From Aliikangiella coralliicola (GTDB taxonomy: Bacteria; Pseudomonadota; Gammaproteobacteria; Enterobacterales; Kangiellaceae), in the NCBI RefSeq assembly GCF_007004725.1, contig NZ_ML660163.1, positions 390,915-454,914 of the forward strand: a DNA stretch of 64,000 nt. Direction: 5' to 3'. Each line of letters starts with the position of its first letter. Position 1 is the stretch's first letter. Position numbers and translations under genes: made by a program. This document shows positions 1 to 64,000 of this stretch, piece by piece. A model generated the notes under the pieces. That model was not told the DNA's origin and searched no databases. It saw only the letters and a list, made by a program, of their open reading frames with translations.

Positions 1-579
1 AAAATAAACATCTTCAAACCTGCCAACGGTTAACCCTTTATAGATAATAGGGTCGCCGACTTCAAAAGCAAACTCATCATCACTGTCTAAAGTGATATGA
101 ATGCCGGGTGTTCCGATTGGCGTTACCGGCGGACTTTCCAAACCGACAAATTCAGTGCGCGATTCATCTGAAGTTCCCGGTGATAATTCAATATAAGCGC
201 CCGATAAAATAGTATTCAGTCCAGATATTCCTGCCGCTCCAATACGAGGTTTAGCGACCCAGAAACTGGTATCTTCTTTGAGCAACTCTTCAGTATTTTT
301 GTCCAGCCTGGCAGTAACTTCAATACCTTTAAAATCATCAGTCAGCTTAAGATCAATCACTTCACCGATAGTAATATCACGGAGTTTAACTTTGGTTGAG
401 TTTATTTCTAAACCTTCCGCGGTTTCAAAGGTGATCATAATAGCCGGCCCCTGATTACTCCAGGTGTAATACACCATCCAAACGCCGATTAATAAAGCCG
501 CAATTGGAATAAACCAGATTTTTGAAACGTGTTTTACTGGTTTAATTTCGGCTTGTGGTATTTCTTCTTCGTCCAACAT
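1..579 (-). CDS. pqiB: PqiB, intermembrane MCE-domain protein (partial, C-terminus outside window)
   Basis: The reading frame is open from an ATG at 579 to the window edge, giving 193 codons of the N-terminal part. After a short acidic cytoplasmic start there is one membrane helix at about residues 20-40 (motif KIWFIPIAALLIGVW), followed by an MCE domain with the usual GLEINSTKVKLRDI and GAYIELSPG blocks. PqiB proteins form periplasm-spanning hexameric tubes that move lipid between inner and outer membrane. The gene lies directly downstream of two PqiA-type genes, the standard pqiABC order, so pqiC should follow outside the window. The start has a GAGAAA ribosome site just upstream. Identity to the PqiB/YebT family is clear; the MCE repeat number cannot be seen. 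Confidence 0.9.
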   Translation of the reverse strand, partial: MLDEEEIPQAEIKPVKHVSKIWFIPIAALLIGVWMVYYTWSNQGPAIMITFETAEGLEINSTKVKLRDITIGEVIDLKLTDDFKGIEVTARLDKNTEELLKEDTSFWVAKPRIGAAGISGLNTILSGAYIELSPGTSDESRTEFVGLESPPVTPIGTPGIHITLDSDDEFAFEVGDPIIYKGLTVGRFEDVYF

Positions 580-708
580 ATTTTTCTCAAAGCTTTTTGT
601 TTTCTTGGGCTAAATTGAATCCCGAACTATTTTACAGTTTAGACTTATCACTCGTTGAGCAATGATTATTCACTATTTACTCAATAAGTCGATTAACATT
701 AATTAGCT

Positions 709-1359
709 TTATTCTCGATTAAGTGGGTCCCAGATTAATCGAGAGTCAAATGTAATCGCGGCAATCATGGTAACAACCACCATGCCGCCAAAGGCGATAA
801 CCGCCGCTCCTGGATAAATACTCATCACATTTCCCATTTGAATTAACGCCACCAGAATTGCCACCACAAAAACATCAACCATAGACCATCGACCGATAAA
901 TTCGGTCATTCGATAAAGCTGATGGCTTTTTTCATGAGAGCGAATTTTCGATGTCGCCACACCAATACACAACCAGAACAGCGCAATAATTTTACCAATG
1001 GGAACTAATACGCTGGCAACAAAAATAACGATAGCAATAGGATAAGAACCGCTTTGCCACAACGAAATAACGCCTCCCAAAATCGTATTAGCTGTTTTTT
1101 GTCCAAGTACGTTCGTGTACATGATAGGTAATACATTAGCAGGAATGTACAATACAACGCTAGTAATCAACAAAGCAATTGTATTTTGTAAACTATGTTT
1201 AATTCTTGAATGTAACTTTGCGCCACAGGACTGACAACGAGAATGAATAAATTTGTTCAAAGTGAGGCAAACATGACAACCTTGCATATTTTTAAATGAC
1301 GCCGAAATATCATGCTTCGCATCACTCATTGGTTTGCTCACCGTTATTTCTGTTTTCAT
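709..1359 (-). CDS. pqiA: PqiA-domain inner-membrane protein, second half-size PqiA
   Basis: The product is 216 aa. It has an N-terminal zinc-ribbon (C28-x2-C31, C42-x2-C45) and about four membrane helices carrying the PqiA-family PANVLPIM and GRWSMVDVF motifs. It corresponds to one of the two repeats of the usual ~420-residue PqiA. It works with PqiB in transenvelope lipid handling as the inner-membrane partner. The start lies inside the end of the preceding PqiA-domain gene (38-nt overlap in another frame), so the pair is probably translationally coupled, and pqiB follows 129 nt downstream. The split into two genes is real rather than a sequencing frameshift artefact, because the second gene has its own zinc ribbon and initiation codon. 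The family call is firm; the exact lipid cargo is unknown. Confidence 0.85.
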   Translation of the reverse strand: MKTEITVSKPMSDAKHDISASFKNMQGCHVCLTLNKFIHSRCQSCGAKLHSRIKHSLQNTIALLITSVVLYIPANVLPIMYTNVLGQKTANTILGGVISLWQSGSYPIAIVIFVASVLVPIGKIIALFWLCIGVATSKIRSHEKSHQLYRMTEFIGRWSMVDVFVVAILVALIQMGNVMSIYPGAAVIAFGGMVVVTMIAAITFDSRLIWDPLNRE

Positions 1360-2020
1360 TCATTGCTTTTCTCTCACCGTCTCTAACCCATTGCCAAACC
1401 TGAAGCCTGTCAAGAAAAGTGACAGTCAGGGCCAAGCTTACTATAAATAAAGTATAGAAAATAAATGACGGTCCTAGCGCGACTTTTGCCAGAGACGCAA
1501 TTTTTATGAAGCTGACTAAAATACCCACCAAAAATATTTCCGCCATATTCCAGGGTAATAGAGCAAAAATAAACTTTAAAATTGGCTGTGTGTACGGCAA
1601 AGGCACCCTACTTTTCAACGAAATAAAAATATAGATAACCCCCAATAAAAATACGCCAGGAATTAATACGGTGGTTAAAAAAATTAAAACGGCGACGCTG
1701 CTATAATCAGCAGACACGACACTTTGAATACTTTCGAGCAGAGTTAACACTCGCTCAGTACCCTTTGCACTAAATGATAAAAATGGGAACGGCAGTGAAA
1801 ATATCAAAAAAATTAACGAAGTTAACGAGAATGCCAGTATTTTGCGTTTAGTATCGCGAAAGTTTCGCGTTAATACGTAACCACATCTGGGACAAGATGC
1901 TTTATGTCCAACTGACAATGGCGGTAACGAAACCAACAAATCACACTCGTGACAAGCAATTATTTGCTGTGCTCCGGGGTGCTTCCCCGAATGATGTGAC
2001 AGGCTTTCATCTACCGCCAT
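1322..2020 (-). CDS. pqiA: PqiA-domain inner-membrane protein, first half-size PqiA
   Basis: The product is 232 aa. A cytoplasmic zinc ribbon (C23-x2-C26 and C43-x2-C46) precedes about four hydrophobic helices, including the PqiA-like LPWNMAEIFLVGIL segment. It is the promoter-proximal gene of a pqiA'-pqiA''-pqiB run on the minus strand and matches the N-terminal repeat of full-length PqiA. The ATG at 2020 follows a GGGAAA-type ribosome site. Family knowledge: PqiA proteins anchor PqiB in the inner membrane and are often induced by membrane or redox stress. Odd feature: the two repeats, normally fused, sit here in separate overlapping frames. Confidence 0.85.
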   Translation of the reverse strand: MAVDESLSHHSGKHPGAQQIIACHECDLLVSLPPLSVGHKASCPRCGYVLTRNFRDTKRKILAFSLTSLIFLIFSLPFPFLSFSAKGTERVLTLLESIQSVVSADYSSVAVLIFLTTVLIPGVFLLGVIYIFISLKSRVPLPYTQPILKFIFALLPWNMAEIFLVGILVSFIKIASLAKVALGPSFIFYTLFIVSLALTVTFLDRLQVWQWVRDGERKAMNENRNNGEQTNE

Positions 2021-2664
2021 TTGGAAATGTTTCCCTATTAATTTCTATGCTAACGCTTGCACTTTAAAATTCAACACAAGGTTTTATTAATTCAGGGAAG
2101 TAGACTAACGTCCCCTACATTATGAGAATACGAAATAATTCAATCGATTACAAACTCAATAGTACAACCATTCCTTAGCAAACCAGATAGCTCAGTCGCA
2201 AGCAGACTATCAATTAGAGGCGCCTACACACGGCCGATCATTACCATCTAGTTCCTTTTTCATCACGCCTTATGTCCCTAGCTCCTCTTCGGTAACAGTA
2301 GCGATTTATGGCTCTATACCCACTGGTATGTCGCGCTGACCTAGTAGCCCATAATCATCGACGGAAAAATTTGAGGCGATGGCTGGGCGGATTAGTTGCG
2401 TATTGTCACCTACAGTCAAGGAGTCGCCAACGGTCTGACTTGCCTGATTTCGCCCTATGCTACATCTAACTTTGCGATTTGTCATTTACCAAATAAAAAA
2501 ATCTGTTATCGTCACTTCGCCGAAACAAAAAAAGACAGACATAAACAGGCAACCATTCGCTAAAAAACGAATGCTTAAATAACTCAATGGCGAACGATTA
2601 CTTATCCTGAAAATTACAAACTAAAAAACAAATTAAAACGATAAATGAAAAACAATCAGGATCA
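2021..2664. other. Intergenic region between pqi genes and PNGase F-like gene; no gene seen
   Basis: No credible coding region. The middle part (about 2180-2480) looks richer in G+C than the flanks and has no long frame; one minus-strand stretch of about 55 codons is open there but has no start or recognisable motif. A 13-nt string at 2186-2198 matches the conserved D-arm portion of bacterial tRNAs, without the rest of a tRNA. A small inverted repeat (CATTCG/CGAATG) lies at 2554-2573. Divergent promoters for the genes on both sides must be here. Confidence 0.5.
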
Positions 2665-4815
2665 ATGATGAAAAAATTTATACAATTAATCTTCAGAAAT
2701 GGCCTTCCCTGGCTATTTTTTTTCGCAAGCTTTCAGAACTTTGTTCAGGCAAAAGACGGAGACAAAATCCTCATACCGGCTCAACAAAATCTCCAATGGC
2801 TAACCAATACCGGAAACTCAAAAGGCGCCCATGATCAACTCGTCAACTTTCCCACAGATGATAAAAGTTATCGTAGTATCATAATGCACCTCAACCTGGG
2901 ATGTGCAGACAATGGCTGTAACGATTGGGACTATTTCGCCAGAATAGAAGCGTGGATTCCCAAAGTAGAAAGCCCGCTGAATTTCGAAGACTACGAGATT
3001 TATGAACTTGGCAGAATAATAACGCCGTACGCAGGTTATATGAGCCGAGGATTGAAAGGGTTTGATAATAACTGGCAGGCAAACTATCAATTTGATGTGA
3101 CTGATTTCACTCCAATTCTCAAGGGCGATGTCAAAATCAGGGCTTTTTATGGTGGCTGGAAAGACCCTGCACGTAATACCGGATTTAAAGTTTCCGTCAA
3201 TTTCGAATTGACCGAAGGAACACCGCCCAGAGATGTCACCTCACTCAATCATGTTTATTTTGGGCGTGATGGAAGATGGCGATATAAAGATTCAAACACC
3301 ATGGAATCCCTTTACCTCACACCAAAAACCCTTGACCTGAGTAACGCCGACAGCGCCGAATTTTTGCTTAATATTACCGGCCATGGGCACGCTTTGGGCG
3401 CAGAGGGGCGACTTTGTGGAGAGTTTTGTTCCCGTGAATATTATCTAAATGTTGACCAACAAATTGTGGCACAAAATGAAATTCCATTAAAAGATTGCGG
3501 TCTAACACCTGTCTATCCTCAAGCTGGAACCTGGATTTTAAGTCGGGCAAACTGGTGCCCGGGAGAAGCGGTTTATCCTGAGCGTATGAAGGTTCCTCTG
3601 CCTAGCAAAAAGCAGTCTGTTTTAATCGACCTCGATATGGAGGATTTTACCTGGCGTCCCGGCCCTTTTGGCAAACAGCCGCCTTACTACAACATTAGCG
3701 CAGTTGTTGTTGGTTATGGCGCCCCCAACTTCGATAACGACGCTACCCTGTTAGCGATAAAAAGTCCGAACAAACTTGCCCAGTATCGAGATAATATCAG
3801 CTGTGGCGGCGCAGTCATTGAAATTCGCAATTCGGGTTCTCAACCACTGACTCATTTGGCGATTGAGTATGGTGTAATTGGTGGACGCTCGGTCAAATAT
3901 CAATGGCAAGGCCATGTAGATTCCCAGCAAGTTAGTGAGATTACTTTGCCGGAATTTAACTGGGGCACCTGGGAAGGAGAAAACCGTTTTTTCGTTAACA
4001 TCACTTTACCTAATGGGCAGGTAGACGAATGGGAAAAAGACAACCGGCTAACGAGCCAATTTGATAAACCGATCCGTATTAATGAAAAAAGTTATTTTAC
4101 TATCACAACCAATAAAGTTGCGTCAGAAAATAGCTATGAAATTCGAAGCGCCAGTGGTGAAAAAATTATCGGCAACAATCAACTTGATAATCAGACTCTT
4201 TACGAAGAACCTTTGGACAACTTGGCCGCAGGCTGTTACACGGCAACCATTAACGATAAAACCAACTTCGGTAATGGAAATGCAATCTGGGTTGGCAATG
4301 GTTTGTCCTGGCCATTTACCGACGCTAGAACAGGCAGAGGAACTGCCAGTTTATCTTATCAAGATGAGAATCAACACTTAGTTATTCAAAAAGCGATACA
4401 AGCTGACTTTGGCACTCAAATTAACATTCCTTTTACTAAAGGTTTCACCTTAGGTCACTGTAATGAAACCACTTGGCGGTCAGATAAAACTTATGCCAAT
4501 GCGGGAGAATTAGTTTCTTTCAAAGGTAAAGTTTATCGGTCTCGACGATGGACTCATGGTTTCTCACCTGACCAAAGCGGTCCCTGGGATCCCTGGGAGA
4601 ATTTAGGCGACTGTACTGCTGATCCGCGTCCAATTGATATAACTCCACCTTATTGTGGTTATCCAGCCTGGCAAAAAAATAAAGTCTATGCTGCGGTTGA
4701 TACCCATGTAGAATTTTCAGGAAAGGTGTATCGTTCTCGTTATTGGTCACAGGGCTTTTCGCCTGACGAAAGCGGCCCCTGGGATCCGTGGGCTTTTGTC
4801 AGAAAATGTGAGTAA
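2665..4815 (+). CDS. Secreted PNGase F-like glycoamidase with two C-terminal CBM5/12-type modules
   Basis: The 716-aa product has an N-terminal signal peptide of about 29 residues. Residues ~70-360 carry peptide-N-glycosidase F family features: the CxxxxCNDWDYF block (C80, C85, D89; D89 probably corresponds to the catalytic WD aspartate of PNGase F), ITPYAGY, FDVTDFTPILKGDVKIRAFY and a VNFELTEGTPPRDV junction between the two eight-stranded lobes. A CARDB-like beta domain follows at ~375-470. Two near-identical repeats at ~599-650 and ~666-716 (W…Y…V.F.GKVYRSR.W..GFSPD.SGPWDPW) look like chitin/cellulose-binding CBM5/12 modules. Expected role: extracellular removal of N-glycans from glycoproteins, held on a polysaccharide surface. 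The ATG follows an AGGATCA ribosome site. The family call is strong; activity is inferred. Confidence 0.82.
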   Translation: MMKKFIQLIFRNGLPWLFFFASFQNFVQAKDGDKILIPAQQNLQWLTNTGNSKGAHDQLVNFPTDDKSYRSIIMHLNLGCADNGCNDWDYFARIEAWIPKVESPLNFEDYEIYELGRIITPYAGYMSRGLKGFDNNWQANYQFDVTDFTPILKGDVKIRAFYGGWKDPARNTGFKVSVNFELTEGTPPRDVTSLNHVYFGRDGRWRYKDSNTMESLYLTPKTLDLSNADSAEFLLNITGHGHALGAEGRLCGEFCSREYYLNVDQQIVAQNEIPLKDCGLTPVYPQAGTWILSRANWCPGEAVYPERMKVPLPSKKQSVLIDLDMEDFTWRPGPFGKQPPYYNISAVVVGYGAPNFDNDATLLAIKSPNKLAQYRDNISCGGAVIEIRNSGSQPLTHLAIEYGVIGGRSVKYQWQGHVDSQQVSEITLPEFNWGTWEGENRFFVNITLPNGQVDEWEKDNRLTSQFDKPIRINEKSYFTITTNKVASENSYEIRSASGEKIIGNNQLDNQTLYEEPLDNLAAGCYTATINDKTNFGNGNAIWVGNGLSWPFTDARTGRGTASLSYQDENQHLVIQKAIQADFGTQINIPFTKGFTLGHCNETTWRSDKTYANAGELVSFKGKVYRSRRWTHGFSPDQSGPWDPWENLGDCTADPRPIDITPPYCGYPAWQKNKVYAAVDTHVEFSGKVYRSRYWSQGFSPDESGPWDPWAFVRKCE

Positions 4816-4852
4816 CGAAATTATCCAATCGCTTTATTGAAAAAGCGTAAAT

Positions 4853-4884
4853 AAAAAAATGCGCCTGTCCGCTGGCGCATTTTT
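4853..4884. terminator. Bidirectional hairpin terminator between convergent genes
   Basis: An A-run plus TGCGCC, an 8-nt loop, then GGCGCA and a T-run form a perfect stem that reads as a Rho-independent terminator in both directions. It sits between the convergent genes ending at 4815 and 4931. Confidence 0.85.
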
Positions 4885-4930
4885 CAAGTCATAACTCCAT
4901 TGATGATACAGTTATTCCTTTAGGGCACTG

Positions 4931-6058
4931 TTATTCCATTAATGTAGATATATCAATTTTAAAACGCTGAGCAATCGTTTCAAGTGCATTTTGTTCAATT
5001 GCAGACATGTCAATTTTTAGCTGTTTAAAACCGCCAGAGTCAGGCATTGCTTTAACTCTCACATGACCGTTATGTAATAAAATTTGCGCACCTTTTTGGC
5101 CGAACAAACCGTCATTGTCTTCGATTAAGATCCCCTGGTATCCAAGCTTGCTAGGAATAAAATCTAGCATATTTTCTTGAATCGAAACGGAATGTTGTTT
5201 GCTCTTGCCAAGTGCTTTCATTTGATTTGAAAGAACACCCGAATTCAGTTGATTAAACTCCTTCAATGACATAGTCGGATTTTTTCGTCCAGAGTATATC
5301 AGTAATGTGATTTTTGAAGCTTCCTCTCCAGACACGATTGAGTCCCCTTCTTTAGCTACTTGAGCAGACCTCATCCAACCAGCAATATTAGCTGCGCCGG
5401 TATTCTGTGATTGACTGGCACTATTCGTTTTAAAAAAACCACAGAAAAGTGTATAGATACCACGATTTGCATTTCGAGGGTCGGTGATAAGATTACCGCT
5501 ATTGTCTTTATTGGTGGCACTGGTTTGACCCGGTTTATGAGACCAACGATTGTTCGAATCTCGCCGATACCAATGATAATCTCTGCCAGGTGCGACAACT
5601 AACGCTAGCAAAGTATCCCGTTTATTTGAGCTGCTGAAATAACTGGTCTCACTAATACCTGAATCTCCCTTTGCACCAGCTGCAACTGCGGTGCAAGACC
5701 AGGGATCGTCAGAAAACGTTGGTGACCCTGAAGCATATCCCGGCTGCGCAAAATTATTCGTCGCTTTGTTCGCTGAATAGTTATAACAATTGTTCTTAGG
5801 ACGCCTGGAGCTGGAATTCCAGAAAGCATTCGCGTAGTGAGGGATGTAACTCACATTCGATAAACAATCCAGATAAGCACTCTTCTCTGGGTAGCACCAG
5901 TCAGGTGCTCTGAAGTTATGCGCCATGCAATGGTCTAATGCAGCTCTTTCTTGTTGGCAAGCCTCTGCTGCTTTAACGTCGGAAAAAGTTGCCATCCCTA
6001 AAAGCACTGAGAAAGCAGATGAGGCAAAAATATTGCGCGTTTTTATTAACATTTTCAT
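4931..6058 (-). CDS. Secreted protein with N-terminal twin CX9C motif and an uncharacterised core
   Basis: 375 aa with a signal peptide cleaved near residue 30 (VKA-AEA). The mature N-terminus has a twin CX9C pattern, C34-x9-C44 and C55-x9-C65, with a 10-residue link. This is the signature of CHCH hairpins, best known in mitochondrial intermembrane-space proteins. The core (about residues 85-230) has conserved-looking blocks NNCYNY, FAQPGYASG, APGRDYHWYRRD, WSHKPGQTSATN and DPRNANRGIYTLFCGFF. I associate such blocks with uncharacterised bacterial secreted proteins and possibly a cysteine-hydrolase-like fold, but cannot assign a function. The C-terminal third (~250-375) has no recognised domain. 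The gene is divergent from the secreted lectin-like gene at 6495 and shares a regulatory interval with it. No enzyme activity is claimed. Confidence 0.6.
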   Translation of the reverse strand: MKMLIKTRNIFASSAFSVLLGMATFSDVKAAEACQQERAALDHCMAHNFRAPDWCYPEKSAYLDCLSNVSYIPHYANAFWNSSSRRPKNNCYNYSANKATNNFAQPGYASGSPTFSDDPWSCTAVAAGAKGDSGISETSYFSSSNKRDTLLALVVAPGRDYHWYRRDSNNRWSHKPGQTSATNKDNSGNLITDPRNANRGIYTLFCGFFKTNSASQSQNTGAANIAGWMRSAQVAKEGDSIVSGEEASKITLLIYSGRKNPTMSLKEFNQLNSGVLSNQMKALGKSKQHSVSIQENMLDFIPSKLGYQGILIEDNDGLFGQKGAQILLHNGHVRVKAMPDSGGFKQLKIDMSAIEQNALETIAQRFKIDISTLME

Positions 6059-6273
6059 AGTTTGATAGTTCCTCTAAATTTTTTGAAAAAACGTGCTTTC
6101 TCCATATCGACCAGCTTTACTCAACCTCACTGCTCTCATAAAAAACGACGATTAATTTCTCAATGAGAGATAAGAGATTTTTCAACTAATTCATTATTAT
6201 CAACATGAATAATGTTGGACATTGACCTTGCCACAAATGCGTTCGAAAAAAATATTATTTTCATGAGTTTTTT

Positions 6274-6290
6274 CTTAAGAATTTCTTAAG
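6274..6290. promoter_or_regulatory. PmrA/BasR-type response-regulator box (CTTAAG-N5-CTTAAG)
   Basis: Within the 436-nt divergent interval 6059-6494, two CTTAAG hexamers are spaced by AATTT, part of an 11-nt direct repeat TTTCTTAAGAA/TTTCTTAAGGT. This fits the YTTAAK-N5-YTTAAK consensus of OmpR-family PmrA/QseB regulators. Because CTTAAG is self-complementary the site could serve either flanking gene. Regulation of either gene is inference. Confidence 0.5.
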
Positions 6291-6494
6291 GTGAGTCAGT
6301 ATTAAGTTAAATTGAGATAATCGTTGAGACAATTCTTAAAGAAAAAATCTGCTTCAAAAAATCTACAGAAAGGGCGACGATAATTAACAATTCTGTCACC
6401 TGATATAAATACAATGGGCATCCCTTCAAGAAGCACTAATTAGTATGTTGTTTAGTTTGAAGTTTATTCACTACTTAACAAAGGTAAATAAACG

Positions 6495-7091
6495 ATGAAA
6501 AATATATCACTACTTATTGTTGGCTCTCTTTTTTCAGTATCAGCATTATCCAACGAAGTTATTGCATCTAATAGCGGTAGCATTTTTGACCCGGAAACTT
6601 CAACTTATGTTTTAGATTCAGATCTCGATTCATTTCCAGATAAAACGGAAATCATCGGCGGGACTAATCCTTTAGATGGTCAGGATTACCCTGGTGCAGA
6701 GGAAGCTCTGGCGCTCGAAACTCAAGGTAATGACATCAATATATTTCCTGGCACAAGTTGTCGTAGTGGTTTTCGGTTAGCCGGAGCTCGTCTCTGCATA
6801 TCAACCACCACTCAAAACGCAACGCGCTACGATACAGCCCAGGCAAGATGTCGAGCCAAACTCTCTCATGTGGCTTCTTATGAAGACCTGTTTTACTTGT
6901 ATCTGTATAGCTCACTTGACGCGTCATACAATCCGAACGGAAAATGGATTGGCAATATGATCGATGATGACGATGCCTTTGTTGGCAACAGAACGATTTC
7001 TTACAACAATGACCCTGACATCTGGAACTTTGAAGGTCATGCCAACAAGAGCAATAGTCGTGCTTACTGGTGTGCACACGACAAACTATAA
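6495..7091 (+). CDS. Secreted acidic-loop / C-type-lectin-like protein
   Basis: 198 aa with a signal peptide (cleavage near residue 19, LSN). Residues ~40-65 hold a DSDLDSFPDKTEIIGGTNP segment, the D-x-D-x-D-G/S pattern of thrombospondin type-3 calcium loops, commonly an extracellular spacer. The remainder has four cysteines and a pattern GFRLAG.RLC…A…RC.A….SYEDL…NGKWIGN…DDDAFVGN…WNFEG…YWCAHD. This resembles a lectin-like or formylglycine-enzyme-like beta fold seen in bacterial surface proteins, but no catalytic set is evident. Divergent from the twin CX9C gene. It is likely a calcium-stabilised secreted binding protein; the exact family is unknown. Confidence 0.55.
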   Translation: MKNISLLIVGSLFSVSALSNEVIASNSGSIFDPETSTYVLDSDLDSFPDKTEIIGGTNPLDGQDYPGAEEALALETQGNDINIFPGTSCRSGFRLAGARLCISTTTQNATRYDTAQARCRAKLSHVASYEDLFYLYLYSSLDASYNPNGKWIGNMIDDDDAFVGNRTISYNNDPDIWNFEGHANKSNSRAYWCAHDKL

Positions 7092-7129
7092 CAGCCTCGG
7101 TTAGCGTATTTGGAATTGATATTTATCAG

Positions 7130-7160
7130 CTGGACTACAGTTTGTTTTTTTGTAGTCCAG
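7130..7160. terminator. 10-bp hairpin between convergent genes
   Basis: CTGGACTACA and TGTAGTCCAG form a perfect 10-bp stem with an 11-nt T-rich loop, between the ends of the plus-strand gene at 7091 and trpS at 7183. No T-run follows the stem on either strand, so intrinsic termination is weaker than for the other hairpins. Confidence 0.55.
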
Positions 7161-7182
7161 TGTTAACTATTGCAGACACTCA

Positions 7183-8199
7183 CTAAACTTTCTTAAACGG
7201 GCTAATTCCAACAGCCTTCTTGACTTTTTCCAGTAGCGGCGCACTCAAATCTCGAGCCTTTTCCGCACCTGATTTCAAGGCTAATTCAATGCCCTCAGGA
7301 TTCTCCACAATCTCTTGATATCTCATTCTGGGCTCTTTCAATATGCCATTAATTAATTCAAATAACTCCGCCTTTGCTTCACCCCAGGCAATCCCATTTT
7401 CAAATTTCTGCCTCATTTCCGCGGTTTGATCTGGTGTAGCAAATGCTTGCCAAATCTGAAACACGGTAGAACTATCAGGGTCTTTAGGCTCTCCTGGTTC
7501 CAGAAGATTAGTTTTTATTTTATTAATGGTTTTTCTTAATTTTTTTTCACCCAGGAAAATTGGGATGGTATTGTTATAGCTCTTGCTCATTTTTCGGCCG
7601 TCAAGACCGTTAAGGATTGGCGTCGAACTATCAATGCTAACTTCTGGTAACACAAACAATTCTTCATAAATATGATTAAATCTTCCTGCGATATCCCTCG
7701 CCATTTCCACATGCTGGATCTGATCTTTGCCAACCGGCACCTTGTTGGCATTAAACATAATAATATCCGCTGACATAAGTACCGGGTAGGAATAAATTCC
7801 CATTGTAATGGCTGCATCGGGGTCGTTGTTGCTTTCCAGATTAGCGTCAACGGCTGCTTTATAAGCGTGGGCCCTGTTTAATAACCCTTTTGCCGCAACA
7901 CAATTAAGGATCCAACAAAGTTCGGAAATTTCAGGAACATCGGATTGACGGTAGAAAACAGAATTATCAGTGTTAATCCCTAAAGCAAGCCAGGTTGCCG
8001 CGATAGCAAGCGAGGAATTATATACAGTTTTAGGAGACTGGCACTTAATCAGGGCGTGTAAATCAGCCATGAAGAAAAATGACTCCTTGCTGTTGTCATT
8101 TGACGCCTCAATTCCGGGCCTGATCGCACCAACATAATTACCTATATGGGGTTCGCCTGTACACGTGATGCCCGTTAATACTCTATCTTTCTTTTCCAT
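7183..8199 (-). CDS. trpS: Tryptophanyl-tRNA synthetase
   Basis: 338 aa class I aminoacyl-tRNA synthetase, charging tRNA-Trp in the cytoplasm. The HIGH-equivalent is PHIG at residues 17-20 within TGEPHIGNY, and the KMSKS loop is exact at 203-207. The TrpRS blocks YPVLMSADI, VPVGKDQIQH and RDIAGRFN are all present. The N-terminus (RVLTGITCTG) matches the longer proteobacterial subtype seen in Coxiella/Legionella-like bacteria rather than E. coli TrpS (FSGAQPSG). Length is normal. The gene follows the DAHP synthase gene on the same strand with a 200-nt gap that contains a TTGACA (8290-8295, minus-strand sense) but no clear -10, so co-transcription is uncertain. Confidence 0.95.
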   Translation of the reverse strand: MEKKDRVLTGITCTGEPHIGNYVGAIRPGIEASNDNSKESFFFMADLHALIKCQSPKTVYNSSLAIAATWLALGINTDNSVFYRQSDVPEISELCWILNCVAAKGLLNRAHAYKAAVDANLESNNDPDAAITMGIYSYPVLMSADIIMFNANKVPVGKDQIQHVEMARDIAGRFNHIYEELFVLPEVSIDSSTPILNGLDGRKMSKSYNNTIPIFLGEKKLRKTINKIKTNLLEPGEPKDPDSSTVFQIWQAFATPDQTAEMRQKFENGIAWGEAKAELFELINGILKEPRMRYQEIVENPEGIELALKSGAEKARDLSAPLLEKVKKAVGISPFKKV

Positions 8200-8399
8200 T
8201 GCCTAACTCGTTATTTGATTCAATGCCCGCCAAAATGAGGGTTGAATTGAACCTAATAAAGGGCTTAATTGCAAGTGCAAACTTATAAAGTTGTCAAATG
8301 TACTATATTTTCTTAATCACGCCAGTCTTAATCGTGCCGGCTCTCTTCAGTTATTAGCGACAATTCAATCAAACGAATTTTAGGCGACGCTCAAACCAA

Positions 8400-9440
8400 T
8401 TAAGCCTGCACAGCATCTGCTAATCGGTGAAGCAAAACTTCAGTGGCATCCCAACCAAGGCAAGCATCGGTAATACTTTGGCCATAAGTCAGTGGCTTGC
8501 CTTTTACGACATCTTGACGATCTTCAATCAGGTGACTCTCAATCATCACACCGGCAATTTTCTTTTGACCAGACTCAATTTGAGCGGCAACGTCTTCACC
8601 AACTTCTATCTGCTTAGCAAATTGTTTAAGGCTATTCGCATGGCTAAAATCGATCATCAATCCGCTTTTAATTTTCTCTTCATCGAGTTTCCGACTACAT
8701 TCCTGAACACTTTCGGAGTAATAATTTGGCGTCTTACCGCCGCGCAAAATAATATGAGCGTCATCGTTGCCAGAGGTTTTATAAATTGCCGTTGTGCCGC
8801 CTTGTGTAGGAGACAAAAAGATATGTTGATTGTTAGCAGACTTAATCGCGTCAATCGCAATTTTAATGTTGCCATCGGTACCATTTTTAAATCCAACTGG
8901 ACAAGAAAGTCCTGAGGCCATTTCACGATGCACCTGACTCTCAGTGGTACGAGCACCAATAGCCCCCCAACTGATCAAGTCGGCGTAATATTGCCCGGTA
9001 ACAATATCGAGGAACTCGGTTCCTGCTGGCATCCCAATTTGATTGAGATCTAATAATAGTTGTCGGGCCAGTCGAAGCCCTTTGCTTACCTGAAAACTGC
9101 CATCTAAATCAGGATCATTGATCAATCCTTTCCAACCCACAGTTGTGCGTGGCTTTTCAAAATAAACCCGCATCACAATTTCTAACTTATCACTCAGCTT
9201 TTCGCGCAGATGGACTAATTTTTGACCATACTCCATCGCAGCATCGACATCATGAATTGAGCAAGGCCCAACAACCACCAACAAGCGTTGATCTCGGCCA
9301 TGTAATATTTGGCTAATATCATCACGAGTCTTTGTGACCAACTGATCGATTGAGGGTGTTGAAGGAAATTCCTCGATCACTTCTCGCGGCGTCACAATTT
9401 TCAGGGTTTCGAGGATTCTTCGATCAGATGTTTTAGTCAT
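8400..9440 (-). CDS. aroG: 3-deoxy-7-phosphoheptulonate (DAHP) synthase, class I
   Basis: 346 aa. It condenses phosphoenolpyruvate with erythrose 4-phosphate in the first shikimate-pathway step. Family blocks are intact: VVGPCSIHD, RVYFEKPRTTVGWKGL, SWGAIGARTTESQVHREMASG, PVGFKNGTDGN, ILRGGK.PNY, DFSHANS and the C-terminal SITDACLGW. It is the feedback-regulated AroF/G/H type. The GTEFLD…GQYYADLISW segment and GKPLTYGQSITD resemble AroH/AroG more than AroF, but I cannot decide between Phe, Tyr or Trp control. Its neighbour trpS hints at Trp, which is only context. The 283-nt upstream gap shows no obvious leader peptide rich in aromatic codons. The symbol aroG is by family; allosteric type is unresolved. 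Confidence 0.9.
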   Translation of the reverse strand: MTKTSDRRILETLKIVTPREVIEEFPSTPSIDQLVTKTRDDISQILHGRDQRLLVVVGPCSIHDVDAAMEYGQKLVHLREKLSDKLEIVMRVYFEKPRTTVGWKGLINDPDLDGSFQVSKGLRLARQLLLDLNQIGMPAGTEFLDIVTGQYYADLISWGAIGARTTESQVHREMASGLSCPVGFKNGTDGNIKIAIDAIKSANNQHIFLSPTQGGTTAIYKTSGNDDAHIILRGGKTPNYYSESVQECSRKLDEEKIKSGLMIDFSHANSLKQFAKQIEVGEDVAAQIESGQKKIAGVMIESHLIEDRQDVVKGKPLTYGQSITDACLGWDATEVLLHRLADAVQA

Positions 9441-9643
9441 ACGGTTTACAAACTTGGTAAAAATTGAGCATTTAAATGTGAATCAAACTTAACATGCGAT
9501 GGGTTAAACATCAAACCAGCACCAGACTTATCTCCAAATACCTCATTAAGCTATTATTATTCTACTATTGTTGCATTCGGCGAAGTAGATGGATGTAGCT
9601 CATTGGTTATGATGTCAATATCAATTTCACGCAAATACTAATA

Positions 9644-9677
9644 CAAAAAGAACTGCACAGGAAATACCTGGCAGTTC
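9644..9677 (-). terminator. Rho-independent terminator of the TorF-like gene
   Basis: On the minus strand GAACTGC-CAGG pairs with CCTG-A-GCAGTTC around a 5-nt loop, then TTTTTG follows. It lies 47 nt after the stop of the gene ending at 9724, in the correct orientation. Confidence 0.85.
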
Positions 9678-9723
9678 TCTACTTTCTCAAATGTCATTTA
9701 AGCGTATATAAACGCTCAGCCCA

Positions 9724-10368
9724 TCACCATCTTTTCGACATACTAAGCACAACATGGCTTCCTGCCAACTCTCTTAAAAGATCATCGTTATCATTATAAG
9801 CATATGAAAGACCGAAATTTAAATCATTGTAGTCTCGAAAAATTCCCACACTATAATCAACAAAATCTTTAGCATCCAGGTTCTCCGCGTCAAGCTTTCC
9901 GACATGAAAGGTTAGCTTGTATAAATCGGCAAACCGATAATGAGCGTTAAAATCGAGATAACGCTCATTCAATTTGTTATTTTGATAATAATGCAAACTA
10001 TAATTATCAATAATTGAGCCGACAAACCATTCACCAGAATCAACATTATCAACTTTGGTAAAAACGTGTTCGATGTATCCAACGTCCCAGGTCAAATATT
10101 CCGTTTCAAACTTCTTACCAAGTACCACATCAATCAACGTCTCGCGAGTACCGCCATTGATCTGAATATTGCTAAAAGCCACTGCGCCAGAGTAAAATTC
10201 AGAATGCTTGTAATGTGCTCCGCCTATCACCGACTGTTCTTCATTCGTTAACGAAAAGCCCCTTAGTAATCGATCAGAAACCAGGCTTAAATCAGCTGAA
10301 ACAGATTGATAAGCTTGTGCTTGAAAAGATAAAAATAGTAGTAAAAAAGCTGCGTATTTATTGTTCAT
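9724..10368 (-). CDS. TorF-family putative outer-membrane porin/barrel
   Basis: 214 aa with a signal peptide (cleaved after AQA, about residue 19). The mature protein starts with ADLSLVSDRLLRGFSLTNEEQSVIGGAHY, cut here into the recognisable blocks SLVSDRLLRGFS and GGAHYKHS, typical of the TorF (Gcw_chp) family of small barrel proteins. The rest alternates polar and hydrophobic residues as expected for beta strands and ends in an aromatic residue (KRW), as outer-membrane barrels do. Function in the family is poorly known; TorF is proposed to be a TonB-independent porin. It has an AGGTG ribosome site and its own terminator at 9644-9677. Its upstream neighbour, an enoyl-CoA hydratase, is 117 nt away and probably unrelated. 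Confidence 0.75.
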   Translation of the reverse strand: MNNKYAAFLLLFLSFQAQAYQSVSADLSLVSDRLLRGFSLTNEEQSVIGGAHYKHSEFYSGAVAFSNIQINGGTRETLIDVVLGKKFETEYLTWDVGYIEHVFTKVDNVDSGEWFVGSIIDNYSLHYYQNNKLNERYLDFNAHYRFADLYKLTFHVGKLDAENLDAKDFVDYSVGIFRDYNDLNFGLSYAYNDNDDLLRELAGSHVVLSMSKRW

Positions 10369-10485
10369 TTTAACACCTCATATTTGGTATGTTGTTAGAG
10401 TTCGTTATTCCTGGCGATAAAAACCGACATCGTTTTCGTCCACCAGTTCTTCTCGTAATCATTAATTTAAATTGCTGCTGTGAGA

Positions 10486-11250
10486 CTACCGATGCTTAAA
10501 GGCAGGCTCGCGCTTTTCAATAAAAGCGCTCATCCCCTCCTTTTGATCCTCTGATGCGAAGAGCGCATGAAAAACACGACGCTCGAATAAAACACCTTCG
10601 CGTAAACTCAATTCAAGCGCTTGCTCCACGGTTTCTCTTGCTGCCATTGCCGATGGCTTACCATAAGAAGCGATAACTTCTGCCACACTAATCGTTTCTC
10701 GTAATAAATCCTTCGCAGGAAAAACTCGCGCTACCAGGCCTGAACGCTCGGCTTCCTCCGCACTCATTTTTCTTCCAGTTAAAATCATGTCCATGGCTTT
10801 TGATTTTCCGATGAGCTTGGTCAAACGCTGCGTCCCCCCCATGCCAGGAATAACACCTAACTTTATTTCTGGTTGTCCAAAACTCGCTGAGTCTGCTGCA
10901 AAAATCATGTCGCACATCATCGCTAACTCACAACCTCCGCCGAAAGCGTAGCCGGATACTGCTGCGATTTTTGGGGTGCGTAATGCACAAAATGCATCCC
11001 AGCCGGAAAAAAAATCTTCGTTAAACATTTGCAGAAAAGATTTATCTTTCATCTCCTTGATATCGGCTCCTGCAGCAAATGCTTTTTCTGAGCCTGTTAC
11101 AATGATGCAACCAACTTCCGGATCACTATCCAACAGCTGTAATCTGGAAATTAATTCTTGCATCACCTCAGAATTTAAAGCGTTGAGCGCTTCTGGTCGG
11201 TTGAGCTGCGCAATAGCGACTCGTCCAACTCTTTCGATCAATATATTCAT
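10486..11250 (-). CDS. Enoyl-CoA hydratase/isomerase (crotonase family)
   Basis: 254 aa crotonase. It carries the NRPEALNAL start block, [11 protein letters not shown] (oxyanion-hole loop), [15 protein letters not shown] with the first catalytic glutamate, and [20 protein letters not shown] with the second, so a hydratase rather than an isomerase-only member. It would hydrate 2-trans-enoyl-CoA in fatty-acid or amino-acid breakdown. The ATG at 11250 is preferred over a GTG one codon upstream because GGAGA then lies 7 nt before it. A 17-nt perfect inverted repeat sits just upstream at 11280-11296. It follows the adenylation/reductase operon by ~95 nt on the same strand and could be its last gene, but its own operator-like site suggests separate control. 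Confidence 0.88.
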
Positions 11251-11279
11251 CACTTATCTCCATAATCTAAAATTTTTTA

Positions 11280-11296
11280 TTAACAACTTTTGTTAA
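11280..11296. promoter_or_regulatory. Perfect inverted repeat TTAACAA-CTT-TTGTTAA upstream of crotonase gene
   Basis: Seven-bp arms with a 3-nt spacer, 30 nt upstream of the enoyl-CoA hydratase start. Size and place fit a repressor operator; the cognate regulator is unknown. Confidence 0.35.
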
Positions 11297-11347
11297 AACT
11301 TTTATTCGAATATCAACAAGTTTTTTATAAAATCATTCATAAAAATC

Positions 11348-12781
11348 TTAAGAATCCCAAATAGCTCCATAGGCAGGTATGCCGCGGCTTTCCATTCCGT
11401 AAACCACCTGCCAGGTTAGTTTTTTATTGGAAATACAGATCACAGCTTCTGCGTCAAAAGCTTTATGGGCTTGATAAGCTAACTTGACCATGTCAGGTTT
11501 GCCTTTCGCGTCGGTGTCCCAAATCAAAGCATCAGGCTGCACTGCCAGAATTTCATCGACCAACTCATCGCCATAGGTTTTGCGCGGATTTCGAGTTGCC
11601 CAAATCAACAGCGAAGGAACTTGTTGCGAAAGTAAGTGCGGTAAACAAGGGCCAATACCGCTACCCGTGGCTACCCAGATGACGCGTTTAAACAATTGAT
11701 CGACGTTGCCGACACCGGCGGTGGTAATTCCCTTAACCCACACATGTGAGGGCAAGTCGTCAATGAATTTGCCGGTCCAGTCACCTGCTCGGGAAATAGT
11801 TAAACGAAAACCATCTTCTCCCGGCGTTGGAACATTGGCGAAGGAATGCCATTCCATCAATGGACTACGACTCACCGCTGTTGACGAACCAGCAAATGGT
11901 GTTTCTCCATGATTGAAACGCACCAATGCTGCATGGGATGAAGGTTTAATTATTTCAACCGGCACTTTACGTAACCTCAACCAGGGCAACAGGATGCTTG
12001 TAGTTAAAATAATTAACATCCAGAAAACAGCGGAGCTCAACAATGCATTACCCAAAGTCATTTCTCCACGATTAGCATCGACAAACAAAATACTTTGCGC
12101 CCAGAACAAAACCAGTGCAGTCCAACCGCCAAACCGGTGACTCATTTCAAACTGATTATGGAAACGTGCTCTTATCGGTGGTAATGCCATCAGAATCATA
12201 AATACCAAAATACCGAATAACGCGTAAGTAACAGACAAGAGTCCGCTGGAAACGCCAGGTAGCCCATTTGCCTGATGATAAAATAGCGAGCCAACGTAAA
12301 TTCCAAACCAGACAGTTGCGGCCGTTGCGCTACCACTATGAAGCCCGCCAAAGTGATAAACTTTTCCTAACACTCGGCGAATAGACAAAGGCCAGCTGGT
12401 TGGTACGCTGGTCGCCAGGTAGAAAAGTAGATTGATGAAATATTGCTGTCGAACAAGAATAGCAATGGAAAAATTAATCAGTATCATATTCGATAATTTA
12501 TCCAGCGCTATACCTCCACTACTCCACCAATTTCCGCTTCCTAACGCATGTCCAAGTACAACAAGATTGATCACCGCGATGAGCACAAACAAGCGATGAT
12601 AATGCATCAATACAGGGTGTTTGCTGATACGCCTTAACAAACTTTGCTGTGGCGGCAGATCAAGTTGAACTAAAGATGAAATATTTGCTTCTTCTAGCTT
12701 TTGTTTAACCTGAGCGGATTCAGGCGGCTGCTCAAATTTATATTTGTGCGGCCGCTCTACGTAAACGTGAGTATCCATCAC
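11348..12781 (-). CDS. Six-helix membrane flavoprotein oxidoreductase, TmpA/TmpL C-terminal-like
   Basis: 477 aa. After a ~55-residue cytoplasmic start come six hydrophobic segments (about 57-80, 95-125, 151-170, 182-204, 219-236, 246-271) with histidines near the membrane (HYHRLF, YHFGGLHSG, EMSHRFGGW). A ferredoxin-NADP-reductase-like part follows: FRLTISRAGDWTGKF for flavin and IWVATGSGIGPCLPHL for the pyridine nucleotide. This is the layout of the fungal TmpA/TmpL membrane oxidoreductases. The start overlaps the upstream adenylation gene: GTG at 12781 has a GGAGG 7 nt before it, and ATG at 12778 is the alternative. Tight coupling implies joint function: in fungi an AMP-binding domain and this reductase are one polypeptide. 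Heme binding and the electron acceptor are unknown. Confidence 0.72.
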   Translation of the reverse strand: MMDTHVYVERPHKYKFEQPPESAQVKQKLEEANISSLVQLDLPPQQSLLRRISKHPVLMHYHRLFVLIAVINLVVLGHALGSGNWWSSGGIALDKLSNMILINFSIAILVRQQYFINLLFYLATSVPTSWPLSIRRVLGKVYHFGGLHSGSATAATVWFGIYVGSLFYHQANGLPGVSSGLLSVTYALFGILVFMILMALPPIRARFHNQFEMSHRFGGWTALVLFWAQSILFVDANRGEMTLGNALLSSAVFWMLIILTTSILLPWLRLRKVPVEIIKPSSHAALVRFNHGETPFAGSSTAVSRSPLMEWHSFANVPTPGEDGFRLTISRAGDWTGKFIDDLPSHVWVKGITTAGVGNVDQLFKRVIWVATGSGIGPCLPHLLSQQVPSLLIWATRNPRKTYGDELVDEILAVQPDALIWDTDAKGKPDMVKLAYQAHKAFDAEAVICISNKKLTWQVVYGMESRGIPAYGAIWDS

Positions 12782-14670
12782 GACAAAGCCTCCACTTTTT
12801 TAGTTTTGTTTTTGAATTTAGTGTTGTTTGGGATCTTGTTTTGTATCGACGTTTTTTTTGTTTCTTCCGGGTTCTCTGCCATATTACGTAACGCTCTTTT
12901 ATCAACCTTTCCGCGACTGGTCATTGGCAACTGCTCCATGGCAACAATAGAAGACGGCATACAATAGTAAGGCAAGCGTTCTTTAACAGCAGCTCGAGCT
13001 TCATCCAGACACACGGTTGCAGGCGAAACAAAAGCAATTAGATTGCGATCGTCAAGCTTCAAGGTCACGGCAAGCTTACAGTGAGTTACTGATTCTAAAA
13101 CCGAAGAAACAGAATCGAGCTCAACACGAAATCCACAAATTTTGACTTGATCATCGGTTCGGCCAAAGTGTTCCAGTTCACCATCAGCAGTCCACCTGCC
13201 CAGATCTCTAGTACGGAACATTTTTCTACCATTTCCTAAAAATGGATCCGGCGCATACCGCTCTCGATTTAACTGCTCGTTATCAAGATAACCCGCGGAG
13301 ACACAGTCTCCTCCCGCCCACATTTCACCGATTTCACCAATGGAACAAGGCTGCTTGTTTTCATCAAGAATATAAACCGTATTGTTGGGCGTTGGCTTTC
13401 CAATGGTTAGTTGTTTGCAGCCACTATGGTAATGTTGTGCCGTATTAATAATGGTCGTTTCAGTCGGTCCACATGAATTATAAAATCGACAAAAAGACGA
13501 CCACTTATCTGCAAGTGGTAAAGGGCAAGGTTCGCCGGCGACCGCCGCTACTTTGATATTTTTGCATCGCTCGACATCTAGCGAACCTAGAACAGTTGGC
13601 GTGGCAATAACGACATCAGCAGACTCAACTGCCGCAGAAATATCACTACCACGAATAATCAAGGTAGCCCCATGCGCAAGGCATCCCCATATTTCCCAGG
13701 CGGCCATGTCAAACGCAATACTTAGTATTTGGGAGACCTTCATTCCTGATTTTATCCCCAAATTTCCCGGACTGGTCAGTAAAATATTACATAAGTTTGC
13801 GTGGGTCACTCGTACGCCATTAGGCTTGCCAGTGGTACCGGAAGTAAATAAAATAAAACATGTGTTGTCTCGACTAACTTCAACTGACGGTTTTGTATTC
13901 AATAAGTTTATCGATTTTTTTCCGTCTTCATTTTCGTTGAAGTTTGCTTTAATATTTTTGTTTGAAGCCCCGAGGTTATTTTTTTTACTGAGTAATTTTT
14001 TATTAAACTCGCTCCCATTAGCGCCTTTTCTGTTGTTCGAATTATCGAAAGGCTGAGCGATAAAGTCGTCTACCGCAATGCAGTGACATTTATCAGGCAC
14101 AGGAATTTTATTTTGTAAGTGAGCGAGCGTTAAGATAACTTTTGTTGAAGCAGCTTCAATCACATGTGCTAACTGTGATTCAGGTGCAACACCGACATGT
14201 TGCGGAACATAGCAAGCACCAACTTTCAAAGTCGCAACCATCCCTACCAACATTGGAATAGAACGCTGTAAAAAAAGTGCGACACTATCACCACTTGTAA
14301 TGCCGCATTCAGTGAGTAAAGCTGCAAGACAATTCGCCTGATAATCTAGCTCAGCGTAAGTAATCGACTCATTTTTATGGATGGCTGCAATAGCTTCAGG
14401 ATTAGCGGCGGCCTGAGCTTCAAATGCCTGGTGAATACAATCATAAGGAACTTCCGTTGTAATTCCCTGACCAAAATGCTCAAACAAAATCTGATCAGCA
14501 AAAGATAAACCTTCCATTGCTGACTTGCAAAAACTTTGCTTTATTGGTGTAGGGTAATATTCATCACCATCGAAGAAAGTTAAACTTTTAGCTTTACTTT
14601 TACCAATCAATTGATGAGGAACTTTCGACGCGTTAAAATCAGCAGACGTAGTTTGTTTAGACAAGTCCAT
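12778..14670 (-). CDS. Stand-alone NRPS-type adenylation enzyme (no carrier domain)
   Basis: 630 aa from the ATG at 14670. Adenylation core motifs are all visible: FILFTSGTTGKPNGV (A3), FDMAAWEIWGCLAHGA (A4), NSCGPTETTI (A5), RTRDLGRW (A7), GRTDDQVKICGFRVELD (A8) and SRGKVDKRAL with the catalytic lysine (A10). The A4 aspartate matching GrsA D235 is kept, so an alpha-amino acid is the likely substrate. Odd points: no phosphopantetheine carrier follows A10, only a ~35-residue Lys/Asn-rich tail; and a ~60-residue Asn/Lys-rich insertion (about 210-270) sits before A3. It forms an operon with a small protein upstream (TAATG junction) and a membrane reductase downstream (TGATG junction). It probably activates an amino or fatty acid as the adenylate for its partner reductase; the product is unknown. 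Confidence 0.82.
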   Translation of the reverse strand: MDLSKQTTSADFNASKVPHQLIGKSKAKSLTFFDGDEYYPTPIKQSFCKSAMEGLSFADQILFEHFGQGITTEVPYDCIHQAFEAQAAANPEAIAAIHKNESITYAELDYQANCLAALLTECGITSGDSVALFLQRSIPMLVGMVATLKVGACYVPQHVGVAPESQLAHVIEAASTKVILTLAHLQNKIPVPDKCHCIAVDDFIAQPFDNSNNRKGANGSEFNKKLLSKKNNLGASNKNIKANFNENEDGKKSINLLNTKPSVEVSRDNTCFILFTSGTTGKPNGVRVTHANLCNILLTSPGNLGIKSGMKVSQILSIAFDMAAWEIWGCLAHGATLIIRGSDISAAVESADVVIATPTVLGSLDVERCKNIKVAAVAGEPCPLPLADKWSSFCRFYNSCGPTETTIINTAQHYHSGCKQLTIGKPTPNNTVYILDENKQPCSIGEIGEMWAGGDCVSAGYLDNEQLNRERYAPDPFLGNGRKMFRTRDLGRWTADGELEHFGRTDDQVKICGFRVELDSVSSVLESVTHCKLAVTLKLDDRNLIAFVSPATVCLDEARAAVKERLPYYCMPSSIVAMEQLPMTSRGKVDKRALRNMAENPEETKKTSIQNKIPNNTKFKNKTKKVEALS

Positions 14671-14915
14671 TAGCAAACCTCCTTGTTACAATATTGATGT
14701 GCAGCTCCGTTTTCTACACGACTAAAAACCTTTTTAGCTTTAACCCTGACAAGCTCATTCTTATCGAGCTTGCTCTGAAGAAACATTTTTAAACCAGGTA
14801 GTTTGACATCAAACCAGGTATTCAAAAAATGTTTAGCAGAGAAAACAGGTACAACACAAGCTGGTATTCCTTTTAAAAATTTTCTTGTTATAGCGTTTCT
14901 GATGAGATCGGCCAT
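14670..14915 (-). CDS. Small basic protein, first gene of adenylation/reductase operon
   Basis: 81 aa, basic, with no recognised domain or signal peptide. The start is well supported: TAGGAG lies 8 nt before the ATG. A hydrophobic stretch (GIPACVVPVFSAKHFL, residues ~15-30) is followed by a lysine-rich middle and a C-terminus with two cysteines (YCNKEVC). Its last codons AAG-GAG-GTT are at the same time the Shine-Dalgarno of the adenylation gene, and its TAA overlaps that gene's ATG by one base, so translation is coupled. It might be an accessory subunit, a peptide substrate, or a chaperone-like partner comparable in size to MbtH proteins, although the MbtH tryptophan motifs are absent. Function unknown. 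Confidence 0.7.
   Translation of the reverse strand: MADLIRNAITRKFLKGIPACVVPVFSAKHFLNTWFDVKLPGLKMFLQSKLDKNELVRVKAKKVFSRVENGAAHQYCNKEVC
14678..14684 (-). promoter_or_regulatory. Shine-Dalgarno AAGGAGG inside the small gene, for the adenylation gene
   Basis: A consensus AAGGAGG ends 7 nt before the ATG at 14670 and decides that start over the TTG six nt upstream. It lies in frame within the KEV codons of the 81-residue protein. Confidence 0.85.
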
Positions 14916-15022
14916 TTTTTTTCTCCTACCAGTTAGTGGAGAGAAAAAATTATGAAAAAAACCTCACAAATTTTTCACACTTTCATCACAAAACTATAAC
15001 AACAAAAAAAATATCTACATTA

Positions 15023-15051
15023 ATTATATAGCCAATGGTAATGAAGTAAAA
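15023..15051 (-). promoter_or_regulatory. Candidate sigma-70 promoter of the adenylation/reductase operon
   Basis: In the 491-nt AT-rich gap 14916-15406, minus-strand TTTTAC, a 17-nt spacer and a perfect TATAAT lie ~110 nt before the small gene. The -35 is poor. Otherwise the gap shows only AT-rich sequence and no gene. Confidence 0.35.
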
Positions 15052-15406
15052 TACTGTGAACAAGTTCGCAAATGAATTGTTAAAAAAGCACACTTTTCCT
15101 TATTTTTCTTATTAAGAAAATCACAATTAAAATTATTTTATTTTTTAACCTGTTAATTTTTTCGCGTTCTTTTTTTATTAAACGCATGAGTCACTGACAG
15201 AAAAGTTAATGATGAAAAGTTAATTCGATGGCAAAGTTACATTATGCCTCACAGTCTGATTTTTAGAACGACATGTTCAAACTTTCAAAGTGAGATTTTC
15301 AGCGGTGTTGTGGATACCAATGCTATTACTATCTCGCGACAACTTTTTACATTATTTAACACCAAATAATTTTAGAATGAGTTCAACTTAATAATTATGG
15401 AAATAA

Positions 15407-16918
15407 ATGATGCGACCTAGTATATTTTTTTGTCTTCGTAAAATTACTATTAGTTATTTTAAGTCGAGCTCCCTAACCGCTTTTGGTTTAGCGGCTCTGC
15501 TTGTAGGCTGTGGTGGTGGCAGCAGTAGTCCTCCAGATGTTGTAGAACCTCCGCCTTTAGTACAAAAACTCGAGTTCAAAACCCAGCAAGGTTCTAACAG
15601 CAATTTCATTGCAACAATCGACGATATCGATAGAAGCCTTAATGCCTCGCTCAACAAGGTGGCCACCTTACCGAATAATGACCTAGTGATTATTGGACAA
15701 TACGCCACATCGGAAGAGTATAAAGACACAAAAGGCTTTTTCGCTCGTATAACTCCGGACCTTGAAATTAAACTCATGGTAGAGGATAGTTCCGGGTTCG
15801 CTGGGCTGTGTACTCATCCTTCAGGAGACTATACGCTCGCGCGTTTTATCGAAAAAGAAAATGCTTCTCAAAGCGATACTTTCACAGTGCAAATTGAGCG
15901 TTACGATGATGCAGATAACTTAACCCAAAAAGTTTTCTTAACAGACCCTTTTGCAGAAGATTATTACGAATTTCCTTTTTCCCAAAAAGAACATGAGGAA
16001 TTTCCTTATAAAATAGAAAGTAATCAGCGTGCGGCGGTTCCAAATTATCGGCCTGAATTTAGCAACTGGATTACTTATACAAACCGGTCAAATTTTTTAC
16101 AACTACATTGTATCGAGGAAGAATTACTGGTTTCCTATAACTACGAAGGGCTTAAGCTCACTCGTTACGATCAGTCATTGCAACAGCAATGGTCCCAGGC
16201 AATTACGACTCGGAACTTTTATAACTCATCCTTTGAGCGACTCGCACATACCGCAATTGATAGCCATGGAAATGTGATTGTAGCGACAAACTTCCCGAAT
16301 AACGGAGCCTTAGCTTACAACCACAGATTTTCAACCTCCTATGAGTACGACCCACAAAAACTCAATACCTCTAATCTGTTAGTTAAAGCGTTTACGCCGG
16401 AAGGCGCATTAATTTATGAAAAGGTCATCGGTAGCGAAGAAAACGACTTGCTTGTAGATATTGAGACAATAAACGATAAACTTTTCATCGGTGTGAATAA
16501 TCGTCGCTTGAAAACACCTTCCGGCGCCAACAATACAACAGAGTGGGACATTGGATTATTTGAAGTTGACCTCTCTGATTTTAGTTACGACCACAATTTT
16601 TTAAACTTCGATAATGAAGACCTGCTGAGGGGAATTACCCAGGTTGGCGAAGATATTTACCTACACGGTGTTACCGGTTTTAAACAAGTTGACACCAACA
16701 GTTGGGTGGCTAATGGTAATGGCTTTTATAAAAAACTGACAAATGGAGAGCTAACAGATAAGGAATCTTATACGGAAGTCGTCGGTGTCCGGCATAGCGA
16801 GATTGCAGATTTAACCGTTGTGAGTGACAAGCTTATTGCAGTCGGTAAGTCGGATGCGCCAATTACTCACAGTACCGATAGAAACTCATCAGCGTTACTC
16901 TATATTAAAGCACTTTAG
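15407..16918 (+). CDS. Secreted lipoprotein, probable beta-propeller, unknown function
   Basis: 503 aa. A long basic leader ends in a lipobox (LLVGC, lipidated C35), followed by a Gly/Ser/Pro linker (GGGSSS…EPPPLV) that sets the domain off from the membrane. The rest repeats short blocks of the kind NNDLVIIGQYA, LKLTRYDQSLQQQW, DSHGNVIVATN and GEDIYLHGVTG, typical of propeller blades in which a value is reported on each strand. No catalytic motif was seen and no family recognised. There is no Asp before or after +2 that would enforce inner-membrane retention (the residue after Cys is Gly), so outer-membrane sorting is expected. It stands alone between opposite-strand genes upstream and a Tat-exported aminotransferase gene downstream. 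Confidence 0.6.
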   Translation: MMRPSIFFCLRKITISYFKSSSLTAFGLAALLVGCGGGSSSPPDVVEPPPLVQKLEFKTQQGSNSNFIATIDDIDRSLNASLNKVATLPNNDLVIIGQYATSEEYKDTKGFFARITPDLEIKLMVEDSSGFAGLCTHPSGDYTLARFIEKENASQSDTFTVQIERYDDADNLTQKVFLTDPFAEDYYEFPFSQKEHEEFPYKIESNQRAAVPNYRPEFSNWITYTNRSNFLQLHCIEEELLVSYNYEGLKLTRYDQSLQQQWSQAITTRNFYNSSFERLAHTAIDSHGNVIVATNFPNNGALAYNHRFSTSYEYDPQKLNTSNLLVKAFTPEGALIYEKVIGSEENDLLVDIETINDKLFIGVNNRRLKTPSGANNTTEWDIGLFEVDLSDFSYDHNFLNFDNEDLLRGITQVGEDIYLHGVTGFKQVDTNSWVANGNGFYKKLTNGELTDKESYTEVVGVRHSEIADLTVVSDKLIAVGKSDAPITHSTDRNSSALLYIKAL

Positions 16919-17016
16919 AAATAGCGTAATGTTCGCCAAGGGCGATCGCCCTAATAAGATATACTGCGATAATTTTGATTTATCAGGAAACTTCAGTCGC
17001 TTCAAATCCTCCCCCG

Positions 17017-17037
17017 CCCTCCTTTTCTTAAGGAGGG
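17017..17037. repeat. GGAGGG-type hairpin element in the 16919-17219 gap
   Basis: CCCTCCTT and AAGGAGGG pair around TTCTT, preceded by TCCTCCCCCG. The composition differs from the AT-rich surroundings and resembles dispersed intergenic palindromes of gammaproteobacteria; a shorter relative occurs at 63609-63634. It could also terminate the gene ending at 16918. The rest of the 301-nt gap holds no gene. Confidence 0.45.
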
Positions 17038-17219
17038 AGTAACCATTGAAAGCTTTCTCTTTAATATTCACTAACTCTTCACCAAAATAATATTCCAAAT
17101 TAGTGTGGTTAGCTTCAATCCATGATATAAATTTAATGGGTGAAGTCGACGAGTAACCATCAAGGTCTCTTCATCAGTGCTTATTTATCAGTACATCAAT
17201 ACAAAGCAGAGAGGGCAAA

Positions 17220-18497
17220 ATGGAACGGCGCAATTTCTTAACACATCTGGGTGGCTCGTTAGCTACAACGGCATTGATGATAGCTAACAACGCAACTGCG
17301 AATCCCGCCCTCAATCAGTCTAACGACCAAAACTTAGCAAGTGGTCCAAATAGTATAAGAAAGGCTTTCTCTCGCCTGGAAAAAGACATTTACCTCAATG
17401 CAGCCGGAATGATGCCTTTAAGTACATTTAGTGAAAAAGGTTTGCAACAATACCTGAACTTTCAACGACTGGGGTATAACGACGGCGATGGTGAATATGT
17501 CTCGGCAATGCAAAACGAAATACGCGAATTATTTGCATCACTGATAAAAGCGAAAGTAGACGAAATCGGTCTGGTACACTGCACAAAAGCGGGTGAACAA
17601 ATCGTTCTGGACGCTATCGACAGCATAAAATCCAAGGGAAGTATTGTCACTAACGATCTTCACTTTTCTGGCTCCTTACATAATTTAATCGGTCTTAAAA
17701 AGTCAGGGCGAGATGTTCGCATTGTTAAAGCTGAAGACTGGCGTATTAATTTGGAAAAAATGAAATCAGCTATTGATGAGCGCACAGCATTGGTTAACGT
17801 AAGTTTGGTGTCGAATATTAATGGACATATTGAAGCGATCGGCGAACTTGCACAAGTCGCTCACCAACATGGCGCTATTGTTTACGCTGATATTATTCAA
17901 GCGGCCGGAATTGTCCCCATTGACGTCCATAAAATGGGCATTGATGTTGCGGCTTGCTCTTGCTACAAGTGGCTGTACGGTGTTCATGGCACTGGTTTTT
18001 TATTTGTCAGTGAAAAACTGCAAGGTAGCAAACTGCAAGATCGTCTTTTTCCGGGTAGCATTCGCCACAACTACGCTCCCTGGGTTGAAACGCCAGAGCT
18101 AACAAAAGAAGATTTTATTTACCAAGCTAAAACTGACGCTACACGTTATCAACCTGGTCATATCAGCTACCTCGGATATTGCGCCGCCTATGAAGGGTTA
18201 AAATTTATCAAACACATGGGAGTGGAAACATTACTCAGGCACAGTGTAAAGCTTAATCGTCAACTTAAATCAATGTTGAACAAGGATCGATTTGAGTGTA
18301 TTTCACCCAATATTGACGCTTCGCCAATTATTACATTTAGAACGCATGAAAATGATAATATTAAAGCGAAATTGAAAAAAGCAGGTATTGTCGTTTCTTA
18401 TGGTAAAAACCGGCTTAGAGTTTCACCTGCGATATACAACAATAGCGAAGATATCGAAAAGCTCGCGCTTGTGCTAAATGAAGGCGCGATCAAATGA
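17220..18497 (+). CDS. Tat-exported class V aminotransferase-fold PLP enzyme
   Basis: 425 aa. It begins with a twin-arginine signal (RRNFLTHLGG, then a hydrophobic stretch ending near NATA, residue ~28). The PLP fold has LVHCTKAGEQIVLDAI, HQHGAIVYADIIQAAGIVPID with the cofactor-holding aspartate, and CSCYKWLYGVHGTGFL with Schiff-base lysine K250. It resembles the cysteine desulfurase/isopenicillin-N-epimerase-like branch. Reaction unknown; no active-site cysteine loop for desulfuration is obvious near the C-terminus. Export of a folded cofactor enzyme by Tat fits the family, in which Tat signals recur. A GAGGG ribosome site precedes the ATG. A convergent hairpin at 18571-18601 ends the unit. 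Confidence 0.82.
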   Translation: MERRNFLTHLGGSLATTALMIANNATANPALNQSNDQNLASGPNSIRKAFSRLEKDIYLNAAGMMPLSTFSEKGLQQYLNFQRLGYNDGDGEYVSAMQNEIRELFASLIKAKVDEIGLVHCTKAGEQIVLDAIDSIKSKGSIVTNDLHFSGSLHNLIGLKKSGRDVRIVKAEDWRINLEKMKSAIDERTALVNVSLVSNINGHIEAIGELAQVAHQHGAIVYADIIQAAGIVPIDVHKMGIDVAACSCYKWLYGVHGTGFLFVSEKLQGSKLQDRLFPGSIRHNYAPWVETPELTKEDFIYQAKTDATRYQPGHISYLGYCAAYEGLKFIKHMGVETLLRHSVKLNRQLKSMLNKDRFECISPNIDASPIITFRTHENDNIKAKLKKAGIVVSYGKNRLRVSPAIYNNSEDIEKLALVLNEGAIK

Positions 18498-18570
18498 TCT
18501 TCAACCTGCTTACGCTTAAATAGAAAACAAGTTGAAAATTAGTTGCCCGAATATGGAGAATTCATTAAAG

Positions 18571-18601
18571 GGCTTATTGCCGAAAAGATCAACAATAAGC
18601 C
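18571..18601. terminator. Hairpin between convergent genes
   Basis: GGCTTATTG and CAATAAGCC form a perfect 9-bp stem (13-nt loop) between the stops at 18497 and 18608. There is no long T-run, so efficiency is uncertain. Confidence 0.5.
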
Positions 18602-18607
18602 ACAATA

Positions 18608-19153
18608 TCAGTCGTCAGATTTTTCAGAAGCTTTTAATCGCGAGAAATCCATCGTCCAGTTGGTTTCCCAGACATTTGCTTCTTCGATAAAATAGGCCTG
18701 TTCCCAATAGGCTGTTCCATCGTCTTTGACTCGCCATATAAACCTCAAAGGTATTGCTTTTCCGTCAACAATATCTTCGCCATAAAAAACAGCTTCTTTA
18801 CCGCAAAACGCACCGACGACCTGGTGTTCCAGTTTTGTGCGGTTTGAATCCATCCAGAATATTGTCCATAACTTTGTTTCGGGATTAAAAACCCTCACGC
18901 TCGCGCCATAAAAATCTCCTTCAGGCATTTCCACATGTGCTTCATCAGCATTCGCTAAACCTCCCATCATAGACCATGCATGGTAAGTTGAAGTGAAAGT
19001 ACTCCAGTCATCACAATTAACAAACCTTTCATTCAAGCGTCTGTGGGTAATAATGCGATCCCCGCCCAAAATAAAATCAAAGTCAGTTGAGCTGGAAGTG
19101 GATAAATCGATAGATTCAATGAGTTGCTTAACATTCACGTTTGATTCTCGCAA
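18608..19153 (-). CDS. DUF1579-like conserved protein
   Basis: 181 aa, no signal peptide. Blocks FDFILGGDRIITHRRL, DDWSTFTSTYHAWSMMGGLANADE, GASVRVFNPETKLWTIFWMD, FYGEDIVDGKAIPLRFIW and WEQAYFIEEANVWETNWTMDF fit the DUF1579-like calycin-type beta-barrel proteins of unknown function. The start is uncertain: no ATG is near, and either TTG at 19153 or GTG at 19138 (with GAGAA 6 nt before it) would work. It is downstream of a rhodanese gene and a divergent FtrA/GlxA-type regulator, an arrangement I have seen for this trio, so it may be controlled by that regulator. A terminator at 19205-19232 separates it from the rhodanese gene. Confidence 0.7.
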   Translation of the reverse strand: MRESNVNVKQLIESIDLSTSSSTDFDFILGGDRIITHRRLNERFVNCDDWSTFTSTYHAWSMMGGLANADEAHVEMPEGDFYGASVRVFNPETKLWTIFWMDSNRTKLEHQVVGAFCGKEAVFYGEDIVDGKAIPLRFIWRVKDDGTAYWEQAYFIEEANVWETNWTMDFSRLKASEKSDD

Positions 19154-19204
19154 TTTAGTTACAATATTTTAGTTTTAAAACCCGGTTTCGAAAATTTGCT
19201 TTCA

Positions 19205-19232
19205 AAAATTAGCGTGTAAGAGATTACACGCT
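19205..19232 (-). terminator. Rho-independent terminator after the rhodanese gene
   Basis: AGCGTGTAA and TTACACGCT form a perfect 9-bp stem with a 4-nt loop; on the minus strand AATTTTTG follows. It lies 59 nt past the rhodanese stop. Confidence 0.75.
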
Positions 19233-19290
19233 TCAAAACTAATTTGTAAGGGAAAAATAAATATCATCAACTAAATAGCCGAAATACAAC

Positions 19291-19683
19291 TTAGCGAACC
19301 AGCTCAAAACCTTCGTCTAGCCAACCGGTAACACCACCAATCATCTTTTTGACAGGCCGATTGAGCTTAGCCAGGCGAATCGCCGCTTTCTCCGTACCAT
19401 TACAATGAGGACCTGCACAGTAGACGACAAACAGTGTACCTTTAGAATATTTCGCAAGCGCTGTTTCATTCATTTTATGGTGAGGTAAATTTTCAGCGCC
19501 ATCGATATGTCCTTTATCAAAAAGAATATCAGCCCGTACATCAAGCAATACAAAATCTTTACGATCGTTAGTGAGTGCGTGGTGAACATCCCAACAATCA
19601 GTCTCGAAACGCAACAGATTTTCAAAGTGTTGTAGCGATTCAGCGCTATCGGCCACAGGAATTCTAGATACAGCAGAGGACAT
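19291..19683 (-). CDS. Rhodanese-like sulfurtransferase
   Basis: 130 aa single rhodanese domain, cytoplasmic. FVLLDVRADILFDKGHIDGAENLPH is the CH2A block. The active-site loop is YCAGPHCNGTEKAA, with C89 the probable persulfide cysteine and a second one, C94. GGVTGWLDEGF closes the domain. Such enzymes transfer sulfane sulfur to thiophilic acceptors. A strong AAGGAG lies before the ATG. It is divergent from an FtrA-type regulator whose start is ~180 nt away, a pairing common in proteobacteria, so expression is probably set by that regulator. Confidence 0.85.
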   Translation of the reverse strand: MSSAVSRIPVADSAESLQHFENLLRFETDCWDVHHALTNDRKDFVLLDVRADILFDKGHIDGAENLPHHKMNETALAKYSKGTLFVVYCAGPHCNGTEKAAIRLAKLNRPVKKMIGGVTGWLDEGFELVR

Positions 19684-19859
19684 AGATAATCTCCTTGAAG
19701 TTAAGTCATAAAGTCAAGTCATGAAGTTATTAATGGTGCTAGTATTAATAAGCTTGAGAAATTATCGCCAATATCAGACAAAACAAAAACTGGCTTAAAA
19801 GACATTTGTCGTTAATAATAAGCCATTATTATAGAATCGATAATGATGGTTTTTTGTTG

Positions 19860-20807
19860 ATGAATAAAGTTGCCATTTTGACCTACAAGCATATCTCCCT
19901 GTTTGAGCTAGGCTGTGCAACCGAACTTTTTTCGTTACCCAGACCGGAAATTAAAAACTGGTATCAAACTGACGTTATCTGCTTTCAAACAGAAGCGCTT
20001 GAAACAACAGGTGGAATGACGCTTTCCCCCCACCAAGTCAATCATTTAAAAAACTATCAGACGCTCGTAGTCCCATGCTGGTCGGTAAACCAACCGCAAG
20101 TGCCAAAGAAAATAGCCAGTGAAGCAAAGCGCTTAATTAAACGAGGCGGACGAATAATATCTTTTTGTTCCGGTGCTTTTTTTCTTGCTGAAATTGGCCT
20201 TTTAAATAATCGAACAGCCACAACCCATTGGGTTTACGCAGAGCAATTTAAGCAAAGATATCCACAAGTAGAATATCTCGAAGATATTCTTTACCAGTAT
20301 GATGGTATCGTCGGTTGTTCTGCTGGAAGCGCGGCTGCCATAGACTTGGGATTAGAAGTGATTCGTCAGGATTACGGCCATCAGATTTGTAATCAGGTGG
20401 CCAAAAGAATGGTTATGTCACCTCACCGGGAAGGCGGCCAATCACAGTTTGTTGAAACCCCGATTAGCAAGCGTCCGGATAACCTGGCTACAACACTGGA
20501 TTGGGCGGTTAAAAATCTAGCGACACCAATTGATGTTGATTTACTTGCAATAAAGTCCAATATGTCACGAAGAACCTTTGACCGAAAATTCCGAGCAGCA
20601 TTGAACTTAAGTCCTAAAGAATGGATTAATCAACAACGAGTACATTTAGCGAAAAATATACTGGAAACAACTCGCGATCCGATCGAGATAGTCGCGATTA
20701 ATTCGGGCTTTGAGAATGCATTAACCTTACGACACAACTTTCGAAAATATTTGCAACTATCGCCCACCCAATACCGTCGGCAATTTGGTCGAAGTAAAGA
20801 AAATTGA
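19860..20807 (+). CDS. GlxA/FtrA-family transcriptional regulator (DJ-1/PfpI + AraC HTH)
   Basis: 315 aa from the ATG at 19860, chosen because MNKVAILTYKHISLFELG is the usual start of the family; a TTG 54 nt upstream is in frame but adds an atypical tail. The N-terminal half is a DJ-1/PfpI-like domain (ISFCSGAFFLAEIGLL and a nucleophile-elbow-like cysteine; TTHWVYAEQF; VGCSAGSAAAIDLGL). The C-terminal ~100 residues form an AraC double helix-turn-helix (MSRRTFDRKFRAALNLSPKEW, shown here as its start MSRRTFDRKF, and ENALTLRHNFRKYLQLSPTQYRRQF). RMVMSPHREGGQSQF is typical of FtrA. It most likely controls the divergent rhodanese and DUF1579-like genes; the signal is unknown. Confidence 0.85.
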   Translation: MNKVAILTYKHISLFELGCATELFSLPRPEIKNWYQTDVICFQTEALETTGGMTLSPHQVNHLKNYQTLVVPCWSVNQPQVPKKIASEAKRLIKRGGRIISFCSGAFFLAEIGLLNNRTATTHWVYAEQFKQRYPQVEYLEDILYQYDGIVGCSAGSAAAIDLGLEVIRQDYGHQICNQVAKRMVMSPHREGGQSQFVETPISKRPDNLATTLDWAVKNLATPIDVDLLAIKSNMSRRTFDRKFRAALNLSPKEWINQQRVHLAKNILETTRDPIEIVAINSGFENALTLRHNFRKYLQLSPTQYRRQFGRSKEN

Positions 20808-20929
20808 CTGGCCCAATAAAGCAGTGGCGAAATACAACAAATCCAGTTAATCTGACAACAGCAATTTTGACTCTGATAATGAATAATGTGAGTGAATCTC
20901 CACAACCAACCCACACGAGAGAATGACAA

Positions 20930-22126
20930 ATGCCTTCATTAGCCGAGCGCATGAGCCGCGCCAAACCCAGTGCGATTATGATAATCGCCGATAAAGCTAA
21001 GCAACTTAAAAATGACGGACGAGATATCATTAGTTTTTCTGTTGGCGTTCCGAACTTTTTACCTGCAGAACATGTCTATGACGCGGCGCGCACAGCGCTG
21101 GCTGAAGATTCTGGCCAATACCTTTCAGGTCGCGGTGAAGACATTTTGGTTAACGCCTATCTTAAACGCCTCGAAGCGAATGGCTTTAGCGAATTCACCA
21201 AAGCAAATATCGCGACAGGAATTGGCGCTAAACATATATTGTTTTCACTGCTTTATGCGCTTATGAATGAAGGCGATGAAATATTAATTCCAACGCCTTT
21301 TTGGACGACTTATCAGGATATTGCCGATCTGCTTGGGCTTGAATCTCAGCAACTTCCTTGTTCTGCAGAGCAAAACTATAAACTTACGGCAGCGCAGTTA
21401 GAAAAAGCCATTACCCCTAAGAGTAAAGTTTTGTTATTTAATAATCCGTCAAACCCAACCGGCATGGTTTATAGCCAGGCTGAAATCAAAGCTTTAGGCG
21501 ACGTTTTAGAAAAACACGACTTGTGGATTGTTTCTGACGACATTTATAATCGCATGGTTTTTGACGGTATCGGCTTTCATCACTTATTAAAAACTAACCC
21601 CGCATTAAAAGATCGAATCATCATGATCGACTCTATCTCTAAATCCTATGGCATGCCGGGCTGGCGTGTTGGTTTAATGGCAGGCCCAGAAAGTGTCGCT
21701 GATGCGTTAGTCACGCTGAATAGTAATTCAATTACTAATATTCCCGGTGTTGTCGGCGCTGCGGCCGCAGCTGCAATCGCTGGCCCTCAAAACTTCGCGG
21801 ATGATATGTGCCGTGAGTTTACTAAAAAACGCGATGAAGTTATGGAGACAATGGCCCAAATTCCCGAAGTGAGCTGTCCGAAACCACAAGGTGCTTTTTA
21901 TGCCTTTCCCGATATATCGGCAGTGTTTGGTCGAATGCATCATGACCAGGTCATTCAAAATGACGTCGATTTTGCCGAACGCTTACTTGAAACTAAAGGG
22001 GTTGCTGTCGTGCCTGGTCGTGCGTTTGGAACGCCCAATGCCATTAGGATTTCCTACGCATGTAAACCTCAGGAATTAACTGAAGGATTAAAGCGACTGC
22101 GTGATTTCTTTTCCGAAATAAACTAG
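20930..22126 (+). CDS. Pyridoxal-phosphate class I/II aminotransferase, aspartate-aminotransferase-like
   Basis: 398 aa. Fold-type I motifs: FSVGVPNFLPAEH, YLSGRGEDILVNAYL, IPTPFWTTYQD, NNPSNPTGMVYS, IVSDDIYNRMVF, SISKSYGMPGWRVG with the PLP lysine, and the C-terminal IRISYA arginine block. It resembles the AAT-Igamma group that takes aspartate and sometimes prephenate. It is cytoplasmic and probably makes or degrades aspartate/aromatic amino acids with 2-oxoglutarate. It follows the GlxA-type regulator in the same direction at 122 nt, with its own ribosome site, and ends at a hairpin (22142-22165). The precise substrate cannot be read from the sequence. Confidence 0.88.
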   Translation: MPSLAERMSRAKPSAIMIIADKAKQLKNDGRDIISFSVGVPNFLPAEHVYDAARTALAEDSGQYLSGRGEDILVNAYLKRLEANGFSEFTKANIATGIGAKHILFSLLYALMNEGDEILIPTPFWTTYQDIADLLGLESQQLPCSAEQNYKLTAAQLEKAITPKSKVLLFNNPSNPTGMVYSQAEIKALGDVLEKHDLWIVSDDIYNRMVFDGIGFHHLLKTNPALKDRIIMIDSISKSYGMPGWRVGLMAGPESVADALVTLNSNSITNIPGVVGAAAAAAIAGPQNFADDMCREFTKKRDEVMETMAQIPEVSCPKPQGAFYAFPDISAVFGRMHHDQVIQNDVDFAERLLETKGVAVVPGRAFGTPNAIRISYACKPQELTEGLKRLRDFFSEIN

Positions 22127-22141
22127 CGCTTGATCTTATTT

Positions 22142-22165
22142 GCTCAACTTTATTTTAAGTTGAGC
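22142..22165 (+). terminator. Hairpin after the aminotransferase gene
   Basis: GCTCAACTT and AAGTTGAGC pair perfectly (9 bp) around TATTTT, 15 nt after the stop. There is no T-run after the stem. Confidence 0.55.
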
Positions 22166-22190
22166 ATCTACCTAAAGAATTCCTTTAATG

Positions 22191-22234
22191 TTTACACAAA
22201 TAATGCTTACGCAAATAATGTGTGCGCAAATTAG
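22191..22234. repeat. Three tandem ~15-nt repeats
   Basis: Units TTTACACAAATAATG, CTTACGCAAATAATG and TGTGCGCAAATTAG follow each other without spacing, in the 260-nt gap before the gene at 22387. They could be a binding-site array or simple slippage. Confidence 0.75.
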
Positions 22235-22386
22235 TTCTATTTGTTACCTCTCTACAATCATATGATTTCAAAGTAAAGCAAATTGACTTAGTTTTCTGAA
22301 CCTTTAATCAAACTACTAGTCAGAAGTTACTCGTTTCATTTTATACAGAAATTCCTGTACATACATAGACAAGTTTTGATCAATAT

Positions 22387-23229
22387 ATGGCTCTACAGCA
22401 AGCAGGTGCAATAACAACGGAATATCAATTTGAATCACTCTACCAAAGTATAAGAAGCTCGGATGATTATTACGCGATCAAAGAACAAACCAATAAATTT
22501 CTATCGATTGGTATCTGTATTTCAATATTTTTACACTTAAGTGCTGGACAACTTTTCTGGTTTCAGCACCAGACAATGAGCTCAACTTCCGAGCAACCAT
22601 CGAAGTCTTTTAAAATTAATCTTCTTTCCGGCACTAACTCAAAACCTGAAAAACAACAGATAAGCCAACAAGTAGAACCGCACCAAAGGGAAAAAACAGA
22701 ATCTGATAATCGAGAACCCAAATCACAGATATCGGAAAAAAAGACTGAACAACCCGAAGACTCATCGACGAATAAATCGCCTGAAAAAACAGCTCAATCA
22801 AAAATAGAAAACACCAGCCAAAACACTCAGTCAACAGCCGATAAGCAGATCGTTTTTGAAGATATTCTTGACGGCTTAAGAAAACAGACTTTAAACGAAA
22901 CTCAAGAGTCTGAGTTTCTAAGGTCAGACTTTATTGTTATGGACCCTAAGCTTAGACAAAAGCTCGATGATATTCTGCGCGAGAAAAAACGTATTGAAGC
23001 AATTAGTGAAAAGACTCGAAAAAGAAAAGAAAATGAATTTTACGAATTTCAATCCTATGGTAATGATCGAACGGTGCGCATTAATGGCAAATGCTTTCAG
23101 CTACAAAAACAACCTGACTTTTCTGATTTTAACTACCTTTGGACATCGATCGGAAGTTGTGAAAATAAAGTTAAACTTGATTTTACCAAGAGAAAACTTG
23201 ATCAAGAATATTTAGGAAAAACCTATTAA
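22387..23229 (+). CDS. Single-pass membrane protein with charged periplasmic linker, TonB-like layout
   Basis: 280 aa. A cytoplasmic N-terminus of ~45 residues is followed by one membrane helix (FLSIGICISIFLHLSAGQLF, about 50-69), then a long Lys/Glu/Gln/Pro-rich, low-complexity stretch (about 80-160), a predicted helical segment rich in Lys/Arg, and a ~55-residue C-terminal end with two cysteines (GKCFQL…GSCENK). The layout copies TonB-type energy transducers, but the TonB YP…R motif and fold residues are not seen, and no ExbB/ExbD genes are nearby. Function unknown. Its stop codon lies inside a 15-nt tandem duplication. Confidence 0.6.
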   Translation: MALQQAGAITTEYQFESLYQSIRSSDDYYAIKEQTNKFLSIGICISIFLHLSAGQLFWFQHQTMSSTSEQPSKSFKINLLSGTNSKPEKQQISQQVEPHQREKTESDNREPKSQISEKKTEQPEDSSTNKSPEKTAQSKIENTSQNTQSTADKQIVFEDILDGLRKQTLNETQESEFLRSDFIVMDPKLRQKLDDILREKKRIEAISEKTRKRKENEFYEFQSYGNDRTVRINGKCFQLQKQPDFSDFNYLWTSIGSCENKVKLDFTKRKLDQEYLGKTY

Positions 23230-23255
23230 TCAATACCATTTTAATCAATACCATT
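23226..23255. repeat. Exact 15-nt tandem duplication over a stop codon
   Basis: TTAATCAATACCATT occurs twice in a row. The first copy contains the TAA of the membrane protein gene at 23227-23229. Confidence 0.85.
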
Positions 23256-23302
23256 CAGCCAACAAACCAACGATTAAAACTTTAACATTTTGTTTCCGTT
23301 GA

Positions 23303-24043
23303 TTAACATAACAAAACCCTATCAACAAACTTCTTCATCAGACTATTTGATTCGGGAGTTTCTCGAGCTGATGCAATAACGTGTTCCAACTGAGACTCAT
23401 TTTCAGTGTAGCAGTTCTTATAAAAGGTGAGCCTTTGAACTAGAGTAGACTTGTTAATTTCAGGATGAAACTGGAACGCCCAAAACGGCTTATTTTTGAC
23501 CTTAATCCCGTGGACACATTGTTCGGTGTAAGCCAGCAACTCACAACCTTGTGGTAACTCAACGGCTTTTTGCTTATGAACCGATACCGCAAGAAACGGC
23601 TCAGGGATGTCTTTCAACAAAGTATCTTTTGCCGCGCTGTTAGACAATGAAATCGGTATCGTTCCCATTTCAAATTCGCCTTCTGACTCAATGATTGAAC
23701 CACCGAGTGCCAATACCGCCAACTGAAAACCGAAACAAGATGCAAACACAGGGAGCCCCTTTTCACAACAATGAAGCAACAACTTTTGCGCATCGATGAC
23801 AAAGGGGTAATCATCAGGCTGAAGCACATTGGCATCGCTTGCGCCTCCCACCCAAAGCGAGTCATAACCTGCTAACACAGATTCATCGAACGAAGGTCTG
23901 TCGAAGACATTCAGCGTTTCAATTTGCGACAGACTAAGCTGAGCATGCTCGGAAAAACTGCACAACTCTTCTTGAGCAATATCAGCACTTTTTCTTATTT
24001 GCATTAGCAACACTTTTAAATCGCTTCTATTTTTACTTTTCAT
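23303..24043 (-). CDS. Class I glutamine amidotransferase domain protein (GuaA-N-like)
   Basis: 246 aa stand-alone GATase. The nucleophile elbow is FASCFGFQLAVLALGG, and the partner histidine and glutamate are in FWAFQFHPEI, so the Cys-His-Glu triad is complete. SLWVGGASDANV is the usual P-loop-like GG motif. Members either hydrolyse glutamine for an unlinked synthetase or act as gamma-glutamyl hydrolases (PuuD type). The GEFEMGTIPISL block matches the GMP-synthase-like group. No synthetase gene is adjacent, so the substrate is unknown. The region upstream (24044-24437) is a gap with an unexplained hairpin. Confidence 0.8.
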   Translation of the reverse strand: MKSKNRSDLKVLLMQIRKSADIAQEELCSFSEHAQLSLSQIETLNVFDRPSFDESVLAGYDSLWVGGASDANVLQPDDYPFVIDAQKLLLHCCEKGLPVFASCFGFQLAVLALGGSIIESEGEFEMGTIPISLSNSAAKDTLLKDIPEPFLAVSVHKQKAVELPQGCELLAYTEQCVHGIKVKNKPFWAFQFHPEINKSTLVQRLTFYKNCYTENESQLEHVIASARETPESNSLMKKFVDRVLLC

Positions 24044-24278
24044 GTCATCAGCTTACTTAAGGCTTGCGAATAAACCATTGTTCCTTTTGACATTATAGCT
24101 GGTAACTCAGGCTTATCTAAAATGCTATTCCTTGATAATTTTTAACGCTAACAGAAAAAGTTTTGCATTGGTAGCTAGTTTCTTAGTTTCTAGTGAACTT
24201 TTTATCGATAAGTATTTTTCACAAATTTGATTAAAATTTTTAGTTTTATCTGGTTAGTCAAAACTTGTAGGGTAAATC

Positions 24279-24309
24279 AGGCCTGTTTATTTTTTAAACA
24301 AGCCTTTTT
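24279..24309 (+). terminator. Orphan terminator-like hairpin in the 24044-24437 gap
   Basis: AGGCCTGTTTA and TAAACAAGCCT (one mismatch) pair around 5 T, followed by TTTT on the plus strand. No plus-strand gene precedes it in the 394-nt gap; it lies 129 nt before the deiminase gene. It may end a small RNA or act as a leader attenuator. The gap contains no other visible feature. Confidence 0.5.
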
Positions 24310-24437
24310 CAATTCTGAAGCTGAATGCGCGAGAAAATAAAAAATAAACGAGCGAAGTACCCGAACAAAAACCGAAAAATTAGACTGTGCACAAGAAACA
24401 GATTGATGCACAAAAAATAACTAACGAGGATACTTAA

Positions 24438-25829
24438 ATGAAGCAAAAAACAAAAAGTAGTTGGTACACATCTACCTGTTTTTATTTCTTACTACTAACG
24501 ACAACGATCTTTAGCAACTTTGCAAACGCAGCCTTTCGCGCCAACTTCACTGCCGACAAAACAACAGTTGAGGTTGGAGAAAAGGTCAAGTTTACCGATA
24601 CTTCGACCGGTTATCGTGATTGGTGGGAGTGGGAATTTCAGGGCGGCACACCATCATACAGTGAGCGGCGCAACCCAACAGTGACTTACAATACTCCAGG
24701 AACTTATGACGTGACCTTAACAGTGTGGAACGGGTATCGACGATACCGCACAAAAACGATTAGAAATTACATTACAGTCACCGAAGCTGGCGGCGGTGAA
24801 CCAACCAGTATCAGAGTTCCTGCCGAATGGGAACCACAAGAAGCTATCTGGTTACAGTGGCCCGGTCGCTGGGAAAAAGTTTATGAGCCAGCCTTTGCCA
24901 AAATGGTCAATGTGATTGTTCAGTATCAAAGACTACACATTTTGTACAACAACAATACCATCAGAAACGAAGCTCGAACGGCAATCTTAGCTGCTGGAGG
25001 CGACCCCAACCATTACAATATTACCTGGCATTCAATTGGTAATGACAACGCCTGGATGAGAGATAATGGACCAGTTTACGTGGTACAAGATGGTGAAATG
25101 CGGATTCAAAATTGGGAATTTGACGCCTGGGGCGGTGGCTTTGGTAACAACGTCACTTACACCAAAGATAACCAGGTTCCAATTGCCGTCGGCGCCTATT
25201 TGAATATGCCGGTTGATAAAGTTGATGTCGTTCACGAACGCGGAAATCTTGAGTTTAACGGCAAAGATACTGTGATTTTGAACTGGAGCACTATTGGTGA
25301 TCCTAACCGCAATCCAGGTTACACCAAAGCCAAGGCCATCGCAGATATGAAAAAACACTTTGGTGTAAGCAAGGTGGTGATGATAGAAGGCGTTCACGAA
25401 GGTGATTTAACCAAAGGTCATATCGATGGCATCGCTCGATTTATCAATGAAAACACTGTCGTTGTGCCTCAATGTACCCAAAACTCTATTTGTAAACCAG
25501 GTGACGGCAAAGACGACAAGGTTAATGAAGACGCAGCAGCAACAATCGCAGCAGCCGGATTGAATGTCATTCGAATGCCGGTAGAAGGCTCAGTGACTTT
25601 CGAGGGCACGACTTTTGATGCCGAATACATGAACTGGATTGTGGGTAACGGATTTGTTATCGCCGTCGGATTTGATAACCCAACCCTGGACAACGCTGCA
25701 AAAGCCCGTCTTGAATCCTATTTCCCTGACAGAGAAGTGCATATCATCGAGATGTTGGCGTCCTGGAAAGCAGGAGGTGGAGCTCACTGTCATACCAATG
25801 ACCAACCAAGTTCGTTGATTACCCAATAA
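24438..25829 (+). CDS. Secreted PKD-domain peptidyl-arginine/agmatine deiminase family protein
   Basis: 463 aa with a signal peptide (cleaved near ANA, residue ~31). A PKD-like Ig domain (about 33-115; FTDTSTGYRDWWEW, NPTVTYNTPGTYDVTLTV) precedes a PAD_porph/agmatine-deiminase domain. Catalytic residues are in place: D209 in WMRDNGP, H328 and D330 in GHIDG, and nucleophile C451 in GGGAHCHTND. Agmatine deiminases are normally cytoplasmic. An exported member with a PKD domain is closer in layout to the Porphyromonas PPAD, which turns protein or peptide arginines into citrulline with ammonia release. Choice between peptidyl-arginine and free agmatine as substrate is unresolved. Good GAGGA ribosome site; terminator at 25903-25930. 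Confidence 0.85.
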   Translation: MKQKTKSSWYTSTCFYFLLLTTTIFSNFANAAFRANFTADKTTVEVGEKVKFTDTSTGYRDWWEWEFQGGTPSYSERRNPTVTYNTPGTYDVTLTVWNGYRRYRTKTIRNYITVTEAGGGEPTSIRVPAEWEPQEAIWLQWPGRWEKVYEPAFAKMVNVIVQYQRLHILYNNNTIRNEARTAILAAGGDPNHYNITWHSIGNDNAWMRDNGPVYVVQDGEMRIQNWEFDAWGGGFGNNVTYTKDNQVPIAVGAYLNMPVDKVDVVHERGNLEFNGKDTVILNWSTIGDPNRNPGYTKAKAIADMKKHFGVSKVVMIEGVHEGDLTKGHIDGIARFINENTVVVPQCTQNSICKPGDGKDDKVNEDAAATIAAAGLNVIRMPVEGSVTFEGTTFDAEYMNWIVGNGFVIAVGFDNPTLDNAAKARLESYFPDREVHIIEMLASWKAGGGAHCHTNDQPSSLITQ

Positions 25830-25902
25830 ATAGGTTGGTTCGTTTCGTGATATTTGTCCAACGATAATCGAAACGTATTAGCCAACAATTGCAAAGCTAA
25901 AA

Positions 25903-25930
25903 AAGCCTCGCGGTAGAAACTGCGAGGCTT
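25903..25930. terminator. Bidirectional hairpin terminator
   Basis: AAGCCTCGC and GCGAGGCTT, 9-bp stem, 10-nt loop, with an A-run before and TTATT after; it lies between convergent genes ending at 25829 and 25997. Confidence 0.8.
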
Positions 25931-25996
25931 ATTACAATGACATTGAAGTCTATCTGTTGCTACGTCTTAACCGCTTTTAAAAGCGAGCTTCTACAA

Positions 25997-27787
25997 TCAG
26001 AAATTTTCATGATCTCTAACCTGCTGCCAGGTCGCGCCATCATCTAATGATTCATAAAACTCACTAGTCGCGCCGCGGCAAGAAAGCAGCAAACGGTCGG
26101 TCACTTCTGAAATCAAAGACGCACAGTACTTATTCGGCAGATTATATCCCGTATCTTGCCAGTTTTTTCCACCATCAAGGGTACGTAGAATTTTGATTTC
26201 CTTATCTCGCTTTCCACTCCAAAAGTCGAAATTTGAAAAAGTGGCGATTGTGATTGCTTCAAGGTTACTTTTGAAAACGGGAAAACTATTAAACGAAAAG
26301 CTGTCTCTTCGCGGTTTTACTTTTTTACCATTTTCTCGACAGCTATTTTTCTGGGTGAAGGTACCATCGGAACAACGCGAAACAGAAGTTCTAATTTCCT
26401 CCCAGTTTTTTGAGTTATCATCAAATCGGTAATAAGAGTTTCGACCACTCCAAGACCAGAAACCTGGCTTTTTAAGGCCTAACCTGGCTTTCCCCGAGTC
26501 AAAACTATAATCCATTTCTGGTAACTCTTCAGGTTTGAAAGTTCTCCAACTCTGCGGATCGTAGCCAAAGGTCAAAAAACTCGGATCAGGAAATGCTCCT
26601 CGACTTCCCATCGACGAAAGTCCAACCCGAATAAGATGCTCATTTTCGTCAACGCTAACAGCGGTCACGCGCTTTAGTTTAGGAGCGGATATTTTCTTAT
26701 TTTTACTTTTTTTCTTGGTACTCTTCTCAACCGCTTGATCGCCGAGACCGAAAAGCTTCCAGTTTTTAACTGAATCATATTGATTTAAAGCTTCCCACGC
26801 TAATGCAGTCGGAGAGGCTAAGCTACGAAAAACAAATAGCTTGCTATTTTGACTGGCAACCATGTCAATGGTGTTTTCTTTCGAGAAAAATACTTTGTGT
26901 ATGGTAAAGTCATAAGCCATTGATGCATCTTGCCAATCACCACCGGCCGGTTTCCAGAATAATTTTCCTTCCTGTCCACCAACAACCAGATCGCCCTTTT
27001 GATTCTGTGCAATAGTGTTAAGCTGCAAATTTGTGTCGACGCCATCAATGTCCCACTCTCCGTCAGCACTACGCTTCAAAATAATGCCCAATTTCCCAAG
27101 AAAGTACATGCTGCCATCAGGCGCCTGATACTTATCCGAATAACTCACCGGGTTTTGCGCCACTGAAACGTAAAAGGATTCTCTTTCGTCGTCTTTACCG
27201 TCGTCTTCCCAACTAAGAATGTTTTCCGGGTTGTATTCAAAAAATGGGAAGTATTTCCTCATTACCTCGCCGAGTTCAGGTTCAGGTAATCGGAGTATTG
27301 TTTCGATATATTTATCCGTTTGTGGTTTAGGGTAAAAAATTAGAGTCCCCAGATCGGTGACTTGCCCCGGCTTTACCTGGAAAGTACCAAATTTGGCATC
27401 TGAAAAAATATAGCGGTAATATCGATAATCACCATGAAAATGATAAGCGTTTATATTACTTAATGCATAACTCCCCGCTTTAACCACAGAAGCAAACACC
27501 GTTGTACCAGTTTCATAAGGTGTACGCGCTTTTAATTCACTTGATTTAACTTTTTTAGACTCATTCAGATTTTCTGGATCAATTACGATGTTATTGAATG
27601 GTAAAGGGTATGAACTGGCATTGATAACTCGTGCGACGACTACGCCTTCCTCAGCTTCCAACTTCGTTTTTTCTGTTAATGTTGGCAACACATTGTAAGT
27701 TCCACCACAACCGCTAATAAAAGCAATGAACAGTATAATACCGGTTGCTTCTATCAGCCGAACCAAACCAGACGCAACTCTCTGCAT
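25997..27787 (-). CDS. Asp-box (BNR) repeat lipoprotein
   Basis: 596 aa. The lipobox FISGC gives a lipidated cysteine near residue 27. The N-terminal ~40-180 region is a beta domain (VVVARVINASSYPLP, VVKAGSYALSNINAYHF, FGTFQVKPGQVTDLG) that resembles the whole of the product encoded divergently at 28096. The C-terminal two thirds carry Asp-box-type signatures (LDGGKNWQDTGYNL, LDDGATWQQV) as in sialidase/photosystem-assembly propellers, plus a KKKSKNKK loop. No sialidase catalytic residues were recognised, so a binding or scaffold role is likelier. Strong GGGGGA ribosome site. A 26-bp palindrome ~70 nt upstream is a likely operator. Confidence 0.65.
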   Translation of the reverse strand: MQRVASGLVRLIEATGIILFIAFISGCGGTYNVLPTLTEKTKLEAEEGVVVARVINASSYPLPFNNIVIDPENLNESKKVKSSELKARTPYETGTTVFASVVKAGSYALSNINAYHFHGDYRYYRYIFSDAKFGTFQVKPGQVTDLGTLIFYPKPQTDKYIETILRLPEPELGEVMRKYFPFFEYNPENILSWEDDGKDDERESFYVSVAQNPVSYSDKYQAPDGSMYFLGKLGIILKRSADGEWDIDGVDTNLQLNTIAQNQKGDLVVGGQEGKLFWKPAGGDWQDASMAYDFTIHKVFFSKENTIDMVASQNSKLFVFRSLASPTALAWEALNQYDSVKNWKLFGLGDQAVEKSTKKKSKNKKISAPKLKRVTAVSVDENEHLIRVGLSSMGSRGAFPDPSFLTFGYDPQSWRTFKPEELPEMDYSFDSGKARLGLKKPGFWSWSGRNSYYRFDDNSKNWEEIRTSVSRCSDGTFTQKNSCRENGKKVKPRRDSFSFNSFPVFKSNLEAITIATFSNFDFWSGKRDKEIKILRTLDGGKNWQDTGYNLPNKYCASLISEVTDRLLLSCRGATSEFYESLDDGATWQQVRDHENF

Positions 27788-27857
27788 AAAATATTTCCCC
27801 CAGAATTATTATGTACTTATTAAAACCGATTAATTATAAATACTTGTCACTTTTACA

Positions 27858-27883
27858 ACTGATTATCAATCATGATAATCAGT
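27858..27883. promoter_or_regulatory. 26-bp palindrome in divergent promoter region
   Basis: Arms of 11 bp (ACTGATTATCA / TGATAATCAGT) around ATCA, in the 308-nt gap between the Asp-box lipoprotein gene and the divergent gene at 28096. Each arm contains a near-palindromic TGAT-N-ATCA. It looks like a dimeric or tetrameric repressor operator; the regulator is unknown. Confidence 0.5.
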
Positions 27884-28095
27884 CAAACTTCAATTATTTC
27901 CTGACAGGCCACGCAACCATCTGAAATTTGCATTGTTCCAACGCTATGATTTATGATCACTTGCGTTTCGACCCGTGGTCGACAATCGCGCCCGACTTAG
28001 GACGCATTCGCTGAACGCAAGATTATAATTTATTTAGCCTGAAAATATAGGCTAATGTTGCTTTTTAACCCCCTTGAATAACGAGATGTCCCATT

Positions 28096-28713
28096 TTGAA
28101 AGGAATTTACATCAAATCAGGCCTGATTAGTCTGGCCCTGCTCTTAACCCCACCTGGTGTTTTGTCTGCAGTGAAACAGAAACTTATCAAGCCAGAAAAT
28201 CTGGAAGCGCTGCCAAATGGCTACGGATACCTGTTAATTGACGTTGATGTTGCCGGTATTGCTCCGTCATTTAGTTACGTAAAAGTCAAATCGTCAAAGA
28301 AAAATCCTCGTAAGAAAAAAAAAGTTAAATACTCAAAAAACGGGACTCATGTTGTTACCCTGAAGCATAGTGAAAATGGCTTATACGCTTTACCAATGCC
28401 TGCAGGAACCTATCAAATCACTCAAATCAACGCGCCTTTTTTCGATCTGCCCTACAAACTTGACACTTCAACGAAAAATGAATGGCGCTTTAAAATTGAA
28501 GCCGGCAAAACTAACTTCGCCGGACATTTATCAATAAAAAAAGAGCGCAGTACAAGATATCTGGACGTTAATCTCATCAATCGCTTTGCGACTGAAAAAG
28601 AACGGCTAGAGAATACCCTTCAGCAGCTATTGAGCCTCGCTCCACTTGCACACGGTGTTGGCGTACGTGACGACTTTGCACAAGCTTTAGCGGAAAAAGA
28701 GAGTAGCAGATGA
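28096..28713 (+). CDS. Secreted beta-domain protein paired with S9 peptidase
   Basis: 205 aa with a signal peptide (…GVLSA, about residue 25). The start is TTG, the only suitable codon before the signal sequence. YLLIDVDVAGIAPSFSYVKVK and GLYALPMPAGTYQITQIN, FKIEAGKTNFAGHL resemble DUF2846-like carboxypeptidase-regulatory/prealbumin folds and the N-terminal domain of the lipoprotein encoded divergently. A helical C-terminus (about 155-205) follows. It overlaps the downstream S9 peptidase gene by 4 nt (ATGA), so the two are one unit. It could present or anchor the peptidase; no function is known. Confidence 0.6.
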   Translation: MKGIYIKSGLISLALLLTPPGVLSAVKQKLIKPENLEALPNGYGYLLIDVDVAGIAPSFSYVKVKSSKKNPRKKKKVKYSKNGTHVVTLKHSENGLYALPMPAGTYQITQINAPFFDLPYKLDTSTKNEWRFKIEAGKTNFAGHLSIKKERSTRYLDVNLINRFATEKERLENTLQQLLSLAPLAHGVGVRDDFAQALAEKESSR

Positions 28714-30692
28714 TGTTTAGAGTAGCTCTACTATTGATATTACTGGTAACCAGTCACACCACAAGCGCTAAAACACCTGCTGAAAAGTTTTTTTCAAAAC
28801 ATGGCACTTTCTCGGCTTCACTCAGCCCAGACGGCAAACAGGTCGCCCTGATTGAAAATAGTTCAGAGGGACAAAAGCTGTATACGAAAAGTTCTGCAAG
28901 TGGCAAACGTATCGATTTACTCAACCTGGCAGACTTTACTGAAAACAACGCACAAATCAGAAAGCAAGTTTGGATAGACAATAAAAGAATAGCCGTTCAA
29001 TTCACCGAAATAAAAAAAGGCGTTAAAACTCTTCTGGACACAAAGGGGACTAGTTATCTTTTGATCGTTGAGGTTCCTCAAAAGGCAGGACAAACTGCAG
29101 TCATTAAAAGCGTACGCACTAAAGGTTGGCTTATCGACCCACTGGCTAACGAAGAAGACAAATTTTTATACGCCAAAAGTGGTATTTACTCAAAAGTCTA
29201 TCAAATAAAACCAAGTCAGTTGAGCCCACATAAAAAGAAATTGAATAAGCTGATGAGAAAAGATGGCGGTCAGTTTGTAAAAAAGAATGAGCGAGCATCT
29301 GTTTCTGGTTATGCGACTCATTGGTTTATCAATCGTCAGGGCGAAGCTGCCGCCGTTCTTTATTTCTCCTCAGGCAAGTCCATGTTACTCAGTCGACTTT
29401 CCGACAATCAGGAAGTAACAGAGTTAAAACGTTGGGACAGGGATAAAATTTTCGGCAACGAGGGCGCGGAAAAAGATTTAACACGTCAGTTAATGCTTCC
29501 CGTTGCTATGGGAGAAAATGAAGAAACTTATTACTGCCTGGATTTCGCAGAAGAAAAAGAACGAACTGTGTATAAGGTCAATTTTAAAACTGGAAAAAGT
29601 GAAGTCATTTACAAAACCGACCAATACGAAATCATTGAACTAATTATGTCAGAACAGCGCGACAGTTTAATAGGTGTTAAATTATTAAAAGATGGAGGCA
29701 TCGAAAATGCTTACCTCGATACCGATGGCGCTACTACAAAATCATCGAGTACTCATATTGCAGACCTTCATCAGACTATAGCAACCAGTCAAGACAAAAA
29801 GGTTTCGCTCATTTATAGTGAGCAACATAATCAACCAGGAAAGTTTCTGATAAAAAATCAAAACTCAGAGAAAACCGAAGTCATTGCCAGACGCTACCCG
29901 CAATTGAAAGACAGGCTAACCACTCATCAGATTGAAAGTAGCGTTTTGGTTGAAGGCATGGAAATACCCTACATCTTGACTTTGCCTGAAAAAGGAAAGA
30001 AAAATCTACCCTTGATCGTTTACCCACACGGTGGTCCTATCGGCGTTTTCGATCATCGCTATTTTGAGGCGTCAACTCAGTACATGGCGGCTAACGGTTT
30101 TGCTGTCCTCCGAGTTAATTATCGTGGCTCTAGCGGCCATGGCATCGCCCTCGAAGAAGCAGGAAAAAAACAATGGGGAAAATTAATTTTGAAAGACATT
30201 TTGGAAGCAACCAAAAAAGTCTCAAAACTGGATGAAATTAACCCTCGCAAAGTATGCATATTCGGCATTAGTTATGGTGGATATGCCGCAACAATGTTAT
30301 CCATCAAACACCCTGAAATTTATCGTTGCGCAGTCAACGTTGCCGGTGTGAGTGATGTCAATTTGTATTTGAACACACCTTACCGAAGTGATCGTCAGGA
30401 CACCTGGATGAAAGAATATATTGGTGATACGGAAAAAGAATATGAAAGTTTGAAGAAGATTTCTCCACTTTATTCCGTGAGAAAACTTCAACGTCCTTTG
30501 CTAATACTCCATGGAATGCAAGATGAAGTCGTTGACGTTGAGCACGCATTTCGCTTGAAATTAATGTTAGAAAAACATAATAAGCCTTTTGAGTGGCATA
30601 TTTTTCCTGATAGTGGGCATAACTTTTTGGCGAACAACGATACTCAAGTGATGTATTCGAAAGCAGTTACCTTTATTGATACCCAGCTTTAG
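28710..30692 (+). CDS. Exported S9 prolyl-oligopeptidase-family serine peptidase
   Basis: 660 aa with a signal peptide (…TTSA, residue ~20). Residues ~30-400 form the propeller that gates access (FSASLSPDGKQVAL); ~410-660 form the alpha/beta-hydrolase domain. The catalytic triad is S521 in GISYGGY, D605 in HGMQDEVV and H637 in SGHNF; YPHGGPIGVFDHRY holds the oxyanion region. Members such as acylaminoacyl- or dipeptidyl-peptidases cut short peptides; the P1 preference cannot be read. Periplasmic or secreted location is expected. Coupled by ATGA overlap to the preceding secreted protein. A GGAGCCGAC/GTCGGCTCC hairpin follows. Confidence 0.88.
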   Translation: MMFRVALLLILLVTSHTTSAKTPAEKFFSKHGTFSASLSPDGKQVALIENSSEGQKLYTKSSASGKRIDLLNLADFTENNAQIRKQVWIDNKRIAVQFTEIKKGVKTLLDTKGTSYLLIVEVPQKAGQTAVIKSVRTKGWLIDPLANEEDKFLYAKSGIYSKVYQIKPSQLSPHKKKLNKLMRKDGGQFVKKNERASVSGYATHWFINRQGEAAAVLYFSSGKSMLLSRLSDNQEVTELKRWDRDKIFGNEGAEKDLTRQLMLPVAMGENEETYYCLDFAEEKERTVYKVNFKTGKSEVIYKTDQYEIIELIMSEQRDSLIGVKLLKDGGIENAYLDTDGATTKSSSTHIADLHQTIATSQDKKVSLIYSEQHNQPGKFLIKNQNSEKTEVIARRYPQLKDRLTTHQIESSVLVEGMEIPYILTLPEKGKKNLPLIVYPHGGPIGVFDHRYFEASTQYMAANGFAVLRVNYRGSSGHGIALEEAGKKQWGKLILKDILEATKKVSKLDEINPRKVCIFGISYGGYAATMLSIKHPEIYRCAVNVAGVSDVNLYLNTPYRSDRQDTWMKEYIGDTEKEYESLKKISPLYSVRKLQRPLLILHGMQDEVVDVEHAFRLKLMLEKHNKPFEWHIFPDSGHNFLANNDTQVMYSKAVTFIDTQL

Positions 30693-30731
30693 TTGACCTT
30701 AGGTTATTTAACTTGCTATTGCATCTAAACC

Positions 30732-30775
30732 GGAGCCGACGATTTCAACAAGGTCATAGAATCATTGTCGGCTCC
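30732..30775 (+). terminator. Long-loop hairpin after the S9 peptidase gene
   Basis: GGAGCCGAC and GTCGGCTCC, a perfect 9-bp GC-rich stem with a 26-nt loop, 40 nt past the stop. No T-run follows. Confidence 0.45.
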
Positions 30776-31006
30776 AACCAGCATTCAAGATAATTCAATA
30801 AAAATTAAATAAATAAATAAATTCTCTATAGCACTCAATTGAATAACAAGCAGACATAATTTATAGTTATTTAAAAAGCTTCCAATAGAAATAATTCAGC
30901 ACTAAAAAGCAAACTTTGAATTTTAGAATTGCACTTCATTTCAACTCATCCCTCACCATTTAAAACAATCTTGGACAGGCAAATGCTTTAATTGATATTG
31001 AATTAA

Positions 31007-31039
31007 ATTGAATTCTTTTCAATTCAATAAAAATTCAAT
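31007..31039. repeat. AATTCAAT inverted and direct repeats in the 30693-31331 gap
   Basis: ATTGAATT-N6-AATTCAAT (31007-31028) plus a further AATTCAAT at 31032-31039. The whole 640-nt gap is AT-rich with many ATTGAA/TTCAAT words and no gene. It must contain the promoter of the DUF3718-like gene. Confidence 0.55.
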
Positions 31040-31331
31040 AGGTGTGTCAACATAATTCAAAACTACCAATTATATTTCTGCATGTTACGCACTATTTCTA
31101 ATTCATTTTATTTATGTATTTCAACTCGCCTGTTTAAAATTCGTTACAGTTTGCAACTAAAAAACGAGTGAGAAATTTTTTTTTAATTGCTACTCTTTTA
31201 CTGTTGCTTTTGTTATCTCAAATAAATGCAAACTTTTTATTCTTAGCTTACGTCTTAATTATAAATTGGCTTTATTTGAATTTGAGGCAGTTTACCAAAA
31301 TGATATGCAATATATTAACCCTGAGGAGAAG

Positions 31332-31736
31332 ATGATGAAACTTGTGAAATTAGCTTTGGCTTCTGTTGCCGCAGTAATGTCTTTGTCAGCCAGCGCGACT
31401 AACTACGTTTTTGTAGCTGGAAATGACACCGCCGAAACAAGAATTTGTGTAGCCGCCGTACAAAATGATCTTTTGTCTTATCGACAAGAAGTGAAAAAAT
31501 TTACTGGCGCGTCCCCTAACAGCAATCGTCAACACACGTTAATTGCTAACAAGTTAAATTGTAATGATAAAAATGTTGCTTTGTTTGCGAGAAAATACGG
31601 CGCAGAAAAAACAGCTAACTTTATTACTCGTTATTTAAGAAAAACTGTTTCTATTCGAAGAGACATTGCTAATTTAAAGGTAGAAGACTTGGATAAATCA
31701 GGCGAGACTAAAGTAATCGTAGTAACAGCAAAATAA
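31332..31736 (+). CDS. Exported DUF3718-family small protein
   Basis: 134 aa from the ATG at 31332, placed by a GAGGAGA site 3-9 nt upstream; a longer frame to 31266 adds an unlikely tail before the signal peptide. The signal peptide ends at SASA (about residue 23). The mature protein NYVFVAGNDTAETRICVAAVQNDLL and NKLNCNDKNVALFARKYGAEKTANFI (given here as fragments VFVAGNDTAETRICVAA and CNDKNVALFARKYGA) matches DUF3718, a family of small periplasmic proteins with two conserved cysteines found mainly in marine gammaproteobacteria. Function unknown. Preceded by a long AT-rich leader. Confidence 0.72.
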   Translation: MMKLVKLALASVAAVMSLSASATNYVFVAGNDTAETRICVAAVQNDLLSYRQEVKKFTGASPNSNRQHTLIANKLNCNDKNVALFARKYGAEKTANFITRYLRKTVSIRRDIANLKVEDLDKSGETKVIVVTAK

Positions 31737-31850
31737 AAAAGCCTGTCAAGGCAGAACATTATCTGATCCCAGGGAAGCACTTCCCCAATAAGAGTAGGTG
31801 CTAAAAAAATTGGTAATGTAAAAGTAATAAGTGCTGTAAGACGTAAATAT

Positions 31851-31883
31851 CCACTCCTCTTTTCATCGTTGATGGAGGAGTGG
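31851..31883. terminator. Strong hairpin between convergent genes
   Basis: CCACTCCTC pairs with GAGGAGTGG, with an inner CAT/ATG pairing and a T4 bulge. It lies between the DUF3718 gene and the di-heme peroxidase gene. There is no T-run, so it may be an mRNA 3'-end stabiliser. A second small hairpin (GGGAAG/CTTCCC) is at about 31781-31794. Confidence 0.5.
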
Positions 31884-31951
31884 AAAACTTGAAATTATCA
31901 CCGCAAAAATATAACTATCCAAAAACTGTCAACTTAATTTTTTTCTTTCTG

Positions 31952-33466
31952 TTAACTTTCCGAATTGAACGGTTCCAACCCCCACCAGTGATCCTTTTTC
32001 GGGAGCGGCGAAGTCAGTGTCTTGAGAAAACTCTCAAGAGCTTGCATTTCCTGTTCGGTTAATTTTAAAGGTAGAATATCAAAATGCGGACGGCTCGGGT
32101 GCTGCTCGCGGTTATAAACCGGTGGAGTTGGTTGATTGTAATGGATTAAAACCTGCCGCAAATTATCAAACTGTCCAGTCTGCATGTAAGGAGCCGTCAT
32201 CGCAATATTTCTTAATGTAGGTGTCTTCAATGCACCAACGAGTTCAGGTCCACTTTTTTTCAGAAAGCGCATTTCTTCACAGGCATCTGGCGGAGCATCA
32301 CTCCAACGAGAGAGACAAGTAAACTCATCTTCTACCAACGCCTTAACCCCACTGTATCGGCCAAGCTCGACATCTAATCCCGGCCTGTCCGGCGCGCCGA
32401 TATTATGGAACTCAAAGTTAGTCAATAAGGGACCATTATGACAACTAGCACAATTAGCTTTTCCGACAAACAGCCGCAGTCCTGTGACTTCCTCCGGCGT
32501 AAGGACTTCCGTTAATGCAGTCAGTGAGCCAGATTGGTCGGCTTGACTTAGTTCTGCTTGATTTAGTTCGGCTTGATTTAGTTTGGCTTGACTTAGTTCT
32601 GCTTGACTTAAAATATCGACAAATTGATCAAAGCGAGAACGCGGCAATTCTAATCGCCTTTGATAGGCCATCATCGCTTTACCCGCGTTGCTGAATGTTT
32701 GGTTGACCCAAACCTGAACGGGTTCACTTATTTGGTGCCAAAGTATTTTTTCCTCCTCTGTTCCTAAAGGCGATGCGGAAGCTGGCAACAGAGAGAGTTT
32801 TTCTCTGACGACTTCATCCGATAACTTTTCCTTGAAAACAGCTTGATACTCGGCGGCGTATTTGGTCAACAGCAGACGCACATACTCGACCCGAGTTGTG
32901 TTCATTTCATTAGCATCCTCAATAGGACCTAATGCCTGGGACCATAAGCTATCTTTTCGCCCGTCCCAAAACTGCCACGGACTATAGGCAGCCCCTAAAA
33001 CAGTCGGTGCACTTCTAGCGGTCACCCCTGCAGCTTTAGAAAGCTTAAGTCCGTCGGTAAAATAAAGTTCAGGGGCGTGGCAAGTTGCACAAGACGTTTT
33101 TTTATCTCGACTTAGTCCAACATCGAAAAAAAGCTTTTTGCCTAACATAGCTGCTTGTTCATCGTTCGCAAATTTATTGCTAATAGAATCAGGCGGAGGT
33201 CCTAATTGTGAAAGTGAAAACCGTTGCAAAAAACGAATATCAGATTCAGTAAAAAGATAAAGAGACTTGTCAAAAGACGTAGACTTGAGTTCGCCTTTAC
33301 TACTTTGCTGCTTCGTTGCCTGGTTTTCGACATCACTTTCACCGGAACAAGCACTCAATAAAAGAATTGAAAAAGTAATCGTTAAAACATAACTCAGAGA
33401 ATTTGGAACAGTTTTTTTCAACTTAACCAAAACGAACGGTATTATCTTCAGAGCAAGCATCATCAC
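31952..33466 (-). CDS. Di-heme cytochrome c peroxidase/MauG-family lipoprotein
   Basis: 504 aa. A lipobox LLSAC near residue 40 predicts a lipoprotein. Two c-type heme sites, CATCH (C126-H130) and CASCH (C339-H343), with PELYFTDG, NIGAPDR and LRNIAMTAPYMQTGQF are those of the bacterial CCP/MauG superfamily. Such proteins reduce peroxide or oxidise protein side chains in the periplasm. A lysine/glutamine-rich pentapeptide tandem (AELSQ-type, five copies, coded at 32539-32613) interrupts the region between the hemes. The start overlaps the preceding gene (GTGATG over TGA). The neighbour is an auxin-binding/YtkA-like protein, a common partner of these peroxidases. Confidence 0.85.
   Translation of the reverse strand: MMMLALKIIPFVLVKLKKTVPNSLSYVLTITFSILLLSACSGESDVENQATKQQSSKGELKSTSFDKSLYLFTESDIRFLQRFSLSQLGPPPDSISNKFANDEQAAMLGKKLFFDVGLSRDKKTSCATCHAPELYFTDGLKLSKAAGVTARSAPTVLGAAYSPWQFWDGRKDSLWSQALGPIEDANEMNTTRVEYVRLLLTKYAAEYQAVFKEKLSDEVVREKLSLLPASASPLGTEEEKILWHQISEPVQVWVNQTFSNAGKAMMAYQRRLELPRSRFDQFVDILSQAELSQAKLNQAELNQAELSQADQSGSLTALTEVLTPEEVTGLRLFVGKANCASCHNGPLLTNFEFHNIGAPDRPGLDVELGRYSGVKALVEDEFTCLSRWSDAPPDACEEMRFLKKSGPELVGALKTPTLRNIAMTAPYMQTGQFDNLRQVLIHYNQPTPPVYNREQHPSRPHFDILPLKLTEQEMQALESFLKTLTSPLPKKDHWWGLEPFNSES
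32539..32613. repeat. Five 15-bp tandem repeats inside the peroxidase gene
   Basis: Five consecutive units of the form (C/T)(G/T)GCTTGA(C/T)TTAGTT, coding pentapeptides of the type AELSQ/AELNQ/AKLNQ. Copy-number change would keep the frame and alter the linker length. Confidence 0.9.
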
Positions 33467-34437
33467 AATACCAGGTTAAAAGTAAAAAAATCAGGTTGAG
33501 CGACATCATCTTCTGTCTTTGGGAAAATAAACTTAATCACCCACCAACCTTTCATTTGAAACTTTACCCCCTCGACCAGGTATACGCCCGGAGAAATTTC
33601 TTTTGTCACTCTTGGGTCAGTCGGCAAGCCATGAACATGACCGGGCATATGGCCTTCGATTTCAAATGGAACATTGGTCGCCGGCTTTCCTGACAAATCA
33701 CTAACCACCAGTCGCCACTGATGTATTTTATTGAGCGGGACCGCTGATACATTTTTAGACTGATATTCAGACTCTCCCTTATCATTAGAATGAACTTCAA
33801 TATGCGCAAAATATTTTTCCTTGCGAGAGAACTTAAACGAATTAATATTGAGATCAGGCGGCGCGTTTTGTTGAATAAGTGCCGGGATCTTAAGTGACAT
33901 GTCTTCACGTTTGGTTCCAACCTCGTCTGAAGGTGTCCCCATTTTATTCAACATATTTTTATGAACACTACGAATTTTTGCATTATGGGCGAAATAACTA
34001 ACCACGCCGTCATCCATAGTAAGCGGTGCTCGGTTAGAAACCCAGTCACGCCATAGCAGGGAAAATCCTTCCTCGAAATTTTTTGATGCGCTTTGTTTTA
34101 ACTGTTTACTCTGCGCGCGTAAAACTGCCCCTTGTTGTTGGTTACCTTCAAGTTTCTTTACCAGCGTTGATATTTCACTTTCTGATTTGTTCACTTCAAC
34201 AAAATTTGTCTTTTTCTGAGTTGCAGAGCGAATTTCTTTTAACTGCTTACGAATTTTATTTGCGTCAACAATGAGCTCTCGCGACTGCAATTCTTTCTCT
34301 TTCGCGTCGGACAGCTGCGTTACCGCTCGCTCTATTAATCGTTCAGGAGTTTGGTCTGATTTAACTTCAGCGAGTGCGGCAAAAGAAAGATAAAATATAG
34401 ATATCAATAGAAAACTTTTTTTTATTATCAAATGCAT
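33463..34437 (-). CDS. Secreted coiled-coil protein with YtkA/auxin-binding-like C-terminal domain
   Basis: 324 aa from the ATG at 34437 (a longer frame to 34494 has an unlikely start for a signal peptide). The signal peptide ends near ALA (residue ~22). Residues ~30-130 are helical and Lys/Glu/Gln-rich, a likely coiled coil. The C-terminal ~110 residues show LVVSDLSGKPATNVPFEIEGHMPGHVHGL (fragments VVSDLSGKPA, GHMPGHVHGLPT) and LVEGVKFQMKGWWVIKF, the YtkA/FixH-like beta domain whose H-M-x-x-H-x-H cluster may bind copper. It is 4-nt coupled to the di-heme peroxidase gene. It probably delivers substrate or metal to, or binds, that peroxidase; not proven. Confidence 0.65.
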   Translation of the reverse strand: MHLIIKKSFLLISIFYLSFAALAEVKSDQTPERLIERAVTQLSDAKEKELQSRELIVDANKIRKQLKEIRSATQKKTNFVEVNKSESEISTLVKKLEGNQQQGAVLRAQSKQLKQSASKNFEEGFSLLWRDWVSNRAPLTMDDGVVSYFAHNAKIRSVHKNMLNKMGTPSDEVGTKREDMSLKIPALIQQNAPPDLNINSFKFSRKEKYFAHIEVHSNDKGESEYQSKNVSAVPLNKIHQWRLVVSDLSGKPATNVPFEIEGHMPGHVHGLPTDPRVTKEISPGVYLVEGVKFQMKGWWVIKFIFPKTEDDVAQPDFFTFNLVL

Positions 34438-34656
34438 ATGATGAAACCCTTGAAAAAAAGCGGAGATTAACATCCCTGCTCTCATGCTTTCCAAAATTAA
34501 AAGAGTCGCCCTTAGTTTTGTGGAATTTAACTTACTGTTTTAATAAATAAGCTGTGGTCGCCTACAAATAAGTCAGCTTGAGTTTGAAAATAAACCTGAC
34601 CAGAAGTAATTATTATTTTTTATCTGAGCGACATTCGCGACGATTTTCAGGGCGGC

Positions 34657-34689
34657 GAAAAGCCGACTCGCTAACAAAGTCGGCTTTTC
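34657..34689. terminator. Perfect 12-bp bidirectional terminator
   Basis: GAAAAGCCGACT and AGTCGGCTTTTC with a 9-nt loop, 15 nt past the stop of the gene ending at 34704. It works on the minus strand; upstream of it is the promoter region of the 33463-34437 gene. Confidence 0.85.
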
Positions 34690-34703
34690 ATTCTTACAAC
34701 CAG

Positions 34704-36815
34704 TTAATTAAATGTAATACTCCAACTATCAATGGTTCCGGTATCAATCCGAGCCAGATCTCTCACTCGTAAACTCCATTGACCATTTGCGGCTTTGTTA
34801 CCCACGTTAACCACATAGGTTTCATTGATATTATTAGCTGACCCACCTGTGCGGTTATGCACGTTGTAAACTGTGCCGTCTGGATGAATAACATCGACAA
34901 CCAAATCGCCTTTGTAAGTGTGAGTGATGTTCACTTTAACACTGACGTTACCCGAATTACCGGTACGAGTTGAATCGATCGGGCTGGATATTCCAGTGCT
35001 GTTATTGTCTGGAATGTTGTAACTTGTGTTATTTTCGAAGGTGTCACTCGGCGGTGGCGGTGGAGGCGGATCACCGTCAAAGGTCACGGTGTAATCTTCC
35101 ACTTCACCATAGTTAAATGTTCCACATGCAGAGGGCGCGGTATTGTAGCGCATCACTATTCGCATCCTGGTGCTACCGGTAGCCGACGCAGGAACAGTAA
35201 TTGTTCCGCTAACTGCAGAGCTGGAAGCGCTGCCAGAGTCGAAAACTTCTTCGCCCGCATCAAATGTGCTATTACCGTTAAAGTCTATCCAGGCTTTCCA
35301 ATACTCGTTGTAGCTTTGACCGCTAAATGAAGGAGTAAACTGAACTGAATTGTCACCGAGCTGAAGCGGAATTATCTGGCTGGTGAAATCGCTATACTTG
35401 GAACTCGCTGACGGATTGCTAAAGCTTCCGACCGTTACATTGCTAATCCACTCTTCTGACGCGTTATTTCCACTGGCTGCACAATATTCTGCAGGCGGCG
35501 GTGGTGGCGGATTCCCTCCACCAATGGCATCCCAATCAGGTTTCACTATAAATAGGCCGCCCCCGATATCACTCGTGACAATATTGCCGCTGGCAAAATA
35601 AGGGTAGTTACTCCAAGTGCCTGAGAATTGCGCTGAATTTGAACCTGGAATCGTGTCAAAATAGGCCACTTCGCTCATATTTCCATTCGCAATATCGTCA
35701 GTTTTCATTATCCGCAAGCCAGCGCGATAATTAGATTCGATCACGTAGTTATTCAGAGTGTAAAGATTGTGGTCAACTGCTTTAGTCGGACCAACAAAGC
35801 GGCCAATTTCCGATGGATTATCAAGATCGGTGACATTCCAGATGTAAGAGGTTGTATTAATACTTAAGCCTTGCTCATCCAGCTCATCATTCATTATTAG
35901 CGTTGTATGTGAATCATTGAGAAACCATCCCTGATGGGTATAACGTGATCCGCTGTAACCGTTTCGAGAAATTTGAACGGGATTGCTTTTGTCGGTCACA
36001 TCAACGATCGTTATGGTATCTTCGTTGTAGCCAATGCAAATTTCGCGTCCCTGATAAGTGACGTCGGGACCTGCGTAATTAACACATTGGGTATCATGAG
36101 TGTATCCATCGGCAGAGAAACATCCGGCAAAAGAAGGTGCTGTCGGCGATGATACATCTACCATATAAAGACCACCGCTACATTGATTGCTGCCCACAAT
36201 ATAGGCGAAACCACTATCTTCATTAATGGCGATGTTATGAGCATTACCAAATCCATTAAAATGGGCAGTTTCGGTTAAAGTTGAGTTAGGTGGCATGTTG
36301 CGCAAAGTTCTTAAGTCAAAAACCTGCAATCCATGAGTGGAATTACCACTACCGTCGGCAACGATAAAGGCATGGTCATTATTGACTTTTATGTCACGCC
36401 AGCTAGACGAGCCATTATTGTGAGAGGCTAAAAATCCAATGTGAACCGGGTTAACTGGATCGGAGACATCAACGAACGCAGTTCCGTGAGTTCTGCCGAC
36501 AATGGCGATTTCCTTACCCGTTGATGGATCAGTCCATCCCCAGATATCGTTCAGATTTTGTGTTCCGCCGCCCATTTGAGCCTTGGGTAAAAATGCCTGT
36601 AAATCGACATTGTGACATGGATAGCCATTAGCCGAACCGTTAACACATTGATTGGAGAGAATGCCTGTCAGCATTCTTATTTGTGCAGCAGAAAGACCTT
36701 CGTAGCTGTTGTCATATTCAAAATTATCTTTGTACATCGGGCTATGACTCCAGCTCAGCGAACACCAAACGGCGCTGAACGAAAGCAAAGCCATTACTAT
36801 GGATTTAAGTTTCAT
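34704..36815 (-). CDS. Secreted choice-of-anchor B protein with GEVED and P-domain
   Basis: 703 aa with a signal peptide (~23 residues). Residues ~45-440 are a choice-of-anchor B propeller with LVIVD-type repeats (AFVDVSDPVNPVHIGFL, GLYMVDVSSPTAPSFAG, TIVDVTDKSNPVQIS). A Pro-run links to a GEVED beta domain (~450-590; WKAWIDFNGNSTFDAGEEV, GEVEDYTVTF). A second Pro-run leads to a proprotein-convertase P-domain (~600-703; ITHTYKGDLVVDVIHPDGT, WSLRVRDLARIDTGTIDSWS). GEVED and P-domains are common on secreted metalloprotease precursors but no peptidase domain is here. It is probably a surface or secreted structural protein, and expression is monocistronic. Confidence 0.82.
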   Translation of the reverse strand: MKLKSIVMALLSFSAVWCSLSWSHSPMYKDNFEYDNSYEGLSAAQIRMLTGILSNQCVNGSANGYPCHNVDLQAFLPKAQMGGGTQNLNDIWGWTDPSTGKEIAIVGRTHGTAFVDVSDPVNPVHIGFLASHNNGSSSWRDIKVNNDHAFIVADGSGNSTHGLQVFDLRTLRNMPPNSTLTETAHFNGFGNAHNIAINEDSGFAYIVGSNQCSGGLYMVDVSSPTAPSFAGCFSADGYTHDTQCVNYAGPDVTYQGREICIGYNEDTITIVDVTDKSNPVQISRNGYSGSRYTHQGWFLNDSHTTLIMNDELDEQGLSINTTSYIWNVTDLDNPSEIGRFVGPTKAVDHNLYTLNNYVIESNYRAGLRIMKTDDIANGNMSEVAYFDTIPGSNSAQFSGTWSNYPYFASGNIVTSDIGGGLFIVKPDWDAIGGGNPPPPPPAEYCAASGNNASEEWISNVTVGSFSNPSASSKYSDFTSQIIPLQLGDNSVQFTPSFSGQSYNEYWKAWIDFNGNSTFDAGEEVFDSGSASSSAVSGTITVPASATGSTRMRIVMRYNTAPSACGTFNYGEVEDYTVTFDGDPPPPPPPSDTFENNTSYNIPDNNSTGISSPIDSTRTGNSGNVSVKVNITHTYKGDLVVDVIHPDGTVYNVHNRTGGSANNINETYVVNVGNKAANGQWSLRVRDLARIDTGTIDSWSITFN

Positions 36816-36854
36816 GATTTTGATCCTATCGACTTGTTACTGTGTTTTTATATT

Positions 36855-36948
36855 TATTAACGCGACACGACAGGAGGAAGTAACGTCTTAACTTAACGAT
36901 TTTAAATTTACGCGCAGTATCAATATCTGATTTCTGTTCGCGTTAATA
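36855..36948. repeat. 94-bp segment bounded by 11-bp perfect inverted repeats
   Basis: TATTAACGCGA and TCGCGTTAATA with 72 nt between them. The size would fit a very small MITE-like element or a long-range RNA stem; no target duplication was identified. Confidence 0.35.
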
Positions 36949-37522
36949 TAAAAAAACGACACAAAGCAAGAGCTACGCGCCTGACCTCCAAGACAGCGAT
37001 AGATTTTTATCAACTGAATACAACTGCTATTCTTTTCAATTGGTAGGCAAATAAACTTCGAATTGGTCCTATATTTCATTTTTTTAGTGGAAGTTTTTTT
37101 GCGGTGAGTTTTTAACGAGTGAATAGACCCAAACTCAGCCTGCGAATAACTGTAGATGTAGCCCGGTTTAGTTGCAATCGCTATTATCACAAAAAATGAA
37201 TTTTTATGAGATAATATCTCAAAATATTTTTGACAGAATTAATTGAACTATGTTAATTAATTTTGTTAACTGTCTTGCAAGCTTGTCAGCTAATCAACTA
37301 GACAACTTTAAGTATTTTTCAATTCAATTTAATCAGTTTATTTTTACAGATTAAATTAAAAATCACGCAAGCTTAAAAACCTTCTCTAAAGTTATCTCAA
37401 TAAAAAATATTCGCTTAGTCAAACTCGCTAACCAATCACGACCTGAAGTTCGATTGCGATTTAAGCTGGTCGGCATTCAGCAAATGTGCACCCGGTAAAA
37501 TCAGCACTAGTAGGTACCAAAC

Positions 37523-37558
37523 AATTTTATCTTTAAACATAATTTTATCTTTAAACAT
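37523..37558. repeat. Exact 18-nt tandem duplication
   Basis: AATTTTATCTTTAAACAT occurs twice, head to tail, in the AT-rich gap before the transglutaminase-like gene. Confidence 0.9.
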
Positions 37559-38129
37559 AATTTTTAGCCGCTTAATAAAAGCTAGTACAACATGCGATCA
37601 AACTTTGAACTACCCACTTCATTTTCTCGTTTTTAAAAATTTACCGAAGCGTGCAAACGAGAACAACAAGCATTTCACTTATTTTTCAAAAAACAAAACT
37701 CTTTGTAAAAAAAGTAAATTCAATCGACTCCGTCTATTTTACAACCACAAGCTCAACCAATAAAAAAACAATTTAATGCAGCACCATATTTCACTTACAA
37801 CATAAATCATCTCATTAAAAATATAAAAAGAGCATCACCTAAATATTTTTATTTCATTTAGTTATTCTTATTAAAATAAATCAAAAAAACACTCACAAAT
37901 AATTGTATTTAAAAAAACCATCGATAAAATACGCGACGCTTATTAACCAGCTCGTTTTATTTTTTAGAGAAACCAATAAGCAGCGCTTAATTACCGGTAA
38001 TTATTTTTTGTTTTAAATTTAACCAGACTTATCATTCAATTATTTTTTGAAACTTAATTTTTTAGGTTTCAGTAAAATTAGAATTTAATTTTTTTTCAAT
38101 TCAACTTATCTCGACCTAAAGGAACGAAG

Positions 38130-39911
38130 ATGAAAAAATTAAGCTTACTTGCTATTGCAATTGTTAGTGGTCAATCTTTAGCTACCGAACAATCATCAAT
38201 AGCCGACTTTATGAATCGATTTCATGAAGATCCTGCAACAGCAATGAAAATATTACCTGAACATGATAATCCCAATGTAATATTTAATGAGAAAGAAATT
38301 TCTTCCCGAGACTACGTATCAATTAAAGCGGCTGAGCGAAATGGTGTAATTAGTAATCAGGTGACTGCTCGCTCGGCCATTGTTACCTCGTCAGATAACC
38401 CTGCTCGGCTAGTCGATAGCGGCAATAATGTGATTACCAATTTATTTGAAATTACTGAGAATATTCCATCGAAATATCATCTTGACACTCAACCCTGGTC
38501 AGATACTTATTGGCCTTTATATTCAGGTGCATTGGCTTATCGATATGGCGATCAAGATCTTCATCGAAGCAATCCAAGAACGTGGAAAGATTACTCCAAC
38601 TTTTCACATATAACAAAACCGGTCACATCTTACGAATTGCACGAACGTTATCGATTATCTCCCGCGGAAAAATATGATTTACTTGTTGGTGATGCTGATT
38701 TCACTTTCTCCAAAAAAAATTGGCAGCAGGGCGAACGATATTATAACAACAGTGGCCACGTTGAACGCTGGATGGGATTGTGTCACGGATGGGCTCCCGC
38801 TGCTTATATGCTAGACCGACCAACAAAAACGCTCACGCTAAAAGATCCAGATAATCAGGACATTGTTTTTTACCCATCGGATATCAAAGCACTTGGTACT
38901 TCGTTATGGGCAGAAACCCGTTTCAATACAAAATTCATCGGAGGTCGTTGTAACATAAAAAATCCTGAAGAAAACGAAAATGGTCGAATTCTGGATCAGA
39001 ACTGTTTTGATAACAATCCGGGAAGCTGGCATATATCGGTGCTGAACCAATTAGGAAAAAACCACCGTAGTTTAATTATGGATGCGACCTACGATTATCA
39101 AGTTTGGAATCAGCCGATCCTGAGCTACAAAATCACTTACTTTAACCCTGAAACCAATCAGATAATTAGCGATCCGAAAAATCAATTACTACCAATCAGC
39201 GATTATCAAAAAGATAAATTTTCTGAATTTCGAAGCCATGAAGCGACTCATATTATTGGCGTCAAAATGGATGTTCAGTATATGGTGGAAACATCGCCAA
39301 CTCACAGAACTTCTGACACAGCTAACTATGATGGAATCAGTCGTGTGAGCTACCATTATGATCTCGAGCTGAATGAAAATGGAAAGATAATCGGTGGTGA
39401 ATGGTACAACCAAGCTCACCCTGATTTTCTCTGGACTCCAGCGAAAAACGCCGTGGCTCAATCCTACTATGATGTCAATGACTCAAAATGGGATGTCACT
39501 CAGCCTATTCCTGTTGAGTGGCGCTCGCAGGCGAAACGCGCGTCATATTATTCACAACCCATGACAACATTAGTTAATCAGTTGTTCGCTCATTCATCTG
39601 CGGGCACACTCGGCGGCTCACTGGAAAAAAGTAATCTTTCAGGTGAAAAAGGCGAGTGGCGATATTATTCCGTTGATATTCCTGCCGGTACTGCCAACCT
39701 GACAGTAAAAATAAACGGCGGTAGCGGAGACGCTGATCTTTACGTCCGTAAAAATCAACAACCGACTGAAGGTAGTTATGATTGTCGTCCATGGATAAAT
39801 GGAAATGTTGAGTCTTGCGAATTTAATCAACCCGAAACGACAACATGGCATATCGGCGTTAAGGCTTACTCTGATTATGAAAGCGTTAAGCTAAGAGCAA
39901 CCTGGCAGTAA
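38130..39911 (+). CDS. Secreted transglutaminase-elicitor-family protein with PPC domain
   Basis: 593 aa with a signal peptide (~19 residues). The central domain carries VERWMGLCHGWAPAAYMLDRP (core WMGLCHGWAPAA, C218-H219), the signature of the M81/TGase-elicitor family known from Phytophthora GP42 and found in some bacteria; SWHISVLNQLGK and SLIMDATYDYQVWNQP (histidine and aspartate candidates) follow. Residues ~500-593 are a bacterial pre-peptidase C-terminal (PPC) domain: YYSVDIPAGTANLTVKINGG, SGDADLYVRKNQQP. Expected activity: calcium-dependent or -independent cross-linking of glutamine and lysine side chains outside the cell. PPC domains usually aid export or folding. AGGAACGAAG ribosome site. 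Family assignment good; activity is inferred. Confidence 0.78.
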   Translation: MKKLSLLAIAIVSGQSLATEQSSIADFMNRFHEDPATAMKILPEHDNPNVIFNEKEISSRDYVSIKAAERNGVISNQVTARSAIVTSSDNPARLVDSGNNVITNLFEITENIPSKYHLDTQPWSDTYWPLYSGALAYRYGDQDLHRSNPRTWKDYSNFSHITKPVTSYELHERYRLSPAEKYDLLVGDADFTFSKKNWQQGERYYNNSGHVERWMGLCHGWAPAAYMLDRPTKTLTLKDPDNQDIVFYPSDIKALGTSLWAETRFNTKFIGGRCNIKNPEENENGRILDQNCFDNNPGSWHISVLNQLGKNHRSLIMDATYDYQVWNQPILSYKITYFNPETNQIISDPKNQLLPISDYQKDKFSEFRSHEATHIIGVKMDVQYMVETSPTHRTSDTANYDGISRVSYHYDLELNENGKIIGGEWYNQAHPDFLWTPAKNAVAQSYYDVNDSKWDVTQPIPVEWRSQAKRASYYSQPMTTLVNQLFAHSSAGTLGGSLEKSNLSGEKGEWRYYSVDIPAGTANLTVKINGGSGDADLYVRKNQQPTEGSYDCRPWINGNVESCEFNQPETTTWHIGVKAYSDYESVKLRATWQ

Positions 39912-39957
39912 AAGTGCTAGAACGGTTTATTTAAAACTGACTAGTCACATTGCCGGG

Positions 39958-39991
39958 CCTGGTAGTTGAAGTTTTTAACTCGACTGCCAGG
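39958..39991 (+). terminator. Hairpin terminator after the transglutaminase-like gene
   Basis: CCTGGTAGTTGA pairs with TCGACTGCCAGG (12 bp with two G-U pairs as RNA), loop 10 nt, then TCTTCTATTTT. Confidence 0.7.
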
Positions 39992-40206
39992 TCTTCTATT
40001 TTGGTTTATTTGTTGGTTTAAAAAACTAAAAATTAGTTCGCAACTCAGTGAGATTCGAGCTGATTTTTTCACGATAGAAAATACAAAATACTGTAAGCCC
40101 AACATTTATTTTTATATATGAAATTGAGATATAAAATAAGTTTACTGGCAGAGTGTTGAATAGCTGCTATATTTTCTTCGACAGATAATATAAATGGAAG
40201 GATATT

Positions 40207-41892
40207 ATGAACAAATTACCACGCCTCAAAGCCGGACTGTTTATCGGCATCTGTATCCTACTGAGTGGCTGCGAAAAGCAAAGTCAACCTGAAAGTAAAA
40301 CCCAAAGCCCGACAAAAAGTAAAATGGTTAATACCTGCACCGGCACTTACCCAAGTTACTGGCAAGATCCAGCCTTCCCGCAAATGTGGCAGGGACAACT
40401 AATTTCCGATGCTCCGCCAAAAGATTGGAAAGGCCCTATTTTTAAACTATCGGATAAGTACCCTCGTCAGCCTGTTGACGATAAAGCCAACCAGCCTTGG
40501 CGAACTTCAAAATTTGATCTCTTGTTTGATCCAAATATCGATAAAGTAACAAAAGATGCATTAGGTAAAGAGTATTCGTGGCTAGTGCTAAGTTACATCA
40601 TGGCGGGTAATACCAACCGACCAGGGCAAACCGACTGGGACATTTGTGAAAATCCGATTCGCCCCTGGTTTCACATTCCTTTTCAAACTTACGATGCAAT
40701 GAGCGGTCGAGAATTTACCCATGGATTAACTCGTGAGGCCCCGGTCACTTACTCTATCAAAGGGAGCGAGACACTCGATAAATCGACTATGTGGGCTGTT
40801 GGCGTTTACAATGCTACTGCCGCTTATACCCTGGGTGAAGTCTGGCAAACCGATGGAACCGCAAGAGTGCCGGTTTCAGATATGGCGTTTAAAGATGGGG
40901 CTGTGATAGGTAAACCTCTGTTTAATACTTCCAGCCCCGAAAAACTTCCGGTGCTGGCAAATATGCCGACCTGGAATGCCAATATTTCCGATCCTGCTTT
41001 TTGTAGTTGTACGCCTTCACCAGGCTCAAGCGAATGCACTTTGGTTGAAGAAAGCCAGCAATGCCCCCGTAGTACAACGAAGTGGGGCGACGTTCGACTG
41101 CTGCAGTTTGACTTTGCGGTAAAAGACAATCGCGCACCTGGCACTCAATGGGTTTACGGCACTTTTGTTGCCGATGGACAGCGTAAAGCTCACATTAAAG
41201 ATCCCTGGCAACGAATTAGTTTGTTAGGCGTAATGTGGGGTAATGACACGCCACCGAAAGGCCAGCTGGCTTACAATTATCCTGAAGATCCACGCAAAAA
41301 TGGCTTTGCTGAAGAAGTCATTGTTTGGGATACCGTCGACGAACTGAATCGATACGGTGGTAGCGATCCAACAAAGTGGATGGGACATTTGGGCTGTAAC
41401 AATCGCCTGGATGGACCGGCAGACGATGCTAATAGTTCTTGCATGTCCTGCCACGGCAGCGCATCTGTTCCCGATGAAAATATTGTCACTCCGCCGTTAT
41501 TATCTCAATTTTTATCACCACTAACATTCCAGTGTGTCACACCTGATGCCAACGATCCAAACAAAGGACACGATAGAAGCGGTCGACCTGCAACGGTTAA
41601 TGATAAAATCAGCTTTGCTGCAATGGACTCCATTTATTTTGCAAATGTCCCCGCAGGAAAACCGTTTAACATGGTCACCGACAACACAGATGGACAGCCC
41701 ACTAATGTGATGGGAGCCGGCGTGCCAAGTTATGCCCACTCAGCGCGAAAAGATTGGATTTCATTAGATTATTCTTTGCAAATGTCAATTTCACTGACCC
41801 AGTGGATGCAATGGCAGCAACACAAAAAAATTGCAGCACCCAAACGCGTACATGCCTTTGAAATAAGGCGTAACAAGAAACTAAAACCTTGA
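40207..41892 (+). CDS. Mono-heme cytochrome c lipoprotein
   Basis: 561 aa. The lipobox LLSGC places a lipidated cysteine near residue 22; the mature end (CEKQSQPES) is charged and disordered. A single c-heme site CMSCH (C412-H416) lies in an otherwise unrecognised ~480-residue globular part with several extra cysteines (CSCTP, CTLVEESQQC). Tryptophan/proline-rich blocks (PPKDWKGPIFKLSDKYPRQP) resemble exported quinoprotein- or cytochrome-associated proteins, but I cannot name the family. It is followed by a multicopper oxidase lipoprotein gene in the same direction with only a terminator between. Likely role: electron transfer at the outer face of the envelope, perhaps to or from that oxidase. 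Confidence 0.68.
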   Translation: MNKLPRLKAGLFIGICILLSGCEKQSQPESKTQSPTKSKMVNTCTGTYPSYWQDPAFPQMWQGQLISDAPPKDWKGPIFKLSDKYPRQPVDDKANQPWRTSKFDLLFDPNIDKVTKDALGKEYSWLVLSYIMAGNTNRPGQTDWDICENPIRPWFHIPFQTYDAMSGREFTHGLTREAPVTYSIKGSETLDKSTMWAVGVYNATAAYTLGEVWQTDGTARVPVSDMAFKDGAVIGKPLFNTSSPEKLPVLANMPTWNANISDPAFCSCTPSPGSSECTLVEESQQCPRSTTKWGDVRLLQFDFAVKDNRAPGTQWVYGTFVADGQRKAHIKDPWQRISLLGVMWGNDTPPKGQLAYNYPEDPRKNGFAEEVIVWDTVDELNRYGGSDPTKWMGHLGCNNRLDGPADDANSSCMSCHGSASVPDENIVTPPLLSQFLSPLTFQCVTPDANDPNKGHDRSGRPATVNDKISFAAMDSIYFANVPAGKPFNMVTDNTDGQPTNVMGAGVPSYAHSARKDWISLDYSLQMSISLTQWMQWQQHKKIAAPKRVHAFEIRRNKKLKP

Positions 41893-41899
41893 ACAAAGC

Positions 41900-41932
41900 A
41901 AAGACTCCACTAACTAGCAGGAGTCTTTTTTA
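41900..41932 (+). terminator. Rho-independent terminator between the cytochrome and oxidase genes
   Basis: AAGACTCC and GGAGTCTT, 11-nt loop, then TTTTTATTATT. The oxidase gene starts 41 nt later, so read-through or a promoter within the terminator is needed for its expression. Confidence 0.85.
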
Positions 41933-41973
41933 TTATTCAAAGGTGCCTTAATTTTTTCCTAGAGGGAAATAGA

Positions 41974-43665
41974 ATGAACATTCTTAAGCAATGTTTTATT
42001 TTTGGTTTGCTCACCTACGCTGTAGTCGCTTGTAGCAAAACTGCTGAAGAAAATAAGACTAGAACAGTTAAAAAAGGCTGCGAGTATAAACCGGTTAACC
42101 TCGATAAATATGGCTATAAGCCATTTGAAGAAGCGACGATTATCCGCTCGAAAAACGGCAAGTTGAGCACTACTTTGGAAGTCGCATTGACTGAAAGAAA
42201 TATTGCCGGTTGTGATACGACTTTACGAAATTATAATGGAGAACTTGTTGGACCCACATTGCGATTAAATCCAGGTGATACGCTACTAATCAATCTGAAA
42301 AATAAATTAAAGAAAAACGATATTCCTCCACCTGACGATATTAATATTCCACATAACTTTAACGTGACTAACTTTCACAGCCATGGACTCCACGTTTCCC
42401 CTTCCGGCAATAGTGACAATGTGTTAATCGCAATAAATCCCGGTGTCAACTTCGATATCGAAATTTCGATTCCAGACAATCACCCTACCGGCACTTTTTG
42501 GTATCACGCTCATGTACATGGCTCCACTGCGCTACAGGTTTCAAGTGGAATGGGTGGCGCATTAATTATTGAAGATAGCGAGAGTGACAAAAGTCTGGAC
42601 TCAGTTCCAGAAATCAAAGCAACAAAACAAAAAACATTAATGTTGCAACAAATCAGCTATGACGAACAGGGAGAAATAGAAAACTACGATTGCTTTGGTC
42701 CTGGAACAAAAACGAGTGAAGGATGTAATTGGAGTAAATCTAATCGTCATACAACAATCAACGGCCAATTCGTTCCGACCATGACAATTGAAGAAGGTGA
42801 AGTACAACGCTGGCGATTTATTCATGGCGGCGTTAGAGAAACTATTGATTTAGCAATATCCGGTAACAATGATAAAGCCTGGCCGCTTTATGAAATTGCA
42901 GTTGACGGTTTGTCACTCGGCTACATTAACCGCTGGGAAAGTATTGAAATGCAACCCGGTTATCGGAGCGATATTCTGGTTAAGGCGCCGCAACTAGAAA
43001 GTGGCTTTAAACAACAAACCTACTGGCTTTATGATAAGCCAACCTCGGCCGAGAATGCGTTAAGAGCGACAGATGAAGTACGTCAAGTACTCGCAAAAAT
43101 TATCGTTGTTGCGGGCTCAAAAAATATGCCTTTGCCCTGTGAAAAATTTAATCAACGGGGTCAATGTCCACGCCTGGCAATCACTCGCCCTCATGAAGAT
43201 GTAAAAGATAAAGAGCTAACCGGTAAAGCGCAATTTGTCACTTTCGATATCAGAAAAATGACCTGCCCGGAAGATCCAACAAAATCTTGTACTCCATGTG
43301 ACACTGAAGACAAAACTTGCAAAACGCGCTTTATGATCAATAACCGCCCGTTTAATCCAGTCAACATCAGAAAATTAGAATTAGGTACAGCATCAGAATG
43401 GACGCTTAATTCTGTACTAGCTAATCATCCTTACCACATTCATGTTAATCCTTTTCAATACACCCGAAAAAATCCAGAGGATAAAGATGAAATTATCTGG
43501 CGAGATACCTTACTTGTCAGGCAAAACAATCCAGTAAAAATTCGCAGTCGTTATCAACGATATACCGGCCAGTTTGTGATCCATTGTCATATTCTTGATC
43601 ATGAAGATCAGGGGATGATGCAAATTGTCGAAGTGGAATTGCCAGGTGGAGATGCTCATCACTAA
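41974..43665 (+). CDS. Multicopper oxidase lipoprotein
   Basis: 563 aa. A lipobox (VVAC, near residue 20) is followed by two to three cupredoxin domains. All copper ligands are present: H135-x-H137 in FHSHGLH, H178-A-H180 in YHAHVHG, H485-P-Y-H488-I-H490, and H537-C538-H539…H543…M548 in HCHILDHEDQGMM. T1, T2 and T3 copper centres are therefore expected. A cysteine-rich loop (CPEDPTKSCTPC…CKTRF) at ~430-450 is unusual. Likely role: extracytoplasmic oxidation of metal ions or phenols with O2 reduction. A GAGGGAAA ribosome site. Located just after the cytochrome c lipoprotein; direct electron exchange is possible but unproven. Confidence 0.88.
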   Translation: MNILKQCFIFGLLTYAVVACSKTAEENKTRTVKKGCEYKPVNLDKYGYKPFEEATIIRSKNGKLSTTLEVALTERNIAGCDTTLRNYNGELVGPTLRLNPGDTLLINLKNKLKKNDIPPPDDINIPHNFNVTNFHSHGLHVSPSGNSDNVLIAINPGVNFDIEISIPDNHPTGTFWYHAHVHGSTALQVSSGMGGALIIEDSESDKSLDSVPEIKATKQKTLMLQQISYDEQGEIENYDCFGPGTKTSEGCNWSKSNRHTTINGQFVPTMTIEEGEVQRWRFIHGGVRETIDLAISGNNDKAWPLYEIAVDGLSLGYINRWESIEMQPGYRSDILVKAPQLESGFKQQTYWLYDKPTSAENALRATDEVRQVLAKIIVVAGSKNMPLPCEKFNQRGQCPRLAITRPHEDVKDKELTGKAQFVTFDIRKMTCPEDPTKSCTPCDTEDKTCKTRFMINNRPFNPVNIRKLELGTASEWTLNSVLANHPYHIHVNPFQYTRKNPEDKDEIIWRDTLLVRQNNPVKIRSRYQRYTGQFVIHCHILDHEDQGMMQIVEVELPGGDAHH

Positions 43666-43810
43666 CTTAGCGAATTCAGATAAAACCCAAACGGACTGGC
43701 AACTAAAAGGTGCTTCTAGTCTGACAGTCACCATGAGCTTGCGAACTTCATTGGATGGTGCGTGTTGAGTTGAGAGGAATCGTACCGAATGATACAAAAA
43801 AGTGTAGCAC

Positions 43811-44767
43811 TTAACCTTCTACTCGATTTAATTTCTCTCCCCCTAAAAAACTCTGAATATTATCGGCAACACCATCGATTAATCGCTGTTGCGCCTGCAT
43901 GCTACCCCAGGCGATATGATGGGTAAGCGTTAAATTGGGAATATCATTTTTCAGCAGAGGATGATCAATCTCGGGAGGTTCGTTATCTAAAACGTCAATA
44001 ATTGCGTGGGCAATATGCTTAGACTTTAATGAGGATACGAGAGCATCAGAATCAACGATCGGCCCACGGGCGGTATTGATAAAAATACTACCTCTTTTCA
44101 TTTGATCGAATGTTTTTTGATTAAAAAGACTTTTGGTATCTTCTGTTAACGGGCAGTGCACAGATACTACGTCGGCAGTTGCCAACATTTCTTCAAATGC
44201 GATTCTGCCTGCACGAACATTAGTAGCGCCCGGCCTTTCCGAAATGACGATTTTCATAGCGAAAGCTTCTGCTAATTTTGCAACCGCCGCCCCTAAATTT
44301 CCAAATCCCAGGATACCGAGTGTTTTGCCTGAGAGTTCATTGATCGGCGCATCAATCTGGCAAAAAGTCTGACTTTGGTGCCAGGGTCTTCGTCGATTAT
44401 TGCCGAGGTAGAATTCAACATTGTTTACCACATTTAGCAGGTAAGCAAATATGTGTTGTGCGACGGATTGAGTTGAATAACCTGACACATTGGTTACAGC
44501 AATGTTATGTTTTTTTGCTGCAATCAGATCGACATTATTGGTTCCTGTCGCTGTTACACAAATAAGTTTTAGATTGGGAAGTTGCGCTAAACAAGCTGCA
44601 TCGAGTTCGACTTTGTTGGTTAAGACTATATCCGCAGATTTTGCTTTGTCGACTATTTCTGAGTTTGTTGTATGAGAGAAAAAAACCAGTTCATCAACAG
44701 CGTTATGTACGCAACTAAAATCAATACTTTTATCAATAGTGGCATAATCGAGAAAAACCGCTTTCAT
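43811..44767 (-). CDS. D-2-hydroxyacid dehydrogenase (glycerate dehydrogenase-like)
   Basis: 318 aa NAD-dependent enzyme. KTLGILGFGNLGAAVAKLA is the nucleotide-binding loop; INTARGPIVDSDALV and LTHHIAWGSMQAQQRL carry the catalytic Arg/Glu/His set of the family (ARG, the E in NEPPEIDHP, H in HHIAW). ISERPGATN after the second strand suggests NAD rather than NADP. The closest functional match is hydroxypyruvate/glycerate dehydrogenase (HprA). Its place directly after truB is where many relatives have rpsO and pnp. The stop is near a 145-nt gap with no clear terminator. Substrate is assigned by family only. Confidence 0.85.
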   Translation of the reverse strand: MKAVFLDYATIDKSIDFSCVHNAVDELVFFSHTTNSEIVDKAKSADIVLTNKVELDAACLAQLPNLKLICVTATGTNNVDLIAAKKHNIAVTNVSGYSTQSVAQHIFAYLLNVVNNVEFYLGNNRRRPWHQSQTFCQIDAPINELSGKTLGILGFGNLGAAVAKLAEAFAMKIVISERPGATNVRAGRIAFEEMLATADVVSVHCPLTEDTKSLFNQKTFDQMKRGSIFINTARGPIVDSDALVSSLKSKHIAHAIIDVLDNEPPEIDHPLLKNDIPNLTLTHHIAWGSMQAQQRLIDGVADNIQSFLGGEKLNRVEG

Positions 44768-44871
44768 AACTTAGCTACCAATTTTTTTCTAATCGAATGA
44801 GTTTGTGGGGATTTACGATGACATGAACACGTTATCCGAAAAATACCTGATTCTATGAAATTTACACTCAG

Positions 44872-45780
44872 TTATCTAACAACAAGCCGCTTAGGAGCCA
44901 GCATTAACTCTTTGTCCACCTCAGCAATACCGATAAACTCATCATCTTCATTATAAACTCGAATATAGTCGCCTTGCTCCAGATCTGGATACACTACCGC
45001 CTGCCCTTGCAAAAAATAATGTTCGCTATCTGCATCTAGTACTGCTTCATCTAAATGCATTACAGAACTATCCATGGGCAAGAGATATTGATCCAGACTC
45101 ACACCTTCATCTCTATCTGCTTCAAGCTGCTCCATAGTCACCATATCCTCAACCGGATAATCTGCAACAAAAGAACGATGCAGTTCGGTCACGTGGGCCC
45201 CACACTCCAAAACCTGACCAAGGTCATCAACAATGTTACGAATGTAAGTTCCTTTACTACATTCTATTTCTAATTCAACTTCATCTTCTTCAAATCGAAG
45301 TAGTTCAAGATGAAAGACTGAAATCTCACGAGCCTCCCGTTCAATTTCAATTCCCTGGCGAGCTAACTTATATAAAGGTTGACCTTTGTGCTTTAACGCG
45401 GAAAACATTGAAGGGACTTGCAAAATGTCACCACGAAATTGGTCAAGCGCTTTGAGTAGTTTCTTTTCAGAAACATTGGCTGGTTTTGTTTCGATTGTTT
45501 CGCCCGTCGAATCACAGCTATCTGTGCGTACACCTAACTTTGCGACTACGCGATAACCCTTATCAGATTCGAGTAAAAACTGGGAAAACTTTGTTGCTTC
45601 TCCAAAACAGATTGGAAGCATCCCGGTAGCGAGAGGGTCGAGTGCACCGGTATGTCCTGCCTTAGCAGCAAAAAAAAGTTGTTTGACTTGCTGCAAAGCT
45701 TTGTTTGAACTGATTCCTTGAGGTTTATTAAGTAGCAGTATGCCGTTAACTTTACGGCCTTTGGCGCGACGTCTGCCCAT
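44872..45780 (-). CDS. truB: tRNA pseudouridine(55) synthase
   Basis: 302 aa. It forms pseudouridine 55 in the T-loop of tRNAs. GILLLNKPQGISSN opens the catalytic domain, and the catalytic aspartate is in GHTGALDPLATGMLP. GTYIRNIVDDLGQVLECGAHVTELHR is the TruB motif III. A PUA-like C-terminus (~245-302) ends VDKELMLAPKRLVV. It is the last gene of the rimP-nusA-infB-rbfA-truB run on the minus strand, 45 nt after rbfA. Confidence 0.96.
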   Translation of the reverse strand: MGRRRAKGRKVNGILLLNKPQGISSNKALQQVKQLFFAAKAGHTGALDPLATGMLPICFGEATKFSQFLLESDKGYRVVAKLGVRTDSCDSTGETIETKPANVSEKKLLKALDQFRGDILQVPSMFSALKHKGQPLYKLARQGIEIEREAREISVFHLELLRFEEDEVELEIECSKGTYIRNIVDDLGQVLECGAHVTELHRSFVADYPVEDMVTMEQLEADRDEGVSLDQYLLPMDSSVMHLDEAVLDADSEHYFLQGQAVVYPDLEQGDYIRVYNEDDEFIGIAEVDKELMLAPKRLVVR

Positions 45781-45825
45781 CGGTGCTCTCTTGAATTATG
45801 TATTTTTGAAACTAAATCTTCAGAA

Positions 45826-46221
45826 CTATTCGCTTTCGCCTTCCGCGGCATCAGCATCAGAATCTTTGTCGCGAGCTTTTTTAATCAGTGCAGAAAGCTC
45901 ACTGCCGCGCGCGATAGATTTATCGAACTCAAATTTTATTTGCGGAACAACCCTGAGCTTCATTCTCTTGCCGATTAGTCCACGAATAAAACCTGCAGCA
46001 TTATTTAGCACATCCAGCGCTACTTTGATGGATTTTTTATCCTCATCAATTCCAAGGAAGGTGACAAAAACAGTTGAGTAGCAAAGGTCTCGCGAAACTT
46101 CAACGGCGGAAACAGTGACCATTCCCACACGAGGATCTTTAATTTCCATTTGAATGATTTGAGCCAGTTCCCGTTGTAACTGTTCGGAAACTCGATCGGT
46201 CCGATTAAATTCTCTAGCCAT
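45826..46221 (-). CDS. rbfA: Ribosome-binding factor A
   Basis: 131 aa KH-fold protein that helps mature the 30S subunit and is needed at low temperature. It starts REFNRTDRVSEQLQRELA, with IKDPRVGMVTVSAVEVSRDLCYSTVFV (split here: KDPRVGMVTVSAVEVS) and LRVVPQIKFEFD. An acidic, disordered tail (SDADAAEGESE) is longer than in E. coli. It follows infB after a terminator hairpin at 46327-46352 and precedes truB. Start by family. Confidence 0.95.
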   Translation of the reverse strand: MAREFNRTDRVSEQLQRELAQIIQMEIKDPRVGMVTVSAVEVSRDLCYSTVFVTFLGIDEDKKSIKVALDVLNNAAGFIRGLIGKRMKLRVVPQIKFEFDKSIARGSELSALIKKARDKDSDADAAEGESE

Positions 46222-46326
46222 GACTACCTGATTATTTAACTAATGAGTGCTGCATTTATGCTAAGCACTAATTTTCTATCTCTAACTAAAATTATCAGTT
46301 TAATGACTGACAATCCGGGTTTAAGT

Positions 46327-46352
46327 AAAAGACAGGCAAATGCCTGTCTTTT
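46327..46352. terminator. Strong hairpin between infB and rbfA
   Basis: AAAAGACAGGCA and TGCCTGTCTTTT form a perfect stem with flanking A- and T-runs. It reads as a terminator on the minus strand, inside what is usually one operon. Confidence 0.85.
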
Positions 46353-46443
46353 TATGTTGCTTTTAATTACAGCTACCTGACAGTGATGCTAATTTACCTG
46401 AAAAACACTTGCCTGAACTGCTATTAGTTCGCCCGAACAAAAA

Positions 46444-49059
46444 CTATAAAGTACGCGCAACTTCTACAATTTCAAATACTTCGATCTGGTCGCCGACCTT
46501 CACATCATTGTAATTCTTAACGCCGATACCACATTCCATACCGTTACGAACTTCATTGGCATCATCTTTAAATCGACGTAAAGACTCTAGCTCACCTTCG
46601 TAGATAACAACATTATCGCGTAATACGCGAATTGGATTGTTACGCTTCACGATGCCTTCAATAACCATACAACCGGCAATCGCACCGAGCTTAGGCGATT
46701 TGAACACATCACGAACTTCTGCCAGACCGATAATTTCTTGCTTCTTCTCCGGTGAAAGCATGCCTGACATCGCTGCTTTTACCTCATCAATTACATCATA
46801 AATAACACTGTAATAGCGTAAATCAACACCCTCGCGTTCGACAGCTTTTCTTGCAGTCGCATCGGCTCGAACATTAAAACCAACGACAATCGCATTTGAA
46901 GCCGACGCCAGCGTAATGTCAGTTTCAGTAATCGCACCAACGCCAGAAGAAATTACATTAACCTGAATTTCCTCAGTCGCTAATTCTAATAATGAACTTT
47001 GCAACGCTTCTGATGAACCTTGTACATCAGCTTTAACAATAACATTAAGCGCCAGCTTTTCGTCTGATCCCATGTTAGAAAACATGTTTTCTAGCTTAGA
47101 CTTTTGCTGCTTGGCCATTTGTAAATCTTTATATTTACCTTGGCGGAAGTTAGCGACTTCCCTTGCCTTACGCTCATCAGGAACAACAGAAATTTCATCA
47201 CCAGCTTCAGGAACACCAGACAATCCAAGCACTTCCACCGGAATCGACGGCCCGGCACTGTCAGTCGGTTTTCCATTTTCATCATTTAAAGCTCTTACAC
47301 GACCGTAATGGAATCCAGCTAACAATATGTCACCCGGCTTTAATTCGCCAGATTGAACCAACACAGATGCAACAACACCGCGCCCCTTGTCTAATCGAGA
47401 TTCAATAACAATCCCTTTCGCCGGACCTGCATTGATCGCTTTCAATTCTTGTAATTCCGCGACCAGGGAAATCGTTTCGAGTAAATCCTCAACTCCTTCA
47501 CCAGTTTTTGCTGACACATGAACAAACGGGATATCTCCGCCCCAGTCCTCTGGAATCACGTCATGCTGAGACAATTCATTCTTAACTCTGTCTGGATCGG
47601 CTTCTTCTTTATCGATTTTATTCACAGCGACTATCATTTGAACGCCTGCAGCTTTTGAATGCTGAACCGCTTCAATGGTTTGAGGCATTACACCATCGTC
47701 AGCCGCAACCACAAGAATGACGATATCTGTGGCGTTAGCACCACGAGCACGCATTGCAGTAAATGCCGCGTGACCCGGTGTATCAAGGAAGGTAACCGAG
47801 CCTTTTCCAGTAGATACATTGTACGCACCAATATGCTGGGTAATTCCACCCGCTTCGCCATCAGCAACTTTACTTTCACGAATGTGGTCGAGCAATGAGG
47901 TTTTTCCGTGGTCTACATGTCCCATAATGGTAACAACGGGAGCTCGGCTCGTTTCTTCACCTTCGTTGACACTTGACTCTAATAAAGCCAGTTCTGCCGC
48001 ATTTTCTGCCAACAGTACGACCTCGTAACCCATCTCTTCCGCAACTAGCTGCGCAGTTTCCTGGTCAATGGTCTGGTTAATGGTCGCCATACTACCAAGC
48101 CCCATCATGGCCTTAATAACCTCGGTAGCTTTTACAGACATTTTTTGCGCCAAATCGCCGACGGTAATCGACTCTGGAATAGACACAGGTTGTTTAGCAA
48201 CACCTTTGGTCGGTTTTTGAAACTCATGTTTCATTGATTTTGGTGCTACCATTGGCCTTCTTTCTTCGGATAATTTTTTATCGTCTTTAAATTTACGGTG
48301 AACCGGACGTTTGAATTCAGACAACATATCTGCTGGAGTGTCTGAATCATCACGGGATTTCTTTTTCTTCTTACGTTTTTTCTTACGCGATTTATCTGCC
48401 AATGTATCGGCTGGAGGAGCGGCGGGAGGCACCGCACCTTTACGTATTGGTCTTTTGGTTTTCTTATCTTCTTCAGGCTCTACAACAAGCTCAAATTCTT
48501 CATTTTTTGCTTTTTCTTCCGCCTGCTTTTGGGTCTCAACCTCTGCTTGAGCTCGCGCTTCAACTTCAGCCTGCGCTCTCGCTTCTGCTTCGGCTCGGGC
48601 CATTGCTTCTGCTTGCGCTTTAGCTTTAGCTTCCTCCGCGGCAGCTTGCTGAGCTTTGAGATTTTCTTCTTGTAGCTCTGGCTCAACTGGTGTTTCTTCT
48701 ACTACCTCAGGAACAACCAGTTCTTCTGAAGGACTCGATTCTTCAACATCAGCACGCTTAACGTAAGTTCGCTTCTTACGAACTTCAACATTAACCGTCT
48801 TAGACTTTCCGCCTGTTCCAGCCATTTTAAGCGAACTTTTTGTCGTTCTCTTAAGGGTAATTTTCTTGGGCCCCAAAGCAGCACTGGCAGATTCGCCATG
48901 ACTCTTCTTCAGGTGCGCCAATAGTGTTTTCTTCTGTTCATCTGATACCGCATCGTTCGGCCCAGACAAGTCAACGCCGGCATCTTTCATTTGCTCTAGC
49001 AACTTATCTATCGGTGTTCCGACGATTTTTGCGAGTTTTTCTACTGTCACTTCAGACAT
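46444..49059 (-). CDS. infB: Translation initiation factor IF-2
   Basis: 871 aa GTPase that brings fMet-tRNA to the 30S subunit. An IF2-N domain (1-50) is followed by a charged, repeat-rich linker (Ala/Glu/Lys blocks at ~120-195 and a Lys/Arg run KKKRKKKKK), a second IF2-N-like segment (~300-350), and the G domain from about residue 378 ([24 protein letters not shown]), then domains II-IV with [15 protein letters not shown]. Length is normal for gammaproteobacteria. The AGGGGGG ribosome site is strong. It is 24 nt after nusA, in the classical order; an initiator tRNA gene heads the same block. Confidence 0.97.
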
Positions 49060-49083
49060 AAATCCCCCCTAAGAACTAGGATG

Positions 49084-50577
49084 CTACTCAGCAAACCATG
49101 GCGCTCGAGCTGTCATAATTAATTGCGCAGCTCGTTCTTCATCTATTTCCGGAATATCAATTAATTCATCAACAGCTTGCTCTGCTAAATCTTCCATCGT
49201 AATAATTCCTTTGCTCGCCAATACAAATGCAAGGTGACGATCCATACCATCCATATTTAACAAATCTTCCGCAGGCTCAGAATCCTCAAGCTTTTCCTCA
49301 GACGCTATCGCTTTAGTTAGCAACGTGTCTTTGGCTCTGGCTTTTAGGGCCTCAATGAGTTCTTCATCAAAACCTTCAATATCGAGCATTTCAGACTGTG
49401 GCACATAAGCCACTTCTTCAACGGTGGTAAAACCTTCTTGAGCAAGTACTTCCGCTAATTCTTCATCAACATCAAGCTCTTTAATAAATAGCTCAATCAG
49501 TTCTTGATTTTCTTCTTTGCTCTTTGTGTCAGCTTCTTCTAACGTCATTACGTTTAAAGTCCAGCCGGTTAACTGACTGGCTAAACGAACGTTTTGACCA
49601 TTCCGGCCTATCGCCTGTGCCAACTGATCTTCGGCGACGGCTATATCCATGGTATTTTTGTCTTCATCAACGATGATAGAAGCGACCTCTGCCGGAGCCA
49701 TGGCGTTAATAACAAACTGAGCTGAATTATCATCAAATAGGACAATATCAATTCTCTCGCCTGCCAGCTCACCAGATACTGCCTGAACTCTAGAACCACG
49801 CATACCAACACAAGCCCCGACCGGGTCGATGCGCTTATCATTTGTTTTTACAGCGATTTTAGCCCGCGAACCAGGATCTCTAGCAGCCCCTTTTAGCTCA
49901 ATCACTTCTTCAGCGATTTCAGGCACTTCGATGCGGAACAATTCGATAAGCATAGCCGCATTTGCACGGCTAACGAACAGCTGAGGCCCTCTCACTTCAG
50001 GTTTAATCGCATAAAGCAATCCGCGAACTCTATCACCGGCTCTGACGGCTTCTCGGGGCATCATTTCTTCTTTGGGGATTATTGCTTCGGCGTTATTTCC
50101 CAGGTCAAGAATAATAGAATCACGGTTAGTCTTTTTGACAACCCCCGTAACCAACTCACCAACTCTAGATTCAAACGCTTCAAGCACTTTTGCTCGCTCG
50201 GCTTCTCGAACTTTTTGCACAATAACCTGTTTGGCGGTTTGTGCAGCAATTCGTCCAAACGCAATCGACTCAATCTGTTCTTCAACATATCCGCCGACTT
50301 CGGCTTCAGGAGAATCATATTGTGCAGCTTCGAGTGTAATTTCGGCTAATGGATTTTCCAAAATTTGCTCTTCAGGATCAACAATCAGCCAACGGCGAAA
50401 AGTATCATAATCACCAGTTGTTCTGTCAATCGCCACACGAACTTCAATATCAATACCTTGCTTCTTTTTGGTTGCCGTTGCGATTGCAGCTTCTAACGCC
50501 TGAAATATAATTTCCTTATCGACATCTTTTTCGTTCGATACGGCGTCTACAACTAATAAAATTTCTTTATTACTCAT
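49084..50577 (-). CDS. nusA: Transcription termination/antitermination factor NusA
   Basis: 497 aa. An N-terminal RNAP-binding domain (1-130) precedes S1 (~135-200; [21 protein letters not shown], split as [16 protein letters not shown]), two KH domains (~230-345; [17 protein letters not shown] and [15 protein letters not shown]) and two acidic AR1/AR2 repeats to the end. It modulates pausing and termination and takes part in antitermination and rRNA transcription. rimP precedes it by 40 nt and infB follows, the standard operon. Nothing unusual. Confidence 0.97.
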
Positions 50578-50617
50578 AACTTTACAAGCCTCAATATAAA
50601 AACCTTAACCCTGCCTG

Positions 50618-51073
50618 TTAGTCAAACTCTGCAACCAGGTTGGCCTTGTCAACATCACTAAAATCTAAAATATAATTTTGATTATCTACACTTACAGTTA
50701 GCTGCTCTTTATCAACCTCAAGCAACTTACCCTTAAATTTTCTTCTACCGTCAACTCCGACATGACAACGTAAGTTAACAACACGACCGACAAACTGACT
50801 AAAATGCGCAAGCGTAAATAAAGGTCTCTCTAATCCCGGCGACGATACTTCTAAAGTATATTGACTGGAAATCGGATCTTCCACTTCCAAAATACCGCTC
50901 GCTTGATGACTTACGCTAGCACAATCATCAACATTTATTCCATTTTCGTGATCAATATAAATTCTAAGAACAGAATGTTTACCCTGGGAAATATATTCAA
51001 TACCCAAAAACTCATAACCAAGCGCTTCTGCTGACGGGCGTAACATTTCTGTTAACTGATCTACTTTTGCCAT
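50618..51073 (-). CDS. rimP: Ribosome maturation factor RimP
   Basis: 151 aa, needed for 30S assembly. It starts KVDQLTEMLRPSAEALGYEF, with the GIEYISQGKHSVLRIYID, INVDDCASVSHQASGILE and YTLEVSSPGLERPLF blocks of the family. It is the first protein gene of the metY-rimP-nusA-infB block. Two hairpin terminators (51213-51237 and 51436-51459) lie between the tRNA and this gene, so a separate promoter is likely in 51074-51210. Confidence 0.95.
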   Translation of the reverse strand: MAKVDQLTEMLRPSAEALGYEFLGIEYISQGKHSVLRIYIDHENGINVDDCASVSHQASGILEVEDPISSQYTLEVSSPGLERPLFTLAHFSQFVGRVVNLRCHVGVDGRRKFKGKLLEVDKEQLTVSVDNQNYILDFSDVDKANLVAEFD

Positions 51074-51212
51074 AATTTCACTCGTGTTACTCTATTGCCA
51101 TCAATACAGCAGTGTGGCATCTGAAGCTGCCTTAATTGTTGCAATCAGCTCACTTATTGTCCACTCTTATCTACTGGCACTTATGACCTAATCATTATTA
51201 AATGGCATAAAT

Positions 51213-51237
51213 AAAAAATGGGCACATAAGGCCCATT
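51213..51237 (-). terminator. Second terminator between tRNA-fMet and rimP
   Basis: On the minus strand AATGGGC, a 7-nt loop and GCCCATT are followed by TTTTTTATTT. Confidence 0.8.
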
Positions 51238-51435
51238 CTTAAATACTTCTGGAAACCAACTTATCATACCTGAGTATAAGAGATGGCACCTTATGGTACT
51301 GTGTTGGAACCAGTTTTAACAAACCAGTTACCTTTGAGCCGATTGTTATCAAACCAACAGTTATTTAATTCCTGCGGATAAACAAACGATTTAAAACAAA
51401 ATACTATTGTAGTCGAACAACTTTTGTTTGACCTA

Positions 51436-51459
51436 CGAAAAAGCCCCATATAGGGGCTT
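51436..51459 (-). terminator. Terminator just after tRNA-fMet
   Basis: On the minus strand AAGCCCC, a 5-nt loop, GGGGCTT and TTTTC, 18 nt past the tRNA CCA end. Confidence 0.85.
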
Positions 51460-51476
51460 CTTCGACTACAAGAATT

Positions 51477-51553
<77 letters not shown>

Positions 51554-51567
51554 TCAATGTGGACGGA

Positions 51568-51596
51568 ATTCTAACGAAAGCTCACAGCAATAACAA
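51568..51596 (-). promoter_or_regulatory. Sigma-70 promoter of tRNA-fMet
   Basis: TTGTTA, a 17-nt spacer and TAGAAT on the minus strand; the tRNA 5' end is 15 nt past the -10. A second, weaker pair (TTGAGG/GATAAT) lies ~110 nt further upstream. Confidence 0.6.
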
Positions 51597-51716
51597 GTAA
51601 TATTATCAATTCATTCAGAATTTTTCACCTGTTCCTATATTAATTGGTTAAATTACCAGCGGTTAGCAGCATTATCGCGCTAAATCAGGTATCCTCAAGG
51701 CAAAAGGAAGGTTCTT

Positions 51717-51745
51717 TTGTACCAGGTGAATTCATCTGGTATAAG
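51717..51745 (+). promoter_or_regulatory. Promoter with overlapping 22-bp palindrome, for the large sensor gene
   Basis: TTGTAC (51717-51722), 17-nt spacer, TATAAG (51740-51745). The palindrome TACCAGG-TGAATTCA-TCTGGTA, one mismatch per arm, covers 51720-51741, that is, the whole spacer. The gene starts at 51778. A repressor or autoregulatory site is likely. Confidence 0.6.
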
Positions 51746-51777
51746 ACATAAGACACCAGAACATCAGGGCATTCGAT

Positions 51778-54700
51778 TTGAATAAAATTTTATTATTCTT
51801 CCTGGCAAATCTAATCATTATTCCGTGCCTCAAATCAGAAAGCACAACCAGCTTAATTAAACAGACTGGGTTTCGACAGTACGCCACCGATCAGGGATTA
51901 AGTCATAATACGGTTACCCACTTTCTCCAGGATCGTAAGGGCTTCATGTGGATTTCAACCACCGCTGGTCTCAATCGGCTGGACGGTAATAAGATTGAGG
52001 CAATCCAGGGTCCTGATCAAATATTGTTCGGCAATTCTATCAATCATCTGATACAGGACTCAAAGGGTAAAATTTGGGCCAGCACCTATGGAGGTTTAAT
52101 CCGCCTTGCTCACAACCAAGGTGACGGCCAAGTCTATCAACTACCTTCATTTGCATCAGAACCCGACCAGAAAAATTATACAATCGCGATTATTGAAGCA
52201 GAACCGGAAAAATTCTGGATTGTATCTTGGGAAGGAATCTACCAATTAAATACCAGAGACAAAGAAATTCACGCATTTCCTTCGATGAAAGAGCTGCTCA
52301 ACAAGGGTATTTATATAAAGACAGCTTTTGAAGATAAAAACATTATCTGGCTGGGCACTACAAATGGCTTATATCAATTTAATAAACGTGATTCCTCATT
52401 ACGCCAATATCCGCTGACAAAAAGTCTCAACCAGTCAGCAATCGACCAACTACTTAAAATTGACAATGAAAAAATGTTGCTGGTTTCAGGCCAAAACCTG
52501 TTTCGAATTAACTTGAAGGAGTCAGAGCAAGCGGCAGAGTTATTGATGACCGAACAATTAATTACCAGTATGGTGAAATTTGGGCAAAGTGTTTTTCTTT
52601 CATTCAAAGACAGGCTTTATCGATATGAAACCTATAGTGGAACTATCTCTCATTTGTTTTCACTTTCAGAAATACTACCTAAATACACTAACTACACCAT
52701 TACAAAACTATTCCTGGATAAAAATCACAAGCTGTGGCTCGGCACCAACAGTCAAGGCGCTTATGTCTGGGATCCCCAAAGCTTACACTTCCAATCGATC
52801 TATACCTTAACTCAAAACCCCGAAATAAAGCTGAACGATAACAGCGTTTGGAGTTTTGTAGAGGAGTCTCCCGGAAACTTTTGGATCGGAACCGAGATGG
52901 GACTGAACTACCTATCGTCAAGTGAGGGCACATTAGAGTCACACCTCGCTCTTGATAAATATAACTTATCATCACAGCAAGCCCGTATATTTTTTATCCA
53001 AAAAGATGGAGATACTCTCTGGCTGGCAACCGCTAACGGATTAATAAAATACCAACCGAAAGAAAAAAAGCTGGAGGTGTATCGTCCCAAAAAGCTCTCA
53101 CCAGATACCGACTTTTTTATTTACTCGATTGCGCTAACCGATCTAGGTGATATTTGGTTAGCAACACAACAAGGCGCGCTGAAGTTTAGCCCCAAAACTA
53201 AAAAGTTCGACTATGAAAACCAGCTAATGACGCCGGATAATATCGAAATATCAAGTTTTGTTCGCTATCAGGATAACCTGTTATGGTTCGGATTTAAAAG
53301 TAGTTTAATCTCATACGATTACCGACAAAAAATTCGCAAAGAAGTTTTCAAGGCAAGACATAAAAGCCGAAATGTCGATCTATTCCTGACGGACTTTTAT
53401 CTTGATAAAGAGAAAAAGCAGCTCTGGACAGCATTTAGTGGAGAAGGAATTTACGTCACTGATCTAACGGCGACTGAGAATAATGTTATCAGGCATTTCA
53501 GCCCAAGAAATGGTTTTGTTGACAATGTTGTTTACTCGCTACTACCGGACAAAGACTATTTGTGGGCAACCACTCACTCAGGTCTGGCAAAAATAAATCT
53601 GCAAACTTTCAATTACCTTATGTTTGATTTTTACAATGGTTTACCGGGAAATGAATTTAACGAGGGAGCTAGCAGTAAAACAAGTTCCGGCGATTTAATG
53701 TTTGGCAGCACCAATGGAATTCTAATCATTGAACCTGATAAGCTTAGTTTACCTGATGAACGCATTTCGCCGCTAATAACGGCAGTTCAATTACGTGATA
53801 AAGTAATACTTTCCAGCGACATCGATTGGTCCGAACGAAATGTCATATTACCCAAACATGAAAATTTAATTACTTTTCATTTATCAGTACTAGATTATTT
53901 GACGCCGCAAAAATGGCAATATGAGTATTGGCTAACGGGAGTAGAGCAAACAAAACCTCAACTCGTTTCCGCCAGCGAACTAACGATTGGAGACTTATCT
54001 GCAGGAAACTACCAATTAAATGTTCGCGCAGTACTTCCGAACTATCAATATTTTTCTAAAATAGAAAGTATTCCCTTTTCTGTAGAAGCACCGCTATGGA
54101 TGTCGGTCAAATTTCAAACTGCCGCCTACTTGCTATTAGCCATTTTAATTTTTTGGTACCTTTATCGACGAGGCAATGTTAAACGAACACTGGTCAACTT
54201 GTGCAAAGAATTACAGGAAAAAGAAAAGCGTTTAGAACTGGCTCTTTTAGATAAGCGCCGTGGTGTTTGGGACTGGCAAAGGAATAGCAGTAAGTCAAAA
54301 AATTCTACAATAACCATAACCATGACTGAGGACGATGAGATTGTAATGACTATGTCTAAATATGAGTCATACATTCATCATCAGGACGTAGATAATGTCA
54401 AGCAAGCATGGGAAAAATTCATTAACGGAAATGATAACGCCATCAAAATGGTTTATCGAGTCTTCTTCTTCGAAGAATGGGTTTGGACCAAACTATATGG
54501 GCGGGTTTACCAGAGAGATGAAGAAGGACGCCCAATCAGAGCCACAGGCACCTGGTTAGATATTAGCGAAGAAAAAAAAGCAGAAACGAAATTAAATTTA
54601 TACAAACAAGCGGTTTATAGCACTCGTGATGTCATCATCATTGCCAACAGTAAACTCGACATAGCTGTCGTTAACAATGCTTACCATGTACAGACTGGTT

Positions 54701-56250
54701 TTGAGTCTTCCAGTTTAATCGGTAAAAATATTATCCGCGTAGCCAAAAGAATACTCTCAAAAGATGTCACTGAAAATCTTAGAGCACAGGTTCGACAAAA
54801 GAAATCCTGGCAAGGGGAAGCGACTATGCCAAGAAAGAATGGCACCAGCTACCCAATCAGTATTCGGGTCGATGTTATTGAAGGCGAATCAAAAGATTTT
54901 AATTATGTGATTGTCATTACTGATATTAGCTCCCTGACCAGTTCAACCAGCTCGCAATTGGGAGATGCTTACTATGACAATTTGACGGGACTACCTAATA
55001 AAATATTAACCAACGACCGATTGACCCACGCCATCGATCACGCAAATAACAACAAAGCCAAACTGGTGTTTGTTACAATTGCGATTGATCGTTTTGAGTT
55101 TTTATGTCAAACCCTTGGCCGCACTTCAATTCGAGAATTACTACTTAACACAAGTAACTGCATAATAAAACATCTGAATGAAGACGATACCCTTGCTCGA
55201 TATGAAACCAATAAGTTTGTTATTATTTTAGAAGGTATTAATAAGTTTGAAGATACCGCGTTTAAAATTGAAAATATTTTAACTGAAATCGCCAAACAAA
55301 AACTCTCAACTTCAGCGTCGATAACAGCCAATGCAGGCGTTAGTTGCTTTCCTGTCGATGCGACAACCAATGAAAAATTAATCGAAAGCTCAATGCGAGC
55401 TTTAAAAAGTGCGCGGCAACAAGGCGCACAAATTGTCAGTTACATCAATCAGGATTTACAGAAAAAGACCAGCGAGCGTATAGCAATGAAGTATGCTTTA
55501 TTGGAGGCGCTGGAAAATAATCAATTTTTCCTGGTTTATCAACCGAAAGTTGATTTAACTCGCAACCAAACTGTTGGCTTTGAAATTTTACTCCGCTGGC
55601 GCACCAATGAGGGAACAACAGTTTATCCTTCTCAATTTATCAATATTGCAGAGCAAACGGGGTTAATTGAACCCTTGACAGAGTGGTTAATTAATCAGTC
55701 ATTTAGAATTCTCAGACAATGGAAAGCGGAAGGATTCAGCGTCGCCTTCGCGATTAATCTTATTCCCAGGTATTGTGCGAAAATAGCCTGTCCCGAACAC
55801 CTGTTAAAAAAGCTACAAACCTTTAATCTAGAAGCAACTGATATTCATATTGAAATTAATGAAAAACATTTGAGATTACAAGATGAACACGATCTTCAGT
55901 TTTTGACTGAACTCGATAAAAATGGTTTCAAGGTCACACTGGATGATTTTGCTAGTGGCAAAACGCCATTAGCTAACCTCAATAAGCTGCCTATTCATGC
56001 GATCAAAATGCATCGCGATCTAACTCGAGGTATTGGTAAAAACCCGGATGACGAAGCACTAATTAAAACCATTGCCGATCTTGCTAACAACCTCAACTTC
56101 GTAGCAACAGCGAAAAGTATTGAAACGGAGCAACAATTAGAATTTTTGCAAAAATCAGGTTACCGCTATGGTCAGGGCTATTACTTCTCAGACCCATTAA
56201 CGGAAAGCCACGCAAGGCAGTTTTTAATCAAGATGCAAAGCAAACTCTGA
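51778..56250 (+). CDS. Hybrid sensor: Reg_prop/Y_Y_Y ectodomain, PAS-PAS-GGDEF-EAL (degenerate)
   Basis: 1490 aa from a TTG (CAGGG ~8 nt before it; a signal peptide starts at once). Residues ~30-680 are two-component-regulator propeller repeats (GLSHNTVTHFLQDRKGFMW, IWLGTTNGLYQF, LWATTHSGLAKI), then a Y_Y_Y domain (~700-775), a membrane helix (~785-803), PAS (~815-925) and PAS (~930-1050), GGDEF (~1060-1220) and EAL (~1235-1485). The GGDEF loop reads ETNKF (residues 1143-1147), so no diguanylate cyclase activity is expected. In EAL the first Glu (E1269) and DD are kept, but KID is KMH (H1412) and EGVE is KSIE (K1446), so phosphodiesterase activity is doubtful. It probably senses an extracellular polymer and signals by binding. 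Promoter and operator at 51717-51745. Confidence 0.85.
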   Translation: MNKILLFFLANLIIIPCLKSESTTSLIKQTGFRQYATDQGLSHNTVTHFLQDRKGFMWISTTAGLNRLDGNKIEAIQGPDQILFGNSINHLIQDSKGKIWASTYGGLIRLAHNQGDGQVYQLPSFASEPDQKNYTIAIIEAEPEKFWIVSWEGIYQLNTRDKEIHAFPSMKELLNKGIYIKTAFEDKNIIWLGTTNGLYQFNKRDSSLRQYPLTKSLNQSAIDQLLKIDNEKMLLVSGQNLFRINLKESEQAAELLMTEQLITSMVKFGQSVFLSFKDRLYRYETYSGTISHLFSLSEILPKYTNYTITKLFLDKNHKLWLGTNSQGAYVWDPQSLHFQSIYTLTQNPEIKLNDNSVWSFVEESPGNFWIGTEMGLNYLSSSEGTLESHLALDKYNLSSQQARIFFIQKDGDTLWLATANGLIKYQPKEKKLEVYRPKKLSPDTDFFIYSIALTDLGDIWLATQQGALKFSPKTKKFDYENQLMTPDNIEISSFVRYQDNLLWFGFKSSLISYDYRQKIRKEVFKARHKSRNVDLFLTDFYLDKEKKQLWTAFSGEGIYVTDLTATENNVIRHFSPRNGFVDNVVYSLLPDKDYLWATTHSGLAKINLQTFNYLMFDFYNGLPGNEFNEGASSKTSSGDLMFGSTNGILIIEPDKLSLPDERISPLITAVQLRDKVILSSDIDWSERNVILPKHENLITFHLSVLDYLTPQKWQYEYWLTGVEQTKPQLVSASELTIGDLSAGNYQLNVRAVLPNYQYFSKIESIPFSVEAPLWMSVKFQTAAYLLLAILIFWYLYRRGNVKRTLVNLCKELQEKEKRLELALLDKRRGVWDWQRNSSKSKNSTITITMTEDDEIVMTMSKYESYIHHQDVDNVKQAWEKFINGNDNAIKMVYRVFFFEEWVWTKLYGRVYQRDEEGRPIRATGTWLDISEEKKAETKLNLYKQAVYSTRDVIIIANSKLDIAVVNNAYHVQTGFESSSLIGKNIIRVAKRILSKDVTENLRAQVRQKKSWQGEATMPRKNGTSYPISIRVDVIEGESKDFNYVIVITDISSLTSSTSSQLGDAYYDNLTGLPNKILTNDRLTHAIDHANNNKAKLVFVTIAIDRFEFLCQTLGRTSIRELLLNTSNCIIKHLNEDDTLARYETNKFVIILEGINKFEDTAFKIENILTEIAKQKLSTSASITANAGVSCFPVDATTNEKLIESSMRALKSARQQGAQIVSYINQDLQKKTSERIAMKYALLEALENNQFFLVYQPKVDLTRNQTVGFEILLRWRTNEGTTVYPSQFINIAEQTGLIEPLTEWLINQSFRILRQWKAEGFSVAFAINLIPRYCAKIACPEHLLKKLQTFNLEATDIHIEINEKHLRLQDEHDLQFLTELDKNGFKVTLDDFASGKTPLANLNKLPIHAIKMHRDLTRGIGKNPDDEALIKTIADLANNLNFVATAKSIETEQQLEFLQKSGYRYGQGYYFSDPLTESHARQFLIKMQSKL

Positions 56251-56283
56251 TCGATCACGAGTCAGCTGTAAAGAAACTTGCCC

Positions 56284-56325
56284 AATGAATGACTGGTAAT
56301 GAGTAACTAGTAATGAATAACTGGT
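56284..56325. repeat. Three 14-nt imperfect tandem repeats
   Basis: AATGAATGACTGGT, AATGAGTAACTAGT and AATGAATAACTGGT in a row, between the sensor gene and mscS. No hairpin terminator is seen there. Confidence 0.85.
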
Positions 56326-56371
56326 AGCGCCTGAAATAAAAACTCAGTAGTAGATATTCAAAATAAAAATG

Positions 56372-57451
56372 TTATTCGCTTTCAGAAGGCAGTTGTCTTA
56401 AATTGACATCCCTTTGTGGGAATGGAATATTGATCCCTTGCTCATTGAATATGTCGTAAACAGCTTCATTTAAAATATCGCTCACCTGTCCTCTTAAAAC
56501 AGGTTCAGCAACCCAGCATAACAACTCAAAATTGAGACTAGAGTCACCGAAAGTACGAAAACGAACTCTGGGTTCAGGGTCCTGTTCAACTTTAGGGGCT
56601 CTTTCTATTGCGGATAGCAATGCCTTTCTAACTTTTTTCACATCACTACCATAGGCTACGCCAACTTGAATTCGGATGCGAAATTTACTGTGTGGGCCAG
56701 CGGTTTCATTGATAACTTTAGTGTTCCCCATAATCGCGTTTGGAACGATAATTTCTACATCGTCTCGAGTGAGAATTCGCGTACTTCGAATCCCGATGTG
56801 CGTGACCATTCCACGCTCACCGCTATCTAAAACGATAAAGTCGCCAATTTTATATGGTGTGTCTGCCATAATAAAAACACCAGCAAATAAATTAGCCAGT
56901 GTATCTTTGGCCGCAAAGCTAAGCGCCAAACCGAGGATACCTGCAGAGGCCACCCACGCAGAAACATTAATATCCCAGGCAACTAATATTAAATAAAGCG
57001 CGGCACCATAAAAAATTATAACTGCCAGATTTTGGAATAACGGCAAGGTATGTCTTTGAACCATTTTAAATTTGGCATCATCTCGACTAAGATGCTTCAA
57101 TACGAATTGAGAAAAGCTAACAACGCACCTTACCCAGAAGAAAACAGCAATGGTTGCTAAAACTGAACCAATAAACGGTAGCTGCTCTTCAAATAATTGA
57201 GAACGAATGGCGGCTAGGTGTATGCCAATTAATAGAATTGACATACTGACAGGTTTTTTTAGCACGCCAAACATATGATCATCGATTGGACTACTTGTTC
57301 TGCCGGCACCATGAATTTGAAGGCGATTAAGAATAGACTTCGCAATAACCGACGCAACTGCGCTAATCAGTACAATGAGCGATGCCTGCACTAACCGATC
57401 TTCTGAAATAATCGGTAGGTATTCCTGCATAATTTGCTGCAACCAGTCCAC
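56372..57451 (-). CDS. MscS-family mechanosensitive channel
   Basis: 359 aa from a GTG with AAGGAG 8 nt upstream. Three to four membrane helices (about 20-165) precede the MscS pore helix and beta domain: ASAGILGLALSFAAKDTLANLFAG (split: LALSFAAKDTLANLF), IGDFIVLDSGERGMVTHIGIRST (split: GERGMVTHIGIRST), VPNAIMGNTKVIN. It opens under membrane tension to release solutes on hypo-osmotic shock, or modulates ion flux. It starts 11 nt after nuoN and is probably read from the nuo operon. Not a fusion; nothing missing. Confidence 0.9.
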   Translation of the reverse strand: MDWLQQIMQEYLPIISEDRLVQASLIVLISAVASVIAKSILNRLQIHGAGRTSSPIDDHMFGVLKKPVSMSILLIGIHLAAIRSQLFEEQLPFIGSVLATIAVFFWVRCVVSFSQFVLKHLSRDDAKFKMVQRHTLPLFQNLAVIIFYGAALYLILVAWDINVSAWVASAGILGLALSFAAKDTLANLFAGVFIMADTPYKIGDFIVLDSGERGMVTHIGIRSTRILTRDDVEIIVPNAIMGNTKVINETAGPHSKFRIRIQVGVAYGSDVKKVRKALLSAIERAPKVEQDPEPRVRFRTFGDSSLNFELLCWVAEPVLRGQVSDILNEAVYDIFNEQGINIPFPQRDVNLRQLPSESE

Positions 57452-57462
57452 AGTTAATCTCC

Positions 57463-58902
57463 TTAGCTAATAAGTCCAAATGCGCTTAAGCAATACTGGT
57501 AAATACTGTCTGGCATAATTCCGAGCATAATCAATAACAAACAGTTAATACTGATGGCTATTTTTAGTGAACGGCTTGAGGTAATCGCAGGGCTTTCATT
57601 CGTTTCCGCAAAAAACATTTCTTTAATAACCTGCAAATAGTAAAACAACCCAACTACCGAAAAGGCAATGGCAATAATTGCTTCTAATACAAAGCCGTTA
57701 ATAATTAAATGACGAAAAATTTCCAACTTGGGCCAAAACCCAATAAAAGGTGGTATTCCTGCCATAGAAACCATAACAACAGAAAACATCAAACCATACC
57801 ATGGATGATATTTTCCAAGACCTTGTAAATCGGTAATCTGCTGGTATTCGTTTTTGTCGGTACTCATAAAAATAACAATACCAAAACCTGCCAGAGTCAT
57901 AAGCGCATAAACAATGATGTAATACATCGCAGCTGAATAACTAGCATCAGTACCGGGAACCACACCCAGTAAAAAATAACCGACATGCGCAATTGCAGAG
58001 TAGGCCAACAGACGTTTTAAATTTCTTTGGGCCAACGCAATCACATTACCAAAAGCGACTGATAGCAACGCTACGATTAGAATCATTTCAGACCAGTCGC
58101 TAATAAATTGTCCAAATGCTTCAACCAATAACCTTATGAGCATACCGAAGGCAGCGATTTTGGGAACGCTAGCGATAAATGCGGTGATAGAACTTGGTGA
58201 GCCGTGATAAATATCAGGTAACCACATATGAAACGGAACCGCACCAAACTTGAACGCCAGCCCGATAACGATAAAGACTAAACCAAACTGGCTAATTAAA
58301 TTAACCTGGTTAGTCGCATAATAATCACTCACACTACTGATAATGATGCTACCGGTTGCGCCATAAACCAGGGAGATTCCATACAGCAGAAAACCGGACG
58401 CTAACCCTCCCATCACAAAGTATTTTACCGCAGACTCAGAAGCTAACTTAGAATCCCGTTGTAACGCAATCAGGGCATACAGCGACAGTGATAATAGTTC
58501 CAATCCAAGGTAAATTGTTAGAAAGCTATTTCCCGACACCATAATCATCATACCGAGAACAGCAAACAAAGTGAGTAAATAATATTCACCACGCATCAAA
58601 CTACGATGATTGATAAATGCACGAGCATAAAACAAGGCAATAAAAGTAATGGTGTAAATGGCAAGTTTAAGAACAACTGCTAACTGATCGGCAATCCAAT
58701 GCCCGTTAAATGCAATTTCTTTGGGTGCATTTAAATCATTAAAACCCAACACAAACAAAACAAACAAACTCAATTGAGTCAATGTAAATGTCAGTTTCCT
58801 CTCTTTATCTCTTTGAAAAAGATCAACTATCATGATCACGCAGAGTGCAATCAATAAAAATATCTCTGAAGTGATTAGCGAAAAATTCATAGAGTCATTC
58901 AT
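57463..58902 (-). CDS. nuoN: NADH-quinone oxidoreductase subunit N
   Basis: 479 aa from the ATG at 58902, which overlaps the nuoM stop (TAATG) and follows AAGGA; an in-frame GTG at 58911 lacks a ribosome site spacing. About 14 membrane helices. It is one of the three antiporter-like proton-pumping subunits of complex I: GLELLSLSLYALIAL, FKFGAVPFHMWLPDIYHG and KRLLAYSAIAHVGY hold the conserved Glu and Lys of the channel. Normal length; ends the nuo run. Confidence 0.95.
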   Translation of the reverse strand: MNDSMNFSLITSEIFLLIALCVIMIVDLFQRDKERKLTFTLTQLSLFVLFVLGFNDLNAPKEIAFNGHWIADQLAVVLKLAIYTITFIALFYARAFINHRSLMRGEYYLLTLFAVLGMMIMVSGNSFLTIYLGLELLSLSLYALIALQRDSKLASESAVKYFVMGGLASGFLLYGISLVYGATGSIIISSVSDYYATNQVNLISQFGLVFIVIGLAFKFGAVPFHMWLPDIYHGSPSSITAFIASVPKIAAFGMLIRLLVEAFGQFISDWSEMILIVALLSVAFGNVIALAQRNLKRLLAYSAIAHVGYFLLGVVPGTDASYSAAMYYIIVYALMTLAGFGIVIFMSTDKNEYQQITDLQGLGKYHPWYGLMFSVVMVSMAGIPPFIGFWPKLEIFRHLIINGFVLEAIIAIAFSVVGLFYYLQVIKEMFFAETNESPAITSSRSLKIAISINCLLLIMLGIMPDSIYQYCLSAFGLIS

Positions 58903-60437
58903 TAGGAACACATTCCTTCAGGCGATAACTTTGATACCAAATTACAATCAATTAAATGTTCAACACTGGGTTGCATAATCTCCAGCAGCGGTGCCGGGTA
59001 CAAGCCAAACACCAGCACCATAATAGCTAGCACGATCATCACTATGTGCTCGCGTACCAACAGATCCTGAAGCGAGGCGACTTTGTCATTAGCAATTTCA
59101 CCGAATATCACACGCTTATACATCCACAGTGTGTATGCAGCCGCTAAAATTAATGTTAGCCCCGCGACTGCAGCGATCCAGAAATTAACCTTCAGGCTGG
59201 CGATAATAACCAGAAACTCTCCAACAAACCCCGAAGTTCCAGGCAACCCTGCATTCGCCATAGCGAATAACATAAAAAACATGGCAAACCTCGGCATAGT
59301 GTTTACAACTCCACCGTAATCCGCAATTTCACGGCTATGAACGCGATCATATAAGACGCCGATACACAAAAATAACGCGCCAGAAATAAAACCATGAGAA
59401 ATCATTTGTACCATTGCCCCCTGAATTCCCATGATTGCAGCATCCAGGTGCTTTCCTTCTACCAGCGAAAAACTGATAAATAAACCTAAAGAAACAAACC
59501 CCATATGGGCAATGGAAGAATAAGCAACCAACTTTTTCATGTCTTTTTGTGCGAGCGCGACCAAACCGATATAACCGATAGCAATCAACGAAAGCACTAT
59601 CATAAAATTAGCCATTGCCATGGAAGCGTCTGGCACTATCGGCAGCATGAAGCGGACAAAACCATAGGTGCCCATTTTCAGCATGATTGCCGCTAATATG
59701 ACAGAGCCACCAGTGGGCGCTTGAACGTGAGCATCTGGTAACCAGGTATGTACCGGCCACATAGGAACCTTGACAGCGAAAGCGATTAGAAATGCAAAAA
59801 ACAATAATTTTTGCGTATCAAGATCGATGACCAGTTGGTGCATCGAAAAAATATCAAAACTTGCTGCTTGTTTGCCAAGATAAATCAAAGCAATAAGTAA
59901 AAAAACGGATCCTAAAAAGGTATACAGGAAAAACTTTAGCGTGGCATAGATTCTGTTTGGTCCTCCCCAAATTCCGATTATCAGGAACATAGGAACTAGC
60001 ATGGCTTCCCAAAAGACATAAAACAAAATTGAATCTGTCGCTGCGAAAACACCATTCATCAACCCGCCCATAATTAAAAAACCGGCGAGGTAGTGCGACA
60101 TCCTAAACTTAATGTTGTTCCAACTTGCAATAACGACTATCAGTGTCATCAATGAAGTGAGCACAATTAATGGAAATGAAAATCCATCAACACCGAGAGA
60201 ATAACGAATGTCTAAACTTTCTATCCAGCTTCTGTCTTCGGTGAATTGAATAAAGTAGCGGCTGCTATCAAATACTGAAAGCGCCCATACACTTAAAACA
60301 AAAGTGGCTAACGCGGTAATCAAAGAGAGCCACTGGGTGACATTTTTATGTTTCTGTCCCGGTCCAAATAATACGAGCAATCCACCGGAAACTGGTAGCC
60401 AGATCAATAAGCTTAATATGGGTAGTTTTTCAATCAT
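58902..60437 (-). CDS. nuoM: NADH-quinone oxidoreductase subunit M
   Basis: 511 aa, ~14 membrane helices; second proton-pumping antiporter-like subunit of complex I. Conserved WEAMLVPMFLIIGIWGG, AVKVPMWPVHTWLPDAHVQAP (split: VPMWPVHTWLPDAH) and KKLVAYSSIAHMGFV motifs. Overlaps nuoN by one base. The gap to nuoL (222 nt) is unusually long for this operon and contains a 9-bp inverted repeat. Confidence 0.95.
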   Translation of the reverse strand: MIEKLPILSLLIWLPVSGGLLVLFGPGQKHKNVTQWLSLITALATFVLSVWALSVFDSSRYFIQFTEDRSWIESLDIRYSLGVDGFSFPLIVLTSLMTLIVVIASWNNIKFRMSHYLAGFLIMGGLMNGVFAATDSILFYVFWEAMLVPMFLIIGIWGGPNRIYATLKFFLYTFLGSVFLLIALIYLGKQAASFDIFSMHQLVIDLDTQKLLFFAFLIAFAVKVPMWPVHTWLPDAHVQAPTGGSVILAAIMLKMGTYGFVRFMLPIVPDASMAMANFMIVLSLIAIGYIGLVALAQKDMKKLVAYSSIAHMGFVSLGLFISFSLVEGKHLDAAIMGIQGAMVQMISHGFISGALFLCIGVLYDRVHSREIADYGGVVNTMPRFAMFFMLFAMANAGLPGTSGFVGEFLVIIASLKVNFWIAAVAGLTLILAAAYTLWMYKRVIFGEIANDKVASLQDLLVREHIVMIVLAIMVLVFGLYPAPLLEIMQPSVEHLIDCNLVSKLSPEGMCS

Positions 60438-60519
60438 TCTTTTAATTAAACCCTTAAACCTTTTATTAACTTCCGTTCGCCATGGGAAATATTATTTTGC
60501 GTTAGACAAGCAGAAGCTT

Positions 60520-60561
60520 AACTCAACACTTCATCCCAACTCTGAACTCCTATGTTGAGTT
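60520..60561. repeat. Inverted repeat in the nuoL-nuoM gap
   Basis: AACTCAACA and TGTTGAGTT, 9-bp arms, 24-nt loop, with a further ACTCAAC 20 nt on. It may adjust relative expression of nuoM/N; no T-run. Confidence 0.6.
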
Positions 60562-60659
60562 GTACCGTAAAAGCACGAAACTAACTCAACCTACAAACTT
60601 ATCATTTATGGCTTATGACTTATTATTTACTACATTATTTACTACTTACTAAAGCTTGT

Positions 60660-62627
60660 TTATCCCGCTAACGCTCGCCAATAAATCCACGCCAAAAATG
60701 CGAGTAAACCAACAACCATGACTAACACATAGTGATATAAATAGCCGCTTTGAATTTTTCTCACCTGACCCGATATTGCCGCGACAGTTTTTGCACTACC
60801 ATTAACCAACCAGCCATCGATCAAACCAGCATCAATCCATTTCCAGAAACGTGTTCCCAGTCCGACACCACCGGCAGAAATATAATCTATATACACCTTG
60901 TCAAAATAATAATGGTTGGTGAGAACCTTGTTTACAACGCCAAGTTTTTGACTGAGCATTTCTCTCCAGGCAGGTTTAACAACGGTAAAAATATACGCTG
61001 TTAAAACACCGAACACTGCAAACCAGAATGGCAATGTGAAAAAGGCGTGTAATCCTAAAGCAAAGGGCTTCTGGTATTCTTCAACCATTGGTGCAATCAC
61101 GTCATGATTTTCCGCTACGCTAATCGCCGTTCCAAAAAACTCGCCCGACATAATGGGCGCAGCAATCCACCAACTAATCATCAGTGACGGAATAGCTAAC
61201 AGCACCAAAGGAATCCACACAACCGCGGGTGATTCTTTTAGATGCGATTTGCAATGTTCATCCATCCGTTCTTTGGTGTGGAACACCAGGAAGAACATTC
61301 TGAAGGAATACAAGGCGGTAAAAAACACGCCAATCAACACTGCATAATAAGCGTAATCCGCTGCTGCAAGTTGCGAGTTTTGTGCCGCTAAAATAATGGC
61401 TTCCTTGGAATAAAAACCTGAGAAAAAGGGTGTACCTATTAACGCTAATGAACCAATCAAACAGGTGGTATAAGTGATCGGCATATATTTTCTTAAATTC
61501 CCCATCTTTCGAATATCCTGCTCGTGATGCATCGCGATAATTACCGAACCTGCTCCGAGGAATAACAGTGCTTTGAAAAATGCATGGGTTGCCAAGTGAA
61601 ATATGGCAACAGAATATGCAGAAGCCCCTAAAGCAACGACCATGTAACCTAGCTGAGATAACGTCGAATAGGCCACCACTCTTTTGATATCGTTTTGCAC
61701 CACTCCAAGAAATCCCATAAATAATGCAGTGGTTGCGCCAATCACTAAAATAACATTTAACGCGACTTCAGAGAGTTCGAATATCGGTGACATTCGCGCC
61801 ACCATAAAAACGCCTGCAGTCACCATTGTTGCCGCATGAATTAATGCAGAAATAGGCGTTGGGCCTTCCATGGAGTCTGGTAACCAAACATGCAAAGGTA
61901 CTTGCGCAGATTTTCCCATCGCGCCGATAAATAAACCGATGCACACGAAAGTAATACCGGACCAGAAAGTTTCGTCAGTAATTGGTATTTGGACATCGGT
62001 AAAACCTTGCTTTATCTGTTCAAATACCGGGGCATAATCTAAGGTGCCAAATATCATGTAGACACCGGCAATCCCGAGCAAGAAGCCAAAGTCACCGACT
62101 CTATTAACTAAAAAGGCTTTCAAGTTAGCAAATATTGCCGTCGGCTTTTTGTACCAAAACCCGATTAACAAATACGAAACCAGACCTACAGCTTCCCAAC
62201 CAAAAAATAATTGAAGGAAATTATTCGCCATCACTAAAACCAGCATCGCGAATGTAAATAACGAAATATAAGAGAAAAAGCGTTGATATCCCGGATCTTC
62301 TTTCATATACCCGATGGTATACACATGAACCATCAGTGATACAAAAGTCACCACCGCCATCATGGTTGCGGTCAGTGAATCAATTAAAAATCCGACTTGT
62401 AAATTAAGGCTGCCTATTTGCGCCCAGGTGTACAATGTTAAGTTCAAGGGTTCACTATCACCGATGACATAACCGAGCGCTGTATTAATAGACAAGGCAC
62501 AAGACACACCAACTGCAGCAATGGTCAGGCGATGTGCCCAGTTTCGACCGATAAATTGACCACCTAATCCCACAATAATTGCTGCAGCAAGTGGTAGAAG
62601 AACGATAGCGAGCAGTATATCTTGCAT
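60660..62627 (-). CDS. nuoL: NADH-quinone oxidoreductase subunit L
   Basis: 655 aa, ~16 helices; the distal proton pump of complex I with the long lateral helix near its C-terminus. Motifs: FFGWEAVGLVSYLLIGFW, AQVPLHVWLPDSMEGPTPISAL, IKRVVAYSTLSQLGYM, HLATHAFFKALLFLGAGSVI. Length normal. 15 nt after nuoK. Confidence 0.96.
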   Translation of the reverse strand: MQDILLAIVLLPLAAAIIVGLGGQFIGRNWAHRLTIAAVGVSCALSINTALGYVIGDSEPLNLTLYTWAQIGSLNLQVGFLIDSLTATMMAVVTFVSLMVHVYTIGYMKEDPGYQRFFSYISLFTFAMLVLVMANNFLQLFFGWEAVGLVSYLLIGFWYKKPTAIFANLKAFLVNRVGDFGFLLGIAGVYMIFGTLDYAPVFEQIKQGFTDVQIPITDETFWSGITFVCIGLFIGAMGKSAQVPLHVWLPDSMEGPTPISALIHAATMVTAGVFMVARMSPIFELSEVALNVILVIGATTALFMGFLGVVQNDIKRVVAYSTLSQLGYMVVALGASAYSVAIFHLATHAFFKALLFLGAGSVIIAMHHEQDIRKMGNLRKYMPITYTTCLIGSLALIGTPFFSGFYSKEAIILAAQNSQLAAADYAYYAVLIGVFFTALYSFRMFFLVFHTKERMDEHCKSHLKESPAVVWIPLVLLAIPSLMISWWIAAPIMSGEFFGTAISVAENHDVIAPMVEEYQKPFALGLHAFFTLPFWFAVFGVLTAYIFTVVKPAWREMLSQKLGVVNKVLTNHYYFDKVYIDYISAGGVGLGTRFWKWIDAGLIDGWLVNGSAKTVAAISGQVRKIQSGYLYHYVLVMVVGLLAFLAWIYWRALAG

Positions 62628-62642
62628 AGTATTAAACCTTGG

Positions 62643-62948
62643 CTATCCTTTTAGTTGATTAAGTTGTTCAACATCAATAGTGGCTCTATTGCGAAATAAT
62701 ACGACAATAATTGCCAATCCTATCGCGGCTTCAGCGGCAGCTACTGTGAGAATAAAAAATACAAAAACCTGCCCCGCGGTATCCTCAAGAAAATGAGAAA
62801 AAGCGATAAAGTTAGTATTCACTGCTAGTAACATCAATTCGATACACATTAACAACGTAATTACGTTTTTACGGTTGATGATAATACCCGCGACACTAAT
62901 GGCGAACAAAATGGCGCTTAATAATAAATAATCGGATAAACCTATCAT
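62643..62948 (-). CDS. nuoK: NADH-quinone oxidoreductase subunit K
   Basis: 101 aa, three helices. [18 protein letters not shown] and [19 protein letters not shown] hold the conserved membrane Glu residues; [17 protein letters not shown]. Start ATG overlaps the nuoJ stop by 4 nt (ATGA). Confidence 0.96.
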
Positions 62949-63583
62949 TCCTCAGCTTCCTCATTACTCTCAGACTTTGGAGCGGTTTTGACGGCATCCA
63001 TTTTCAATACCTTCAGACGGTTTTTCTTATTCGCCGCGAGCTGTTTACTAATAACCTGCGCCTTACGACTGCGACGCCCGCGGAAAGTTAGCGCGATAGC
63101 GGCGATAATAGCCACCAGTAAAATTACCGCAGCAATTTCAAAGGCGAGAACATAATCGGTGTAAAGCACTCGGCCCAATTCTTTAATATTGGAATAATCT
63201 TCTGGTTTTGGTGCGGGAGACGCGTAAGCTTCTCCAGAAAAATCGCCATGGGTAATAAAGCTGTATAAAATTGCAAAAAAACCAAGTGCAATTATCAAAG
63301 CGAGCGGCAACTTTTTCACAAATCCTTGTCTGAGTGCTGCATAGTCAACATCTAACATCATCACCACAAATAGCAACAGCACCATCACCGCGCCGACATA
63401 GACAACAATCAAACTAACCGCTAAAAATTCAGCTTCCAGCAACATCCAGATTCCAGAGGCCGAAGCAAAAGCCAGTACTAAAAATAGTGCTGCTTTTACC
63501 GAATGTTTGCTACTAATGACCATCAATGCAGCAAAGATAAGCCAGGCAGCAAAACTGTAAAAAACAATAACTTGAAAACTCAT
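62945..63583 (-). CDS. nuoJ: NADH-quinone oxidoreductase subunit J
   Basis: 212 aa, five helices, with [17 protein letters not shown] typical of the subunit. The C-terminal ~45 residues are a basic then acidic cytoplasmic tail ([13 protein letters not shown]…SNEEAEE), longer than in E. coli. Between nuoK and nuoI in the usual order. Confidence 0.94.
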
Positions 63584-63608
63584 TAACTAGTCTCTAATTG
63601 TGTTGTTT

Positions 63609-63634
63609 CTCCCCCCTCTCATTAGGAGAGTAAG
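63609..63634. repeat. Short GGAGAG hairpin between nuoI and nuoJ
   Basis: CTCTC-ATTAG-GAGAG (63616-63630), preceded by a C-run and followed by TAAGG, similar in form to the hairpin at 17017-17037. The 109-nt nuoI-nuoJ gap is otherwise empty. Confidence 0.4.
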
Positions 63635-63692
63635 GAAATCGAATAACTCAAAATCTGTAGTGATTCATTTTTCTTATCTAATCGTCTTTCTA

Positions 63693-64000
63693 TCATCGAT
63701 ATTTAGCGTCGGCCTCACGATCAGCTGCAATCTGTTCCTCGTTAAGTCTGCCAACTTCCAGCAACATTTCTTTTGTCATGATATGTTCGCCACGATTTTC
63801 AAAGTGGTAATCAAAAATTCTGGTTTCCACAATGGAATCTACTGGACAGGACTCCTCGCAAAAACCACAAAAAATACATTTAAATAAATCAATTTCATAT
63901 TTTGTGGTTCGACGCGAACCATCTTTTTCTCTTGGGCCCGCTTCAATCGTAATCGCAGAGGCGGGGCAAACAGCCTCGCATAATTTACAAGCAATACATC
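63693..64000 (-). CDS. nuoI: NADH-quinone oxidoreductase subunit I (partial, N-terminus outside window)
   Basis: The last 102 codons are visible. Two [4Fe-4S] sites, [12 protein letters not shown] and [12 protein letters not shown], with the [21 protein letters not shown] run (split: [15 protein letters not shown]) of NuoI, then [14 protein letters not shown] near the end. It ferries electrons to the quinone site of complex I. The frame ends TATCGATGA; 109 nt later nuoJ starts. Confidence 0.95.

Follow-up and report, generated by a model that had tools for sequence, protein, structure and literature searches.

Gene content of the locus

The window, a stretch of 64,000 nucleotides of the Aliikangiella coralliicola genome, carries three overlapping minus-strand genes, S, A and F, which meet at TAATG (S/A) and TGATG (A/F) junctions (Table 1). 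The overlaps and coordinates given in an earlier note on this DNA proved real, and the three-gene operon that it described stands as far as A and F are concerned; that description was incomplete, having missed E and the gene that follows it (OMP). Terminator and promoter counts at the locus were near those of shuffled sequences, so that only gene spacing points to a single transcription unit.

Table 1 Genes of the operon and its downstream neighbour in the window.
Gene	Position	Strand	Description
S	14670-14915	minus	81-aa open reading frame heading the operon; orphan without a family match
A	12778-14670	minus	630 aa from the ATG in TAATG, overlapping the S stop; stand-alone NRPS-type adenylation enzyme
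F	11348-12781	minus	477 aa from GTG; ATG at 12778 overlaps the A stop (TGATG); predicted NOX/ferric-reductase-type membrane flavoprotein
E	10486-11253	minus	255 aa, GTG-ATG start, 94 nt after F; enoyl-CoA hydratase-type enzyme
OMP	9724-10368	minus	117 nt after E; Gcw_chp family, signal-peptide-like start (by eye)

The 81-residue product of S, earlier taken for the head component of the system, had to be dropped from it. No family match was found in Pfam or NCBIfam, tblastn in the loci compared below turned up no homologue close to A (the single match, in L035 with E = 0.14 and distant from A, is a chance one), and none was found in 40 relatives besides the genome of origin; this absence of homologues speaks against S as a head component or carrier. 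It is also borderline as a coding sequence: its codon score of 0.074 lies above 95% of spurious open reading frames (0.066) but falls short of the 5% point for windows of true genes (0.085). Of the proposed three-gene order, the loci compared contain the A-F part and not the S part.

An adenylation enzyme with a nearly invariant pocket

A matches PF00501 (E = 1.9e-64) and, below cut-off, PF13193, and scores 304 bits against TIGR01733, slightly below the cut-off of 317.4. The carrier and condensation domains that are hallmarks of NRPSs are absent from A, in which a Pfam scan of this protein found no carrier, thiolation or condensation domain. In GrsA, an Asp and a Lys hold the amino and carboxyl groups of the amino acid (PMC4804170), and A keeps both of these substrate-holding residues. 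Mapped on 1amu, its pocket reads D-M-W-I-A-A-S-I-I-K, of which D, M, W, A, I and K are invariant in the 48 scorable rows (D, W and I in 48/48, K in 49/49; the pocket count leaves out L003), while the other positions are small or aliphatic. The Gly of GPTE is invariant in the A alignment (31/31), which comprises 31 of 49 rows that are 52-66% identical; by tblastn upstream of F, identities are 49-61%. The near-invariance of the pocket suggests that the substrate is likely a single hydrophobic amino acid. Plasmids yielded no A relative at E 1e-100 or better.

A membrane flavoprotein with the predicted fold of NADPH oxidases

F is a single-copy gene in its own genome, and its product taken by itself matches nothing in Pfam or NCBIfam at E ≤ 1; PF01794 is weakly matched by 7 of 42 relatives and absent in the window's F. 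The AlphaFold2 model (mean pLDDT 85.5) comprises a helical half and a FAD/NAD(P)-type half, and with it Foldseek ranked mouse DUOX1 first (E = 1.1e-12) and SpNOX second (8qt6; E = 4.1e-12, TM 0.57/0.66), with NOX2 and NOX5 also matched. The predicted fold is thus that of NADPH oxidases, including the FAD/NAD(P)H half of the NOX/FRD type. By its missing Pfam match alone F might pass for a protein without relatives, yet it groups with NOX/FRD proteins in searches by fold and by profile. The resemblance to the NADPH oxidases and ferric reductases (SpNOX, NOX2 and DUOX1) lies in the overall fold; the FAD-binding motif is weakly alike (E = 0.14), and F is 13-16% identical to the eleven top-ranked NOX/DUOX matches.

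The F alignment holds 42 of 49 rows, the near-copies L006, L008, L009, L011, L019 and L044 and the frame-broken L045 being excluded. Invariant in all 42 are the GSGIGP motif (residues 373-378) and the C-terminal W475, which lies third from the C-terminal end, as does the flavin-stacking residue of SpNOX, F397 of 399 (PMC11564096). Residues 326-330 read RLTIS, with R, L and S invariant, and differ in their letters from the FAD motif RLHFD of fungal TmpL. The two His pairs in TM3 and TM5 by which NADPH oxidases hold two hemes were not found in F, although residue matching to NOX is weak and the heme assignment is based on a NOX2 alignment scoring 0.7 bits for that stretch. The predicted TM5 of the window's F (208-237) has His only at 208 and 215; by the same weak matching, a His at position 228, 13 residues after H215, occurs in none of the 42 rows, while 6 of 42 relatives have one at 229, one past the expected outer position, and 14 of 42 have a late-TM3 His (169). 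The outer heme of NADPH oxidases seems, from these residues, to be missing in F, which also differs from NOX in having partner enzymes. On a Pantoea plasmid, neither A nor E occurs within 9 kb of F, which suggests that F has a separate use too.

Conservation and co-inheritance of A, F and E

Among loci gathered by pattern-based retrieval, which finds close relatives, A lies directly upstream of F in all 47 that were found with F (in L003 only the end of A is visible, at a contig edge), and E comes after F in 44 of 47, the contigs of the remaining three ending 159-379 nt after F. Whole-genome searches gave 13 loci, at least three of which repeat L005, L032 and L048, with A in 13/13 and E in 11/13; the other two stretches end 174-382 nt after F. 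In 14 of the 47 loci, all of them Bacteroidota, A and F are fused into one chain of 1003-1028 aa (a model of the fusion in L002 has pLDDT 88.3 and pTM 0.57, the domain placement being uncertain). The A-F order is kept across at least six phyla, and Mantel r reached 0.913 for A-F, 0.865 for A-E and 0.835 for F-E, with 0 of 2000 permutations as high, over 42 loci (L003, L041, L045 and L049 were dropped; L015, L028 and L038 are without E). The distribution is sparse: of 369 genomes sampled from the class, one was positive, the genome that the window comes from. A viral home for the system was discarded, no relative having been found among viral contigs. Comparison shows A, F and E to be a conserved, co-inherited and patchily distributed set.

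E scores 407.4 bits against NF004517, above the cut-off of 396, and its GGGCEL and GQPE stretches, which have a catalytic role in hydratases, show conservation of at least 85% across 46 rows. The operon hydratases form a clade of their own (44/45 rows, support 100/98) in a tree that has several long branches and an unsettled bootstrap, and in which the paralogues are the 17 of 38 non-operon matches that were given as loci. The exception, the operon hydratase of L041, is from a different lineage; an 18th 'paralogue' row, L066, is this same gene counted twice. The separate clade argues against an ordinary housekeeping hydratase that came to lie there by accident, L041 excepted. The E rows of L049 and L014 are identical and probably represent one strain.

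Downstream envelope genes and alternative cores in Aquimarina

OMP matches PF09694 (Gcw_chp) with 48.6 bits (cut-off 24), a homologue 54% identical lies at the same place in Pleionea (L014), and its product may be located in the outer membrane. A small envelope-looking gene comes after E in many Gram-negative loci; in 15 Bacteroidota loci the Gcw_chp-type gene is replaced by DUF6733 (PF20507), of which we found no mention in the literature searched. Among annotated loci, those examined from Pseudomonas, Marinibactrum, Oceanospirillaceae, alphaproteobacteria, actinomycetes and Chloroflexota had no recognisable DUF6733 or Gcw_chp-like gene downstream of E.

At one site, sampled Aquimarina genomes carry A-F-E-DUF6733, or a ligase/carrier-protein/PLP-decarboxylase/hydrolase set with DUF6733, or neither (meaning that F was absent and that DUF6733 led to no such set). 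One Aquimarina genome has both cores. The two cores are unrelated, and both end in the same DUF6733 family. The best family matches of the alternative ligase and decarboxylase are the exosortase-A-associated TIGR03098 and TIGR03099, both below cut-off (431 of 592 and 317 of 478 bits); F and E are unrelated to these enzymes, and A shares with the ligase the adenylation fold only, at 21-24% identity. Alternative cores at one site before the same presumed outer-membrane family would speak for interchangeable products, and that the two pathways serve one role we regard as a serious possibility, if somewhat short of probable. The shared DUF6733 could instead mark a common site or regulation rather than a common product; divergent DUF6733 copies (25-31% identical) lie away from both pathways in L102, L140 and L142.

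Relation to fungal TmpL

TmpL, TmpB and ChNPS12 of Alternaria, Aspergillus and Cochliobolus consist of an adenylation domain without a carrier followed by a membrane region and a FAD/NAD(P) region, the same layout as A plus F (PMC2766074, PMC2823734). TmpL is one chain, whereas the window has two overlapping genes, the bacterial fusion occurring in the 14 Bacteroidota loci; like TmpL, A has no thiolation or condensation domain, and the GSGIGP NAD(P) motif is common to TmpL and F. The PheA residues D, W, G, I and K are conserved in TmpB (PMC4804170), and all of these pocket residues are present in bacterial A. A putative enoyl-CoA hydratase gene adjoins A. nidulans tmpB and is conserved there among several Aspergilli (PMC4804170), comparable to E beside F in the bacterial loci; the accessible text of PMC5561558 does not show a TmpL-hydratase cluster. 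TmpA of A. nidulans is an F-type protein that lacks an adenylation domain; in this it resembles the Pantoea plasmid F and differs from the window's F, which is coupled to A and E. A further difference from fungal TmpL is the linked envelope-looking protein of the bacterial system in many Gram-negatives.

Architecture, fold, motif, the pocket residues named in the literature and the hydratase neighbour argue by analogy for homology with TmpL, and the window operon is very probably a TmpL-type system. The earlier reading of a split TmpL-like pair is borne out by the order in 47/47 loci, the fused Bacteroidota form, the predicted NOX/ferric-reductase fold and the GSGIGP motif in 42/42 rows; its parts also held, namely an adenylation enzyme that keeps the anchoring Asp and lacks a carrier protein, a membrane FAD/NAD(P)H oxidoreductase, and an A-F order conserved in relatives. 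The claim that such a system was not described for bacteria holds for the A-F-E operon as far as the literature searched goes, in which we found no description of it, but not for bacterial A domains: stand-alone domains of Hahella and Salinispora were reported in 2010 as nested in the fungal ChNPS12 clade, where fungus-to-bacterium transfer and an origin before the split were weighed and the latter favoured (PMC2823734). The accessible text of that paper makes no mention of F or E beside these domains. TmpL itself, on which two fungi have been known since 2009 to depend for virulence and redox balance, was described as restricted to filamentous fungi (PMC2766074). TmpA and TmpB of A. nidulans are needed for normal sporulation.

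A proposed pathway and its alternatives

We consider a bacterial TmpL-type pathway, with A, F and E as its core and an envelope protein in many Gram-negatives, to be a moderately probable overall explanation. A would use ATP to adenylate a single, fixed hydrophobic L-amino acid and, because it has no carrier protein, might hand the activated amino acid to coenzyme A. In F, electrons would travel from NAD(P)H by way of FAD to a heme close to the cytosolic face; as the outer heme is seemingly missing, they probably serve to oxidise or desaturate the activated amino acid within the membrane, either directly or through O2 activation, and not to make superoxide outside. E, in which the hydratase signature is kept, could then hydrate or otherwise process the unsaturated CoA thioester, and a small amino-acid-derived product may act at the cell envelope, where OMP would handle or sense it. 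This chemical order, from A through F and E to an envelope product, is a good deal more doubtful than the pathway as such.

An alternative interpretation is that F works in redox homeostasis, as a bacterial NADPH oxidase or ferric reductase to which A and E do no more than supply a ligand or regulator. The predicted NOX fold would suit this role, as would the altered ROS levels or tolerance on loss of TmpL in two fungi (PMC2766074) and the gene after E in four Pseudomonas loci, which forms one cluster with a catalase-like member (L031; PF00199). We nevertheless consider it unlikely, because the TM5 His for the outer heme, the NOX route to outside O2, seems absent, A is kept in 47/47 loci and E in every testable one, and conidia of the A. 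nidulans tmpB mutant are not H2O2-sensitive (PMC4804170). Quite unlikely is an operon for amino-acid breakdown, with A forming the CoA ester of a keto or amino acid and E acting as a normal hydratase of beta-oxidation. E does belong to the hydratase family NF004517, the Pantoea F has an annotated IclR-family regulator in its vicinity, and three Pseudomonas copies have a neighbour that looks IclR-like by eye, but the operon hydratases are a clade apart from the 17 tested paralogues of the same genomes, A, F and E include no dehydrogenase or thiolase, A has an NRPS amino-acid pocket, the distribution is patchy and the partner is envelope-looking.

Carboxylic acid reductases set a precedent for ATP-driven acid reduction, and with its predicted NAD(P)H/FAD half F might reduce the activated acid to an aldehyde or alcohol. 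Known acid reductases, however, work with a carrier and with a reductase of the short-chain-dehydrogenase type, neither of which showed up in the Pfam and NCBIfam scans of S, A, F and E, and NOX-type proteins pass single electrons to heme; we know of no NOX-type electron chain that is an acyl reductase, and the 'reductive' pathway suggested in the earlier note is thus unsupported and very unlikely. That A, F and E are chance neighbours and their fused form a coincidence is hardly credible, the sparse distribution being the sole point in favour, and is refuted by the gene-order counts, the order kept across phyla and the co-variation of the three genes.

Implications

A bacterial operon with the parts of TmpL, in soil and marine bacteria, fixes a minimal gene set of A, F and E and allows single-gene deletions and expression in laboratory hosts, so that the question of the TmpL product becomes directly testable, in bacteria. 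A natural comparison is at hand in sister species, some of which have the pathway, some a substitute for it and some an empty site, and the NADPH-oxidase superfamily gains a single-heme-looking branch tied to a biosynthetic enzyme. We tentatively propose that TmpL is one form of an old, mobile bacterial A-F-E pathway rather than a fungal invention, and that the cores in Aquimarina are exchangeable in one regulated cassette, whose last gene encodes the same envelope protein in both cases. If this were true, nature would reach one amino-acid-derived envelope or signal molecule by two unrelated routes, and the effects of TmpL on fungal sporulation and redox would stem from a related molecule.

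Gene order in the window and its relatives

The three overlapping minus-strand genes that an earlier note had read as a split, bacterial counterpart of the fungal protein TmpL are present as described: a small ORF (S), an adenylation enzyme (A) and a membrane flavoprotein (F), followed by an enoyl-CoA hydratase gene (E). A is an NRPS-type enzyme without a carrier domain; in the window it bears a Lys/Asn-rich insertion of about 50 residues (13880-14060) that its relatives do not conserve. S, probably a local ORF, may be a leader.

Genes of the operon and its 3' neighbour in the window
Gene	Position	Strand	Description
S	14670-14915	minus	ORF, 81 residues
A	12778-14670	minus	NRPS-type adenylation enzyme, family matches
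F	11348-12781	minus	membrane flavoprotein
E	10486-11253	minus	enoyl-CoA hydratase, family NF004517; 94 nt past F
Gcw_chp protein gene	9724-10368	minus	Gcw_chp family match; 117 nt past E

A scan of the genome collection for F yielded 47 loci (identity 49-71%) in Bacteroidota, Chloroflexota, Actinomycetota, Pseudomonadota (gamma and alpha), Calditrichota and Bdellovibrionota. A lay immediately 5' of F in 47/47 (in L003, at a contig edge, its end only) and E lay 3' of F in 44, the remaining stretches (L015, L028, L038) stopping 159-379 nt past F; in 14 of the 47, all Bacteroidota, A and F form a single open frame of 1003-1028 residues. Whole-genome searches gave 13 loci, at least three of which repeat earlier genomes (L005, L032, L048) so that at most ten are new. 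A is present in all 13 of them and E in 11; in the remaining two the stretch stops 174-382 nt past F. Distances for A, F and E were concordant across 42 loci (Mantel 0.913, 0.865 and 0.835; 0/2000 permutations reached these values).

The F family is sparse. It occurs in 2 of 61 relatives and in 1 of 369 genomes sampled from the window genome's class (its own, counted in both). Around three other centre genomes, each itself counted, the tallies were 15 of 52 for the genus to which Aquimarina muelleri belongs, 3 of 249 for the class that includes the Anaerolineae genome L048 and 8 of 296 for that of Amycolatopsis. The F of the window shares 70% identity with that of Splendidivirga and 69% with that of one Chloroflexota genome, versus 61-63% with those of Pleionea, a member of its own family, a pattern that makes inter-phylum transfer likely.

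Several loci have peculiarities. F and E appear in shifted pieces in Aliamphritea spongicola (L045, 6001-8074), through either decay or sequencing error, and one short Chloroflexota contig carries two F copies (L012, 2-757 and 3602-4918). Genes that by eye resemble two-component regulators adjoin the cassette in several phyla (L018, L026, L045, L046, L141); Aquimarina cassettes have a Crp-like gene instead. A 45-residue ORF (4240-4377), 15 nt 5' of the A-F gene and alike in Aquimarina L006, L008, L009, L019 and L044, is possibly a leader peptide. On a Pantoea piersonii plasmid, an F homologue (L050, 9100-10272; 52%) sits beside an MFS transporter gene with neither A nor E inside 9 kb, as a bacterial stand-alone form like fungal TmpA. 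Distant homologues (31-32%) on Calothrix (L051, 6475-7767) and Fischerella (L052, 8911-10203) plasmids each have an HlyD-type membrane-fusion protein gene next, and neither A nor E was seen in these stretches.

A cassette with an apparently exchangeable core

DUF6733 lies 3' of E in all 15 Bacteroidota loci of the F scan with enough DNA (Pfam-checked in L002, L004 and L018; L021, whose contig stops, is uncounted). Gcw_chp takes its place in the window and Pleionea, whose proteins are 54% identical to each other and have no BLAST similarity to the L002 DUF6733. Different small genes without a Pfam match over the cut-off follow E in L046 and L041, and a lipoprotein-looking one in L047; neither family was recognised in the examined Pseudomonas, Marinibactrum, Oceanospirillaceae, alphaproteobacterial, actinomycete and Chloroflexota loci. 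Within Splendidivirga's class, DUF6733 occurs in 5 of 395 sampled genomes (4 over the cut-off, Splendidivirga among these); a new locus, L141, has the order A-F-E-DUF6733 with A and F as separate genes, and L140 and L142 hold divergent stand-alone copies.

Among 52 Aquimarina genomes, 26 have DUF6733: 15/15 with F and 11/37 without it. In ten of these 11 it closes another set, comprising DUF4440, PLP decarboxylase, ACP, AMP-ligase and alpha/beta hydrolase (families verified on L103); the eleventh copy (L102) is divergent and alone. Genes that by eye are ppx-like and Crp-like flank one side of this set in 10/10, as they do in 12 of 13 fused Flavobacteriaceae loci (exception L013), and a miaE-like gene stands on the opposite flank in 8 of 10 stretches, lying just beyond the stretch in G470 and on a different contig in G489. 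One genome, G449, carries both A-F-E and the other set, in two separate places. Neither (no F, and no set found through DUF6733) is present in 27 genomes, 19 of which were inspected: 13 show ppx-barrel-miaE with zero ORFs of at least 90 residues from barrel to miaE and no match to the Crp-like gene, L128 has three other genes at the site, and five are without synteny there. Given two core types before DUF6733, common flanks and empty sites, the Crp-like gene, the core and DUF6733 together look like an inserted cassette in which the core can be swapped.

Fold and putative heme ligands of the flavoprotein

Searched alone, F hit nothing in Pfam or NCBIfam at E ≤ 1, and its single sequence match to solved structures (E 0.94) is meaningless. 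The top Foldseek matches of its AlphaFold2 model (42 rows, mean pLDDT 85.5) were DUOX1 (E 1.1e-12), SpNOX (8qt6; E 4.1e-12, TM 0.57/0.66), NOX2 and NOX5. A profile search aligned the stretch EWHSFANVP...RAGDWT weakly with the NOX2 FAD motif (E 0.14), and 7 of 42 relatives weakly matched Ferric_reduct. Invariant in the 42-row alignment is GSGIGP, a TmpL motif according to a passage of PMC2766074. H143, H148 and H208 occur in 42/42 rows and H215 in 41. SpNOX H129 and H142 are spaced 13 residues apart in a section of PMC11564096; at the TM5 position that this spacing predicts for the outer-heme His, none of the 42 rows has a His, and six have one a residue beyond. We infer that F would hold one heme, not two.

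Hydratase, substrate and relation to TmpL

A tree was built from 45 operon rows and 18 paralogue rows, the latter comprising 17 true paralogues and L066, a repeat of L041's operon gene. In it, 44 of the operon hydratases form one clade (100/98, with bootstrap incompletely settled) separate from every tested paralogue, and by this phylogeny E is a dedicated component of the operon. The sole exception, the operon-position hydratase of L041 (7336-8100), comes from another lineage, which suggests that the hydratase step, rather than a particular gene, may be required.

The pocket of A (GrsA numbering, verified on 1amu, K517 being matched by motif only) reads D-M-W-(I/V)-(A/I)-A-(S/A/C/G)-I-(V/I)-K in 48 scorable rows and is nearly uniform from Streptomyces through Aquimarina, which points to one substrate, predicted from the lining to be hydrophobic. 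For fungal TmpB, part of PMC4804170 proposes a hydrophobic amino acid as substrate and places an enoyl-CoA hydratase gene next to tmpB.

TmpL is stated, in one portion of PMC2766074, to be limited to filamentous fungi, and an excerpt of PMC2823734 nests single bacterial A domains in the clade of the fungal protein ChNPS12; no publication on a bacterial A-F-E operon was found in a search of mostly non-subscription literature. The chemical steps of the pathway are ones we infer, and the reductive route envisaged in the earlier note is judged unlikely. The A-F-E operon is likely of TmpL type, judged on its architecture, fold, motif and pocket and on the neighbouring hydratase, with the fungal side taken from published descriptions.
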